45,058 nucleotides of DNA from Akkermansiaceae bacterium (GTDB taxonomy: Bacteria > Verrucomicrobiota > Verrucomicrobiia > Verrucomicrobiales > Akkermansiaceae): assembly GCA_903908495.1 (NCBI GenBank), contig CAIVSK010000029.1, positions 1 to 45,058 on the forward strand. Reading direction: 5' to 3'. Under the pieces are notes generated by a model. That model was not told the DNA's origin, made no database searches, and saw only the letters and a list, made by a program, of their open reading frames with translations. Numbering within the stretch: position 1 is the first letter of the stretch; every line of letters starts with the position of its first letter. The position numbers and the translations under genes were made by a program. Below, piece by piece: positions 1 through 45,058 of the stretch.

Positions 1-1
1 C

Positions 2-730
2 CTAACCCTCATGCTGCTCACGACCCTGAGCCCGCTGAGCCACGCCGCTGTGACCATCAACTGGGGCAGTGAGGCCTTCAGTACCCTTTTGGATAGCAAG
101 GGCGTGCCGCTGGACAGTTCCTACGTGTTTCAGCTCGGCGTGTTCACCACCACCACCCAAAGCGGGACTGTGCCATATGTGCCGCAGTTGACCTCGCTCG
201 ATGATTGGGCGAGCCATTGGAAGGTGTTCGACAAGGCCGATTTCAATTCCATTGTGGATAACGGCCAGACCTGGAGCACGTTTTCCTCCACCGTGGTGCT
301 CAATAACAACGGCACCAGCAGCTATGCCGGTGCCGCCCAGGGCGTGAACTTCACCGGCCTCGATGCCTATCTGTGGATCTACAAACCCGGCGATGCCACC
401 CGCGGCGGCGAGAATTTGTTGCTGCGCGCCGCCGGCACGACCCCGGGAACCACCAATTGGCAGTTTCCTGCCAGTGTGGCCGATTGCTGCGGCAAGAATC
501 TGCCGATTGACTGGTCGGTGACTGATTTGCAGGGGAGCGACGTGCCGGTCATCGGCTATCAAAAAGGATCGCTCGAGGCACCCACGGTGGGAGCCGGCGA
601 CACCCCGCCCAGCGGCGGATACATCAGCTACATGGAAACGTCCACTTTCGTGCCGGAACCGTGCTCGGCGGTGATGGTGATGGTGCTCGGATTGATGGGC
701 CTGCTTGACCGCCGCCGCTCGTGGAGCTAG
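2..730 (+). CDS. PEP-CTERM secreted protein, 5' end cut by window
   Basis: An envelope or exported protein of unknown function with a C-terminal PEP-CTERM sorting signal: VPEP, then a hydrophobic helix, then RRR at the very end. In PEP-CTERM/exosortase systems such tails are cleaved and the protein is handed to the envelope or to matrix. The first ATG (11) leaves only LLTTLSPLSHAA as a signal core with no basic N-terminus, and the frame is open to the window edge, so the true start probably lies upstream. The body (F-Q-L-G-V-F near residue 41, tryptophans, then 'ENLLLRAAG') matches the layout of the next gene, so the two are probably diverged tandem paralogs. Stop at 728-730; the next ATG is 9 bases on, suggesting one transcript. 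Function unknown; the PEP-CTERM call is firm. Confidence 0.8.
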   Translation, partial: LTLMLLTTLSPLSHAAVTINWGSEAFSTLLDSKGVPLDSSYVFQLGVFTTTTQSGTVPYVPQLTSLDDWASHWKVFDKADFNSIVDNGQTWSTFSSTVVLNNNGTSSYAGAAQGVNFTGLDAYLWIYKPGDATRGGENLLLRAAGTTPGTTNWQFPASVADCCGKNLPIDWSVTDLQGSDVPVIGYQKGSLEAPTVGAGDTPPSGGYISYMETSTFVPEPCSAVMVMVLGLMGLLDRRRSWS

Positions 731-738
731 ATTGCCGC

Positions 739-1668
739 ATGCGTTCGCGGATATGTGGGTTATTGGGTTGCATCGCCGCGCTGGCTGGTGCTGACGCCGT
801 GGCGCAATCCATCCAGTGGAACAGCACTCGGGGGGCCACCAACCGGACGAGTGCCGGTGGGACGATGACGAGTGGTTTCAGTTTTGAATTGGGGGTTTTC
901 AAGAACGGCTTTGTGCCAAGCCCTGCCAATCGGGCACTGTGGGCGGCCAACTGGGTCGCCGCGCAGCGGGTGGCATACGATGCCGGGCCCAATCAGCAAT
1001 TCGCGGCGCAGTGGAATGTGATCGATAACCTCGCGCCGTTCTCCCAGGGCACGGCTGCCTACGTCTGGGGTTTCCAAGGCGGGGTGAATTCCTCCGAATG
1101 GCTGCTTTTCCGCAAGAGTGATTGGACGTGGCCCGCCGCCTCACCGTCGGGGCCCCCGCCATTTCCGCTGACCTGGCTCGCCGCCAGCGCCACTGCCGTG
1201 CTCGGCACCATCAATGCGTCCGGCAGCCCGGTCCTCATGCAATCCGCCGCCGTGACCGATGCCGCTTCGCCAGCGACCACTTGGCTGCAATGGCAGGCCT
1301 CCGAATTGGCCGGGGTGGCGCTCAACGGACCGTCTGACGACCCTGACCATGACGGCACCTCGAATTTATTGGAATTTGTATTTGGCACGCCGCCCACGCA
1401 GGCAGGAGCGCCGCCTGCCACGCCGGTGGCTGTGGTCATGGTGGCGGGACAGCGGTTTTTGCAAATGACCGTCCCGCGCCGCGTCGATCACCCGGCAACG
1501 TTGACGGTCCAGGTGACCTCCAATCTCGCCAACTGGAGCTCCGGACCGGCCGCCACCGTGGTGGTGACGGATAGCCCGGCGGCGCTGGTCGTGCGCGATC
1601 TTACGCCGCTGGGTGGCGCCGCGCCGCAGCGCTTCATGCGGCTCAAAGCTGAACTTGCCACGCCATGA
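739..1668 (+). CDS. Secreted protein with DPDHDG motif, paralog of upstream gene
   Basis: A secreted protein of unknown role. I chose ATG 739 because the reading then starts with a good signal peptide (MRSRICGLLG, hydrophobic stretch, AVAQ-S cleavage); an upstream GTG at 721 would overlap the previous gene. The N-terminal half shares FELGVF, the Trp/Tyr pattern and a 'SEWLLFRKSDW' segment with the preceding PEP-CTERM protein. Around residue 205 there is DDPDHDGTSNLLEFVFG, the calcium-binding/thrombospondin-3-like linker common in secreted verrucomicrobial proteins. It ends with a small beta domain (QVTSNLANW...FMRLKA) also seen at the end of the 1251-residue protein at 11035-14790. It lacks a PEP-CTERM tail. 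Its stop overlaps the next start (ATGA). Confidence 0.7.
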   Translation: MRSRICGLLGCIAALAGADAVAQSIQWNSTRGATNRTSAGGTMTSGFSFELGVFKNGFVPSPANRALWAANWVAAQRVAYDAGPNQQFAAQWNVIDNLAPFSQGTAAYVWGFQGGVNSSEWLLFRKSDWTWPAASPSGPPPFPLTWLAASATAVLGTINASGSPVLMQSAAVTDAASPATTWLQWQASELAGVALNGPSDDPDHDGTSNLLEFVFGTPPTQAGAPPATPVAVVMVAGQRFLQMTVPRRVDHPATLTVQVTSNLANWSSGPAATVVVTDSPAALVVRDLTPLGGAAPQRFMRLKAELATP

Positions 1669-2861
1669 GACGCGACCGAGATGACGACGATGATCGGGCG
1701 TTTGCCGAATACTTGCCGGGCGGCAGAGCCTTGAACCTCTTGCTACTTTCCCTCGCGGCGGGTGGTTTGGCGATCAATCTGCTGTTGTTGTGGCGGCACC
1801 TGCGCGGCGGACAAATCGCTGGCTGCGGCGGGGCGAGCGCTTGCGACGAGATGCTCAGTTCGCAGTGGTCCGAAGTGTTTGGCATTCCCGTCACCGTGTT
1901 CGGCGCGCTGGTCTATCTGGGTTTGATCGTTTCCTTGCTGGTCCCGGAGCGCCCGCAGTTGAGACGAGTGCTTGGAATCGTCCTGGGTGCGGCAATCTGG
2001 TTTGGCTTTGTGCAGGCGGTGCTGGTCGGGCGCTTTTGCCCGTGGTGCATGGCCGCCCATTCAATCGGGGTCTGCGTGGTCGTGCTTGGCTTGTGGCGGG
2101 AGGTTCGGATTGATCACACCGTGTCGCTATGGATGACCACGGGCACGATGGTGGTGGTGGTGGCGTTGGGACTCGGCTTCGCACAGCGTGCCAAGCGGCG
2201 AATCCCGTGGTATCGGATCGATGAATTGCGGGCGCTGTCGCCGTCGCAGGTTTCGGGGATCTATGCACGCGGCGATGGCCGCAAGGTGGCGTTTGCCGAC
2301 GGCCGCAGGGTCTTTGACGTGAACGCGTTGCCGCACCTCGGGCCGCCCGACGCCCGCTGCGTGATGGTGGAATATTTCGACTACCAGTGCCCGTCCTGCC
2401 AGGTCATGCGCGGGTTTATCGACGCGCTGCTGGCCAGGCATCCGGCCGATCTGTGCGTGGTCATCCTGCCGGTGCCCATGGAGCGCTCGTGCAATTCCTC
2501 GCTGGGTGCCACGGATGCCGAATTTGTCGGCAGTTGCAAACTGACCCGTCTTTCGCTCGTGCTGTGGCGCACGCGGCCGGCCGCGTTTGCCGGATTCCAC
2601 CGCTTTCTGCTCGGCGGTGCCACGGTCGATGAGGCCACGGCCAAGGTGTTGGATACGATAGCACCGGGGGAAATGTTCGCCGCGCTGCGCGACCCCTGGA
2701 TTGACGAACTCATTCAAGCCAACGTTAGCGATGCCAGAGCCTTTTCCGCCACCAGCAAAAAACTGCCGAAGGTGCTCGTTCGTGGCACCCGCATCCTCCA
2801 TGGTTTGCCCTCCGGCGAGGCCGATTTCATCCGCGTGATGGAGCAGGAACTGGGGCTCTAG
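1665..2861 (+). CDS. VKOR-DsbA fusion, disulfide-bond formation protein
   Basis: A membrane oxidoreductase that should drive disulfide formation in exported proteins. The first ~160 residues hold about five hydrophobic segments and the vitamin K epoxide reductase signature: an early Cys (AGCGG), ACDEMLSSQWSEVFGIPV, and the active-site CPWC near residue 124. A soluble C-terminal DsbA-like thioredoxin domain follows, with CPSC near residue 241 in EYFDYQCPSCQVM. VKOR-thioredoxin fusions are known in bacteria: the VKOR part reoxidises the fused thioredoxin and passes electrons to quinone. It starts at ATG 1665, overlapping the stop of the secreted protein before it (ATGA), so the fusion is probably translationally coupled to two exported proteins. 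The cis-Pro region (KLPKVLVRG) also fits DsbA. The first residues are unusually charged (RRDRDDDDD). Confidence 0.88.
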   Translation: MRRDRDDDDDRAFAEYLPGGRALNLLLLSLAAGGLAINLLLLWRHLRGGQIAGCGGASACDEMLSSQWSEVFGIPVTVFGALVYLGLIVSLLVPERPQLRRVLGIVLGAAIWFGFVQAVLVGRFCPWCMAAHSIGVCVVVLGLWREVRIDHTVSLWMTTGTMVVVVALGLGFAQRAKRRIPWYRIDELRALSPSQVSGIYARGDGRKVAFADGRRVFDVNALPHLGPPDARCVMVEYFDYQCPSCQVMRGFIDALLARHPADLCVVILPVPMERSCNSSLGATDAEFVGSCKLTRLSLVLWRTRPAAFAGFHRFLLGGATVDEATAKVLDTIAPGEMFAALRDPWIDELIQANVSDARAFSATSKKLPKVLVRGTRILHGLPSGEADFIRVMEQELGL

Positions 2862-2928
2862 CACCAGAACCCGCGCTGCGCTGGACTGCGAAAAACAGAG
2901 TTATTCAGAAGGTTAACAGCCGTGGCGG

Positions 2929-3837
2929 TCAAACCAGGGCGCGGAGCAGCAGCGCATAGACCCGGTGACGCGGCACCTTGACGCGGGCTTGCAGGGATTC
3001 CCAAGGGGTGCCGCGCAGCAGTCCGAGAGTCTCGGCGGCAAGCAGGGCGGGCAGCTGGGTGGCGGCCCGCAGGCGGCGGATCGGCAAACTCAGGGCATAG
3101 CTGCGGCCTTGCGCCACCCACGCTGCCGCGCGCTCAAGCCACTGCGCGTGGCACGCGAGCAAGGCCGCGCGCTCCGCCGGATCTGCCACCGGCAGGTAAC
3201 AGCGCCCGGTCTCCAAGTCGGCCGGCAGGTCGCGCAGAATGTTGACGAGTTGCAGGCCCTGGCCATAGGCCCGCCCTTTTTCCAGCAAGACCGTCGGCTC
3301 CATGGTGGAGAAACGCTGGCCAAGAGTGAGAAAGCCGAGCCGGGTCCAGAATTCTCCGACGCTGCCGGCGACGCGCCAAGTATAGTCTTCCAGCGCGGCG
3401 TCATCGGGCAGGGCGACGGGTTGATCGCGGCTGGCGCTGGCGAAGCGCTGCAAATCGAGTTGCTGGCCGCTGCTGATAATGGCCACCACTTCGCGCACCA
3501 ACGCCGCTTCTGCCGCGGGCAGGGCGCGCAGCCAGGTGAGCAGCGCCGGCATATTGCTTAGCAGCACTCGCTCGCGCGGGTCGGGCAGTGCGGCCGGCAG
3601 TGCATGCGGCCAGCGCGGGGGGGGGGCCAGAGTGGCCACAGCGTGGGTGAAGGCCGCCAAGGCATCCTGTCGCATGGGCACCGGCACCCCGGCCGCATCA
3701 GCGAGGGTGTCGGCGCTGCGGGCGAGCAGATAGCCCAAGCTCGCAGCGCCACGCATGGGTGCGGGTAACAGGCGCAAACTGAGGAAAAACGAGCGCGAAA
3801 CGCCTTTGAGAATTTGGGTTTCTAAAGCACCACTCAC
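2929..3837 (-). CDS. Squalene/phytoene synthase family protein
   Basis: A head-to-head prenyl synthase joining two prenyl diphosphates to presqualene/squalene or phytoene. The 302 residues match the family length. Both Asp-rich metal sites are present: DTLAD at 43-47 and DLPAD at 203-207 within 'LVNILRDLPADLETGR'. The N-terminal SRSFFLSLRLLP and the middle DYTWRVAGSVGEFW are typical of the squalene-synthase-like branch. No HpnC/HpnD/HpnE partners or carotenoid desaturase lie next to it, so squalene versus phytoene cannot be decided here; the YTWRVAGSVG and CYLP motifs lean towards squalene. It is the last gene before the convergent VKOR gene and is separated from clpX by a 314-base hairpin-rich spacer, so it probably has its own promoter. 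Confidence 0.85.
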   Translation of the reverse strand: MSGALETQILKGVSRSFFLSLRLLPAPMRGAASLGYLLARSADTLADAAGVPVPMRQDALAAFTHAVATLAPPPRWPHALPAALPDPRERVLLSNMPALLTWLRALPAAEAALVREVVAIISSGQQLDLQRFASASRDQPVALPDDAALEDYTWRVAGSVGEFWTRLGFLTLGQRFSTMEPTVLLEKGRAYGQGLQLVNILRDLPADLETGRCYLPVADPAERAALLACHAQWLERAAAWVAQGRSYALSLPIRRLRAATQLPALLAAETLGLLRGTPWESLQARVKVPRHRVYALLLRALV

Positions 3838-4151
3838 GGCAGGAGCTTAAGCAAGCGGATGGCGTTCGGCAAGCCCGCGTTGCGCGGGGGGGCACAGAGA
3901 TACTGCCTCGGCCGGGCGTGCCGGTGGACGGGGAGCGCCGCCATCTTGGCGGCTGCGTTTGGCATCCTGCCGAACGTCGTGATCCAACGCGCAGCGAAGG
4001 GCTCACGAAAAGTCAAAGCCCAGCCGCCAAATGTGCAACCCTGCACCGTGCGGCTTTCGCAGGGACGGCACCCGCACCTTGGATTGCGGCAGGATGCCGC
4101 AACCCTCTTCGAGGAGCGTGACCCTGCGCCAAGCGCTGCCCATGCTCGTGC
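3838..4151. repeat. Spacer with three small hairpins (REP-like)
   Basis: A 314-base intergenic stretch between clpX and the prenyl synthase with no convincing gene. It holds three short perfect hairpins: 3937-3953 (GCCGCCA, loop TCT, TGGCGGC), 3961-3971 (GGCA, loop TCC, TGCC) and 4084-4102 (TTGCGGCA, loop GGA, TGCCGCAA). The shared core, GGCA or its complement around a 3-base loop, recurs elsewhere in the window (34626-34669, 40684-40694), so I read this as a cluster of REP-like repeats. None is followed by a clean T-run, so they are not obvious terminators, though they could protect the 3' end of the clpX message. Confidence 0.55.
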
Positions 4152-5432
4152 TTAGGCGGCGTCCTGGTTTTCGCGGCGGCGGCGAATGAGCGGCGGGCGG
4201 GTACCATTGACGACGGGGCGGTTGATGGTGACCGCCTCGATGTCGCCACGCGAGGGGACATCGAACATCACGTCGAGCATCAGTCGCTCGAAGATCGAGC
4301 GCAGGGCGCGGGCGCCGGTGCCGCGCCGCACGGCCTCCTCGGCCAAGGCGCGCAACGCGTCACGGGTGACGCGGAGTTTGACGTCGTTCATCGCGAGTTG
4401 CTTCGAGTACTGCTTGATGAGCGAGTTCTTGGGCTCGGTGAGAATGTTGATGAGTTCGTCCTCGGTGAGTTTGCGCAGCGCGGAGATGACCGGCAGGCGG
4501 CCGATGAACTCCGGGATCAGACCGAAATGCAGCAGATCTTCCGGTTGCACGCGTTCGAGCACGTTGATGGTCGGGTCGTCCAGTTGCTGGGTATTCACAT
4601 CGGAGTGGAAGCCCAGTGTGTTGCGTCCCAAGCGCCGTTTGACGAGGTCTTCGAGGCCGATGAACGCCCCGCCGCAGATGAAGAGGATTTTCTCGGTGTT
4701 GACCTGGATGTATTCCTGTTGCGGGTGTTTGCGGCCGCCTTGGGGCGGGACATTGCAGATGGTCCCCTCGAGGATTTTGAGCAACGCCTGTTGCACGCCT
4801 TCGCCCGATACATCGCGGGTGATCGAAACGTTTTCGGTCTTGCGGCCGATTTTGTCGATCTCGTCGACGTAGATGATGCCGCGTTCGGCACGGGCGACAT
4901 CGAAGTCGGCCGCCTGCAGCAGGCGCAGGATGATGTTCTCGACGTCCTCGCCTACGTAGCCGGCCTCGGTTAGAGTGGTGGCGTCAACGATGCAAAACGG
5001 CACATCCAAGGTGCGGGCAAGGGTGCGGGCGAGGAGGGTCTTGCCGGATCCGGTGGGCCCGAGCAGCAGGATGTTGGATTTTTCGATCTCCACGTCCTTG
5101 AACTCGTCGCCGAGCTTGGCGTGGTCTTGGCGCAACCGTTGATAGTGGTTGTAAACCGCCACCGAGAGGACTTTCTTGGCGTTTTCCTGGCCGATGACAA
5201 ACTCGTTGAGGCGATCGCGGATGGCCGCCGGCGTCGGAACCTTGAAACCGGATTTCTCCGCTGCGGTGCGGCCCTTTTGCGGGCCTCCGCCGAGTTCCTT
5301 TTCGAGGATGCTGGCGCATACGTCAATGCACTCGTTGCAGATGTACACCCCCGGGCCGGCGATGAGTTTCTTAACCTCGGAATGGCCCTTGCCACAGAAC
5401 GAGCACATTGTCAGATTGGAGGAGCGGGCCAT
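4152..5432 (-). CDS. clpX: ATP-dependent Clp protease ATP-binding subunit ClpX
   Basis: AAA+ unfoldase that recognises, unfolds and threads tagged substrates into ClpP. The 426 residues are of normal length. The N-terminal zinc-binding domain has C10, C13, C32 and C35 (CSFC...CNEC). Walker A is GPTGSGKT, the pore loop is GYVGED, Walker B is IIYVDEID, the RKH loop is [11 protein letters not shown], and sensor 2 lies near [12 protein letters not shown]. The ClpP-docking tripeptide loop appears as LGFHSD. It lies downstream of clpP on the same strand, separated by 108 bases holding a long hairpin and heptamer repeats. Gene order pgeF-ispE-tig-clpP-clpX suggests tig-clpP-clpX are co-expressed, as in many bacteria. 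Confidence 0.97.
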
Positions 5433-5463
5433 AGTGAAGTTAAAGCACTAAATTATAAGTATG

Positions 5464-5521
5464 AAATTCTAAACGAAGATGAGAAGGTGTGAAGAAGAGT
5501 GTATTTCTTCGTTTAGAATTT
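5464..5521 (-). promoter_or_regulatory. 16-bp perfect inverted repeat between clpP and clpX
   Basis: Left arm 5464-5479 (AAATTCTAAACGAAGA) is exactly complementary to right arm 5506-5521, with a 26-base loop. It lies in the clpP-clpX spacer, so in the message it would form a long stem about 30 bases before the clpX start. There is no T-run beyond it on the minus strand, so an RNA-processing or attenuation role is more likely than simple termination. The right arm runs into a heptamer array (5512-5550). Confidence 0.6.
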
Positions 5522-5550
5522 AGAATTTAGAATTTAAGATTTAGGATTTA
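5512..5550. repeat. Heptamer tandem repeat (TTTAGAA)n over clpP stop codon
   Basis: Five consecutive 7-base units (three TTTAGAA, then TTTAAGA and TTTAGGA) plus a final TTTA. The array is strongly AT-rich in a GC-rich neighbourhood. The clpP stop codon (complement of 5541-5543) lies inside it, so the last codons of clpP are part of the repeat. Confidence 0.75.
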
Positions 5551-6209
5551 GCTGCAGCAGCAGCTGCGTCGGGGAGTTGTTTGCGGCTCTCAAGGACCTT
5601 GTCGACCAAGCCGTAGGCTACGGATTCCTCAGCGGACATGTAGTTGTCGCGATCCGAGTCGCGCTCGACTTGTTCGACGGACTTTTCGGTGTGTTTGGCG
5701 AGGATGCCGTTGAGGCGCTTCTTGAGGTTGAACATGAAGCCGATGGTGCGTTCGACATCGGAGGCTGTGCCGCTGGCGCCGCCGGACACCTGATGGATCA
5801 TGACGTGGGAGTTGGGGAGGCAGTAGCGTTTGCCCTTGGTGCCGGCGGTGAGCAGGATGGAGCCCATGGAGGCGGCGATGCCGATGCAGTAGGTGTTCAC
5901 ATCGCAGGTGAGGAACTGCATCGTGTCATAGATGGCGAGGCCTGCGGTGACCGAGCCGCCGGGGGAATTGATATAGATATGGATATCCTTCTTGGGGTCC
6001 TGCATTTGCAGGAACAGGAGTTGGGCGATGACGGAGTTGGCGACGAAATCATCAATGCCGGTGCCGATGAAGATGATCCGGTCCTTCAGCAGGCGCGAGT
6101 AGATGTCGAACGAGCGCTCGCCGCGGCCATCCTGCTCGATGACGATGGGGACGTAATAGTTGTTGTGCGGTGCGGATTTGCTCATGGAAGGCGAGGTGAA
6201 TTCAATCAT
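5541..6209 (-). CDS. clpP: ATP-dependent Clp protease proteolytic subunit ClpP
   Basis: Self-compartmentalised serine protease that degrades proteins fed by ClpX. The catalytic serine is in [11 protein letters not shown], the histidine in [10 protein letters not shown], and the aspartate region in [10 protein letters not shown]. The family motif [18 protein letters not shown] is intact. The start is uncertain. ATG 6209 overlaps the trigger-factor stop and gives [14 protein letters not shown] 6185 gives [18 protein letters not shown], close to the usual N-terminus. A more upstream reading to 6239 would run deep into tig and is unlikely. The alanine-rich C-terminus ends inside a heptamer repeat. 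It sits between tig and clpX on one strand, the classical arrangement. Confidence 0.95.
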
Positions 6210-7530
6210 TGAGGGGGGCTTCGGTGTCTTCCTGAACATTGGCGTGCTCCACTAGGAAGTCAATGGCCTTTCCGATCATGATGGATTGGCGGATGTTGTG
6301 GATGCGGCCGGCCCGCTGCATGTCCTTGATGAATTTTTTGGGGGCCAATTTGCGGGAATTGGCGATTTGGAATAGGTGGTTGACCAATTCCTTGTCGTCG
6401 ACGGTGATGTTTTCGGTGCGGGCGATTTCCTGGAGGATGAAATTGGTGCGCAGGTTGGAGATGGCCTGGAATTGGGCGGTGGCGAAGATTTCGGCCTGTT
6501 GGGATTGCACTTCGTCCTCGGTCATGCCGGCTTGGATGCCGCGTTCGACCATCGAGTCGGCCTGGCTTTGGGTTTCCTGGGTGATGAGTTCGTCGGGCAG
6601 GTCGAAATCGGCCTGGGCATTGAAGTGGGCGACGATTTGATTGACCTTCAGGTCGTTGATTTTGCGTTGGCGCTCTTCCTGCATGCTATCGCGGATGAGG
6701 GACTTGATGTCCTCGAGGGACTTGCCGGGGGCGAGGCGGGCGGCGAGTTCGTCATCGAGTGCGGGCAGGATGGAGAGCTTGATTTCCTTGAGGGTGGTGG
6801 TGAAGAGCATCTCGCAATTGCGGAGTTCCTCGACGGGGAAGTCTTCCGGCAGGGTGACGGTCAGCTCGCGGGTTTCGCCCGGATTCATGCCGACGAGCTG
6901 GGTGCAGAAGCCGGGGAGGAAGGATTTTTCGTCGAGGCGCAACCAGTAGCCCTCGCGACCGGCGAGGTAGCCGGCGGGTTTGCCGAGAAACTCTTCGGTG
7001 GGCTGGCCGCCGACGGTGGACGAGTAGTCGATGACTGCGAAGTCGCTCATTTCGGCGGCGCGGTCCTCGACGGGCTGGAATTCGGCGAAGCGTTCGCGGA
7101 GGGATTCGAGTTGTTCGGTTAATTCAGTCTCCGGCAGCTCGGTCGGGGGGACAGTCACCGTGATGCCCTTGTACTCCGGGATCTTGACTTCCGGGGCGAG
7201 CATCAGGGTGGATTCGAAGGAGAACGAGCCGTTGGGCTGGAAGGCGGCGGCTTCCGGGACGCCGAAATCGAGCACCTGGAGGGCTTCCTGTTTGAGGGCC
7301 TCGTCGTAGGCGTCGTTGATGAGTTTGCCCTGCAATTCCTCGGTGATATCCTTGCCGTAGCGCTTTTCCACGACCGCTTGCGGGGCCTTGCCGGAACGGA
7401 AACCGGGGATGCGGGCCTTGGCGATATAGGAGCGGAGGATTTGGTTGCGCTCGCGGGTGACGGTATCCGCGGGGACGTCAACACGGAGGGTGGCGACGCA
7501 TTTGGGCTGCTTCTCGACGACAATATTCAT
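6202..7530 (-). CDS. tig: Trigger factor, ribosome-associated chaperone
   Basis: Peptidyl-prolyl isomerase and chaperone that meets nascent chains at the ribosome exit tunnel. The N-terminal ribosome-docking signature is clear: [10 protein letters not shown] near residue 43, with VEKRYG and the start [20 protein letters not shown]. The middle (about 150-240) is the FKBP-like domain, diverged around [13 protein letters not shown]. The long helical C-terminal arm carries [20 protein letters not shown]. At 442 residues it is of normal length. It is the first gene of the tig-clpP-clpX block; its TGA overlaps a possible clpP ATG. About 100 bases separate it from ispE. Confidence 0.93.
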
Positions 7531-7632
7531 GATGGGTGGCCGGACTTGAGCGCCGGGACGGGGAGCCTAGGGGATACGGGCGGGGCTTGTCAAACGAGGC
7601 GTGAATGAATCGCGCAAAAAAATGTGGTGGGT

Positions 7633-8481
7633 TCACGCGGGTGGGCCTTGAGTGGCCCCCGACCAGGTCCAGATGCCCGGATCGAGTTCGAGGCGGGCGG
7701 CGGCGGCGAGGGATTGGGCGTCGGCCCCCGGGTGCAGCACCGCGAACAAGGTGGAGCCTGAGCCACTCAACAGGGCCGCAGCCACTTCCTTGCGGATCAG
7801 CAACCACTGCTTGAGTTCGGCGAGGAAGCGGTATTTTTGAAACACCGGAATTTCGAGGTCGTTGACCAGGGTCACCGAACGGGTCTCTTGCGGGGCGTAG
7901 CGGATGCCTGGAATCGGGCCTGCCGAGTGCCAGTGGGCGTAAGCTTCCGCGGAGGCGATGCCAAAGGCGGGTTTGAGCAGCAGCACCGGCAGCGCCGGCG
8001 GCGAGGGGATCGGTTCGATTTTCTCGCCGCGTCCGCTGCAGCGGGCTGCGGCAGGGGTGAGGAAAAACGCGACGTCGCTGCCCAATTCGGCGGCCAGCGC
8101 CGCGAGTTTTTGCGGGCCCAAGGCACCCTCGTGAATCCGTTCCAGGCCGAGCAGGGTGGTGGCGGCGTCGCTGCTGCCGCCGCCGAGTCCGGCGCTGTGG
8201 GGGATGAATTTTTCCAAGGAAATGTGGCAGTTGCAGGGGATGCCGGCAGCGGCTTCATAGGCGCGGGCGGCTTTGACGACCAGATTGCTCTCGTTGTCCG
8301 GCAGTGACGGGTCGTCGCAGGAGAAGGCAAAGGCGGCGGCTGATGTGAAGTGCAGGCGGTCGGCCAACAGCGGGAGTTTCACCATCACGGTGTCGATGTC
8401 ATGGAAGCCGTCGTCGCGGCGGGCGAGCACGCGCAGCGAGAGGTTCAGCTTGGCGGGGGCGTCTAGGGTGAAAGGAGTCAT
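7633..8481 (-). CDS. ispE: 4-diphosphocytidyl-2-C-methyl-D-erythritol kinase
   Basis: Phosphorylates CDP-methylerythritol in the non-mevalonate isoprenoid pathway. It is a GHMP kinase: the N-terminal APAKLNLSLRVLARRDDGFHD contains the substrate-site Lys11 and the His/Asp pair, the ATP loop is PHSAGLGGGSSDAA (near 95-107), and the C-terminal motif is LLSGSGSTLFAV. Length 282 is normal. Its ATG overlaps the stop of the preceding pgeF gene by four bases (ATGA), so the two are probably coupled. The pathway supplies precursors for the prenyl synthase encoded nearby. Confidence 0.93.
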   Translation of the reverse strand: MTPFTLDAPAKLNLSLRVLARRDDGFHDIDTVMVKLPLLADRLHFTSAAAFAFSCDDPSLPDNESNLVVKAARAYEAAAGIPCNCHISLEKFIPHSAGLGGGSSDAATTLLGLERIHEGALGPQKLAALAAELGSDVAFFLTPAAARCSGRGEKIEPIPSPPALPVLLLKPAFGIASAEAYAHWHSAGPIPGIRYAPQETRSVTLVNDLEIPVFQKYRFLAELKQWLLIRKEVAAALLSGSGSTLFAVLHPGADAQSLAAAARLELDPGIWTWSGATQGPPA

Positions 8482-9197
8482 GGCGGGGAATCTCTAACGA
8501 CGAGCGCCATCATGCGTCCGGTTTGGCCTTTTTCAACACGATAACTGTAAAAGCGTGAAAAATCCGTCGCGGTGTTGGTTCCGCGGTCGTGGAAATCCCG
8601 GATGCCGGCCTGCGCGGCTTGCCGGGCGATTTGGGCGGCAAAGTCCACCTCGTAGTCGGGCGGTCTGATGCACGGGCTGAGCACGGCGGTGACGTCGCCG
8701 GGCCGGGTGCCATACGACTGTGCCATGAGTGCCAGCGCGCTCGCCAAGATTCCTCCCGCCGTGCCATTTTTGCCGGAGTGGAGCAAGCCGATGGCCCCGG
8801 TGGCGCGGTCGGCGAGCCAGATGGCCGCGCAGTCGGCCACGTAAATGGCCAGCACCAGGCCGGGTTGATCGGTGAGTAGTCCATCCACGGCGGGGACGAC
8901 GGGGAGTCCATCCGGGGCCAGGATTTGGGGGGCGCCCGGGACGCAAGCCACGGTGGTGCCGTGGACTTGTTCAGCCCGCCACCAATGCTCAGGGTTGCCG
9001 CCAAAGTTGGCGAGGGCGGCCTCGTGATGAGGGCGCAACGCGCACATGGCCGCGTCGCGATTCCCGCTGATGGTCAGCCCGGGAACCCGTCCCACCCAGT
9101 CGGCGCGCACGCCGGAATGGCATCCTTGAAGCGGGGCTAAGAATGAAGAATCGTCGGTCACGGGCAGAGCGTAACTGCGGAGGGCCGCTTTCGCCAA
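8478..9197 (-). CDS. pgeF: YfiH-family purine nucleosidase/peptidoglycan editing factor
   Basis: A YfiH/DUF152 'laccase-domain' protein; members act as multicopper-like or purine nucleoside phosphorylase-type enzymes and are also linked to peptidoglycan quality control. The metal-site residues are visible: His79 in AEQVHGTTVA, Cys123 in YVADCAAIWLAD and His140 in LLHSGKNGTAGGI. The last motif differs from the usual HAGWRG (SGKNG replaces AGWRG), so activity could be altered. Length 239 is typical. First gene of the minus-strand block; its start faces the divergent membrane-protein gene at 9404 across ~200 bases. Confidence 0.8.
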   Translation of the reverse strand: MAKAALRSYALPVTDDSSFLAPLQGCHSGVRADWVGRVPGLTISGNRDAAMCALRPHHEAALANFGGNPEHWWRAEQVHGTTVACVPGAPQILAPDGLPVVPAVDGLLTDQPGLVLAIYVADCAAIWLADRATGAIGLLHSGKNGTAGGILASALALMAQSYGTRPGDVTAVLSPCIRPPDYEVDFAAQIARQAAQAGIRDFHDRGTNTATDFSRFYSYRVEKGQTGRMMALVVRDSPP

Positions 9198-9282
9198 GCG
9201 GGATTGTGGCTGGGGCTGCGACGTCCCCCGCAGGTCGTATCTGCGTGCCTCCGGTTGCAGTCTTCGAGCCCGGAAAGTGGAA

Positions 9283-9309
9283 ACGCAGAGGCGCGGAGTA
9301 CGCAGAGGC
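9283..9309 (+). repeat. Short direct repeat ACGCAGAGGC x2
   Basis: Two identical decamers, 9283-9292 and 9300-9309, with GCGGAGT-type sequence between them, lie in the ~206-base spacer between the divergent pgeF and membrane-protein genes. I remember this 'CGCAGAGG' phrase as a frequent intergenic motif in verrucomicrobial and related genomes. It may be a protein-binding site or a decayed repeat element. Nothing else in the spacer stands out. Confidence 0.4.
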
Positions 9310-9403
9310 AGGTGAAAGATGGCGGTGGATGGCGGCTGTGGAATTCATCAATTTCTCACAAGAACCGCATCATCGGTTCATTCGCAACAGCCCGAATACG
9401 TCC

Positions 9404-10180
9404 ATGCATCTGCGCCACCTGATCCACCCCGCCGCCGACTGGCTAGAGGCGCCCACGCCGCGGCGGGTCGCGGCTGTGGCGCTGACCACCTGCGCGGGGC
9501 TGGCGGCGTACGGATTCACGGTGGGCTATTGGCGATCGCCGCTGATGGGCGTGTACGTGGCAGTGAAAATGCCGTTGCTCATCGCCTGCACGCTGGGCTG
9601 CAACGGTTTGCTCAACGGTCTGCTCGGGATGTTGTTGGGCACCGGGTTGGGGTTTCGCCAATCGCTGCTGGCCTTGCTCACATCCTTTGCTCTGGCCGCC
9701 TTGATCCTTGGCTCACTCGCGCCGGCCACCTGGTTGTTGGCATGGAATGCGCCGCCGCCGGGGTCGCCCGCCGCAGCCAGCGCGCACGCCGCCTATCTGG
9801 TGGCGCACACGGTTCTCATTGGCATTGCCGGCATCAGCGCCAACCTCCACCTGCATCGCCTGCTCACCGCCAACGCGCCCAACCGGACTGCCGCCACCGC
9901 CACGCTGCTGGCCTGGCTCGCTGGCAATGGCTTTCTCGGCGCCCAGTTTTCCTGGATCCTGCGGCCGTTTTTCGGCTATCCGACGCTGCAGGTGGCATTT
10001 TTTCGGCCGGACCCGATGCACGGCAATTTTTATCAAGCGGTGTGGCGCTCGCTTGAGCAAATCACCGGTGGTCACGCGCTGCCGGCCTTGCTTGCGATTC
10101 TGCTGGCGCTGCTCATTCCCATTGTCCGTGCCATTCAAACCGATCACCCCACCCCAACCCCCAATACCCCACCACCATGA
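9404..10180 (+). CDS. Polytopic membrane protein, function unknown
   Basis: An integral membrane protein of 258 residues from ATG 9404. Longer readings back to 9143 would overlap pgeF on the other strand and lack a sensible start. About six hydrophobic segments are visible (for example from residue 25, the run near LLIACTLGCNGLLNGLLGM, and the C-terminal LPALLAILLALLIPIV). I do not recognise a catalytic motif. Its layout (short cytosolic start, helix, SP-motif loop, a 'P..L....L.G' helix, LLALLTSFALAALILGSLAP) parallels the next gene, so the two look like a paralogous pair, perhaps of the broad Yip1-like type. Its stop overlaps the next start (ATGA). Confidence 0.65.
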   Translation: MHLRHLIHPAADWLEAPTPRRVAAVALTTCAGLAAYGFTVGYWRSPLMGVYVAVKMPLLIACTLGCNGLLNGLLGMLLGTGLGFRQSLLALLTSFALAALILGSLAPATWLLAWNAPPPGSPAAASAHAAYLVAHTVLIGIAGISANLHLHRLLTANAPNRTAATATLLAWLAGNGFLGAQFSWILRPFFGYPTLQVAFFRPDPMHGNFYQAVWRSLEQITGGHALPALLAILLALLIPIVRAIQTDHPTPTPNTPPP

Positions 10181-10992
10181 ACCTGCAAGACACCACCACC
10201 ACTACTTCCGCCCAGCCGCCCCCACTCGAACCGGCGCTGCCGGAGAAACTCGACATGAAAGGATTGTTTGAGGCCTTGCTGCGCCGCCCGCATGCGCTTA
10301 TTGCCCGCCTGGCCGATCCCGGTCACGGAGCAACGCGGATGTTTGCCGCCACGGCGGCCATTTCCTTCCTGCTGTTCGGGTTGGTTCTCGGCTGTTTCGC
10401 CAAACACGAGCAATTGTGGGCCGCTCCGGTTAAAATCACCGGCGGTTTGTTGTTTGCCGGGGTGATTTGTTTTCCCAGCCTCTATATTTTCGCCACCCTC
10501 GCCGGCGCACGCGTCACTCTCACCCAATTAGTCGCCTGTCTCACCGGTGCACTCGCTTTGGCGGGTTTGTTGCTCCTCGGCTTCGCCCCGGCCATCTGGA
10601 TTTTTGCGGAATCCACCGACTCGTTCGGCTTCATGGGGCTGTTGGCGGTGGCGGCCTGGTTGATCGCCTTGTTTTTTGCCCTGCGTTTTCTCAAGGCGTT
10701 GGTGGTTGCCACTGGCGGCACGCAAAATGGCCCACTATTCGTCTGGTCCTTCGTGTTTTTGCTCGTTTCGCTGCAATTGACCACCTCGTTGCGCCCGATC
10801 CTCGGCCGCTCTGAAACCTTGCTGACCCAGGAGAAGAAATTCTTCGTCCAGCATTGGGTGGATACCATGGGGGGTGCGCTGGGTGACAAGGCGGGTGAAA
10901 AGCCGCAAACCGCCCCGCTGCCGGCGCGGGGTTCCCGGTCAACCAGCGGTGAGCAGCGCGGGGGGGCTGAAAGCGACGATGGCAGCCACTGA
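10177..10992 (+). CDS. Polytopic membrane protein, partner of upstream gene
   Basis: A 271-residue integral membrane protein, translationally coupled to the gene before it. The N-terminus is a Thr/Pro-rich cytosolic tail (about 35 residues), followed by roughly six hydrophobic helices and a soluble C-terminal tail of about 60 residues rich in charged and polar residues (KKFFVQHWVDTMGG onwards). The segment WAAPVKITGGLLFAGVICF and LVACLTGALALAGLLLLGFAP can be laid over the neighbour's WRSPLMGVYVAVKMPLLIA and LLALLTSFALAALILGSLAP, which supports shared ancestry. Probably a membrane complex; the role cannot be told from sequence. Confidence 0.65.
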   Translation: MNLQDTTTTTSAQPPPLEPALPEKLDMKGLFEALLRRPHALIARLADPGHGATRMFAATAAISFLLFGLVLGCFAKHEQLWAAPVKITGGLLFAGVICFPSLYIFATLAGARVTLTQLVACLTGALALAGLLLLGFAPAIWIFAESTDSFGFMGLLAVAAWLIALFFALRFLKALVVATGGTQNGPLFVWSFVFLLVSLQLTTSLRPILGRSETLLTQEKKFFVQHWVDTMGGALGDKAGEKPQTAPLPARGSRSTSGEQRGGAESDDGSH

Positions 10993-11034
10993 CCGGAACT
11001 CAAGACCTCCGCCGCCCCGGACGGTCGGTGCTGC

Positions 11035-14000
11035 TCATTTTTCCGCCCGCACCCGGAAGAACCGTTTCGGGGCGGGACCCGTCTCAAACGTGAAGGACAG
11101 CGGGCCGTTGGTGCCCATCATCGGACTTCCGCTGGGGGCCCAATCCACTAAGTCGATCGAAGCTTGCGCTTGGTAGCTGACGCCGTCGATGCCGGTCCAG
11201 GTGACGTGCTGGAGCGGGCCAGTCTGGCTGAGGACCAAGGTGGGCTCAATCGACCCGCTCATCGCGAAATCCTGCCCGGTCAGGTCCGCGGTGAGGGTGG
11301 CGAAGGCGCGTAGCGGGGGGCTGAACTGGAAGCCGATTCCGTTGGGCGTGAGTGTGCCGCTGGCACCAGACGGCACGGACAGCAAAAAACGACCGCTGCC
11401 GTCGGTCAGGGCGGAAAACCCAGGCACGGCCGCGACGAGCACCCCTGCCTCGGGGGCTCCGTTGAGCCGGATGGTGCCACTGATGGACACCGACCCGGGT
11501 TCGTGGACCGCGGCGCCATATTGAACGCGCAGGGCCTGGCCGCCGGGAATGGACACCACTCCGTAATGCCAATCTGCCGCCGGCAGATTGATGAACGTCA
11601 GATTGAGTGTTCCGCAGATGACGTTGGCGGCGGTGACGACGTCGATATAGTCCCCAACCTGAGGGGTGTGGTAAAATCCCTCGCCGATGAGGCTGACACC
11701 CGCACCGTTGCTGAGGGTCGCGGTGCCGGCGGGGGCGCTGAGCGCCGCATTGCGCAAGGCAAAGGTGTCGTAGGAGCCAGCAGCGGCGGCGCGGATGTGG
11801 GTCGAGAGGTTGCCTCCGGAAAGTTCGTGGAGGCTGCCGATGATCGAGAGGGGGCCGGTTTGGGAACTCGTGGAACCATTGGGACCGAGGGTGCCGCCGC
11901 TATGGACGAGGACATCGGCCGCAATGACACCCATGCCACTCACGCTGGAGTTCACCGCCGGCAGGGGGGTGTTGGCGACGATGTGAAGGCGGTTGGGCGT
12001 GGGATCCATCACGAGCGGATCGGTGCTGCCAACGGTGGCTGAACCGCCGCTGACGTCGAGCCGACCGTTGCTGCCGAGTTGTAAGGCAACAGCGACTCCC
12101 AACATTCCGCCGCTGCCAACGGTGACCGCACCGCTGCCTCCGTGCTGGCCGCCCATGCCTTCGCCGCCAATATCGAGGGTGCCGCCGACGGACGTGACGC
12201 CGAGCGATTGGCCGTGGACGAGCCAGAGAGACCCCGTCTCGTGGTTGGTGACCGTGGCTGGATCCCTCAGGTCCTCCACTCTCACGCTGCCCGAACCCAG
12301 ATTGTCGCCCTGCCCGCCAACACTGGCGCGGTAGGTCTCAAGCATGCCGCCGTTGGTCACCGTGGCGCTGGCGCTGGTGCCGGCATGACCCACTGCCAAG
12401 CCGCTGGTGGTGTCGGAGATGCGCAGCAGCGTCGTGTGGATATGGTCCGACCCGTCGCCGTCGACGGACACTTCCGCCGAGGAGCCTGCCGCTTGGGCCA
12501 TGACCACGGATTTGGCGAATGCTTGGCCGCCGATGACAAGATAGAGCCGGCCAATGCCGGAGTTGCCCAGAACCACGCCGCCGGCGCTGGCATCAAAGGT
12601 GGAGCCCTGGGCCCAGTCCGCGCCGCCCGCCCCGCCGCCCAGGTACACCAGACCGTTGGAGCCGGCTTGATCGCCGACGGTGACCATCGTGCCGAGTGCC
12701 GAGCCTTGTCCCAAAACGGCGCACACGCCGCCCGTGTTCATGAACAGGGTGCCCTGGCCGGCTGCGCCCACCGTGAGGGTCGTGTTGACGGTGAAGAGTG
12801 AGTGCAGATCGCCGGCTTGAGCATAGGAAACATCCACCTCGCCGGTGACCCCGGCAGCGTTGCCGATAACCGCGATGTCGGCGGTGGCCTGACCCGTGTT
12901 GAACAGATTGCCATTGCTGCCTCCGACGTAACCGAGGGTCATTCTGCCGTCAAAATAGTCGCCGACGCTCAGTTGGCCATCCGCAGCGGGCGTGGTGACG
13001 TTGAGCTGGCCTCGGTGGGTCGCGTTCACCAGCGAGCTGCCGGAGGGACCCGAAAAACCGCCGATATACGAGCCGACAGAGACGGAGGTGGCGTTGACCA
13101 CGCCGGAGTTGTCGATGGTCAGCGAGCCGTCGGCGCCCGTGGTGCCGATCTGCACCTGCCCGGCGTTGATTTGCGAATCGGGATCGTTGACCCTGACCAT
13201 GCCGTCGGAACCGGGGAAGCCGCCGATGGCCAGCGATCCTCCGATGGCAGGTTTCTGGCCGGCATAGGCAAGTTGGAAAATGTTGATCTGACTGCCGCCT
13301 GTGACGTGGATCTCTCCATGGCCCATGACGCCAGCCCAGATGGAGCCGGTCTGGTTCCAAATGCTTTGGTCATCGACGTTGACCGTGCCTTCAGTGTAAG
13401 CGTAAACCCCGCTCGCGTTGTCATCGGCCGGGTTGCTTGAAGCGCTGCCCCCGCCCAGGCCGCCGTTGAGGATCGCGCCGTGGAGGATATTGAGCGTGGC
13501 CACATTGGAAAGGCCGCCGCCGTTGATGTTCATTTCGCGTTGCAGGTTGAGAACAACGTTGCCGAGCGCCGTGCCATCGGTGCCCGGTTGGGCGGGATCG
13601 AGGTAGCCGTCGAGCGTGAGCGTGCCAGCGGTGTTGATCCGCAGAGTCTCGGCGTTGATGACGCTGGTGAAGGTGGAGTCCGGGTCGTTGTTTGAGTTGA
13701 AAATAAACAGGCTGGAGGCTTGCCCGAAACCGTCGGCCACTGCCACGGACGCGTTATTGGCGTTGCCGGCGCTCAGCGTCAGCGCGTGGCCGATCGTGTT
13801 GAACTGGACCCCGGGGTTGCTCGAGTTGCTCGCCTTGACGCTGATGAAGCCGACGCTGGTGTCCTGATGAATGCTGACGTTGTAGGTGCCGTCTGCCGTG
13901 AACTCGGCTGCATCATCGGGGCCGGGGCACGCGCTCATCGAGGGATCGGGGTTGGCCCAGTGCTGGCCGACGTCCCAGCCCCCGTCCAATCCATCTCCAA

Positions 14001-14790
14001 TCGATGGCGCTGCTTGCCAGCCGAATATCCCGCCGGTGGTGACCTTGAGGTTGGTGATGCCCCATGTCGCTCCAGAATCCAAATTGCCCGCCAAAAAATT
14101 GAGCGTCAGGTCATCCACGCCGTGGTTGAAAGTGAATGACTGGTTGCGGCCGCCCGCCATCCGGTAGACCGCATCGTCATAGCCGGTGACTGCGCCGCTG
14201 AAGCCCAAGCTGTTGATCTCAGTGGCACCTTTGCCGCCAGATTGCGAAAAATAGCCGTTGTTGACCGAGTCGTAGGGAAATGTCTGCAATAAGTCGGCCT
14301 GATTGCTAAACGTGGTGGTGAGCCAATCGCCCTCGATGTCGGTTGAATCGGTGGTGTAGAACGCGAAGGTATGGGCTGAGTCCGGGCGTTTGCTGTTGTT
14401 GCCGGTCCAGTCACCGATGATAAACAGGTCATAGGAGACGGTGACAAACGAATGCTGGCCCTGGCTGTTGGGGGTGGCGGCACCCCCGCCGAAGTCAAGT
14501 CCCGTGAGCGGCAGGCTCACCACGTCGTTGTTCAATGGCCCAAGGTACCATGACGTGTTGGTGCCGCTCGCCTGGCTGACTGCTAGGTTGGAACCCGACC
14601 ACTCGGCCGCGGCCACTCCAGCCGAAAAGTCCTCGGTGTAGGCGGTGTCGGCACGCAGGCAGGCTGTCGGCAGCAGGCCCCAAACTGCCGCAGCAGCAAG
14701 CATGCGGCACCAACGCCGGTGCCCCGTCATCAGGCAAGTGGCTCTGCAACGACTCCAGGCGAGGGGGATACGACTCGAAGCGGATTTCAT
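11035..14790 (-). CDS. Giant secreted autotransporter-like beta-repeat protein
   Basis: A surface or secreted protein of 1251 residues. The N-terminus is basic then hydrophobic (MLAAAAVWGLLPTA) ending in LRADTA, a signal peptide; a start at the internal Met21 (14730) would give a neater one. Residues about 30-250 look like a globular jelly-roll-type domain (FAFYTTDSTDIEGDW). From about 270 to 1000 the chain is a long Gly/Ser/Thr/Asn-rich beta solenoid with recurring 'VNVDDQS', 'GSLTIDNSGVVNATSVSVG' and 'VTVGSGGMLGVA' elements, as in autotransporter-associated strand repeats. Near 1110 there is a carboxypeptidase-regulatory/CNA-type fold (GTIRLNGAPEAGVLV). The last ~60 residues (SYQAQASIDLVDW...FFRVRAEK) are the small C-terminal domain shared with the 739-1668 protein. 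No beta-barrel is seen. Convergent with the membrane pair. Confidence 0.82.
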   Translation of the reverse strand: MKSASSRIPLAWSRCRATCLMTGHRRWCRMLAAAAVWGLLPTACLRADTAYTEDFSAGVAAAEWSGSNLAVSQASGTNTSWYLGPLNNDVVSLPLTGLDFGGGAATPNSQGQHSFVTVSYDLFIIGDWTGNNSKRPDSAHTFAFYTTDSTDIEGDWLTTTFSNQADLLQTFPYDSVNNGYFSQSGGKGATEINSLGFSGAVTGYDDAVYRMAGGRNQSFTFNHGVDDLTLNFLAGNLDSGATWGITNLKVTTGGIFGWQAAPSIGDGLDGGWDVGQHWANPDPSMSACPGPDDAAEFTADGTYNVSIHQDTSVGFISVKASNSSNPGVQFNTIGHALTLSAGNANNASVAVADGFGQASSLFIFNSNNDPDSTFTSVINAETLRINTAGTLTLDGYLDPAQPGTDGTALGNVVLNLQREMNINGGGLSNVATLNILHGAILNGGLGGGSASSNPADDNASGVYAYTEGTVNVDDQSIWNQTGSIWAGVMGHGEIHVTGGSQINIFQLAYAGQKPAIGGSLAIGGFPGSDGMVRVNDPDSQINAGQVQIGTTGADGSLTIDNSGVVNATSVSVGSYIGGFSGPSGSSLVNATHRGQLNVTTPAADGQLSVGDYFDGRMTLGYVGGSNGNLFNTGQATADIAVIGNAAGVTGEVDVSYAQAGDLHSLFTVNTTLTVGAAGQGTLFMNTGGVCAVLGQGSALGTMVTVGDQAGSNGLVYLGGGAGGADWAQGSTFDASAGGVVLGNSGIGRLYLVIGGQAFAKSVVMAQAAGSSAEVSVDGDGSDHIHTTLLRISDTTSGLAVGHAGTSASATVTNGGMLETYRASVGGQGDNLGSGSVRVEDLRDPATVTNHETGSLWLVHGQSLGVTSVGGTLDIGGEGMGGQHGGSGAVTVGSGGMLGVAVALQLGSNGRLDVSGGSATVGSTDPLVMDPTPNRLHIVANTPLPAVNSSVSGMGVIAADVLVHSGGTLGPNGSTSSQTGPLSIIGSLHELSGGNLSTHIRAAAAGSYDTFALRNAALSAPAGTATLSNGAGVSLIGEGFYHTPQVGDYIDVVTAANVICGTLNLTFINLPAADWHYGVVSIPGGQALRVQYGAAVHEPGSVSISGTIRLNGAPEAGVLVAAVPGFSALTDGSGRFLLSVPSGASGTLTPNGIGFQFSPPLRAFATLTADLTGQDFAMSGSIEPTLVLSQTGPLQHVTWTGIDGVSYQAQASIDLVDWAPSGSPMMGTNGPLSFTFETGPAPKRFFRVRAEK

Positions 14791-15044
14791 GGCGTAATTG
14801 GGATGGTATCTGCCAGACTATTCCCCTGCGTCCCAGGGCGCAACTAGGAATGTTGACGTGTGAAATGCTGGTTGATTCGCCGGTTGCGCCTGCTGCTCCG
14901 GCGTCGTGCCCGGGGTGAAAACCAGCGGCAAGGATCCGCAAAATTCCTTATGAACTTGCGGCAAAACTATTATGTCTGATTGGCACGGTTACAGCATGGA
15001 TCAGGTTTATTTCACCAGATTACGGAATTAAGGAGATTTTTTTG
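14791..15044. other. Divergent intergenic region
   Basis: About 250 bases between the giant beta-repeat gene (minus) and the PVC cytochrome operon (plus). The left part shows no clear repeat or RNA structure. The right part carries a sigma54-like element and a strong Shine-Dalgarno sequence, listed separately. The local composition is more AT-rich than the flanking genes, as expected for promoters on both sides. Confidence 0.5.
14981..14997 (+). promoter_or_regulatory. Sigma54-like -24/-12 promoter
   Basis: TGGCACG (14981-14987), four bases, then CAGCAT (14992-14997). The -24 half is an exact match to the sigma54 consensus, and the GG-to-GC spacing is the required 12 bases; the -12 half deviates (CAGCA for TTGCA). 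Transcription would start near 15007, leaving a ~38-base leader before the Shine-Dalgarno sequence. Prediction only; no enhancer-binding regulator gene is in the window. Confidence 0.35.
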
Positions 15045-15200
15045 ATGAAAGCCTCGATATCCTGCGGTATCAGGGTCCGGTCCCGTTCGCAAACGCTATC
15101 TTCCATGCGTGAACCGTCATCGCCCGTCAATTCCGGGCTGGCGGCGCTCGCTTCGGCAGATTCCGGATGGGGCATCGCACAAGTTTTAACATCCCCATGA
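15045..15200 (+). CDS. Possible 51-residue leader ORF before PVC cytochrome
   Basis: ATG 15045 follows an excellent Shine-Dalgarno (AAGGAG at 15030-15035, nine bases before the ATG), and the stop TGA (15198-15200) overlaps the cytochrome ATG as ATGA. That arrangement is what a translationally coupled leader would show. The peptide (MKASISCGIRVRSRSQTLSS...) is Ser/Arg-rich and matches nothing I know. The opposite strand of the same stretch also has an open frame (15175 to 15020) with a more protein-like composition (acidic, ending AFIKKISLIP), so the coding strand is uncertain. I favour the plus strand for its ribosome-binding site. Confidence 0.3.
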   Translation: MKASISCGIRVRSRSQTLSSMREPSSPVNSGLAALASADSGWGIAQVLTSP

Positions 15201-18200
15201 GATTCATCTGCCTCCAACTCGCCACCTTGATTGTTGCCGCCGCCCCGCCGGCGCAGGCGCAGGCCGCTGCCGGCGTCGGCTATGGAGTGGAGGCCGCCAA
15301 GCGGAACATGGCCACTTTCCACACACCGCCCGGGCTGGCGGCGACGTTGTTTGCCGCCGAACCGATGATCCAAAATCCGACCAACCTCGATATTGATCAC
15401 CGCGGCCGGGTGTGGGCCACCGAGTGCGTCAATTACCGCGGTTACATGAACCTGCGCGACGCGGGCGACCGCGTGGTCATCCTCGAGGACAGCGACGGCG
15501 ACGGCGTCGCCGACCGCGAGAAAACGTTTTACCAAAGCCCTGACCTGACAAACCCGCTGGGCATTTGCGTGCTGCCGCAGGTCATCGGTACCAAGGTCAT
15601 CGTCAGTGCCGCACCCAATGTGTGGCTGCTCACCGACAAGGACGGCGATGATGTGGCTGACGAGGCGCAGGTGATTTTCAAGGTTGGCGGCGTGTGGAAT
15701 TACGACCATCAGATCCATGCGTTCATGCTCGGGCCCGACGGCAAGTATTACTTCAACGCGGGCAATTCCGTCACCGAGTTGCTGTGGCCCGATGGTTCGA
15801 TTGTCAAGGACATCGATGGCCATGAGGTCACCAGCCAGGGCAAGCCCTACCGCCAGGGGATGGTGCTGCGTTGCGATATCGATCTAACTACCGGCAAGGC
15901 CAGCCACGTCGAGGTGCTCGGTCACAACTTCCGCAACAACTATGAGGTGGCGGTGGATTCCTTCGGCACCCTGTGGCAGAGCGACAATGATGATGACGGC
16001 AGCCAGGCGGTGCGCATCAATTACGTGATGGAATTCGGCAACTTCGGCTACACCGACGAGTTGACGGGCGCGGGTTGGCAAACCAACCGCAGCAACCTGG
16101 AGGCGGAAATTCCCCGGCGTCACTGGCACCTCAATGATCCCGGCGTGGTGCCCAACCTTCTGCACACTGGGGCGGGAGCCCCCACCGGCATCCTCGTCAA
16201 TGAAGGCACCCTGCTCGGCGAGGCGTTCGCCAACCAACTCATTCACTGCGACGCCGGACCACGCACGGTGCGCGCCTATCCGGTGACCGCCGACGGCGCG
16301 GGCTATCAGGCGACGATGGTGGATATACTAACCGGATCCGACACCTGGTATCGTGCCAGCGATGCGGCCATCGCCTCGGACGGCTCACTCTTCATCGCGG
16401 ATTGGTACGATCCGGGCGTCGGTGGCCACGCCATGGGCGACCACGAAAAAGGCCACGTGCGCGGCCGCATCTATCGGGTCGCTCCGCCAGAGTCCCGACT
16501 CACCGCACCCGCCGTGGATGTGAGCACTCCCGCCGGGGCCGTCGCCGCGTTGCAATCACCTAACCGCGTGGTGCGCGGCATGGCATGGCAGGCACTCCAT
16601 GCCCAGGGCCGCGCGGCCACCGCCGAGCTCGCCCGACTCTGGCACAACCCGTCGCCGCGGATGCGGGCCCGGGCGCTCGGCGTGCTGGCTCAAATCCCCG
16701 GCCAGGAAATCCCGGCGCTCACCGCCGGCCTCAATGACCCCGATGCGGATCTGCGCACTTGGGCCTTGCGCCTGACGTCCACGCTGACGCGCAGCGGGGT
16801 GATCGATCCGGCGCCGCTCACCGGCGCCGCGCAACTCATGGCCAGGTTGCTGCATGATCCCAGCCCCGCAGTTCGCCGCCAGATGGCGGTTTCCCTTCAC
16901 GGCCAAAATGACGTGGCACCCGTCTGGAGCATCCTCGCCCAACAGCACGACGGCAAGGATCGCTGGTACCTTGAGGCGCTCGGCATCGGTTCGGCGGGCA
17001 ACGAGGACGCATGCTTCGATGCCTGGTTCGCCACCGTCGGCAACCACTGGAATACGCCCGGCGGCCGCGATATCCTGTGGCGGCTGCGATCCAAAAAATC
17101 CGCGGCCTATCTGGCGCAGATTCTCGAGGATCCGGCCGTCCCCACCGGCGACAAGCCGCGCTTTCTGCGTGCCTTCGATTTTCTCGGCGCTTCGCCGGAA
17201 AAGCAGGCCGCCCTGGTGGAACTCGCGCGCCACGGCCCCACCGCTGCGATCGTCCGCGAGGCGTTGTTGCGCTTGCAGGGCAGTTCGAGTCCGGAGTTGG
17301 CCGGCGTGGTCAAAACTGCTCTCGAAAATGCCCGTGGCACGCCGCAGTTCGTCGATCTCGCGCATGACTTCGGTGCCGCTGGCGAGGGCGCCGCGCTGCT
17401 CGACACCGCCGTGGCCATCGCCACCGATCCCGCCGCCAACGCCGCGGTCGCCCTGCTCTACCAGGACTCCGATGCTGATAAAATCATCGATGCCGCACTC
17501 GCCGGCGAGCACGCCGCCGGGGTCGTCGCCGTGCTCGGCAGCAGCGGCCACGCCCGCGCCCATGCCCGCCTCGTCGCCCTCGTTTCTAACGCACCAGCCG
17601 CGCTCGAACTGCGCCAGCAAGCGCTGCGCTCCCTCGCCGGCACCCAGGCCGGTGCCGCTGCCATCGTGCAGCTCGCCAAGGGCCAGCAGCTCCCCGCCGA
17701 GCTCGCGCCCGTCGCCGCCAGCGCCCTGCGCCTCGTGCAATACCCCACGCTCACGAGCGATATCGACACGTTGTTCCCGGCTCCAGCCGCGCTCGGTGGC
17801 AAACCGCTCGCGGCCATCCCCGAGCTCGTGAAAATTCCCGGCGACGTGGCCAATGGTCGCGCCATTTTTGCCCGCCCGGCAAGCTCGTGCATCATTTGTC
17901 ACCGCATCGGCGCGCTTGGGGTTGACGTCGCTCCAGCGCTCAGCGCGATCGGCGCGAAACTTTCAAAAGAACAACTCTTCGACGCCATCCTCAACCCCAA
18001 CGCCAGCTTGAGCATGGGCTTCGAAACGACCCAGCTCGGCCTCAAGGACGGCAGCGCCGGACTCGGTATCGTCCGCAGCGAGACCGCCGACGAACTCGTG
18101 TTGGCCCTGCCTGGTGGCTCCACCCGAAAATTCCGCAAGAGCGATATCACCACCCGCGAAAAACTCACCACCTCACTCATGCCCAGCGGCCTCAACCAGG

Positions 18201-18262
18201 CTCTATCCCAAGCCGACCTCGTCGATCTGGTCGAATATCTGGCCTCGCTCAAAGCCAAGTAA
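15197..18262 (+). CDS. PVC-type membrane-bound dehydrogenase with C-terminal cytochrome c
   Basis: A large exported oxidoreductase of the Planctomycetes-Verrucomicrobia family, probably acting on sugars or alcohols in the periplasm and passing electrons to haem c. I start it at ATG 15197 because this gives a clean signal peptide (MRFICLQLATLIVAAAPPAQAQA). Residues about 30-430 form the beta-propeller dehydrogenase domain (TPPGLAATLFAAEPMIQNPT, DSDGDGVADREKTF, LTDKDGDDVADEAQ). About 440-860 is an Ala/Leu-rich HEAT-like solenoid. The C-terminal ~130 residues carry a single haem site CIICH near 897, with the characteristic ILNPNASLSMGFE region. A DUF1080 gene follows, a common pairing that suggests carbohydrate oxidation or breakdown. 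Confidence 0.9.
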   Translation: MRFICLQLATLIVAAAPPAQAQAAAGVGYGVEAAKRNMATFHTPPGLAATLFAAEPMIQNPTNLDIDHRGRVWATECVNYRGYMNLRDAGDRVVILEDSDGDGVADREKTFYQSPDLTNPLGICVLPQVIGTKVIVSAAPNVWLLTDKDGDDVADEAQVIFKVGGVWNYDHQIHAFMLGPDGKYYFNAGNSVTELLWPDGSIVKDIDGHEVTSQGKPYRQGMVLRCDIDLTTGKASHVEVLGHNFRNNYEVAVDSFGTLWQSDNDDDGSQAVRINYVMEFGNFGYTDELTGAGWQTNRSNLEAEIPRRHWHLNDPGVVPNLLHTGAGAPTGILVNEGTLLGEAFANQLIHCDAGPRTVRAYPVTADGAGYQATMVDILTGSDTWYRASDAAIASDGSLFIADWYDPGVGGHAMGDHEKGHVRGRIYRVAPPESRLTAPAVDVSTPAGAVAALQSPNRVVRGMAWQALHAQGRAATAELARLWHNPSPRMRARALGVLAQIPGQEIPALTAGLNDPDADLRTWALRLTSTLTRSGVIDPAPLTGAAQLMARLLHDPSPAVRRQMAVSLHGQNDVAPVWSILAQQHDGKDRWYLEALGIGSAGNEDACFDAWFATVGNHWNTPGGRDILWRLRSKKSAAYLAQILEDPAVPTGDKPRFLRAFDFLGASPEKQAALVELARHGPTAAIVREALLRLQGSSSPELAGVVKTALENARGTPQFVDLAHDFGAAGEGAALLDTAVAIATDPAANAAVALLYQDSDADKIIDAALAGEHAAGVVAVLGSSGHARAHARLVALVSNAPAALELRQQALRSLAGTQAGAAAIVQLAKGQQLPAELAPVAASALRLVQYPTLTSDIDTLFPAPAALGGKPLAAIPELVKIPGDVANGRAIFARPASSCIICHRIGALGVDVAPALSAIGAKLSKEQLFDAILNPNASLSMGFETTQLGLKDGSAGLGIVRSETADELVLALPGGSTRKFRKSDITTREKLTTSLMPSGLNQALSQADLVDLVEYLASLKAK

Positions 18263-18363
18263 TTGCATGCGAGCTTGCGCTGCGGGAGGTTCCTGCTAAG
18301 CCAGAACCAGCGCCTCGCTCAGTGCCGCGCTGTTCCAATCCAACCAACCTGACATTCCATCCC

Positions 18364-19059
18364 ATGAAACTGTTTCCATCGCTCATCGCCCTGACCCTCA
18401 GCGCCACCTTGGCTCCCGCCGCCGAGAAGTCACTCTTCAACGGCAAAGATCTCACCGGTTGGAAGGGCCAGCCCGAATTCTGGAGCGTTAAAGACGGTGC
18501 CATCACCGGCCAAACCACCGCCGCCGTGCCCGTCAAGGAAAACACCTTCCTCATCTGGCAGGACGGCGAACCCGGCGACTTCGAGCTGACCTGCAAATTC
18601 AAACTCACCGACGCCGAGGGCAAATCCAACGGCTTTGGCAATTCCGGCATCCAGTATCGCAGCAAGGTCGTCAAGCCCGAGTATTCCGTGGTCGCCGGCT
18701 ATCAGGCAGACATGGAGTGCGGCAAAAGTTACAGCGGCATCCTGTATGAGGAAAAAGGCCGCGGCATCCTCGCCCAGCGCGGCCAGAAAGTCGTCATCAA
18801 GCAAGGCGACAAGATCGAAGTAACCGGCGAAGTGGGCAAGAGTGACGCCATCCAAGCCGCCATCAAGCCCGCCGACTGGAACGTCTACAAGATCGTCGCC
18901 AAGGGCGGCCACCTCCAGCAGTTCATCAACGGCCTGCCAACCGTCGACGTCACCGACGAATCCGCCGCTGGTGCCAAAAAGGGCGTCATCGCCCTGCAAC
19001 TTCACGCCGGAGCCCCGATGACCGTCCAATTCAAGGACATCGTCCTGAAAACCGACTGA
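18364..19059 (+). CDS. DUF1080 (3-keto-disaccharide hydrolase) family secreted protein
   Basis: A concanavalin-like jelly-roll protein of 231 residues. ATG 18364 gives a signal peptide ending APAAE; the mature chain begins SLFNGKDLTGWKGQPEFW, the DUF1080 hallmark, with further motifs NSGIQYRSKV and YKIVAKGGHLQQFINGLP. Characterised members hydrolyse 3-keto-glycosides, which fits the preceding dehydrogenase: oxidation of a sugar to a 3-keto form followed by hydrolysis. That joint role is inference. 101 bases separate the genes, and no terminator is seen between them. Confidence 0.85.
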   Translation: MKLFPSLIALTLSATLAPAAEKSLFNGKDLTGWKGQPEFWSVKDGAITGQTTAAVPVKENTFLIWQDGEPGDFELTCKFKLTDAEGKSNGFGNSGIQYRSKVVKPEYSVVAGYQADMECGKSYSGILYEEKGRGILAQRGQKVVIKQGDKIEVTGEVGKSDAIQAAIKPADWNVYKIVAKGGHLQQFINGLPTVDVTDESAAGAKKGVIALQLHAGAPMTVQFKDIVLKTD

Positions 19060-19182
19060 AGATCACCGATAAGGGCTGGCGAAATGAGCATGCAGGCACC
19101 AGCCGGATCTTTGCCTCCGCGCTGTCGCGTTCCTCGCAGACTTTGGCTTGTCACCCTGCTGCCGGCGGTCTAGCGTCCGGCC

Positions 19183-20601
19183 GTGATTCCCAACGTCCTC
19201 GCCGAACGCTACGCCTCGCCTGCCATCCAAGCCATTTGGTCCGCCGAGGGCCGCATCGTGCTCGAACGCGAGTTCTGGATCGCGGTGATGAAAGCCCAAC
19301 GCGAGTTGGGCCTGGACGTGCCCGCCGCGGCGATCGCCGACTACGAGCGGGTCAAGGGGCAGGTGGACACCGCCTCGATCATGGCGCGGGAAAAAATCAG
19401 CCGCCACGACGTCAAGGCGCGCATCGAGGAATTCAATGATCTGGCCGGCCACGAACAGGTCCACAAGGGGCTGACCTCGCGCGATCTGACCGAAAACGTC
19501 GAGCAATTGCAGGTGTTCCGCTCGTTGCAGGTGATCCGTGACAAGACCGTGGCCGCCCTCCGCGGCATGCGCGAACATGCAGAAACCTGGGCCGACTGGG
19601 TCATTACCGCACGCACCCACAACGTCGCGGCGCAACCCACCACCCTGGGCAAACGCGTCGCCATGTTCGGCGCTGAGCTGGTCGGCTCGCTTGCCGCGCT
19701 CGACGCCGTCATCGCCGGCTACGCGGTGCGCGGCTTGAAAGGCGCTGTCGGCACCCAGATGGACCAGTTGTCGTTGTTCGACGGCGACGCGCAAAAAGTC
19801 GCCGCCCTCGAACAGCGCGTCGTCGCCCACCTCGCCATGCCCGCGGTGTGGACCAACGTCGGCCAGGTCTATCCGCGCTCGCTGGATTTGCGGGTGGTGG
19901 CGGCTCTAACCGAGCTGGCGGCGGCCCCCGCGTCGTTTTGCAAGACGCTGCGCCTGATGGCCGGCCATGAGACGGCCAGCGAAGGGTTTGCGCCGGGCCA
20001 GACCGGCTCCAGCGCCATGCCCCACAAAATGAACTCTCGCTCCTGCGAACGCGTCAACGGCTTGCACGTCATCCTCAAAGGCTATCTGGCAATGGCCGCA
20101 GGCCTCGCCGGCGACCAGTGGAACGAGGGCGAAGTCTCATGATCGGTGGTGAGCCGCGTCATGCTGCCCGACGCGTTTTTCGCCAGCGACCGCTTTCTGG
20201 AAACCTTTCTAACCATCCTCGGGCAGATGGACGCGTGGCCGGCGGTCATCGCCGCGGAAACCCGGCACTATCTGCCGTTCCTGATGACCACCACCATCAT
20301 GATGGAGGCGGTCAAGGCCGGCGTCGGCCGCGAAACCGCCCACCACGCCATCAAGGAGCACGCCCTCGCCACCGTCGGCGACTTGCGCCACGGCCTGGTG
20401 AATCACAATGATTTGATAGACCGGCTGGCGGGCGACGCCCGCCTCGGCCTGTCCCGCGCGGTGCTGGAGGCCATTGTCGCCGGCGGCGACCGCGCGGTGG
20501 GTGCCGCCCACGCGCAGATCGCAGCCTTCGCCAGCGATGTTAGAAAGCTCGAGGCGGCCAGTCCGGCGGCGGCCGAGTATGCGCCGGGGGCGATCCTGTG
20601 A
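19183..20601 (+). CDS. purB: Adenylosuccinate lyase interrupted by in-frame TGA
   Basis: Catalyses fumarate release from adenylosuccinate and SAICAR in purine synthesis. From GTG 19183 the chain begins IPNVLAERYASPAI and carries GLTSRDLTENVEQLQ, ARTHNVAAQPTTLGK and the mobile catalytic loop PGQTGSSAMPHKMNSRSCER. After NEGEVS comes TGA (20140-20142), then the same frame continues SVVSRVMLPDAFF to EYAPGAIL and stops at 20601. Read through, it is 472 residues, the same as I recall for the actinobacterial-type PurB, whose corresponding segment reads VFCSVVRRVALPD, so the TGA replaces a cysteine. It could be a fresh nonsense mutation, a sequence error, or selenocysteine. If translated as two pieces, 319 and ~150 residues result. 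The stop overlaps the next gene's GTG. Confidence 0.85.
20140..20142 (+). other. In-frame TGA at conserved Cys position of purB
   Basis: Sits between codons for Glu-Val-Ser and Ser-Val-Val. A 6-bp stem (20155-20160 with 20170-20175, CGCGTC/GACGCG) with a 9-base loop starts 12 bases later; the loop begins 18 bases after the TGA. That distance fits bacterial SECIS elements, but the loop lacks a G in its first two bases, which the consensus requires. Recoding is therefore possible but not shown. Confidence 0.5.
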
Positions 20602-21338
20602 ACAACGATTTCCCGGCGATGGTGCAGGATGACGAGCGGCCGTTTGACCGGATTCGCGAGTTCTATCTCTATCAGGAGCCGGCCTTGCTGGCTGCCATCA
20701 AGCTCGGCGACCGCCGCGAGGCCCGGCGTATTATCAACCACCTGCTGGTGCACATTTACAGCGCGGGCGAGGAACGCAACGAGTTGCTCAAGGGGCTCTT
20801 GTTGGAGTTGGTGGTGATGATTTCCCGCGCTGCGGTGGAGGCCGGGGCGTCCCAGACCGAGTTGCTGGGAATGCGCTTTTCGCATCTCGCCGAACTGGCG
20901 GAAATTGATGACGACGAGGCGCTGGCGGCATGGTTGCGCGGGACGCTGGAGCGCATCTTCACGGCCATGGAGCGGCACCAGAGCTTTGACGTGCCGGTGT
21001 TGGTGAGTGCCTCGTTGCGCTTCATGCGCCAGCACATGGCGCGCGAGCTGACCCGCGCCGAATTGGCCCGCCATGTGGGAATTTCACCCGGCCATTTATC
21101 CCAGCTGCTCAAGGAGCGCAGCGGCCGCTCGTTCGTCGAGTTGTTGCGGGAGGTGCGGGTGCAGGCGGCCTGCGAATTGCTGATACAGACGCCGAAGTCG
21201 TTGGCGGAAATTGCCGTGGATTGCGGGTTTTGCGACCAGAGTTATCTAACCCACGTGTTCCGGGCGCTGCGGGGCATGACGCCCAAACAATACCGCGACA
21301 CCTCGCGGCCCGCCGTCACCAATGGTATAACTCAATGA
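20598..21338 (+). CDS. AraC-family transcriptional regulator
   Basis: A DNA-binding activator of 246 residues. Residues about 130-240 form the AraC/XylS double helix-turn-helix: LARHVGISPGHLSQLLKERS is helix-turn-helix one and LAEIAVDCGFCDQSYLTHVF is two, followed by RALRGMTPKQYR. The N-terminal half is all helical and unrecognised (HLLVHIYSAGEERNELLKG), resembling the sensor part of regulators found beside corrinoid methyltransferase genes. The GTG start is shared with the purB stop (GTGA). The DUF1638 gene follows 14 bases after, so it probably controls this downstream pair. It may respond to a methylated amine or similar compound, an inference from neighbours only. Confidence 0.88.
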   Translation: MNNDFPAMVQDDERPFDRIREFYLYQEPALLAAIKLGDRREARRIINHLLVHIYSAGEERNELLKGLLLELVVMISRAAVEAGASQTELLGMRFSHLAELAEIDDDEALAAWLRGTLERIFTAMERHQSFDVPVLVSASLRFMRQHMARELTRAELARHVGISPGHLSQLLKERSGRSFVELLREVRVQAACELLIQTPKSLAEIAVDCGFCDQSYLTHVFRALRGMTPKQYRDTSRPAVTNGITQ

Positions 21339-21352
21339 TTTGAAACACCCCC

Positions 21353-22093
21353 ATGAAACCGCCGCTTCCCATCGCCTTGCTGATCTGTGATGTCTTTGAG
21401 CAGGAACTCGCCCTGGTCACCACCGGTGCCTCCCACATCATCGAACAGCGGGTGTTTGAAATCGCCCTGCACGACCGGCCGGAGGTGATGCGGGGCATTC
21501 TGCAACAGGCCGTGACCGAACTCGACGCGCGCGATGACATCGCTGCCATCGTCTTGCTTTACGGCCTGTGTGGTCTGGGCACGGTCGGCTTGCACGCGCA
21601 GCGCCACCCGCTGGTGATCCCGCGGGCGCACGATTGCCGGGCGGTTTTTCTCGGCAGCAAGGAGGAATTTGCCCGCCGCCAGGACGCCTGTCCGGGATGT
21701 TATTATTACACCCCGGGATGGAATCTCGCCCGCCGGGTGCCGGGACCCGACCGCGTCGAGTTCCTCAAGGAAAGTTTGTCGGAGCGCTTCGATCCCGAGG
21801 ATGTGGAGTTTTTGATAGACAGCGAACGCGAGATGTGGCGCAGTTATGATACCGCCGCATTCATTGATCTGGGCACTGCCGCTGCGGCGCGCGAGGCGGG
21901 CTACACCCGGGATTGCGCCACCGAGCTCGGCTGGAACTTCGAGCACATTCAGGGAGACATCGGCTTGTTGCATGATTTGATCTGGGGGCCCTGGGATGAC
22001 GAACGCTTTCAAACCGTTCCGCCGGGCTGGCAGCTCGGCCATTGTCCGGATGCCGCGATCATGCGCGTTGAACCTATCAAATCGCAACCATGA
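21353..22093 (+). CDS. DUF1638 family protein
   Basis: A soluble protein of 246 residues. It carries the family pattern LLYGLCGLGTVGL followed by PLVIPRAHDCRAVFLGSKEEF, and a later CPGCYYYTPGWN. DUF1638 genes are often found next to corrinoid methyltransferases (methylamine or betaine type) and their activators; no reaction is established. Conserved Cys and His (CPGC, AHDC) could bind metal or a cobalamin ligand. Its stop overlaps the next start (ATGA, 22090), so it is translationally coupled to the ASKHA protein. Confidence 0.82.
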   Translation: MKPPLPIALLICDVFEQELALVTTGASHIIEQRVFEIALHDRPEVMRGILQQAVTELDARDDIAAIVLLYGLCGLGTVGLHAQRHPLVIPRAHDCRAVFLGSKEEFARRQDACPGCYYYTPGWNLARRVPGPDRVEFLKESLSERFDPEDVEFLIDSEREMWRSYDTAAFIDLGTAAAAREAGYTRDCATELGWNFEHIQGDIGLLHDLIWGPWDDERFQTVPPGWQLGHCPDAAIMRVEPIKSQP

Positions 22094-23760
22094 GGCATGC
22101 CGGGTTGATTGTGCTGGAAGCCGGCCCAGCGGCCAAACGCCACTGCTTTGAGATTCCAGCCGCTCTGGCCGGCTGTACCCTAACTGATCTGCTGGCGCAG
22201 CATGGTTTCCCGCTCAACACCCGTTGCGGCCAGCGCGGCTGGTGCCGCGGCTGCATGGTGGAATTGCGCGAGGGCGAACTGGTCGATGCATCTGGCGAGC
22301 CGGTGGCCGCCGGCGTGGCCTTGCGCTCGTGCCAAGTGTATCTGCCGCCAGGCGGCCGCGTCGTGCTGGAAATCCCAGAGCGCCCGCAAATCGGCGCCGC
22401 ACCCCAAGTAGGCGAGACTTTCGTCATTGACGTGCCTTGCGGATTTGCGCCGCTGTTCCCGCCGGCGGCCGGGCGCGATACCGGCTTCGCCGTGGACATC
22501 GGCACCACCACCGTGGTGGTTTTGTTAGTTGATCTGACAAGCGGGCACGTTCTCTCCCGTGCGGGTGGCTTCAACGCGCAGATCAGCTTTGGCGACAATG
22601 TGTTGACGCGCATTGGTGCGGGTTCCTCGCCGACGGTGCGGCGGGCGATGCGCCGCGCACTTGTGGAGCAGACGCTCGCCCCATTGTTGCACAAGGCCTG
22701 CGAGCGGGCGGGCCGGGACCCCTCGCGCCTGGCAGGCGGCGCGGTGGCGGGCAACACCACCATGCTGCATATCCTCGCCGATGTGGATCCCACCTCGTTA
22801 GGAATCGCGCCGTTTACCGCAAGCTTTTTGGAAGGGCGCGTGTTGGATGCCGCGGGTATCGGGTTGGCCGCTTGCGGCTTCGATCCGGCCATGGCCCTGC
22901 AATTGCTGCCGGGACTCGCTGCCTATATCGGCGCGGATGTCACCGCCGGAGTGCACGCCACCGGCATGACCTTCGATCTGTCCCCAAGCCTGTTAGTTGA
23001 TATGGGCACCAATGGCGAAGTGGTGCTCTGCGTGGACGGTCGCCTGGTCGGTTGTGCCACTGCGGCAGGTCCTGCCTTCGAGGGGGCGGGGCTGTCATCC
23101 GGCGCCCGCGCCCAAACCGGGGCGATTGAAACCGTGCGGCTGGCGCTGGCTCCCTTTGAGGTGGAAATCGCCACCATCGGCGGTCAACCCGCCGCGCATA
23201 ATGCTGGCATCTGCGGCTCGGCCTACGTCGATTTCCTCGCCACCGGCCGCTCCAGCGGCTTGCTCCTGGCCAACGGCCGCTTCGATCGCAAGCGCTGGCT
23301 GGAAATTCCGTCCGAGTATCGCATCGACGATGCTGGCGGCCTCGCTTTTCGCTTGGCGGGCAATCATGGCGGCCCCGGCCCGCGCATCAGTGAGATTGAT
23401 GTCGCCCATTTGCTGCAAGCCAAGGCGGCGATCGGTGCCGGCATCGACACGTTGTTGGACGTCACCGGCATCTCGGCCCGCGCCATCGGCCGGGTCTATC
23501 TGGCCGGCGGTTTCGGCATGCACATCGAGGTGGCCCACGCCATCGGCATGGGGTTGCTGCCCGGGTTTGCCGAACAACAGGTCAGGGTGGTCGGTAACAC
23601 CGCCCTGGCCGGCGCGCTGCTGGCCTTGCTGGACCGCGGCGCGCTCGAGGCCATGGAGTCGCTGCGCGCCCGCATCGAGGTCATCGAGCTCAATCTGCAG
23701 GAAGCCTTCGAGGATCGCTACATCGACCACCTGAGCCTGCCGGATGTAGATCACACATAG
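22090..23760 (+). CDS. 2Fe-2S/ASKHA corrinoid-activating protein (RACE family)
   Basis: A reductive activator of corrinoid-dependent enzymes: it uses ATP and a low-potential electron to return inactive Co(II) to Co(I). The N-terminal ferredoxin domain holds C46, C52, C55 and C81 (C-x5-C-x2-C, adrenodoxin spacing). The ASKHA domain (DUF4445) has the first phosphate loop [15 protein letters not shown] (near 136-150), [11 protein letters not shown] as the second, and a C-terminal [18 protein letters not shown] adenosine motif. Length 556 suits the short RACE forms. The corrinoid protein and methyltransferase it should serve are not in the window. It converges on the DUF255 gene with a 10-base tail overlap. 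Confidence 0.87.
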
Positions 23761-25757
23761 GGACGGCAGGTGAACCCTTCGCAGAGGGTAACGCCGGGGC
23801 CGGTGCCGGGGCTGTAGACGGCGCGGGGGAGGAAGGAGGCGCGCAGTTTGTCCAATACATCAGGCGGGACGGCGGTGGGGATGTGGAAAGTCATGACGCC
23901 GCGCTGGTGGAGATCGAGGGCGGCAACCAGCAGCGGTGCGGCAAAGGGTTGGCGTTCCAAGAGTCGGGTGCCGGCGCGCAGCAGGGACTCGGCGCGGGTG
24001 AGGTACTCTGCATTGTCACACAAGCTGGCGAGTTTCAGGAGGTTCTCCGCAGCGAGATGGTTGGGCGAGGGTTCGGCACCGTCGTAATCCTCGCGGATGA
24101 CGAGCAAAGTGTCGCCGCCGAGGGTGGGACGCATGACGTAACCGGCTTGCGCGGGGTCCCAAAAATCGGTGTCGAGTTTCTGTTGGAGGGATTGGGCCCA
24201 GTCCAGCCATTCGCTGCTTGGCGCTGCGGAATGGAGTTCGATCAAGCCGGCGATGAGACAGACGTAGTCGGCTGGGAATGCGCGCACGGAGCCCCGCCGG
24301 CCGCGAAAACTGCGAAACAGGCAGCTGCCATCCCATAACTCGCGGCGAATGAAGCTGGCTGCCGCCGTGGCGGCTGCGGCCAGATCCGGGCGTGCCAGCA
24401 CCCGTGCGCCGCGGGCCAGTGCCGCGATTGTCAGGCCGTTCCAAGCAGTGACGATCTTATCATCGCGATGGGGTGGGGGACGCCGCGAGCGTGCATCTAG
24501 CAAAATTGCGGAGGCGGCGCGCAGGCACTCACGGATGGCGGCTTCAGAACAATCGAACCGGGTGGCGAGCTCGCTATCTGGCAGGGCGCGGAACAGCGTG
24601 TTTTGTCCGGCCAGGTCACCGTGCGGGTCGCTGGCGGGACGCGCGTTGCCATCGAGCTCGACTCCGTAGGCAGCGCTGAAGACCGCCGCCTCACGGGCAC
24701 CCAGCAGCGCGGCGATTTGCGCCGCTTCCCACGTCCAATAGGCGCCCTCGCGTTTTGCGGGAGCCGCCGGCGACGGCAGGCTGTCGGCATCCTCGGCGGC
24801 GTGATAGGCCCCGCCCGCGTCGCGCAGGGTGGTTAGAAGATAGGCGAATATGTCCCCCGCCACATCGCTGAACGCGGGATCGCTGGAGAGTTGCCAGGCA
24901 TCCAGATAGGCGATTGCCAATTGCGCCTGATCGTAGAGCATTTTCTCATAATGCGGCACATGCCAGTAGCGGTCCACCGAATAGCGATGGAAGCCGCCGC
25001 CGAGGTGGTCGTGGATGCCGCCGAGCGCCATGGCGCTGAGAGTGCGCCGGCTCATCGCCCAAGCGGCTGCCCCGGCGGCGGAGTTTCTGCCGAAGCGCTC
25101 GACGAGTTGCAGCAAGGTGCGAATGACGGCAGGGCGGGGGAACTTGGGCGCTCCGCCAAAGCCCCCCAATTCATCGTCGAAACAATTCTGGCAGTATTCG
25201 AGATAGTCATTGCAAACTTGTGGTCCGGCCAGCCCGACCCGCTGCGCGGGGCTGCCCGCGCTGCGCTGGAGTTGATCCAACGCCCCAGCGGCGCTGGCTT
25301 CGAGCCGGGGCCGTTCATCGCGCCACAGGCGGGCGAGTTCGCCGCAGAGGCGTGGGAAACCGGGGCGGCCGTGGTTGTCGGCGGGAGGAAAGTAGGTGCC
25401 GCCGAAGACGGGTTTGCCCTCCGGGGTGAGCCACACGCTCATGGGCCAGCCGCCCTGGCCGGTGCTGGCCTGGACAAACGCCATGTAGGTGGCATCGATG
25501 TCCGGGCGCTCCTCGCGGTCCACCTTGATGTTGACGAAGTTCTGGTTCATCACCGTGGCGATGGCCGGGTCTTCAAAACATTCATGCGCCATCACATGGC
25601 ACCAGTGGCAGGTCGAGTAACCGATGGATAGAAACACCAGCTTGTCGGCAGCACGGGCTTGGGCAAAGGCCGCCTCGCCCCAAGGCTCCCACGCCACCGG
25701 ATTGCGGGCATGCTGGAGCAAGTACGGGGATGTTTCATGGGTCAGCGCGTTGGGCAT
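23751..25757 (-). CDS. DUF255 thioredoxin-like protein (YyaL/SSP411 family)
   Basis: A large cytosolic protein of 668 residues. The N-terminal thioredoxin-like domain opens [20 protein letters not shown] and holds CHWC (residues 50-53) in [17 protein letters not shown], then [14 protein letters not shown] and [11 protein letters not shown]. The rest (about 200-660) is an alpha/alpha six-barrel of the N-acylglucosamine-epimerase type ([31 protein letters not shown]). The physiological reaction is unknown; a role in redox or glycan handling is often suggested. ATG 25757 was chosen because the family starts a few residues before THETSPYL. Tail overlaps the ASKHA gene by ten bases. Confidence 0.9.
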
Positions 25758-25845
25758 CGCGCACACTACACCCGTATTCGCGGCGGGCCAGCGGGAATCG
25801 GCCGCTCGCTGTTATGCTTGCGATCCTCTGGTTAGAGACGGCGCA

Positions 25846-26628
25846 TCAAGCCTTTGGCTTGTCCTTCTTCGGGACCGTGGATGGCGGCGGCGCAACCGCT
25901 GCCGGCTCGCGGGGCGGTACATCGTCGTAGGCGCGGAGCTGGACCTGGCCGGTGGTCGGGTTGGTGAACAGGACCTGCACGACGCGGTTTCGGCCGGGAT
26001 GGGGCCAAATGCCCGAGCCGATGCGTTGCCAGATGTTGTCGTGGAAAGCGAATGCCTTCATGCCGGACTGGTTGCCGTCACGCACCGGAGGATCCGTGAT
26101 GAGCTGGATCTCGCCCGGCTTGAATTCATAGGTCTTTTCCTCAAGCACGATGCGCACGAGTTGCGGGCTGAGGTTGGAGACGCGGAAGGTGCCCGCGGGA
26201 AACGCCCGCTTCGAGTCATCAATAACGAGAATCCGGAACCGGACCTTGTCGCCCTCGGCGGCCGGCAGGCACAGCAGAATGGCGGAGCGGACGCCTTCGG
26301 GCAGGGTGGCCTCGCCCAATAAATCAGCCGCTTGGGTCAGCGACGCGCGTTCAGGCTGGGTGGTGAAAACGATCCGCCGTCCGGTTAGGACCACCGTGGA
26401 GAACTCATGATTCAGGTAGGATTTGACGGGCATCTTGACCGATACCGCCGTCGCCGGGTCGGGTGCGGCCGGATCATGGGCGTAGACTTCGTCGATGGCT
26501 TGGCCGGGTTGGAAGGCTAACAAGCGGATTTCAGCGCGGAAGGCGGATTTTTGTTGGGCGGTGAGGGGCAGGAGCGAGGAGGCGAGGCAGGCCAGCAGGA
26601 CGACGACGGAGCGGGGTTGGCAGGGCAT
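25846..26628 (-). CDS. Secreted hypothetical protein next to Verru_Chthon A
   Basis: A secreted protein of 260 residues with a signal peptide (MPCQPRSVVVLLACLASSLLPLTAQQ). I do not recognise the family beyond its context: it follows the Verru_Chthon cassette A-type gene by nine bases on the same strand. The chain is beta-rich with motifs VVLTGRRIVFTTQP and VRFRILVIDDSKRAFPAGTF, and a C-terminal Pro/Lys tail (VPKKDKPKA). It may be an accessory subunit of the pilin-like assembly or an envelope factor. Function not assignable. Confidence 0.7.
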   Translation of the reverse strand: MPCQPRSVVVLLACLASSLLPLTAQQKSAFRAEIRLLAFQPGQAIDEVYAHDPAAPDPATAVSVKMPVKSYLNHEFSTVVLTGRRIVFTTQPERASLTQAADLLGEATLPEGVRSAILLCLPAAEGDKVRFRILVIDDSKRAFPAGTFRVSNLSPQLVRIVLEEKTYEFKPGEIQLITDPPVRDGNQSGMKAFAFHDNIWQRIGSGIWPHPGRNRVVQVLFTNPTTGQVQLRAYDDVPPREPAAVAPPPSTVPKKDKPKA

Positions 26629-26637
26629 GATGTTGCG

Positions 26638-29600
26638 TTAAAGTTCGGTGCGATTGAGCCAGCGGAAAGCCACGATTTCGAAGCGGCGGCCGAAGGATTG
26701 GTTCATTGGGCGGGTGAGGCTGGCGACCGTCGTTTCCGGGGCATCGACCGGGTCGACGAATTCAGGCAAGCGCTGGACCACGGCCTCGCACCAGGCGCGG
26801 GCTTGGATCACGCCGGCCTTGGTGGTGGCCTCGCCGTAGGCGCGGATTTTGAAGGTATCGCCGCGGACTGTGGCGATGGATGCCAAGCCACTCAGCAGAT
26901 CACCCTGGGTGAGGATGGGAGGTGAGCCTTCCGCGGTAAATCCGTTCATGGCCTCTGGGGTGAGGGCTCCGAGCTTGCGGGTGGCGGCTATGTTGGCGAT
27001 GGAGATGATTTTTGAATCCATGGCATGGTTGACGGTGTTGACGCCGGACGCGTCGATGGCGGATTGCAGGATGCCGGCCAGGCACTGGAGGCCGCCGCTT
27101 GAGCCGGGGCGGCGGTTGATGAATTCCGCGAGGGTGAGGCACGGGGCTCTGTCCTCGATGCCGCGTTTTTTGATTTCGGCCACGATGGCGGTGGCAAGGG
27201 AGTTGATTTGAGTGTCAGTGAGGCTGCGGTAGCCGGACCAACGGATTTGGCCGAGCACGTTGACGTTGGCGCTGGTATCGGTGGGGCCGGTGAGCGGCAG
27301 GCCCATGCGGGCGAAGGGAGTGGCGTTGGTGTTGAGGGTGGCGCGGTTCTTCCAAGCGGTGATGTCGCGGTCACGCTGGGAGGCCAGCACCGCGCGCCAA
27401 GCATCGATGGACGCGGAATTGAGGTTGAACGGGCCGTTGACGGCGAGCTGCCCGGCGAGTTTCTTGGCCCGGTCCGCGTCGCTCCAGCCATCGATTTTGG
27501 TGGCGAGCGTGGTGGCATCGCCTGGGGTGACGGCTGGTTTGAGGCGGGCATTGAGCGCGGGTTTGGAGCCGTCGAGGATGCCTTTGATCACTTCGATGCG
27601 GCTGCGCTTATCGTTGAGCACGCCGCCGGAGTAGGCCGCCACCGATGAAAAATAATAGCGGTCCCACAGGGTGTCGTTGAGGTAATAGGAATGGTCGAGG
27701 ACTGTGGCATTATCGAGCGGGCGGGTGACTTGTCCGGCTGGCAGCAAGGGATGGGCCCGCGAATTGCCGAAGGGATGCACGACGCGCGGCAGCAGGGCGC
27801 TGGAGACGAGGTTGGAGGCGATCAGGTCGCCGAGAGACGCGGCGGGGGCCATCGGCACGCGATCCATCGGCACGTTGGTGACCCCTTCCAGCGAGCTGCG
27901 GCTCGCCCCGAAGTAGCCGCGCCCATAACCGGCACCTTTGGTGGCATCCCACTCGATGATCGGGAAAGTCGACCAGCCGGTCAGCTCGATGAGTCTGACG
28001 TCGTAACTCTGGTTGGCCGCACCGACCAGGGCGGATTTTTGCTCGACGCCTTCGACCACCGGGTTGTTATAGACCCAGGCTTTGCTGTCGTCGAGAGGAT
28101 CCTTGGTGGTGTGGGCGGTCATCTCCAACATGGCGATGACCTTTTTGCCGGCGACGCCGTTGTCCAAGGGTCTTTGCAGTGTATCGGAAACCAGATACTT
28201 GCGGCTGATGACGGGCTTTTTGGGGTTTTCGCTGATTTCGGCCACCGGGTCGGCAAAGCGGAAGCGGTAGGAGCGCAGCATGTCCAGTGTGACATCGTCA
28301 TTGTTGCCGGCCAGCACGTCGACCTGGAAATCCGGCACGCTGGTGTCAAGGCCGGTGTTGCGCTGCGGTTTGGCTTCGACTTTTATTTGGTCGGTTATTC
28401 TGATAGACATGAAACCGCCGCCGGGACCGCCGGGCAATCTCTCGAAATCGTAGAAAGTCGAGTCCGGGCGCCCGCCACTGTAGCTCATGTGGTCGGTTTG
28501 AAGGCCGGCCCGCGGATCCCAGCCGGGCACCGCTTCCACGCCTTTTGTGTTGTTGGTGCGGGCGTCGATATTGCCGAATTTGGCATCCGCGTTCCAATCG
28601 AAAAAGGCGTGTTCATTGTACCCGCCAGCGGTCTCCATGGCCCAGTTCCAAGCGGTTTCCACCCGGCTGGAAAACACTTTCACTTCACCCGGTTGCAGCT
28701 TGAGCGACGCACCTGCCGCCTGGCTCGTGCCATCGGTTAGGATGAGTGTGAAGGTTCTGCGGGCGGAGTCGTTGTGCTCGTTGGCGATGCACAAGCGTGC
28801 CAGACCGTGAAAAGCGCCGCTTTCCATTTCCTGGCGGTACCAACCGGTGGCCTCGTTGCCATTGATGATTTTCTGGAAGCGGAAACCGACCGGTGGATCC
28901 CACACGCGGATCCGCAGTTTTGTCAGGGTGAGGGCCACGTCGTAGGGGTTATAGAGAGTGATAATGGGTTCGTAAACAAAGTGTGGGACCGCGTGGTTTT
29001 CGTTGCCCTTGGGCACGCCGTTGTTGTCCAGGAAAGTCATCCGGTCGCTGATGTGGGCAAAGTGCGAAACGATGGAGAAGACGATCTGCATTTTGGCGAT
29101 GACGGGCAGCAGGCGCTCCTTTTGGGGCGAGGGATCTATGCCGGTGGACGTCACCGCGAGTTCGGCGGGTGGCGGGGTGTAGGTCGGGGTGCCGGCGGTG
29201 CCGGTACTCAGGGATTTGTATTTCCGGTAATGGTCGTAGAGATAGCTCCAGCGCGGGGCGGCCGTCAGCGGGGTCGAGTAGAGCGTGAGGGTGGGGAAGG
29301 AGGCGCTGGGAAAGGAGGGCGCTTCAAACAGCGAGGTCAGGTCGGTTTTGAGGCCGCCGTTGGCCGTGTCGGTGAGCAAACCGAGTGAAGCAGTGGTCAA
29401 GTCATGAAAGCGCTTGCGCAAATTCGGGGCGTTGTCCGGTCCGGCGGGAATGACCGCAGTTTCGAGGGTGACGAGGTTTTTCGGGGTCTTGAGGGTGACG
29501 AGTTTGACCGGATCAACGGTGTCTGCGCGGAAGCGGTTGGGCGCATTGCGTGAGGCGACTTCGTCCCCAAATGCGGGTTTCTTGTCGAGGCTCGCCAAGT

Positions 29601-30210
29601 CGATGGACGCCTTGGCGCTTTCATCGAAAACCGCCCACGCGACCCCGCCGCTGCGCTCGGTGCGGGAGATGGGGACGGTAGCGGCCTTCACCGAGTTGGC
29701 GACGTTCAGATTGCTGAGCGATCCGATCAACTCGACGCAAGTGCCGGTCGGGTCGTCGGAGGGCAGCGCGAAAATCTTCGCGGCGTCGGGATCGATGGTG
29801 GATACCAGCCAGCGGCGGAATTTCGCCCGCTTTTCGGCGTAGGCCGGTGACGACGACTTCGCGGGATCCCAGCGCCACGACTCCCAGGCACCGGTGAGGT
29901 GCGGTTGCTTGGCGGAGGCAATCACGGCTGCGGAAGGCGCGGAGACGCGGGTGTCAGGCCCGAGCGATGCCTGTAATTCACCGAGGGCGAGCATCATGCC
30001 GAGGCGGGCGTTGTTCTGAGCCACGGCGATGGCTTGGGCTTGGCCGGCACCGCGCAATGAAATCGACGACAGGGTCAGCAGGCCCACCACCAGCAGGGTG
30101 AGCAGCACCATCAGCGCAAGCGTAATCACGAGCGCGAAACCGCCGTGGCTGCGGTTGGCACAAATCGCCGCCCGCTGGGATGGTCCGAAGAACCGGTGGG
30201 ACTGTTGCAT
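26638..30210 (-). CDS. Verru_Chthon cassette protein A, prepilin-like giant protein
   Basis: A 1190-residue protein whose N-terminus is a class III/type IV prepilin-like segment: basic leader, then GGFALVITLALMVLLTLLVV, with a probable peptidase cut before FALV. It continues with a QNNARLGMMLALGELQASLG helix, the hallmark of the TIGR02600 'Verru_Chthon cassette A' family. The large remainder is globular (GVAWAVFDESAKASIDLASL, FNLNSASIDAWRAVLAS, HPFGNSRAHPLLPAG). Function is unknown; related genes occur in a cassette with B, C and D proteins, none of which is seen here. Followed nine bases later by a secreted protein on the same strand. Confidence 0.85.
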   Translation of the reverse strand: MQQSHRFFGPSQRAAICANRSHGGFALVITLALMVLLTLLVVGLLTLSSISLRGAGQAQAIAVAQNNARLGMMLALGELQASLGPDTRVSAPSAAVIASAKQPHLTGAWESWRWDPAKSSSPAYAEKRAKFRRWLVSTIDPDAAKIFALPSDDPTGTCVELIGSLSNLNVANSVKAATVPISRTERSGGVAWAVFDESAKASIDLASLDKKPAFGDEVASRNAPNRFRADTVDPVKLVTLKTPKNLVTLETAVIPAGPDNAPNLRKRFHDLTTASLGLLTDTANGGLKTDLTSLFEAPSFPSASFPTLTLYSTPLTAAPRWSYLYDHYRKYKSLSTGTAGTPTYTPPPAELAVTSTGIDPSPQKERLLPVIAKMQIVFSIVSHFAHISDRMTFLDNNGVPKGNENHAVPHFVYEPIITLYNPYDVALTLTKLRIRVWDPPVGFRFQKIINGNEATGWYRQEMESGAFHGLARLCIANEHNDSARRTFTLILTDGTSQAAGASLKLQPGEVKVFSSRVETAWNWAMETAGGYNEHAFFDWNADAKFGNIDARTNNTKGVEAVPGWDPRAGLQTDHMSYSGGRPDSTFYDFERLPGGPGGGFMSIRITDQIKVEAKPQRNTGLDTSVPDFQVDVLAGNNDDVTLDMLRSYRFRFADPVAEISENPKKPVISRKYLVSDTLQRPLDNGVAGKKVIAMLEMTAHTTKDPLDDSKAWVYNNPVVEGVEQKSALVGAANQSYDVRLIELTGWSTFPIIEWDATKGAGYGRGYFGASRSSLEGVTNVPMDRVPMAPAASLGDLIASNLVSSALLPRVVHPFGNSRAHPLLPAGQVTRPLDNATVLDHSYYLNDTLWDRYYFSSVAAYSGGVLNDKRSRIEVIKGILDGSKPALNARLKPAVTPGDATTLATKIDGWSDADRAKKLAGQLAVNGPFNLNSASIDAWRAVLASQRDRDITAWKNRATLNTNATPFARMGLPLTGPTDTSANVNVLGQIRWSGYRSLTDTQINSLATAIVAEIKKRGIEDRAPCLTLAEFINRRPGSSGGLQCLAGILQSAIDASGVNTVNHAMDSKIISIANIAATRKLGALTPEAMNGFTAEGSPPILTQGDLLSGLASIATVRGDTFKIRAYGEATTKAGVIQARAWCEAVVQRLPEFVDPVDAPETTVASLTRPMNQSFGRRFEIVAFRWLNRTEL

Positions 30211-30579
30211 TTTCTTGATGGGTTGGGTCTGGGGTGGAACAACGATACGCTCTTAGGTAAGAATGTGCAACCCGAAGTTAAAATGTCGAGATCCTTGGGG
30301 GGCTTCCAGAGCCCCCGCTCCGGAGGGGCGGTGCCAGGCCGCCGTTTTTCCGCCGCACACATCCCGACCGATCGGTCTTGACGCTGGCATGCGCGGCCAC
30401 TTTATATGGAAACGTGGCCGAATTGGGAGGGGCCCGAATCCTGTCGGTTGCAGGCATCAAAATGGCAGCGATGCCTGAAGGGGTGACAGAAGCAGGCAAG
30501 GCGGCCAGTATAGCGTCCAAGCCACCCGCTGTGGGAAGTGCCAAAAACGGGGCCGCGATAGCCCACACCCCCCCTGACG
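30211..30579. other. Divergent promoter region, Verru_Chthon A / HzsA-like
   Basis: A 369-base spacer between divergent genes. It contains a hairpin (30298-30304 with 30310-30316, GGGGGCT/AGCCCCC, 5-base loop) of the same style as other small hairpins in the window, and a 12-base palindrome at 30366-30377. No convincing gene is seen. The right half is partly open in several frames but shows no good start or ribosome-binding site. Confidence 0.55.
30366..30377. promoter_or_regulatory. 12-bp perfect palindrome GACCGATCGGTC, possible operator
   Basis: A perfect twofold-symmetric site, of the kind bound by TetR-like dimers, about 200 bases before the HzsA-related start and 160 before Verru_Chthon A. 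No TetR-type gene is in the window, so the binding protein is unknown. Confidence 0.3.
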
Positions 30580-33384
30580 ATGACGGAAATATTTCGACGC
30601 CTGAAGAATTTCGGGATGCTGCTCGCTTGCGCAGGGCCGGTTGTCAGCGCTTGCGCCGGGGACGACAAGGATTTCCAAAAGACCATCAATGACTATTGGC
30701 TGCGCGACCTGAGCGTCCCCACCGAGGCCGCCATCACGTTTGCCACTTCCCAACAAGCTGCCGCCAACGGCGGCAAAGGTGCCCGCCCGAACCTCACTGG
30801 CGAGCCGTCGTCCCAACAAGCCACGCCCTACAATCCACCCCCGTCCAATGCCAGCAGAGCCCAACCCAACGACATTCGCGATGCTTTGGATCTGACCCGC
30901 CGGACACTCGCATGGATCGGCACGCTCCGCAGCGTCCCGGATGCCATCCGCAACCAACTGCAATCTCTCGGCGAGCAGTGGGGTAGCGGGAAAATCCCCC
31001 CCCAACAATATGATGCGTTCTACATCAAAATCCGCAGCTTGCGCCGGCTTCTGGTGCTGGCCCATCCCGCGCTGGACTTCGAGCGGATTCTAATCAATCA
31101 AAATCCTCCCACCACCTACAGTCACAATGGCGACCAGCACCTCGGCATGCACAGCCGCCCCGGTCCCGGCCTCACCATCCTCAGCGACTGGAAAACCAAT
31201 CCCAAAGCCAAGCCGCTGCTCGCCGGTAAATTACCCGCGGGCGCAGTGCGCAACCCCGACCTCAACTACGACGCCGACAAGGTGGTGTTTGCATATTGCG
31301 ATCATACCGCCCCCGAGCACAAGCGCTTCTGCCTTTATGAAGCGGCGGTGGACGGGTCCTGGGTCCGCCAACTCACCGGCACCAGTCGCGATCCTCTCAC
31401 CACCTGGGACGACCGCGCCACCGTGGTCATTGAAGACAACGATCCCTGCTACCTCCCCGATGGCAACATCGTCTTTATTTCCACCCGCTCCCAATCGTTC
31501 GGACGCTGCCATGGCGGACGCTACAATCCGGCCTGGGTCTTGCATCGCTGCGACAAAAATGGCGACGCCATCACCCAACTCTCGTTCGCCAATGAAAATG
31601 AATACGAGCCATCCGTCCTCAACGACGGCAGAATCCTCTTCACCCGCTGGGAGTACACCAACCGCCATGAAATGTACTTTCATAAACTCTGGTGGTGCCT
31701 CCCCGATGGCTCCAGCGTCGGGCATTTCTTCGGCAACGACATGATCGCCCCGATGGAGTTTGTCGAAGCTACCGCCATTCCCGGGACTAACAAAATAGTC
31801 GCCACCGCCCAGGGCCACCATAGCTATAACACCGGCACCACCGTGAAAATCGACAACAGCCTGGGTGAAAACGGCGAGCCCTCGATCCTCCACATCACAC
31901 CCGAGACCCCCTATTCTGAAACCCATGGCTGGCCCAGCCCGAATTTCAGCCATCCCTATCCAGTTACCGAAGATTTGTTTCTGACTTCCCGCGCCAACCA
32001 CCACGTCCCCGGCCAAGGCACCCTGCCACCCGAAAACGACCGCGCCATCTATCTCGTCGATACCCTCGGCGGACGCGAATTCATCTATGAAAATCCCGCC
32101 GTCGCGTCGTTCTCTCCCATTCCCATCCGCAAACGCAGCCGCCCCCACGCATTCCCCGCAAGCGTGCCAGCCAACGCCCCTGACTTTGCCACGCTCTATG
32201 TGCAGAACGTCGCATTGACGCGCAATGATCCCGAAAGGAAAATCCAGCCCGGCATGATCAAGGCGATCCGGGTCAACGCGCTGGGCGTGCAACCGCGCGC
32301 CGAGCGGACACCCTGCAGCATGACCGTGCCGGTTGAAATCCCCAAGAAGGTGCTCGGCACCGTGCCCGTCGACGCCGATGGCTCGGTGTATTTCAAGGTG
32401 CCGGCTCATACCTCGCTCCAACTCCAGGCCCTCGACGCATACGGCCGGGCCATTCTCACCGAGAAAAGCCTGTTCTATCTGCAAAAGGGCGAAAGCCGCA
32501 GTTGCATCGGATGTCATGAGCCGGAACTCACCAGCCCATCCATGGTCAACGTCCATAGCGGCAGTCCGCGCGCCCCGCTTGAGCTCACCCCGCCCGCCGG
32601 CCCCCAATACAAGGGCGGCCTGAGTTTCATGCGCACAGTGCAGCCGGTGCTCGACCGCTATTGCATCTGCTGCCACGGCTTGGAGCAACCCAGCAAAAAC
32701 ATCGACCTGGTGCACGACGGGGCGCTGACCTGGCCGCGGTCGCTCACCAGCTTGATCAAGATGGGCGAGCATCGCCTCGGTGCCAAGGATTTCATGGATG
32801 GCCTGGACAAGAACATCAGCCGTCCGTTTACCTACTATTCGTATGCCAGCAAACTTCCCGACATGCTCCTGCAACATCATGGCAAGGTCGTGGTGGACCG
32901 CCCCAGCTTCCAGAGAATCGTCGATTGGCTCGACCTCAACGCCCAGTGCTACGGCGACTTGTTTCCTAATAAAATCGAGCAACGCAGCATCAACGCCGCG
33001 GCCATGACCCAGTTGCGCGCCTTCATCAAACCGCTCTTCGGGGAGGCCATTGCCAACCAGCCCGAGCGCGCGCTGATCAATCCCGCGCAACCGGATGAGA
33101 GCCGCATCCTCATGATGCCGCTGGCCACGGCTGCTGGCGGCTGGGGGCAACTCCAGGCATGGACGAGCAGGAATGACCCTAACTTCAAGAAACTCTGCAG
33201 CCTGGTCGAAAAGTGCATCGTGCGCGAACCTAACGAAAATGACAACGGCTGGGAGCCCACCCAGGCACAGGGCGGCGGGGTCGATTGGGTCATCAAGGAC
33301 CGCGAAAATTACAACCGCCGCATCAAGGGCACTGCCAATCCGGCCCCTCCCGTCGTCAAACATTCCTCCAGCGCAATCCCTTGA
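30580..33384 (+). CDS. HzsA-related secreted dihaem protein
   Basis: A 934-residue exported protein related to the alpha subunit of hydrazine synthase, a family broad in planctomycetes and verrucomicrobia. The signal region [19 protein letters not shown] contains VSAC, which could be a lipobox. About 200-580 is a beta-propeller (PD40-type motifs [52 protein letters not shown]). Two c-type haem sites follow: CIGCH near residue 641 and CICCH near 694 ([12 protein letters not shown]). The true hydrazine synthase is confined to anammox organisms, so hydrazine production here is not implied; electron transfer or small-molecule oxidation is likelier. It stands alone on its strand with ~180 bases before mdh. 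Confidence 0.85.
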
Positions 33385-33568
33385 TTGCCCGGTCCACGTG
33401 GCGCGGACATCCTGCCCGCCGCCTCTTCCTGTCTCGTTCCAGCCTAAGTCAACGGTATTGGGCCTCCACGCGGGAATCGTCAAAACCCGCGCAGGATTTA
33501 TCATTGCTGGCTTGAGGATTGACGGCGCTCGGGACTGGCACCAAAATCACGCCGTAACACAATTATTT

Positions 33569-34558
33569 ATGAAGGATCCCATTACCGTCTCCATCACAGG
33601 TGCCGCTGGTCAAATTGGCTACGCGCTGCTGTTCCGTATCGCTTCCGGTGCCGTCTTCGGCCCGGATCAACCGATCAACCTCCGCCTGATAGAAATCGAG
33701 CCCGCGCTGCCCGCCCTGAGCGGAGTGGTGATGGAGCTCGACGACTGCGCGTTCCCGCTGCTCAATGAAGTGGTCGCCACCGCCGATTTGAACGAAGGCT
33801 TCCGCGGCACCAACTGGGCCCTGCTGGTGGGCTCCGTGCCGCGCAAAGCAGGGATGGAACGCGGCGACTTGCTCGGCATCAACGGCAAGATTTTCACCGG
33901 CCAAGGCAAGGCGATCGCCCGCAACGCCGCCAAGGACGTGCGCGTCTTGGTCGTCGGCAACCCCTGCAATACCAATGCCTTGATCGCCATGAACAACGCC
34001 GAAGGCGTGCCTAACGACCGGTTCTTCGCCATGACCCGCCTCGATGAGAACCGCGCCAAGAGCCAACTCGCGAAAAAAGCCAGCGTCCACCAGTCCAAGA
34101 TCACCAACCTGTGCATCTGGGGCAATCACTCCGCCACCCAATACCCGGATTTCACCAACGCGAAAATCCTCGGCCGCCCGGCGACCGACGTGATCTCGCA
34201 CGTCGAGTGGCTCAAGGGGGAATTCATCGCCACCGTCCAACAGCGCGGTGCCGCCATCATCAAGGCTCGCGGTGCCTCGTCGGCCGCCTCGGCCGCCAAT
34301 GCCGCCATCGACACCGTCAAGAGCCTCATCACTCCGACCCCGGTTGGTGATTGGCATTCGGTGGCCGTATGCTCCGATGGCTCCTACGGCATTGCCAAAG
34401 GCATCATCGCCTCGATGCCCATCCGCACGCTCGAAAACGGCAAGTGGGAAGTGGTCCAAGGCCTGCCCATCGATGCCTTCAGCCAGGAAAAAATCGATGC
34501 CTCCGTCGCCGAACTCCTCGAAGAGCGCGATGCCGTCAAGGACTTGATTCCAAGCTGA
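33569..34558 (+). CDS. mdh: Malate dehydrogenase
   Basis: Interconverts malate and oxaloacetate with NAD in the citrate cycle. ATG 33569 gives 329 residues, the normal length, and the start [20 protein letters not shown] with the Rossmann loop GAAGQIG. Further hallmarks: [27 protein letters not shown], the catalytic arginine/aspartate region [14 protein letters not shown], and the catalytic histidine in [12 protein letters not shown]. It belongs to the cytosolic-like bacterial group. An open frame extends upstream to 33173 but overlaps the HzsA-like gene and lacks family sequence. A strong terminator follows 20 bases after the stop. Confidence 0.96.
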
Positions 34559-34577
34559 GCCGCAGTGCCATCACATC

Positions 34578-34613
34578 ATCCCTGCTGCCCTCGCGGGCCG
34601 CAGGGATTTTTTT
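34578..34613 (+). terminator. Rho-independent terminator after mdh
   Basis: Stem ATCCCTGC (34578-34585) pairs with GCAGGGAT (34600-34607), continued past one T-C mismatch by GCCC/GGGC (34587-34590, 34595-34598) around a TCGC loop, then a run of seven T (34607-34613). It begins 20 bases after the mdh stop, so mdh is probably a single-gene transcript. Confidence 0.9.
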
Positions 34614-34625
34614 GCGCAGGAGGAT

Positions 34626-34669
34626 AGGCATCTTGCCTGTCATGGACGACGGGCTTCCAGCCTGTCGTC
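34626..34669. repeat. Pair of REP-like hairpins
   Basis: Hairpin one: AGGCA-TCT-TGCCT (34626-34638). Hairpin two: 34645-34655 pairs with 34659-34669 (GACGAC..., eleven pairs including one G-T), loop TCC, containing GGCTTCCAGCC. The sequence resembles a widespread verrucomicrobial intergenic repeat whose shadow translation reads like 'TGKMP'. It lies between the mdh terminator and UGPase; the remaining ~170 bases to the UGPase start hold nothing clear. Confidence 0.65.
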
Positions 34670-34844
34670 TCATGCGAGGGCAGGCGGGAAGCGCTGTCCT
34701 CCCCACAGGCGTGGCCTGTTTTCCGATCAGGGAGCGCGGAACTGACAGTACTGGGCGCACCTGGATTGCTCTGAGGCGGATTTTCAGGCGTGACGCGGCG
34801 GCCGCCTTCGCCCACAGTTGCGTCTCACCACCCGCATCCAATCC

Positions 34845-36203
34845 ATGGCAAACTTCGACGCTTTTGAACACAAAATGACCGCCGCCGGCATGGGGGATGC
34901 CCCCATCCGTGCTTTCCGCCGCAATTACGACGCGCTGCTGCGCAACGAAACCGGCATGATCCCCGAAGAGGACATCGCGCCGGCCTCCGATCTAACGTCC
35001 TTCGAGGATGTCGCCGCCGCCGGTCCGGCGGATCTTGGATTGTTAGGCCAGGCGGTGGTCATCAAACTCAATGGCGGCTTGGGCACCAGCATGGGCTTGC
35101 AGGCGCCCAAGTGCCTGCTGCCTATCCGCGAGGGAGTGAATTTTCTCGACCTCATGGTGCGCCAGGTCCTCGATTTGCGGGAGCGCAGCGGCACCCATGT
35201 CCGGCTGTTGTTGATGAACAGCTTCAGCACCAGTCGCGAGACATTGCATCACCTCGCACATTGCGGCGCGCCGGATTCAGCCGGCCTGAGCGACCCCGCA
35301 CAAGTCGAGTTGATGCAAAACCAGATCCCCAAGATCGACGCCGCCACCTTGGCTCCCGCCGTCTGGCCGGCCGATCCGGACCTGGAGTGGTGCCCGCCCG
35401 GCCATGGCGACTTGTATCCGGCTCTGGTCGGCAGCGGATGGTTGGATCGCTTGCTAGGGGAGGGGATTCGCTACGCTTTTGTGTCCAACTCGGACAACCT
35501 GGGGGCCTCGCTCGATCCGGCCCTGCTCGGTCATTTCGCTGCTTCCGGCGCGCCGTTTCTGATGGAGGTGACCCGGCGCACCGCCGCCGATCGCAAGGGC
35601 GGTCACCTCGCCAGGCGCAAGAGCGACGGGCGCTTCGTGTTGCGCGAGGTGGCTCAGTGCCCGGATGCCGATCTGGCGGCGTTCCAGGACATCGAGCGCC
35701 ACCGCTATTTCAACACCAACAGCTTGTGGCTGCGCCTGGATCTGCTCAAAGCCCAGCTCACCGCCGACGCCGGCGTGCTGCCGCTGCCGATGATCCGCAA
35801 CCGCAAAACCGTCGATCCGCGCGACAAGACATCGCCCGCCGTCATCCAACTCGAGACCGCCATGGGCGCCGCCATCGAATGCTTCGCCGGGGCCGCCGCC
35901 ATCGCCGTGCCACGCAGCCGCTTCGCGCCGGTCAAAAGCACCGCTGATTTGTTAGCCCTGCGCTCCGATGCCTACCAAATCCACGCCGACGGCCAGGTCC
36001 GCCTCCACCCCGACCGCCACGGCGTGCCCCCCGTCATCACGCTTTGCGATAACTACAAACTCGTCGATCAACTCGATGCTCTTGGCGTGCCGAGCCTGCT
36101 CCACTGCCGCTCCCTAACAGTCACAAGCGCCGCGCACTTCCCCCCCGGCACCGTCCTCGAAGGGGATGTGACATGGAGCGGGACTTGCCAAAGTCCCGCG
36201 TGA
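34845..36203 (+). CDS. UTP-glucose-1-phosphate uridylyltransferase (UGP2 type)
   Basis: Makes UDP-glucose from UTP and glucose 1-phosphate, using the eukaryote-like fold rather than bacterial GalU. ATG 34845 gives 452 residues. Family motifs: VIKLNGGLGTSMGLQAPK (nucleotide loop), LLLMNSFSTSRET, WCPPGHGDLYPAL, FVSNSDNLGASLDP, HRYFNTNSLWLRLDLL, and AIAVPRSRFAPVKSTADLL. The C-terminal beta-helix is cut short: after EGDVTW the last residues SGTCQSPA are encoded by a REP hairpin (36178-36199), which also leads to the stop. The missing part of the C-terminal domain normally affects oligomerisation more than catalysis. Confidence 0.92.
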   Translation: MANFDAFEHKMTAAGMGDAPIRAFRRNYDALLRNETGMIPEEDIAPASDLTSFEDVAAAGPADLGLLGQAVVIKLNGGLGTSMGLQAPKCLLPIREGVNFLDLMVRQVLDLRERSGTHVRLLLMNSFSTSRETLHHLAHCGAPDSAGLSDPAQVELMQNQIPKIDAATLAPAVWPADPDLEWCPPGHGDLYPALVGSGWLDRLLGEGIRYAFVSNSDNLGASLDPALLGHFAASGAPFLMEVTRRTAADRKGGHLARRKSDGRFVLREVAQCPDADLAAFQDIERHRYFNTNSLWLRLDLLKAQLTADAGVLPLPMIRNRKTVDPRDKTSPAVIQLETAMGAAIECFAGAAAIAVPRSRFAPVKSTADLLALRSDAYQIHADGQVRLHPDRHGVPPVITLCDNYKLVDQLDALGVPSLLHCRSLTVTSAAHFPPGTVLEGDVTWSGTCQSPA

Positions 36204-36285
36204 AGGCGTGGAACGGGACTTGCCAAAGTCCCGTGTGAAAGGAGTCCCATTGAGGAGAAATACGCGGGACTTAGGCAAGTCCCGC
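36178..36285. repeat. Three REP hairpins around the UGPase end
   Basis: Three 9-bp stems with 4-base loops: 36178-36199 (GCGGGACTT/AAGTCCCGC), 36213-36234 (ACGGGACTT/AAGTCCCGT) and 36264-36285 (GCGGGACTT/AAGTCCCGC). Units one and two differ at the outermost pair in a compensatory way (G-C versus A-T), which points to selection or structural templating. The unit spacing (35 then 51 bases) and closeness to a RAYT remnant match bacterial REP/BIME elements. Confidence 0.85.
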
Positions 36286-36295
36286 TCCTCTCCCC

Positions 36296-36427
36296 TTACT
36301 TCACCGCTTTCGCCAGCTCACTCTCCCACAGCGAATACTCATCCTCCCCCAAATGCGCCTTCACCGGATTGCGGCGGATATATCGAATCACCTTGCGCAA
36401 GTGGTCCCCATCGCGAATGAGCCGTGA
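36296..36427 (-). pseudogene. REP-associated tyrosine transposase (RAYT) C-terminal fragment
   Basis: On the minus strand the frame ending at 36296 reads SRLIRDGDHLRKVIRYIRRN then PVKAHLGEDEYSLWESELAK. This is the C-terminal part of IS200-like RAYT proteins (YIRRNPVKA is their signature). The catalytic HUH histidines and tyrosine would lie upstream but are missing: the frame upstream of SRLI runs into hairpin sequence (36455-36475). It is flanked by REP hairpins on both sides, the expected substrate of a RAYT. A remnant, not a working gene. Confidence 0.75.
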
Positions 36428-36454
36428 TGAGATGCATGGTTTTTGGCAAAGACA

Positions 36455-36475
36455 CGACACTTGGCTAGTGTCGTT
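36455..36475. repeat. REP-like hairpin upstream of RAYT remnant
   Basis: ACGACACT pairs with AGTGTCGT around a TGGCT loop. It resembles the GGGACTT-GCCA-AAGTCCC units in plan, and lies on the other side of the RAYT fragment. Confidence 0.6.
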
Positions 36476-36540
36476 CCACACCAGTTCCATGCCGCTTCTT
36501 GACTTCCTCCCTCATCGCCGCTCCAATGCCGCCTCGCCCC

Positions 36541-37707
36541 ATGGACTATCAAGCCAAAATCGCCCGCAACGTCGCCGCCATCCCGCGCTCGGGGATTCGT
36601 GATTTCTTCGAACTCGTGCAGGGCCGCGAGGGCATCATTTCCCTCGGCGTGGGCGAACCGGATTTCGTCACTCCATGGCACATCCGCGAGGCCGCCATCT
36701 ATTCGCTCGAAAAGGGCCAAACCACCTACACCTCCAACCTCGGCCTGCTCTCGCTGCGCAAGTCCATCGCCCGCTACGTCGGCAATTTCTTCGATGTCGC
36801 CTACGATCCGGCTCGCGAGGTGCTCGTCACCGTCGGCGTGTCCGAGGCGATCGATCTGGCGCTCCGGGCCTTGCTCAATCCCGGCGACGAGGTCGTTTTC
36901 CACGAACCCTGCTACGTTTCCTACAGCCCCAGCATCGTGCTGGCACATGGCCGCGCCGTCGCCGTGGAAACCGACAAGGCCGACGCATTCTCACTCAAGC
37001 CGGAAAAACTCGCCGCCGCCATCACCCCGCAAACCCGCGTGCTGATGCTCAATTTCCCCACCAATCCCACCGGTGCCGTCGCCAGTCGCGATGACCTCGA
37101 AGGCATCGCCAAACTCGCTATCCAGCACGACCTGATCGTTCTAACCGACGAAATCTACAGCGAGCTGCGCTACGACGGCCTCACCCACCTGTCCATCGCC
37201 TCCTTGCCAGGCATGCGCGAGCGCACCGTTTTGCTGCACGGGTTTTCCAAGGCCTTCGCCATGACCGGCTTCCGCCTCGGCTACGCCTGCGCCCCCCAGC
37301 CCATCATCGAGGCCATGATGAAAATCCATCAATACTCGATGCTCTGCGCCCCCATCATGAGCCAATGTGCCGCCCTCGAAGCCCTCGAAAATGGCACCCC
37401 GGCCATGCTCGCCATGCGCGACAGCTACCACCAGCGCCGCGATTTCATCGTCAGCCGGCTCAACCAGATCGGCCTCGACTGCCACACCCCCGGCGGTGCC
37501 TTCTATGTCTTCCCGGATATCCGCAGCACCGGCCTTTCCAGCAAGCAATTCGCCATGGGATTGCTCGAGGCGGAAAACGTCGCCGCCGTGCCCGGCAGTG
37601 CCTTCGGCCCTTCCGGCGAAGGCTTCCTGCGCTGCTGTTACGCCACCGCCTTCACCGACCTGCGCACCGCCATGGACAAAATGGAGCGCTTCGTCCAGGC
37701 CCTCTGA
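36541..37707 (+). CDS. Pyridoxal-phosphate aminotransferase, class I/II
   Basis: An aspartate-aminotransferase-fold enzyme of 388 residues. ATG 36541 gives the usual N-terminus (MDYQAKIARNVAAIPRSGIR); upstream ATGs at 36526 or 36499 lie in repeat-rich sequence. Motifs: LGVGEPDFVTPWHI, TTYTSNLGLLSLRKSIA, the PLP-ring region FPTNPTGAVAS, LTDEIYSELRYDG with the cofactor-binding Asp and Tyr, the Schiff-base lysine in HGFSKAFAMTGFRLGYA, and a C-terminal arginine in GFLRCCYATAF. The substrate is not determined; it most resembles aspartate/aromatic or alanine-type members. A CAAX-protease-like gene begins eight bases after the stop. Confidence 0.92.
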   Translation: MDYQAKIARNVAAIPRSGIRDFFELVQGREGIISLGVGEPDFVTPWHIREAAIYSLEKGQTTYTSNLGLLSLRKSIARYVGNFFDVAYDPAREVLVTVGVSEAIDLALRALLNPGDEVVFHEPCYVSYSPSIVLAHGRAVAVETDKADAFSLKPEKLAAAITPQTRVLMLNFPTNPTGAVASRDDLEGIAKLAIQHDLIVLTDEIYSELRYDGLTHLSIASLPGMRERTVLLHGFSKAFAMTGFRLGYACAPQPIIEAMMKIHQYSMLCAPIMSQCAALEALENGTPAMLAMRDSYHQRRDFIVSRLNQIGLDCHTPGGAFYVFPDIRSTGLSSKQFAMGLLEAENVAAVPGSAFGPSGEGFLRCCYATAFTDLRTAMDKMERFVQAL

Positions 37708-37714
37708 CACGCCC

Positions 37715-38485
37715 ATGCACGCCTCTTCGCAGCCCAACGACGACCCGGTCGTGCTCACCCGCGCCCATGTGCTGCCCCTCGCCATCTTCATGGCCTTCAT
37801 GCTGCTGCTGCAGTTGCTCGCCAACCTCATCGAGTGGAAACACCCCGACGCCCCCTGGTGGCGACAGGATCCAGCTCAATTCGTCTATCCGCTTCAAACG
37901 ATCGCTTCAATCGCCCTGCTGGTCCGTTACTGGGCTTGTTACACCTTTGATTGGTCGTGGCGATGGGGTTTGATTGGGGTTGCATTTGGGGCGGTGGGAA
38001 TTGGCTTTTGGTTGTTGCCCACGACACTCTACGACGCCCTGGGATTTACGGGCAAGACCGACGGTTGGTTGCGGGCGCTTGGGGTGGCGGCGCGTAAGGA
38101 CGGGTTCAATCCGGGCTTGTTTGACAACCCATTGGCGTATTGGGCGGCGGTGGGGTTTCGTTTCTTGCGAGCCGCGGTGGTGGTGGCGCTGGTGGAGGAG
38201 ATTTTCTGGCGCGGCTTTCTGATGCGTTTCATCTGTGATTGGGAGGGCGAGTATTGGCGGCAACCGTTTGGGCGCGGCTCTTGGCTGTCCTACCTCGTCG
38301 TTACTGGCCTGTTCGTGTTCTCGCATGGCCCGCTGGATTGGGCGGCGGCTTGGGTATACGGCAGCCTGACCTTTTTCCTCTGCGTTTGGAGTAAGAACCT
38401 CGGGGCTTGCGTGATCATGCACGCCGCCGCCAATTTCATCATGGGCCTCTACGCCATGGCATACGGGAAATTCGGCTTGTGGTAG
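37715..38485 (+). CDS. CAAX-protease-like membrane protein (PEP-CTERM associated)
   Basis: A CPBP-family intramembrane metalloprotease-like protein of 256 residues, start at ATG 37715 seven bases after the aminotransferase stop. About six hydrophobic segments. The catalytic signatures are EEIFWRGFL (E161, E162, R166), FVFSHGPLDW (H204) and VIMHAAANF (H236, N240). The YPLQTIASIALLVRYW start matches the subgroup I know as PEP-CTERM/exosortase-associated CAAX proteases, which agrees with the PEP-CTERM protein at the left end of the window. No exosortase gene is seen here. Likely role: processing or handling of sorted proteins at the membrane. Confidence 0.82.
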   Translation: MHASSQPNDDPVVLTRAHVLPLAIFMAFMLLLQLLANLIEWKHPDAPWWRQDPAQFVYPLQTIASIALLVRYWACYTFDWSWRWGLIGVAFGAVGIGFWLLPTTLYDALGFTGKTDGWLRALGVAARKDGFNPGLFDNPLAYWAAVGFRFLRAAVVVALVEEIFWRGFLMRFICDWEGEYWRQPFGRGSWLSYLVVTGLFVFSHGPLDWAAAWVYGSLTFFLCVWSKNLGACVIMHAAANFIMGLYAMAYGKFGLW

Positions 38486-38502
38486 CGGGCCCCGGTTGCT
38501 CC

Positions 38503-38673
38503 GGTGGGTTGCCGGCGCATCGGTGGGTTGCCGGCGGATCGGTGGGTTGCCGGCGGATCGGTGGGTTGCCGGCGGATCGGTGGATTGCCTGTGGATCGGT
38601 GGGTTGCCTGTGGATCGGTGGGTTGCCTGTGGATCGGTGGGTTGCCTGTGGATCGGTGGGTTGCCTGTGGATC
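38503..38673. repeat. 19-bp tandem repeat, nine units
   Basis: Nine head-to-tail 19-base units based on GGTGGGTTGCCNGNGGATC. Units 1-4 carry CGGCG (unit 1 has CGCATC), units 5-9 carry CTGTG, so the array is in two blocks that must have expanded separately; a partial tenth unit (GGTGGGT) follows. 19 is not a multiple of 3, so it is not a coding repeat. No spacers, so not CRISPR. It lies between the CAAX-protease-like gene and tRNA-Tyr. The stretch 38674-38778 after it shows nothing else. Confidence 0.95.
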
Positions 38674-38778
38674 GGTGGGTCATTCGCATAAATTTCCTCC
38701 GTTCCCACATTTTTCGCTTGCCAAATCCGCCGCCCTCCCTCATACCGTCGGCCCGCGCGGCAACGTGCGGATGATGAT

Positions 38779-38864
38779 GGGCAGATGCCCGAGTGGCTAA
38801 AGGGGGCAGACTGTAAATCTGCTGGCTAACGCCTACGTTGGTTCGAATCCAACTCTGCCCACCA
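38779..38864 (+). tRNA. tRNA-Tyr (GTA)
   Basis: An 86-base class II tRNA with CCA encoded. Acceptor GGGCAGA (38779-38785) pairs with TCTGCCC (38854-38860), discriminator A, then CCA (38862-38864). The anticodon stem is GCAGA/TCTGC with loop CTGTAAA, anticodon GTA at 38813-38815. A long variable arm (around GCTGGCTAACGCC) and a T-arm GGTTCGAATCC are present. ATGATGATG before it and CATCATCAT after it form a further inverted repeat. The sequence changes character just downstream, so the 3' end may be an integration site. Confidence 0.97.
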
Positions 38865-38920
38865 TCATCATTCCATTCAGTTTCAATGGTTTATGATGCT
38901 TGTACACAAATGTTTAAAGT

Positions 38921-38970
38921 GCAGGTGAGTGCAGCGAAATGCAGTGAAATGCGGTTTGATGCAAAAAAAA
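38921..38970. repeat. Five phased 10-bp repeats next to tRNA-Tyr
   Basis: Five consecutive decamers, each starting GC: GCAGGTGAGT, GCAGCGAAAT, GCAGTGAAAT, GCGGTTTGAT and GCAAAAAAAA. The 10-base spacing is one DNA helical turn. A second pair follows, AAAATGTATA and AAAATGTATA (around 38965-38986). It could be an iteron-like or bend/binding site of the island, or simply decayed sequence. Confidence 0.6.
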
Positions 38971-38986
38971 TGTATAAAAAATGTAT

Positions 38987-39657
38987 AGCGGTAGGTTCGC
39001 GGTTCTGACCTCAGGCGAACGAGCTTTGGCAGCCCAAAACATCCGAATTTCGCTGGATCGACTGCGGGAAGATGCTGAAGCGAGATCCTGCGAGTGCAAA
39101 CCAAGGCGGAGGAAGCAACGTGAGGAAGTTGCCAGAATTCCGGCAAATGCACCCAGAGCGTCACCGATTCCTCCCAATCCTTACCCGGCATCGGCTATTC
39201 CGCCGCCTCCCGACCCCAATCCATCTCGGCGATTCGGCTCAAGGTGAAGTCTCTGAAATCCTCGTTTTTCGCACTACGCCCGCAGATGACAAAGCGCCCC
39301 GTTGGTCACTACTCGATTCACGCCCTCTACGAGCGCCTGCGGCAAGGCGCCCGACGAATTGTTAGCGGCATTCCAAGGTGCGACATCGAATGCGAGCATC
39401 ATTGCCCGCAATACGTCGCCTGAGCGGCAAGCTCCTCAAGGGATTCAGGTTGCCGTTGTCGGCGCCTTCTCTTCACACGGAAGATCAACTAAGCGCCACC
39501 CTGCTTGGCGAGAAAATCCGGCTGTCAGTGACGTTCCCACGTATCACGGCATGCCTGCCTGCCACCTGGTGAGGTGTCAGCCCCTGGGGGCGGGTTTGCA
39601 GCCGCATCCTTCCCGCCAACATTTTCGAAGGCATGTTCTACGCCCCTGAAATCCAGC
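38987..39657. other. Stretch without a supportable gene
   Basis: About 670 bases between the phased repeats and the small gene at 39658. Several short open frames exist on both strands (for instance one from ATG 39286), but none shows a family motif, a clear ribosome-binding site or consistent codon use. I read it as decayed island DNA. Confidence 0.5.
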
Positions 39658-39858
39658 ATGCAGCACGTGACCGACCTCAAACCCCACGAGCGCGACATGG
39701 TCATGATCGAAATCCGCAAATACCGCCAATCGCGCCATTGGGCCGTGTATTTAGATGGCGAGTTGCTGGCCGTGGTCGTCTATCGGAAAGGCGCGGTGGC
39801 CATCGCCGACATGCTGATGCGGATGCGCGCCAGCAAGGAGGCCGGTGATGCCGCGTAA
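39658..39858 (+). CDS. Small protein of mobile-element type
   Basis: A 66-residue protein, from ATG 39658. The core MIEIRKYRQSRHWAVYLDGE followed by LAVVVYRKGA resembles the small 'KYRNSRYWAVY...VYKKGA' proteins that occur in plasmids and integrated elements, often just before an AAA+ ATPase gene, as here. Beta-strand-rich, no known enzymatic motif. Its TAA overlaps the start of the following ATPase pseudogene by 11 bases. Function unknown. Confidence 0.7.
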   Translation: MQHVTDLKPHERDMVMIEIRKYRQSRHWAVYLDGELLAVVVYRKGAVAIADMLMRMRASKEAGDAA

Positions 39859-40561
39859 GGCGCCAGTCCCACCTACCTGTTTTGTCCCGTCCTGTCCCGC
39901 GGATTTCGTCGGGCAGGCGGGAAAGGTGGCGGATGTGCGCATGCAGTAGGCGGAACGGCTGAAAGCCAACCCCAACCAGCCGCTCAAGCTCCTGATCTCA
40001 GTCGCTCCCGGCATCGGCAAGACGAGTCTGGTCAATCTGATCGCACGCACGCTCACCAGTCACCCATCCGCCATCGAGAACGTGAACGGCCGGGAAGTCG
40101 GACTTGACGTCGCCCGTGAATGGACTCGCTCGCTTGCCTATGCGTCCATGTTCGGCCCGTGGTCTATCAAAGTCGTCAATGAACTCGACCGCTGCTCGAA
40201 GAATGCCCAGGACATGCTCCTCACCCACCTCGACCGCATGAGGCCGGGTCACGCGTTCCTCGGCACCACGAACCTAGACGTGACTAGTCTAACGGAACGG
40301 TTTCAGACTCGCTTTCAAGCGGTCCGGCTCCAGCCACCGGATAACGTGGTTCTCGCGGCTTTCCTCGCCCGGCGCTGGGGCGCTCCCATCACCATCACCC
40401 GCCAGATCGCGGAAGGGGCCAAGGGGAATGTCAGATTTGGAGATGTGGATTGGGTGAGTTTTGTGTATCCAAAATGCCGCCATATTTACATCTGTAGCAT
40501 CACGAAGGTTTTACCTTGCTTGCCCCACCTTGTTGACTACCCTTGCGCACCAACGCAATGA
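39848..40561 (+). pseudogene. Decayed AAA+ clamp-loader-like ATPase
   Basis: ATG 39848 opens a frame reading PADFVGQAGKVADVR, then MQ and an in-frame TAG (39947-39949), then continues AERLKANPNQPLKLLI with Walker A VAPGIGKTS, a weak Walker B (IKVVNELDRCS), sensor 1 FLGTTNLD, arginine finger RFQTRFQA and the start of sensor 2 (EGAKGNVR, ending at 40435). After GNVR the family sequence ends and the frame runs to TGA 40561 without recognisable content. The TAG differs by one base from GAG or CAG. The gene has both an early stop and a lost C-terminus, so it is probably dead. Confidence 0.75.
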
Positions 40562-40573
40562 TTTATCCAAACC

Positions 40574-40678
40574 ATGAACGAAATTCCGTTCTCGGACGTC
40601 TTTGTGGCACGCTGCCAGTATTGGCGTCAGGGGGCACCAGCAATATACGGCTCATGCCGGATCGGGTGGCTGCTGTGA
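40574..40678 (+). CDS. Short ORF, possible gene remnant
   Basis: ATG 40574 reads MNEIPFSDVFVARCQYWRQG and ends at TGA 40678 after 34 residues. The start looks protein-like, but the rest to 40846 is not coding and shows a small GGCA-GGA-TGCC hairpin (40684-40694). I take it as the head of a truncated gene of the same decayed set as the AAA+ pseudogene. No identification. Confidence 0.3.
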   Translation: MNEIPFSDVFVARCQYWRQGAPAIYGSCRIGWLL

Positions 40679-40846
40679 TTGCCGGCAGGATGCCTCCGGA
40701 GAAGTCTCCCAGTGGCCCGTTCACCAACCGCGCTGCGGATCATATGCAGAGGGCAGTGGAAACATTTTTCTGCATCTCAACCAAGGACTTTCGTGGTCGC
40801 CAGCAATCATGAAAATAGCAATCCATGAACAATATCATCCATAATT

Positions 40847-42379
40847 ATGCTCATGAAAAATGAAGATCTGAATGTAAGCGCGGCCCGGACTGAAGTAGAG
40901 CATACCTCACTTGTTGCCGATTCACCTTTGATCGTGGGTTCGTCCGGACAAATTGAAGCAATTCACGAAACAGCGAGCCCATCAGAGTCTTTACTAGCTA
41001 AAATAGGCGGACTCGGAACTTACAAAAATGTTGTCCAAGAGTGCATCATTATACGGCACCTAAAATCGATTTACCCAGGAGCAAAATTTTTTATTGGGAA
41101 AACGAAAATGGTTCAAATGGACGTTTTTGAATGGAAAGTAGTGTTGAATTCTACTTGGTTAGAAAATACTGTTTGTGGAGACTTTAATAGGTCAAGAGAT
41201 GTTGTTGTCAGCACGGTTGCGGAAAGAATTAGGATCTCTTCATTTAACGGTATCAAGTTTCAGAGACAGCCTCATCCCTCAGGTTCGGAAACAAGTGGAA
41301 ACCAAATTACTGATGATGAATTATCTAATATTATTATAAGGAATTCAAATCTCGGGATTCCAAAAATATTAGGTCATATTACCGATGGTCTTGCTAGCTT
41401 CTTGGTGAATACTAAATCTAATATAGGATACCCTGGAGACCTGTTCTTCGACGGTCTAACAGAAATTAGGCCAACCACAGCTAGAATTCTTGCGGAACAC
41501 AGCTTTGCGATTGCGCTCAATGGACTGAAAACTATTGATCCCGCGGTCGCAGATTCGTTCGAGGGAAGGTCTGGGGTTCTATATCTTAATGGAATATATA
41601 ACATTTCTGTTGAGTGCGCGCATCGTTTATCAAAGACCGTTAGGGAGCTTTCGCTAAATGGTTTGGCGAGTCTTTCTCCGGAGATCGCCAACGCTCTTGT
41701 GAATGGCTCAAGTAATATTATACATCTCAATGGTCTTTCAAGAGTGGACGACGATGTAGCCGAAATCTTGTCAGCCGGAAATGGAATAGTTTACTTGAAG
41801 GGAGTCAAAAACGTGTCCGTTAATACCGCAAAGATATTTATTAGTGCTAGGGCAAGATCTCTCGCACATGCAGGGACGACAAGAAAGATTATTACAAGTA
41901 TTGATTTAGAATTGATTGTTCCCCGTAGGATCGAAGTTGAACATGTGAAACGCTATCTTCTCGATCCCGATTCGATAGACTTACGTGATGCTAGTTCGAT
42001 TTCTTGTGATGCTGCGGAAATGCTCGTCGGCAAAGAGGATGCTTGTCCCCAAAGCGAGATCGTTTCTCTTCTTGATGCGGTCAAAGAGGCAAGGAGAACG
42101 AGAAATTCGTACCTTTGGTTCAAGCTCCCATCAAAAAATTCTACGGTCACCCAGCGTCGTTCGGCTCGCCCTATCGACGCGAACTCGGCCCATATTTGCT
42201 GGTTAGAAGATCAATTATATATGATGCAGCTCCGTGACGATGATCATGACGAATATTGCGACGTGGATCACGAGCTGCGTGAAAGCGATCGCATGCAAGA
42301 AGAATTGGCGTCTGATAATGAAGATTTCAGTCGATCTTCTAACGATGGTTGGTTTTACTCGGATGAAGACGCAAATTAG
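40847..42379 (+). CDS. Leucine-rich-repeat-like protein, AT-rich gene
   Basis: A 510-residue protein with no recognised enzyme domain. Residues about 195-345 hold about six repeats of 23-24 residues of the type LxLNGLxxLxPxxAxxL (for example LSLNGLASLSPEIANALV, IIHLNGLSRVDDDVAEIL, LYLNGIYNISVECAHRL), a bacterial leucine-rich solenoid typical of planctomycetal/verrucomicrobial surface or signalling proteins. The first ~190 residues are an unrecognised globular domain (GLGTYKNVVQECIIIRHLKS), and the C-terminus is very acidic. No signal peptide. The gene is visibly more AT-rich than its neighbours, with ATA/AGA-type codons, which suggests recent transfer. It converges on the next repeat protein, 108 bases away. 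Confidence 0.75.
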   Translation: MLMKNEDLNVSAARTEVEHTSLVADSPLIVGSSGQIEAIHETASPSESLLAKIGGLGTYKNVVQECIIIRHLKSIYPGAKFFIGKTKMVQMDVFEWKVVLNSTWLENTVCGDFNRSRDVVVSTVAERIRISSFNGIKFQRQPHPSGSETSGNQITDDELSNIIIRNSNLGIPKILGHITDGLASFLVNTKSNIGYPGDLFFDGLTEIRPTTARILAEHSFAIALNGLKTIDPAVADSFEGRSGVLYLNGIYNISVECAHRLSKTVRELSLNGLASLSPEIANALVNGSSNIIHLNGLSRVDDDVAEILSAGNGIVYLKGVKNVSVNTAKIFISARARSLAHAGTTRKIITSIDLELIVPRRIEVEHVKRYLLDPDSIDLRDASSISCDAAEMLVGKEDACPQSEIVSLLDAVKEARRTRNSYLWFKLPSKNSTVTQRRSARPIDANSAHICWLEDQLYMMQLRDDDHDEYCDVDHELRESDRMQEELASDNEDFSRSSNDGWFYSDEDAN

Positions 42380-42487
42380 AAGCGCGTCGGACAAGCTGCC
42401 GGTTTCTGAGCATCCGAAAAACTTGATCAGCGTGAGGAATTCATGGATGAGGTTTGAGGCGATCCAGAAGAAGATAAGGAACTATAG

Positions 42488-43753
42488 CTATATTGTTTCA
42501 GCGAACTTTCTGCGAGCGAACAGGCTCTTTACCATGAGCTTTCGCATCGTGGTATTTCGTAGGTTTAGTATTCCATCTAGCGTCACAAGTTTTGGTGCAT
42601 GGAATGTGGTGGCTGATTCGGCATTCAGATCGCCATTTACTGTTTGTAACTTCGGCGCGTTGATGGTTTTCGCTGAGTTGGCATTCAGTGAGCCGCTTAC
42701 CGTTTTCAGTTTCGGTGCAAAAAAGCTAGTGGCTGATTCGGCGTTCAGATCGCCATTTACTGTTTGTAGGTTCGGCGCACAGAAGGTGGTGGCTGATTTG
42801 GCGTTCAGATAGCTTTTCACTGTTTTCAGGTTGGGCGCACAGAATCTGGTGGTTGAGTCGGCGTTCAGATGTTCTTTCACCATTTTAAGATTCGGAACAT
42901 TAAAAGACATAGCTGAGGGGACATAGAAGGCCCCCTCAACCGTTTGTAGCATCGGAGCATTGAAGGATGTCGCTGATTCAGCAAACAAGACGTTAACGGT
43001 TCGTAGCACCGGAGCATTGAAAGATGTAGCTAGGGCAGCACCCAATATATCAACCGTTTGCAGCATCGGAGCATTGAAGGATGTAGCGTCATCAGCATCC
43101 AGCTCCCCCTCAACCGTCTGTAGCATCGGAGCATAAAAAGCTGTAGCTGAGCAAACAATCAGATCTCCCCCAACGGTTCGCAGGTTCGGAACATTCAAGG
43201 ATGTAGCGAACATTGTACGCATATCTCTCAGAACAGTTTCCAAATTAGGGGAATCGAATTCAGTAGCTGATTCAGCATTCAGGTCCCCCTCAACCGTTCG
43301 CAGGTTTGGAACATTTATGGATGTAGCTGAGTCGATACACAGATCTCCCGCAACTGTTTGCAGGTTCGGAGAATAAAACGTAACTGAGTCGGCAATAATA
43401 TCCGAACCTGTCGTTAGCAGATTAGGTAGGTAGAGATGCCGAACGTCATTAATTATAATCAAAGAAGCCACATGGTGGTATTTCAGTTCGAGGGTATTCT
43501 TCGAACTATCTCGAAACGAACAAAGCAGAACTGTTTGCCCATTTGTCTTGATTTTAACCATACGGTTGGCGGGTATAATCTCCTTGGAAAGCTTGTTGCA
43601 TTCCTGCTTTCCAAGCAATCCGTGAGAACCATACCAGTTCCCGTGCTGATCGAAACAAACAAGAAGGACATCCCGAATCTTTTTGGTGGCTTTGTAATGG
43701 GCAAGAGCCAGCTTCAGATTTTGTTTTGTGAATTGCGTGTAAGGCTTTGTCAT
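42488..43753 (-). CDS. 20-residue-repeat solenoid protein, AT-rich gene
   Basis: A 421-residue protein. Residues about 105-400 are fifteen repeats of 20 residues (two of 19), consensus ATSFNAPNLQTVEGDLNAES; examples are TTFCAPNLQTVNGDLNAESA and TSFNAPMLQTVDILG. The pattern is that of a beta-solenoid leucine-rich-like fold. The N-terminal ~100 residues (MTKPYTQFTKQNLKLALAHY; VLLVCFDQHGNWYGSHGLLG) form an unrecognised domain. The near-identical repeats imply recent expansion. AT-rich like its convergent neighbour and unlike the rest of the window, so probably acquired together. No signal peptide or membrane segment, so a cytosolic binding or recognition protein is likely. Confidence 0.8.
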   Translation of the reverse strand: MTKPYTQFTKQNLKLALAHYKATKKIRDVLLVCFDQHGNWYGSHGLLGKQECNKLSKEIIPANRMVKIKTNGQTVLLCSFRDSSKNTLELKYHHVASLIIINDVRHLYLPNLLTTGSDIIADSVTFYSPNLQTVAGDLCIDSATSINVPNLRTVEGDLNAESATEFDSPNLETVLRDMRTMFATSLNVPNLRTVGGDLIVCSATAFYAPMLQTVEGELDADDATSFNAPMLQTVDILGAALATSFNAPVLRTVNVLFAESATSFNAPMLQTVEGAFYVPSAMSFNVPNLKMVKEHLNADSTTRFCAPNLKTVKSYLNAKSATTFCAPNLQTVNGDLNAESATSFFAPKLKTVSGSLNANSAKTINAPKLQTVNGDLNAESATTFHAPKLVTLDGILNLRNTTMRKLMVKSLFARRKFAETI

Positions 43754-43834
43754 GGTGATGCGTTAGATTATCTGGTTGTTACGAAGCCTGCCACGATGAA
43801 TTTTCAATCTTTGAACTTTGGAATCAGAAATTAC

Positions 43835-44032
43835 TCATGCTGCCATGGTGATGACGTCAGAGTGAGGGATGGACGCTTCCCGGGCAATTCCATCGGCCCG
43901 GTCCGAGGACTCGCGCTCCAGACCGTCGAGGACATCGACGTAAAACGGCGAATTATTCTCGGCCAAAACACGGAAAAAGCCCGTCCCGCGGGTTTCGCGG
44001 AATTGGGCGGTCGAGAGGAGTTCGTCGGGCAT
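43835..44032 (-). CDS. Small hypothetical protein
   Basis: A 65-residue reading from ATG 44032, twelve bases after the stop of the upstream gene on the same strand: MPDELLSTAQFRETRGTGFF and VLDGLERESSDRADGIAREA. The composition (GC-rich codons, no repeats) matches the larger gene next to it rather than the AT-rich repeat proteins, supporting a real partner gene. I do not recognise it. Confidence 0.5.
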   Translation of the reverse strand: MPDELLSTAQFRETRGTGFFRVLAENNSPFYVDVLDGLERESSDRADGIAREASIPHSDVITMAA

Positions 44033-44044
44033 GGTTTAATCTGG

Positions 44045-45058
44045 CTAACTGTTTGCAAAATCGGACTCGAGCAATCGACCCAATTTCCCAACATCCCGCA
44101 GAATGGCATCGGTGAGCTGGCTGCCGGTGAGATCGCGGTTTGCGGTCATGGTATGGCGGAGGCCGGATTCGCGGAGGGCTGGGGCGATCTCATCGAGGAA
44201 TCCGCGTTGCTGGATTGCCTGGAGGTGTTCGGAAGCACCGGGTGTGTCGGCCTTGCCTAGCAACTGCAAGGTTCGAAAAGCAAAATAGAAGACAGGTGGC
44301 CAGTTGATCCAGCGGGGGAAACCGCTGGCTTCCGGCCAGGTGATCAGAAAGCTCCAGTCCTGGCGATTGAGGCGGAATTTCTTCTCCCTGCCATCCCTTT
44401 CGGAACGGACATGACACGATTGTTCCATCTCGTTGAGGGTCACTTGGATGGATTTCGAAAAATAGCCGGTATCCGTAGCAATCGCCGCCGGGTGTCCGGA
44501 CTCGTGCGTGAGCAGCCAGGCCATGATCTCGGCCCGCGCATTCACTCCGAACAGCGCACGCAAGGTGCAGAGCAGATTGCCGGGCCGGTCGGCCCGGGGG
44601 AGCTGGCAGACGGCCCGCGGTTCCCAGCGGGTGCGCAGCAGGCCGAATTTCTCAAAGCGTGGGTCGGGATCCCCGAACACAGGCGGCGAGGCGCCTGTGT
44701 GGGAAATAAACAATGGCTCGGGCGGGTCGGCGAAAGGATGGGTTTCGCGCAAAGACTGCCATTTCCGCAGGACGGACTGCTCGGCGAGAATTTCGGCGAT
44801 CCCGCTCAGGACCCGTTCGTCGGAGTTCGGCCATTGGCCCTGGAGGCGGCGCAGGCGCTGCAAATTGATTCCCCGCCCGTGGGAATGGAGCCAGTCGATT
44901 GCCAGATCGAGCAGGCGGGCGTCGTGGCGCCCGATCTCGGTGGTAATCAGCACGAGGGATTCGGGATCGATGATCCAATCGCCCTCGGAGGCACGGTTTC
45001 CCGGAACGCCCAGCGAGGTCCACTGACGCCAAAGAAAATCGAGCAACTGGCCGAGCAG
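44045..45058 (-). CDS. Hypothetical protein, 5' end cut by window
   Basis: At least 333 residues; the frame is open to the window edge (a TTG at 45046 is the first internal start), so the gene is probably incomplete. The segment WIIDPESLVLITTEIGRHDA followed by LLDLAIDWLHSHGRGINLQR resembles a family of hypothetical proteins with DPEALLL/LFDEVLDWL motifs often found beside AbiEii-type nucleotidyltransferases. The middle (ARAEIMAWLLTHESGHPAAI then TGYFSKSIQVTLNEMEQS) looks like a winged helix. A DNA-binding or antitoxin-like role is conceivable. No toxin gene follows; only the 65-residue ORF does. Confidence 0.65.
   Translation of the reverse strand: MLGQLLDFLWRQWTSLGVPGNRASEGDWIIDPESLVLITTEIGRHDARLLDLAIDWLHSHGRGINLQRLRRLQGQWPNSDERVLSGIAEILAEQSVLRKWQSLRETHPFADPPEPLFISHTGASPPVFGDPDPRFEKFGLLRTRWEPRAVCQLPRADRPGNLLCTLRALFGVNARAEIMAWLLTHESGHPAAIATDTGYFSKSIQVTLNEMEQSCHVRSERDGREKKFRLNRQDWSFLITWPEASGFPRWINWPPVFYFAFRTLQLLGKADTPGASEHLQAIQQRGFLDEIAPALRESGLRHTMTANRDLTGSQLTDAILRDVGKLGRLLESDFANS

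Follow-up and report, generated by a model that had tools for sequence, protein, structure and literature searches.

A REP-like palindromic repeat encodes the end of a UGPase in a clade of Akkermansiaceae species

The window, by which we mean the whole stretch of 45,058 nucleotides of Akkermansiaceae DNA that was analysed (genome G000), contains a gene of the UTP--glucose-1-phosphate uridylyltransferase family (UGPase), followed by a short interval with palindromic repeats and the relic of a transposase-like gene, and then by a gene for a PLP-dependent aminotransferase (Table 1). The UGPase, whose frame begins in the open reading frame list at an upstream TTG (34818) and not at 34845, belongs to its family by a PF01704 (UDPGP) match that spans residues 23-436 and scores above the curated cut-off. 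Its C-terminus reads directly as ...EGDVTW-SGTCQSPA-TGA, with SGTCQSPA at 36177-36200 and the TGA at 36201-36203 of the plus strand, the final codons being TGG AGC GGG ACT TGC CAA AGT CCC GCG TGA. The hairpin in these codons has a perfect stem (-15.9 kcal/mol as RNA), and the stop codon lies one base beyond it. The original prediction, that the UGPase ends in a hairpin-encoded SGTCQSPA followed by the stop, was thus borne out, with one correction: because the repeat unit includes the preceding tryptophan codon (TGG, 36174-36176), TGGA...GTGAA recurring in register in the second copy, the repeat-derived part, which we call the cap, comprises nine residues and the stop. TGGA was found at the foot in 31 of the 84 repeat readings that we aligned. 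As the AlphaFold model of the UGPase is poor (mean pLDDT 58.6), it permits no statement on how the cap folds. In the gap before the UGPase gene (34640-34680), a palindrome (GACGACGGGCTTCCAGCCTGTCGTC) was seen by eye and possibly represents a further repeat family.

Table 1. Features at the UGPase locus of the window, and other genes whose reading frames end at the same repeat
Feature	Position or locus	Strand	Basis or remark
UGPase gene (UTP--glucose-1-phosphate uridylyltransferase family), 452 aa	34845..36203	+	PF01704, 383.8 bits, cut-off 22
Repeat-derived cap, codons W S G T C Q S P A and stop TGA	36174..36203	+	Direct read; second copy in register; uncapped relatives without it
Cap hairpin, 9-bp stem, 4-nt loop	36178..36199	+	Folding and pattern match
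Second repeat copy	36213..36234	+	Pattern match, in register with the cap, 35 bases after the first
Third repeat copy, inverted	36264..36285	-	Pattern match; T-rich stretch follows on the minus strand
RAYT-like gene relic, last 42 codons and stop	36296..36424	-	tblastn with intact G075 protein; stop read directly
Palindrome of like design but diverged (ACGACACT stem), far end of cassette relic	36454..36474	.	Direct read
PLP-dependent aminotransferase	36541..37707	+	Adjoins UGPase only in five capped genomes
NUDIX	L121 in G066; L130 in G019		ORF ends at repeat
Oligopeptide ABC ATPase	L131 in G019; L135 in G000		ORF ends at repeat
Pterin-binding DHPS	L109 in G065		ORF ends at repeat
AraC-type regulator	L154 in G036		ORF ends at repeat; probable case

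The cap hairpin has many counterparts. Its pattern gave six matches in the window (three sites, each on both strands) where 0.15 were expected, and none of 100 shuffles reached six. When up to three mismatches were allowed, the window's own genome gave 10 matches per strand and the reversed-pattern control none, several of these matches being one site on both strands and a few of those with three mismatches looking like chance; with up to two mismatches, ten sites were obtained. The repeat is present in 8 of 73 same-genus genomes (up to two mismatches; no genome matched the reversed pattern), G036 being the richest. Given these dispersed copies and the empty control, it is highly improbable that an ordinary intrinsic terminator or an unrelated hairpin overlaps the stop codon by chance, even though gene-end hairpins are common and the third copy, read on the minus strand, resembles a terminator (0.6 such sites are expected by chance). 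Rfam gave no match at its gathering threshold between 35900 and 36800. The cap hairpin was itself considered as a terminator candidate and rejected, as it has no T-run and was not picked by terminator prediction.

To describe the family, we aligned 84 readings that represent 80 distinct sites, from 54 loci and the window. The commonest feet are ATGG (21), TGGG (14), AGGG (10) and GTGG (9). Like the GTAG REP superfamily, the repeat is a dispersed short palindrome; as the conserved GTAG/GTRG foot is missing (GTAG stands at the foot in none of the 84 readings, and GTRG near it in 11), we call the repeat REP-like and keep it out of that superfamily. Five of the six frames of the 31-nt unit are open, and the sixth, the frame used by the UGPase, carries a stop, which directly follows the hairpin in 19 of the 84 readings. 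Tandem 12-base copies of the foot (TGGAACGG...) occur in coding and non-coding sequence alike (L085:3105-3135, L085:2355-2385, L098:3130-3165).

UGPases, full or partial, were located in 67 of the 73 same-genus genomes; five of the other six gave a weak match to another protein only, and one gave none. The bins G065 and G066 yielded no UGPase. We read thirty same-genus UGPases to the stop, that of the window included, and a later addition (G075) brought the number to 31. Capped ends were found in five: the window and G019, G029, G036 and G075. In these five, a repeat-encoded W[SN]G...CQSP[AV] (that is, W-x-G-x-CQSP[A/V]) leads into the stop, and the cap extends 10 residues beyond EGDV; in G036 an additional 12-nt foot unit raises this to 14, and G075 has two such extra units. 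Twenty-five other UGPases continue for 18-25 residues past EGDV, mostly with a G-x-Y-x-[DN] motif, to a total of 456-464 aa, and that of G006 ends EGDVMQ-stop, two residues past EGDV, with no repeat (up to three mismatches) in the 1.5 kb after the gene. Among the relatives, strong conservation stops at EGDV, in support of the prediction. A relative with the same C-terminus and no hairpin, which would have spoken against the prediction, was found in weak form only: the hairpin of G019 has decayed (-4.7 kcal/mol) and is still plainly the same repeat. Among the 78 of 80 named relatives that were read (L344 and L374 were omitted), the same four, G019, G029, G036 and G075, are capped, and the other 74 are without the repeat. 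Some distant relatives, too, have a short tail (L351, L361 and L367, with proteins of 441-447 aa), and its loss therefore seems tolerable.

If the ancestral 3' end had been pushed downstream, it might still be recognizable there. We searched for it in six frames with a 25-position profile made from the 25 uncapped relatives (the positive control, E 3e-12, was one of the 25 training rows), and the old tail had no match in the 1.6-3.4 kb searched in each of the five capped genomes and G006. The named capped records come from metagenome bins labelled Akkermansiaceae or Verrucomicrobia, and as their sample names point to lakes, the capped bacteria are probably lake-dwelling. The four named capped records are metagenome-assembled, and G075 (12.6 Mb) has 6% contamination, so that an assembly or binning artefact of a single bin might be suspected; however, the same join is seen in five assemblies with different sample names and with UGPases that are 84-88% identical, and we give this suspicion almost no credence. 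The G075 UGPase contains a different palindrome (GCGGGCATGTTGCCCGC), present twice, in frame, inside the coding sequence (L098:2120-2240), and is there about 34 residues longer than that of the window; with up to one mismatch this palindrome was found in five of eight genomes searched, with 11 matches in G075.

We found matches to the aminotransferase in all 73 genomes, in five of them to a paralogue only. The UGPase and a close aminotransferase orthologue were both located in 63 genomes and adjoin only in G000, G019, G029, G036 and G075, with spacers of about 0.24-1.2 kb, in a count that was made by comparing two tables by eye and is limited by contigs, most of the genomes being drafts. In the other genomes, more than 4 kb separates the two genes or they lie on different contigs (the nearest being those of G086, at about 4.4 kb), and they lie far apart in the single-contig genomes G004, G059, G077 and G083. 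As the genes adjoin only where the UGPase is capped, a rearrangement must be part of the story. In G006, the ORF that follows the UGPase is convergent and, as judged by eye, L,D-transpeptidase-like, and the aminotransferase is on another contig. There, an exact 13-base half-repeat (TGGAGCGGGACTT) starts 76 bases upstream of the aminotransferase, the place that a transposase cassette occupies in the other five genomes. With up to one mismatch, none of the six outgroups has this half-repeat in the 1.5 kb that precede the aminotransferase; when the G006 stretch was base-shuffled 2000 times, it turned up in 7 of the shuffles, a figure that is flattered by the half-repeat having been seen before the test. 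Full repeats were found in this 1.5 kb neither in G006 nor in the six outgroups.

Using the G075 protein as a tblastn query, we detected an IS200-like, RAYT-like gene or its relic between the UGPase and the aminotransferase in all five capped genomes. In G075, the gene is open, and all 208 residues are matched. Its product matches PF01797 (29.4 bits, cut-off 23), which makes it Y1/HUH transposase-like, and has HVH at residue 121, which we take to be the HUH motif; since it scores 64.7 bits, below the cut-off of 80, against the NCBI equivalog REP_Tyr_transpos (NF047646), we call the gene RAYT-like. In the other four genomes, it has decayed while the cap stayed in frame: G036 retains residues 1-109 and 111-208 in two frames, owing to a frameshift, with one TAG also counted; the window retains residues 167-208 (36299-36424, minus strand, 83% identity, E 5e-23); and N-terminal relics remain in G019 (residues 1-59, 44% identity with gaps, E 1.7e-8) and G029 (residues 1-28). 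In G036 and G075, repeat copies in both orientations lie on both sides of the gene, as flanking palindromes do in a REPtron, and a palindrome like the diverged one at the far end of the window's relic also occurs on the aminotransferase side of the G075 cassette. As relatives of the transposase-like protein are found in 68 of the 73 genomes, the gene family is common; its position at the UGPase is not. Because a cassette or its relic stands beside the cap in five of five genomes, and because the gene adjacency is unique to them, we conclude that the cap is the outer palindrome of a transposase cassette that sits at the junction of a rearrangement. The prediction had spoken of a mobile repeat capping a metabolic gene; the repeat is dispersed and lies beside a transposase-like gene, and from these two facts we infer that the family is mobile.

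The UGPase is not the only gene that the repeat terminates. We fetched the other sites with up to two mismatches, and one with up to three, as 53 loci, 52 of which hold a copy by pattern (L160 holds none), and considered ORFs of at least 120 aa. At six loci, an ORF of a Pfam family ends in the repeat or within 22 bases of it (Table 1). Three further cap-like ORFs, two at L123 and one at L146, match no Pfam family and were not counted, and the Pfam scan left out the cap-like ORFs of L124 (minus strand), L145, L154 (the second one) and L155. Among NUDIX orthologues, the end is repeat-encoded in G066, in G019 (five residues further) and, in degenerate form, in G029, and not in G000, G036 or G006. 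Among those of the ABC ATPase, G019 and G029 have such an end, and G000 has one that is read in a different frame; it is lacking in G066, where a repeat copy lies some 90 bases downstream of the match, and in G075, G006 and G036. For DHPS, such an end occurs only in G065, and the G066 protein ends at EALLGD. These comparisons omit rows without a usable tail (1 of 30, L225, for the ABC ATPase and 12 of 30 for DHPS). Unlike the UGPase, which has lost its tail, these three genes are extended at their native ends. The repeat has ended four kinds of gene in the clade (UGPase, NUDIX, ABC ATPase and DHPS) and probably a fifth, the AraC-type regulator. Repeat copies also occur where ORFs are extended at the N-terminus (those of queuosine synthase, biotin ligase, class-III aminotransferase and others); we did not count these because the true start may lie downstream.

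A UGPase tree of 40 rows, with the tails cut off, gave the order (G006,(G075,(G036,(G000,(G019,G029))))). The six-species clade has support of 100/99 and the four capped species 99/92; support for the five without G006 is weak (82/58). For the anatomy of the end, its restriction to this clade, the common cassette, the loss of the old tail and the unique gene adjacency, all of which are observed, we consider the following explanation probable. A cassette, in which REP-like palindromes flank a small Y1/HUH transposase-like (RAYT-like) gene, would have come between the UGPase and a previously distant aminotransferase in the common ancestor of five, perhaps six, species of Akkermansiaceae. The join would have severed the UGPase behind EGDV, where the well-conserved turns of its C-terminal part end, and the ribosome would have continued into the outermost repeat, reading W-x-G-x-C-Q-S-P-[A/V] and then a TGA by way of the repeat's own 3' flank. 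Repeat or transposase activity would have caused both the join and the loss of the tail, and the transposase-like gene would have decayed afterwards, with the cap, tolerated rather than useful, retained in frame.

The position of G006 bears on the order of these events. Since this sister of the five capped species is truncated at the same residue and has no repeat there, the loss of the tail may predate the cap. Two histories fit: either a truncation common to G006 and the five came first and the cap then arose in the ancestor of the five, or the cap arose in the ancestor of all six and was lost in G006. The exact half-repeat at the G006 aminotransferase hints that a cassette was once present and then lost, and so leans towards the second, and the different gene downstream of its UGPase indicates that G006 may be secondarily rearranged. 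It is possible, but in our view rather unlikely, that truncation came first, an ancestral stop or deletion having shortened the UGPase to the state of G006 and the cassette having been inserted later, at the new stop or immediately ahead of it, with a gain of nine residues; the gene would then have been capped and its end not replaced. The repeat-free EGDVMQ end of G006 is what this order of events would leave, and the native ends of the NUDIX and DHPS genes were extended by the same repeat, whereas the half-repeat and the signs of rearrangement in G006 weigh against it. The claim that the repeat replaced the original 3' end consequently holds in part: the old tail is gone and the end is repeat-encoded, while removal by the repeat itself is put in doubt by the G006 truncation and by the involvement of a rearrangement.

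Preservation of the frame and stop in five species might also mean that the hairpin and the peptide are useful and were retained for that reason, perhaps as the 3' end of the mRNA or as a C-terminal extension. In line with this, one A-T pair of the G000 stem is G-C in G029, two changes having kept it paired, and at the outer position G000 and G029 have G-C where G036 has A-T. However, hairpin energies, which are -18.0 kcal/mol in G029, -15.9 in G000, -14.2 in G036 and -13.2 in G075, fall to -4.7 in G019, where the structure has largely decayed, and the outer pair is lost in G075. Furthermore, the changes in the cap, over only eight codons, show no clear excess at third positions (G000 differs from G036 by two changes, both at position 2, and from G019 by three, of which two are at position 3 and one is at position 2), whereas third positions differ most in the body of the UGPase gene. 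In three genomes, the outer pair of the cap is the one that most repeats of the same genome carry: G036 (28 of 36 A-T), G019 (4 of 4 G-C) and G029 (4 of 5 G-C). The pairs of G000 are mixed (5 of 11 G-C, 3 A-T), and only the neighbouring copy shares the T-T of the G075 cap. Such agreement is also expected from repeat-to-repeat conversion or from a shared source, and conversion among repeats may be one reading of it. We therefore regard a helpful cap as very unlikely; the cap is most likely neutral. A broader proposal, that the family acts as a portable gene end whose copies in some genomes seem to change together, so that evolution of the repeat, and not the history of the gene itself, rewrites the C-terminus of a core enzyme, is one that we consider unlikely.

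Repeats that end genes have been described before. A 2013 survey of GTAG- and CGTC-tagged repeats is reportedly by Di Nocera, and a 2007 study of RU-1 fusions is said to be by Delihas. Rickettsia palindromic elements are palindromic repeats translated within proteins, mostly as internal inserts; the UGPase cap is likewise a translated palindromic repeat, but in another phylum. The 2013 survey (PMC3733652), in which the Rickettsia elements are cited, describes REPs near or overlapping ORF ends, with termini that often provide stop codons, and names the verrucomicrobium O. terrae as having the most intragenic GTAG repeats. Compared with the REPs described there, the UGPase cap is alike in its gene-end position and repeat-provided stop; it differs in that its foot is not GTAG and in that one event is traced through five species, with a cassette, a decay series and a lost ancestral tail. 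According to the 2007 study (PMC2759123), the mobile 127-bp RU-1 at the 3' end of the enterobacterial amidase gene ECA3499 removes the normal stop and, with a stop inside the repeat, adds some 34 residues past the conserved domain, which are absent from the amidases of the other genera named there. In both cases, an enzyme gene carries a small repeat at its 3' end and a stop within that repeat, but in the UGPase the repeat is 30 nt long, contributes nine residues, is shared by five species and accompanies loss of the native tail. By sequence comparison, the UGPase also carries an in-frame C-terminal repeat that is absent from relatives, which marks it as a gene-end repeat fusion.

REPtrons, in two accounts from 2010 (PMC2817692) and 2021 (PMC8266576), are RAYT genes flanked by inverted REPs, with a role for GTAG. 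The cassette at the UGPase resembles those described in having an HUH-type transposase-like gene between inverted palindromes, the outer one just past the gene's stop, and differs in that its protein falls below the REP_Tyr_transpos cut-off and in that so few of the repeat readings have GTRG near the foot. Among the titles listed by searches of open-licence papers, none points to this repeat or to this UGPase end. The kind of event is thus already published, as gene-ending, stop-supplying repeats, and the UGPase cap is a new and well-traced case of it.

In this case, the passage of a seemingly mobile palindrome into protein can be followed, since the sequences still show the uncapped form of relatives, a cassette that is open in one species and decayed in others, and the cap that has been kept. 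As one repeat family ends several kinds of gene, gene callers and protein families will meet ends like xSGTCQSPA and its frame variants, and these should not be taken as conserved motifs. Other repeats were noted further along the window. At 38464-38716, at and after the end of a CPBP-like protease ORF, there are at least 10 head-to-tail copies of a 19-base unit (CGGTGGGTTGCC...), and a long, diverged repeat array at 42610-43370, with a period of about 57-60 bases, perhaps encodes a repeat protein.
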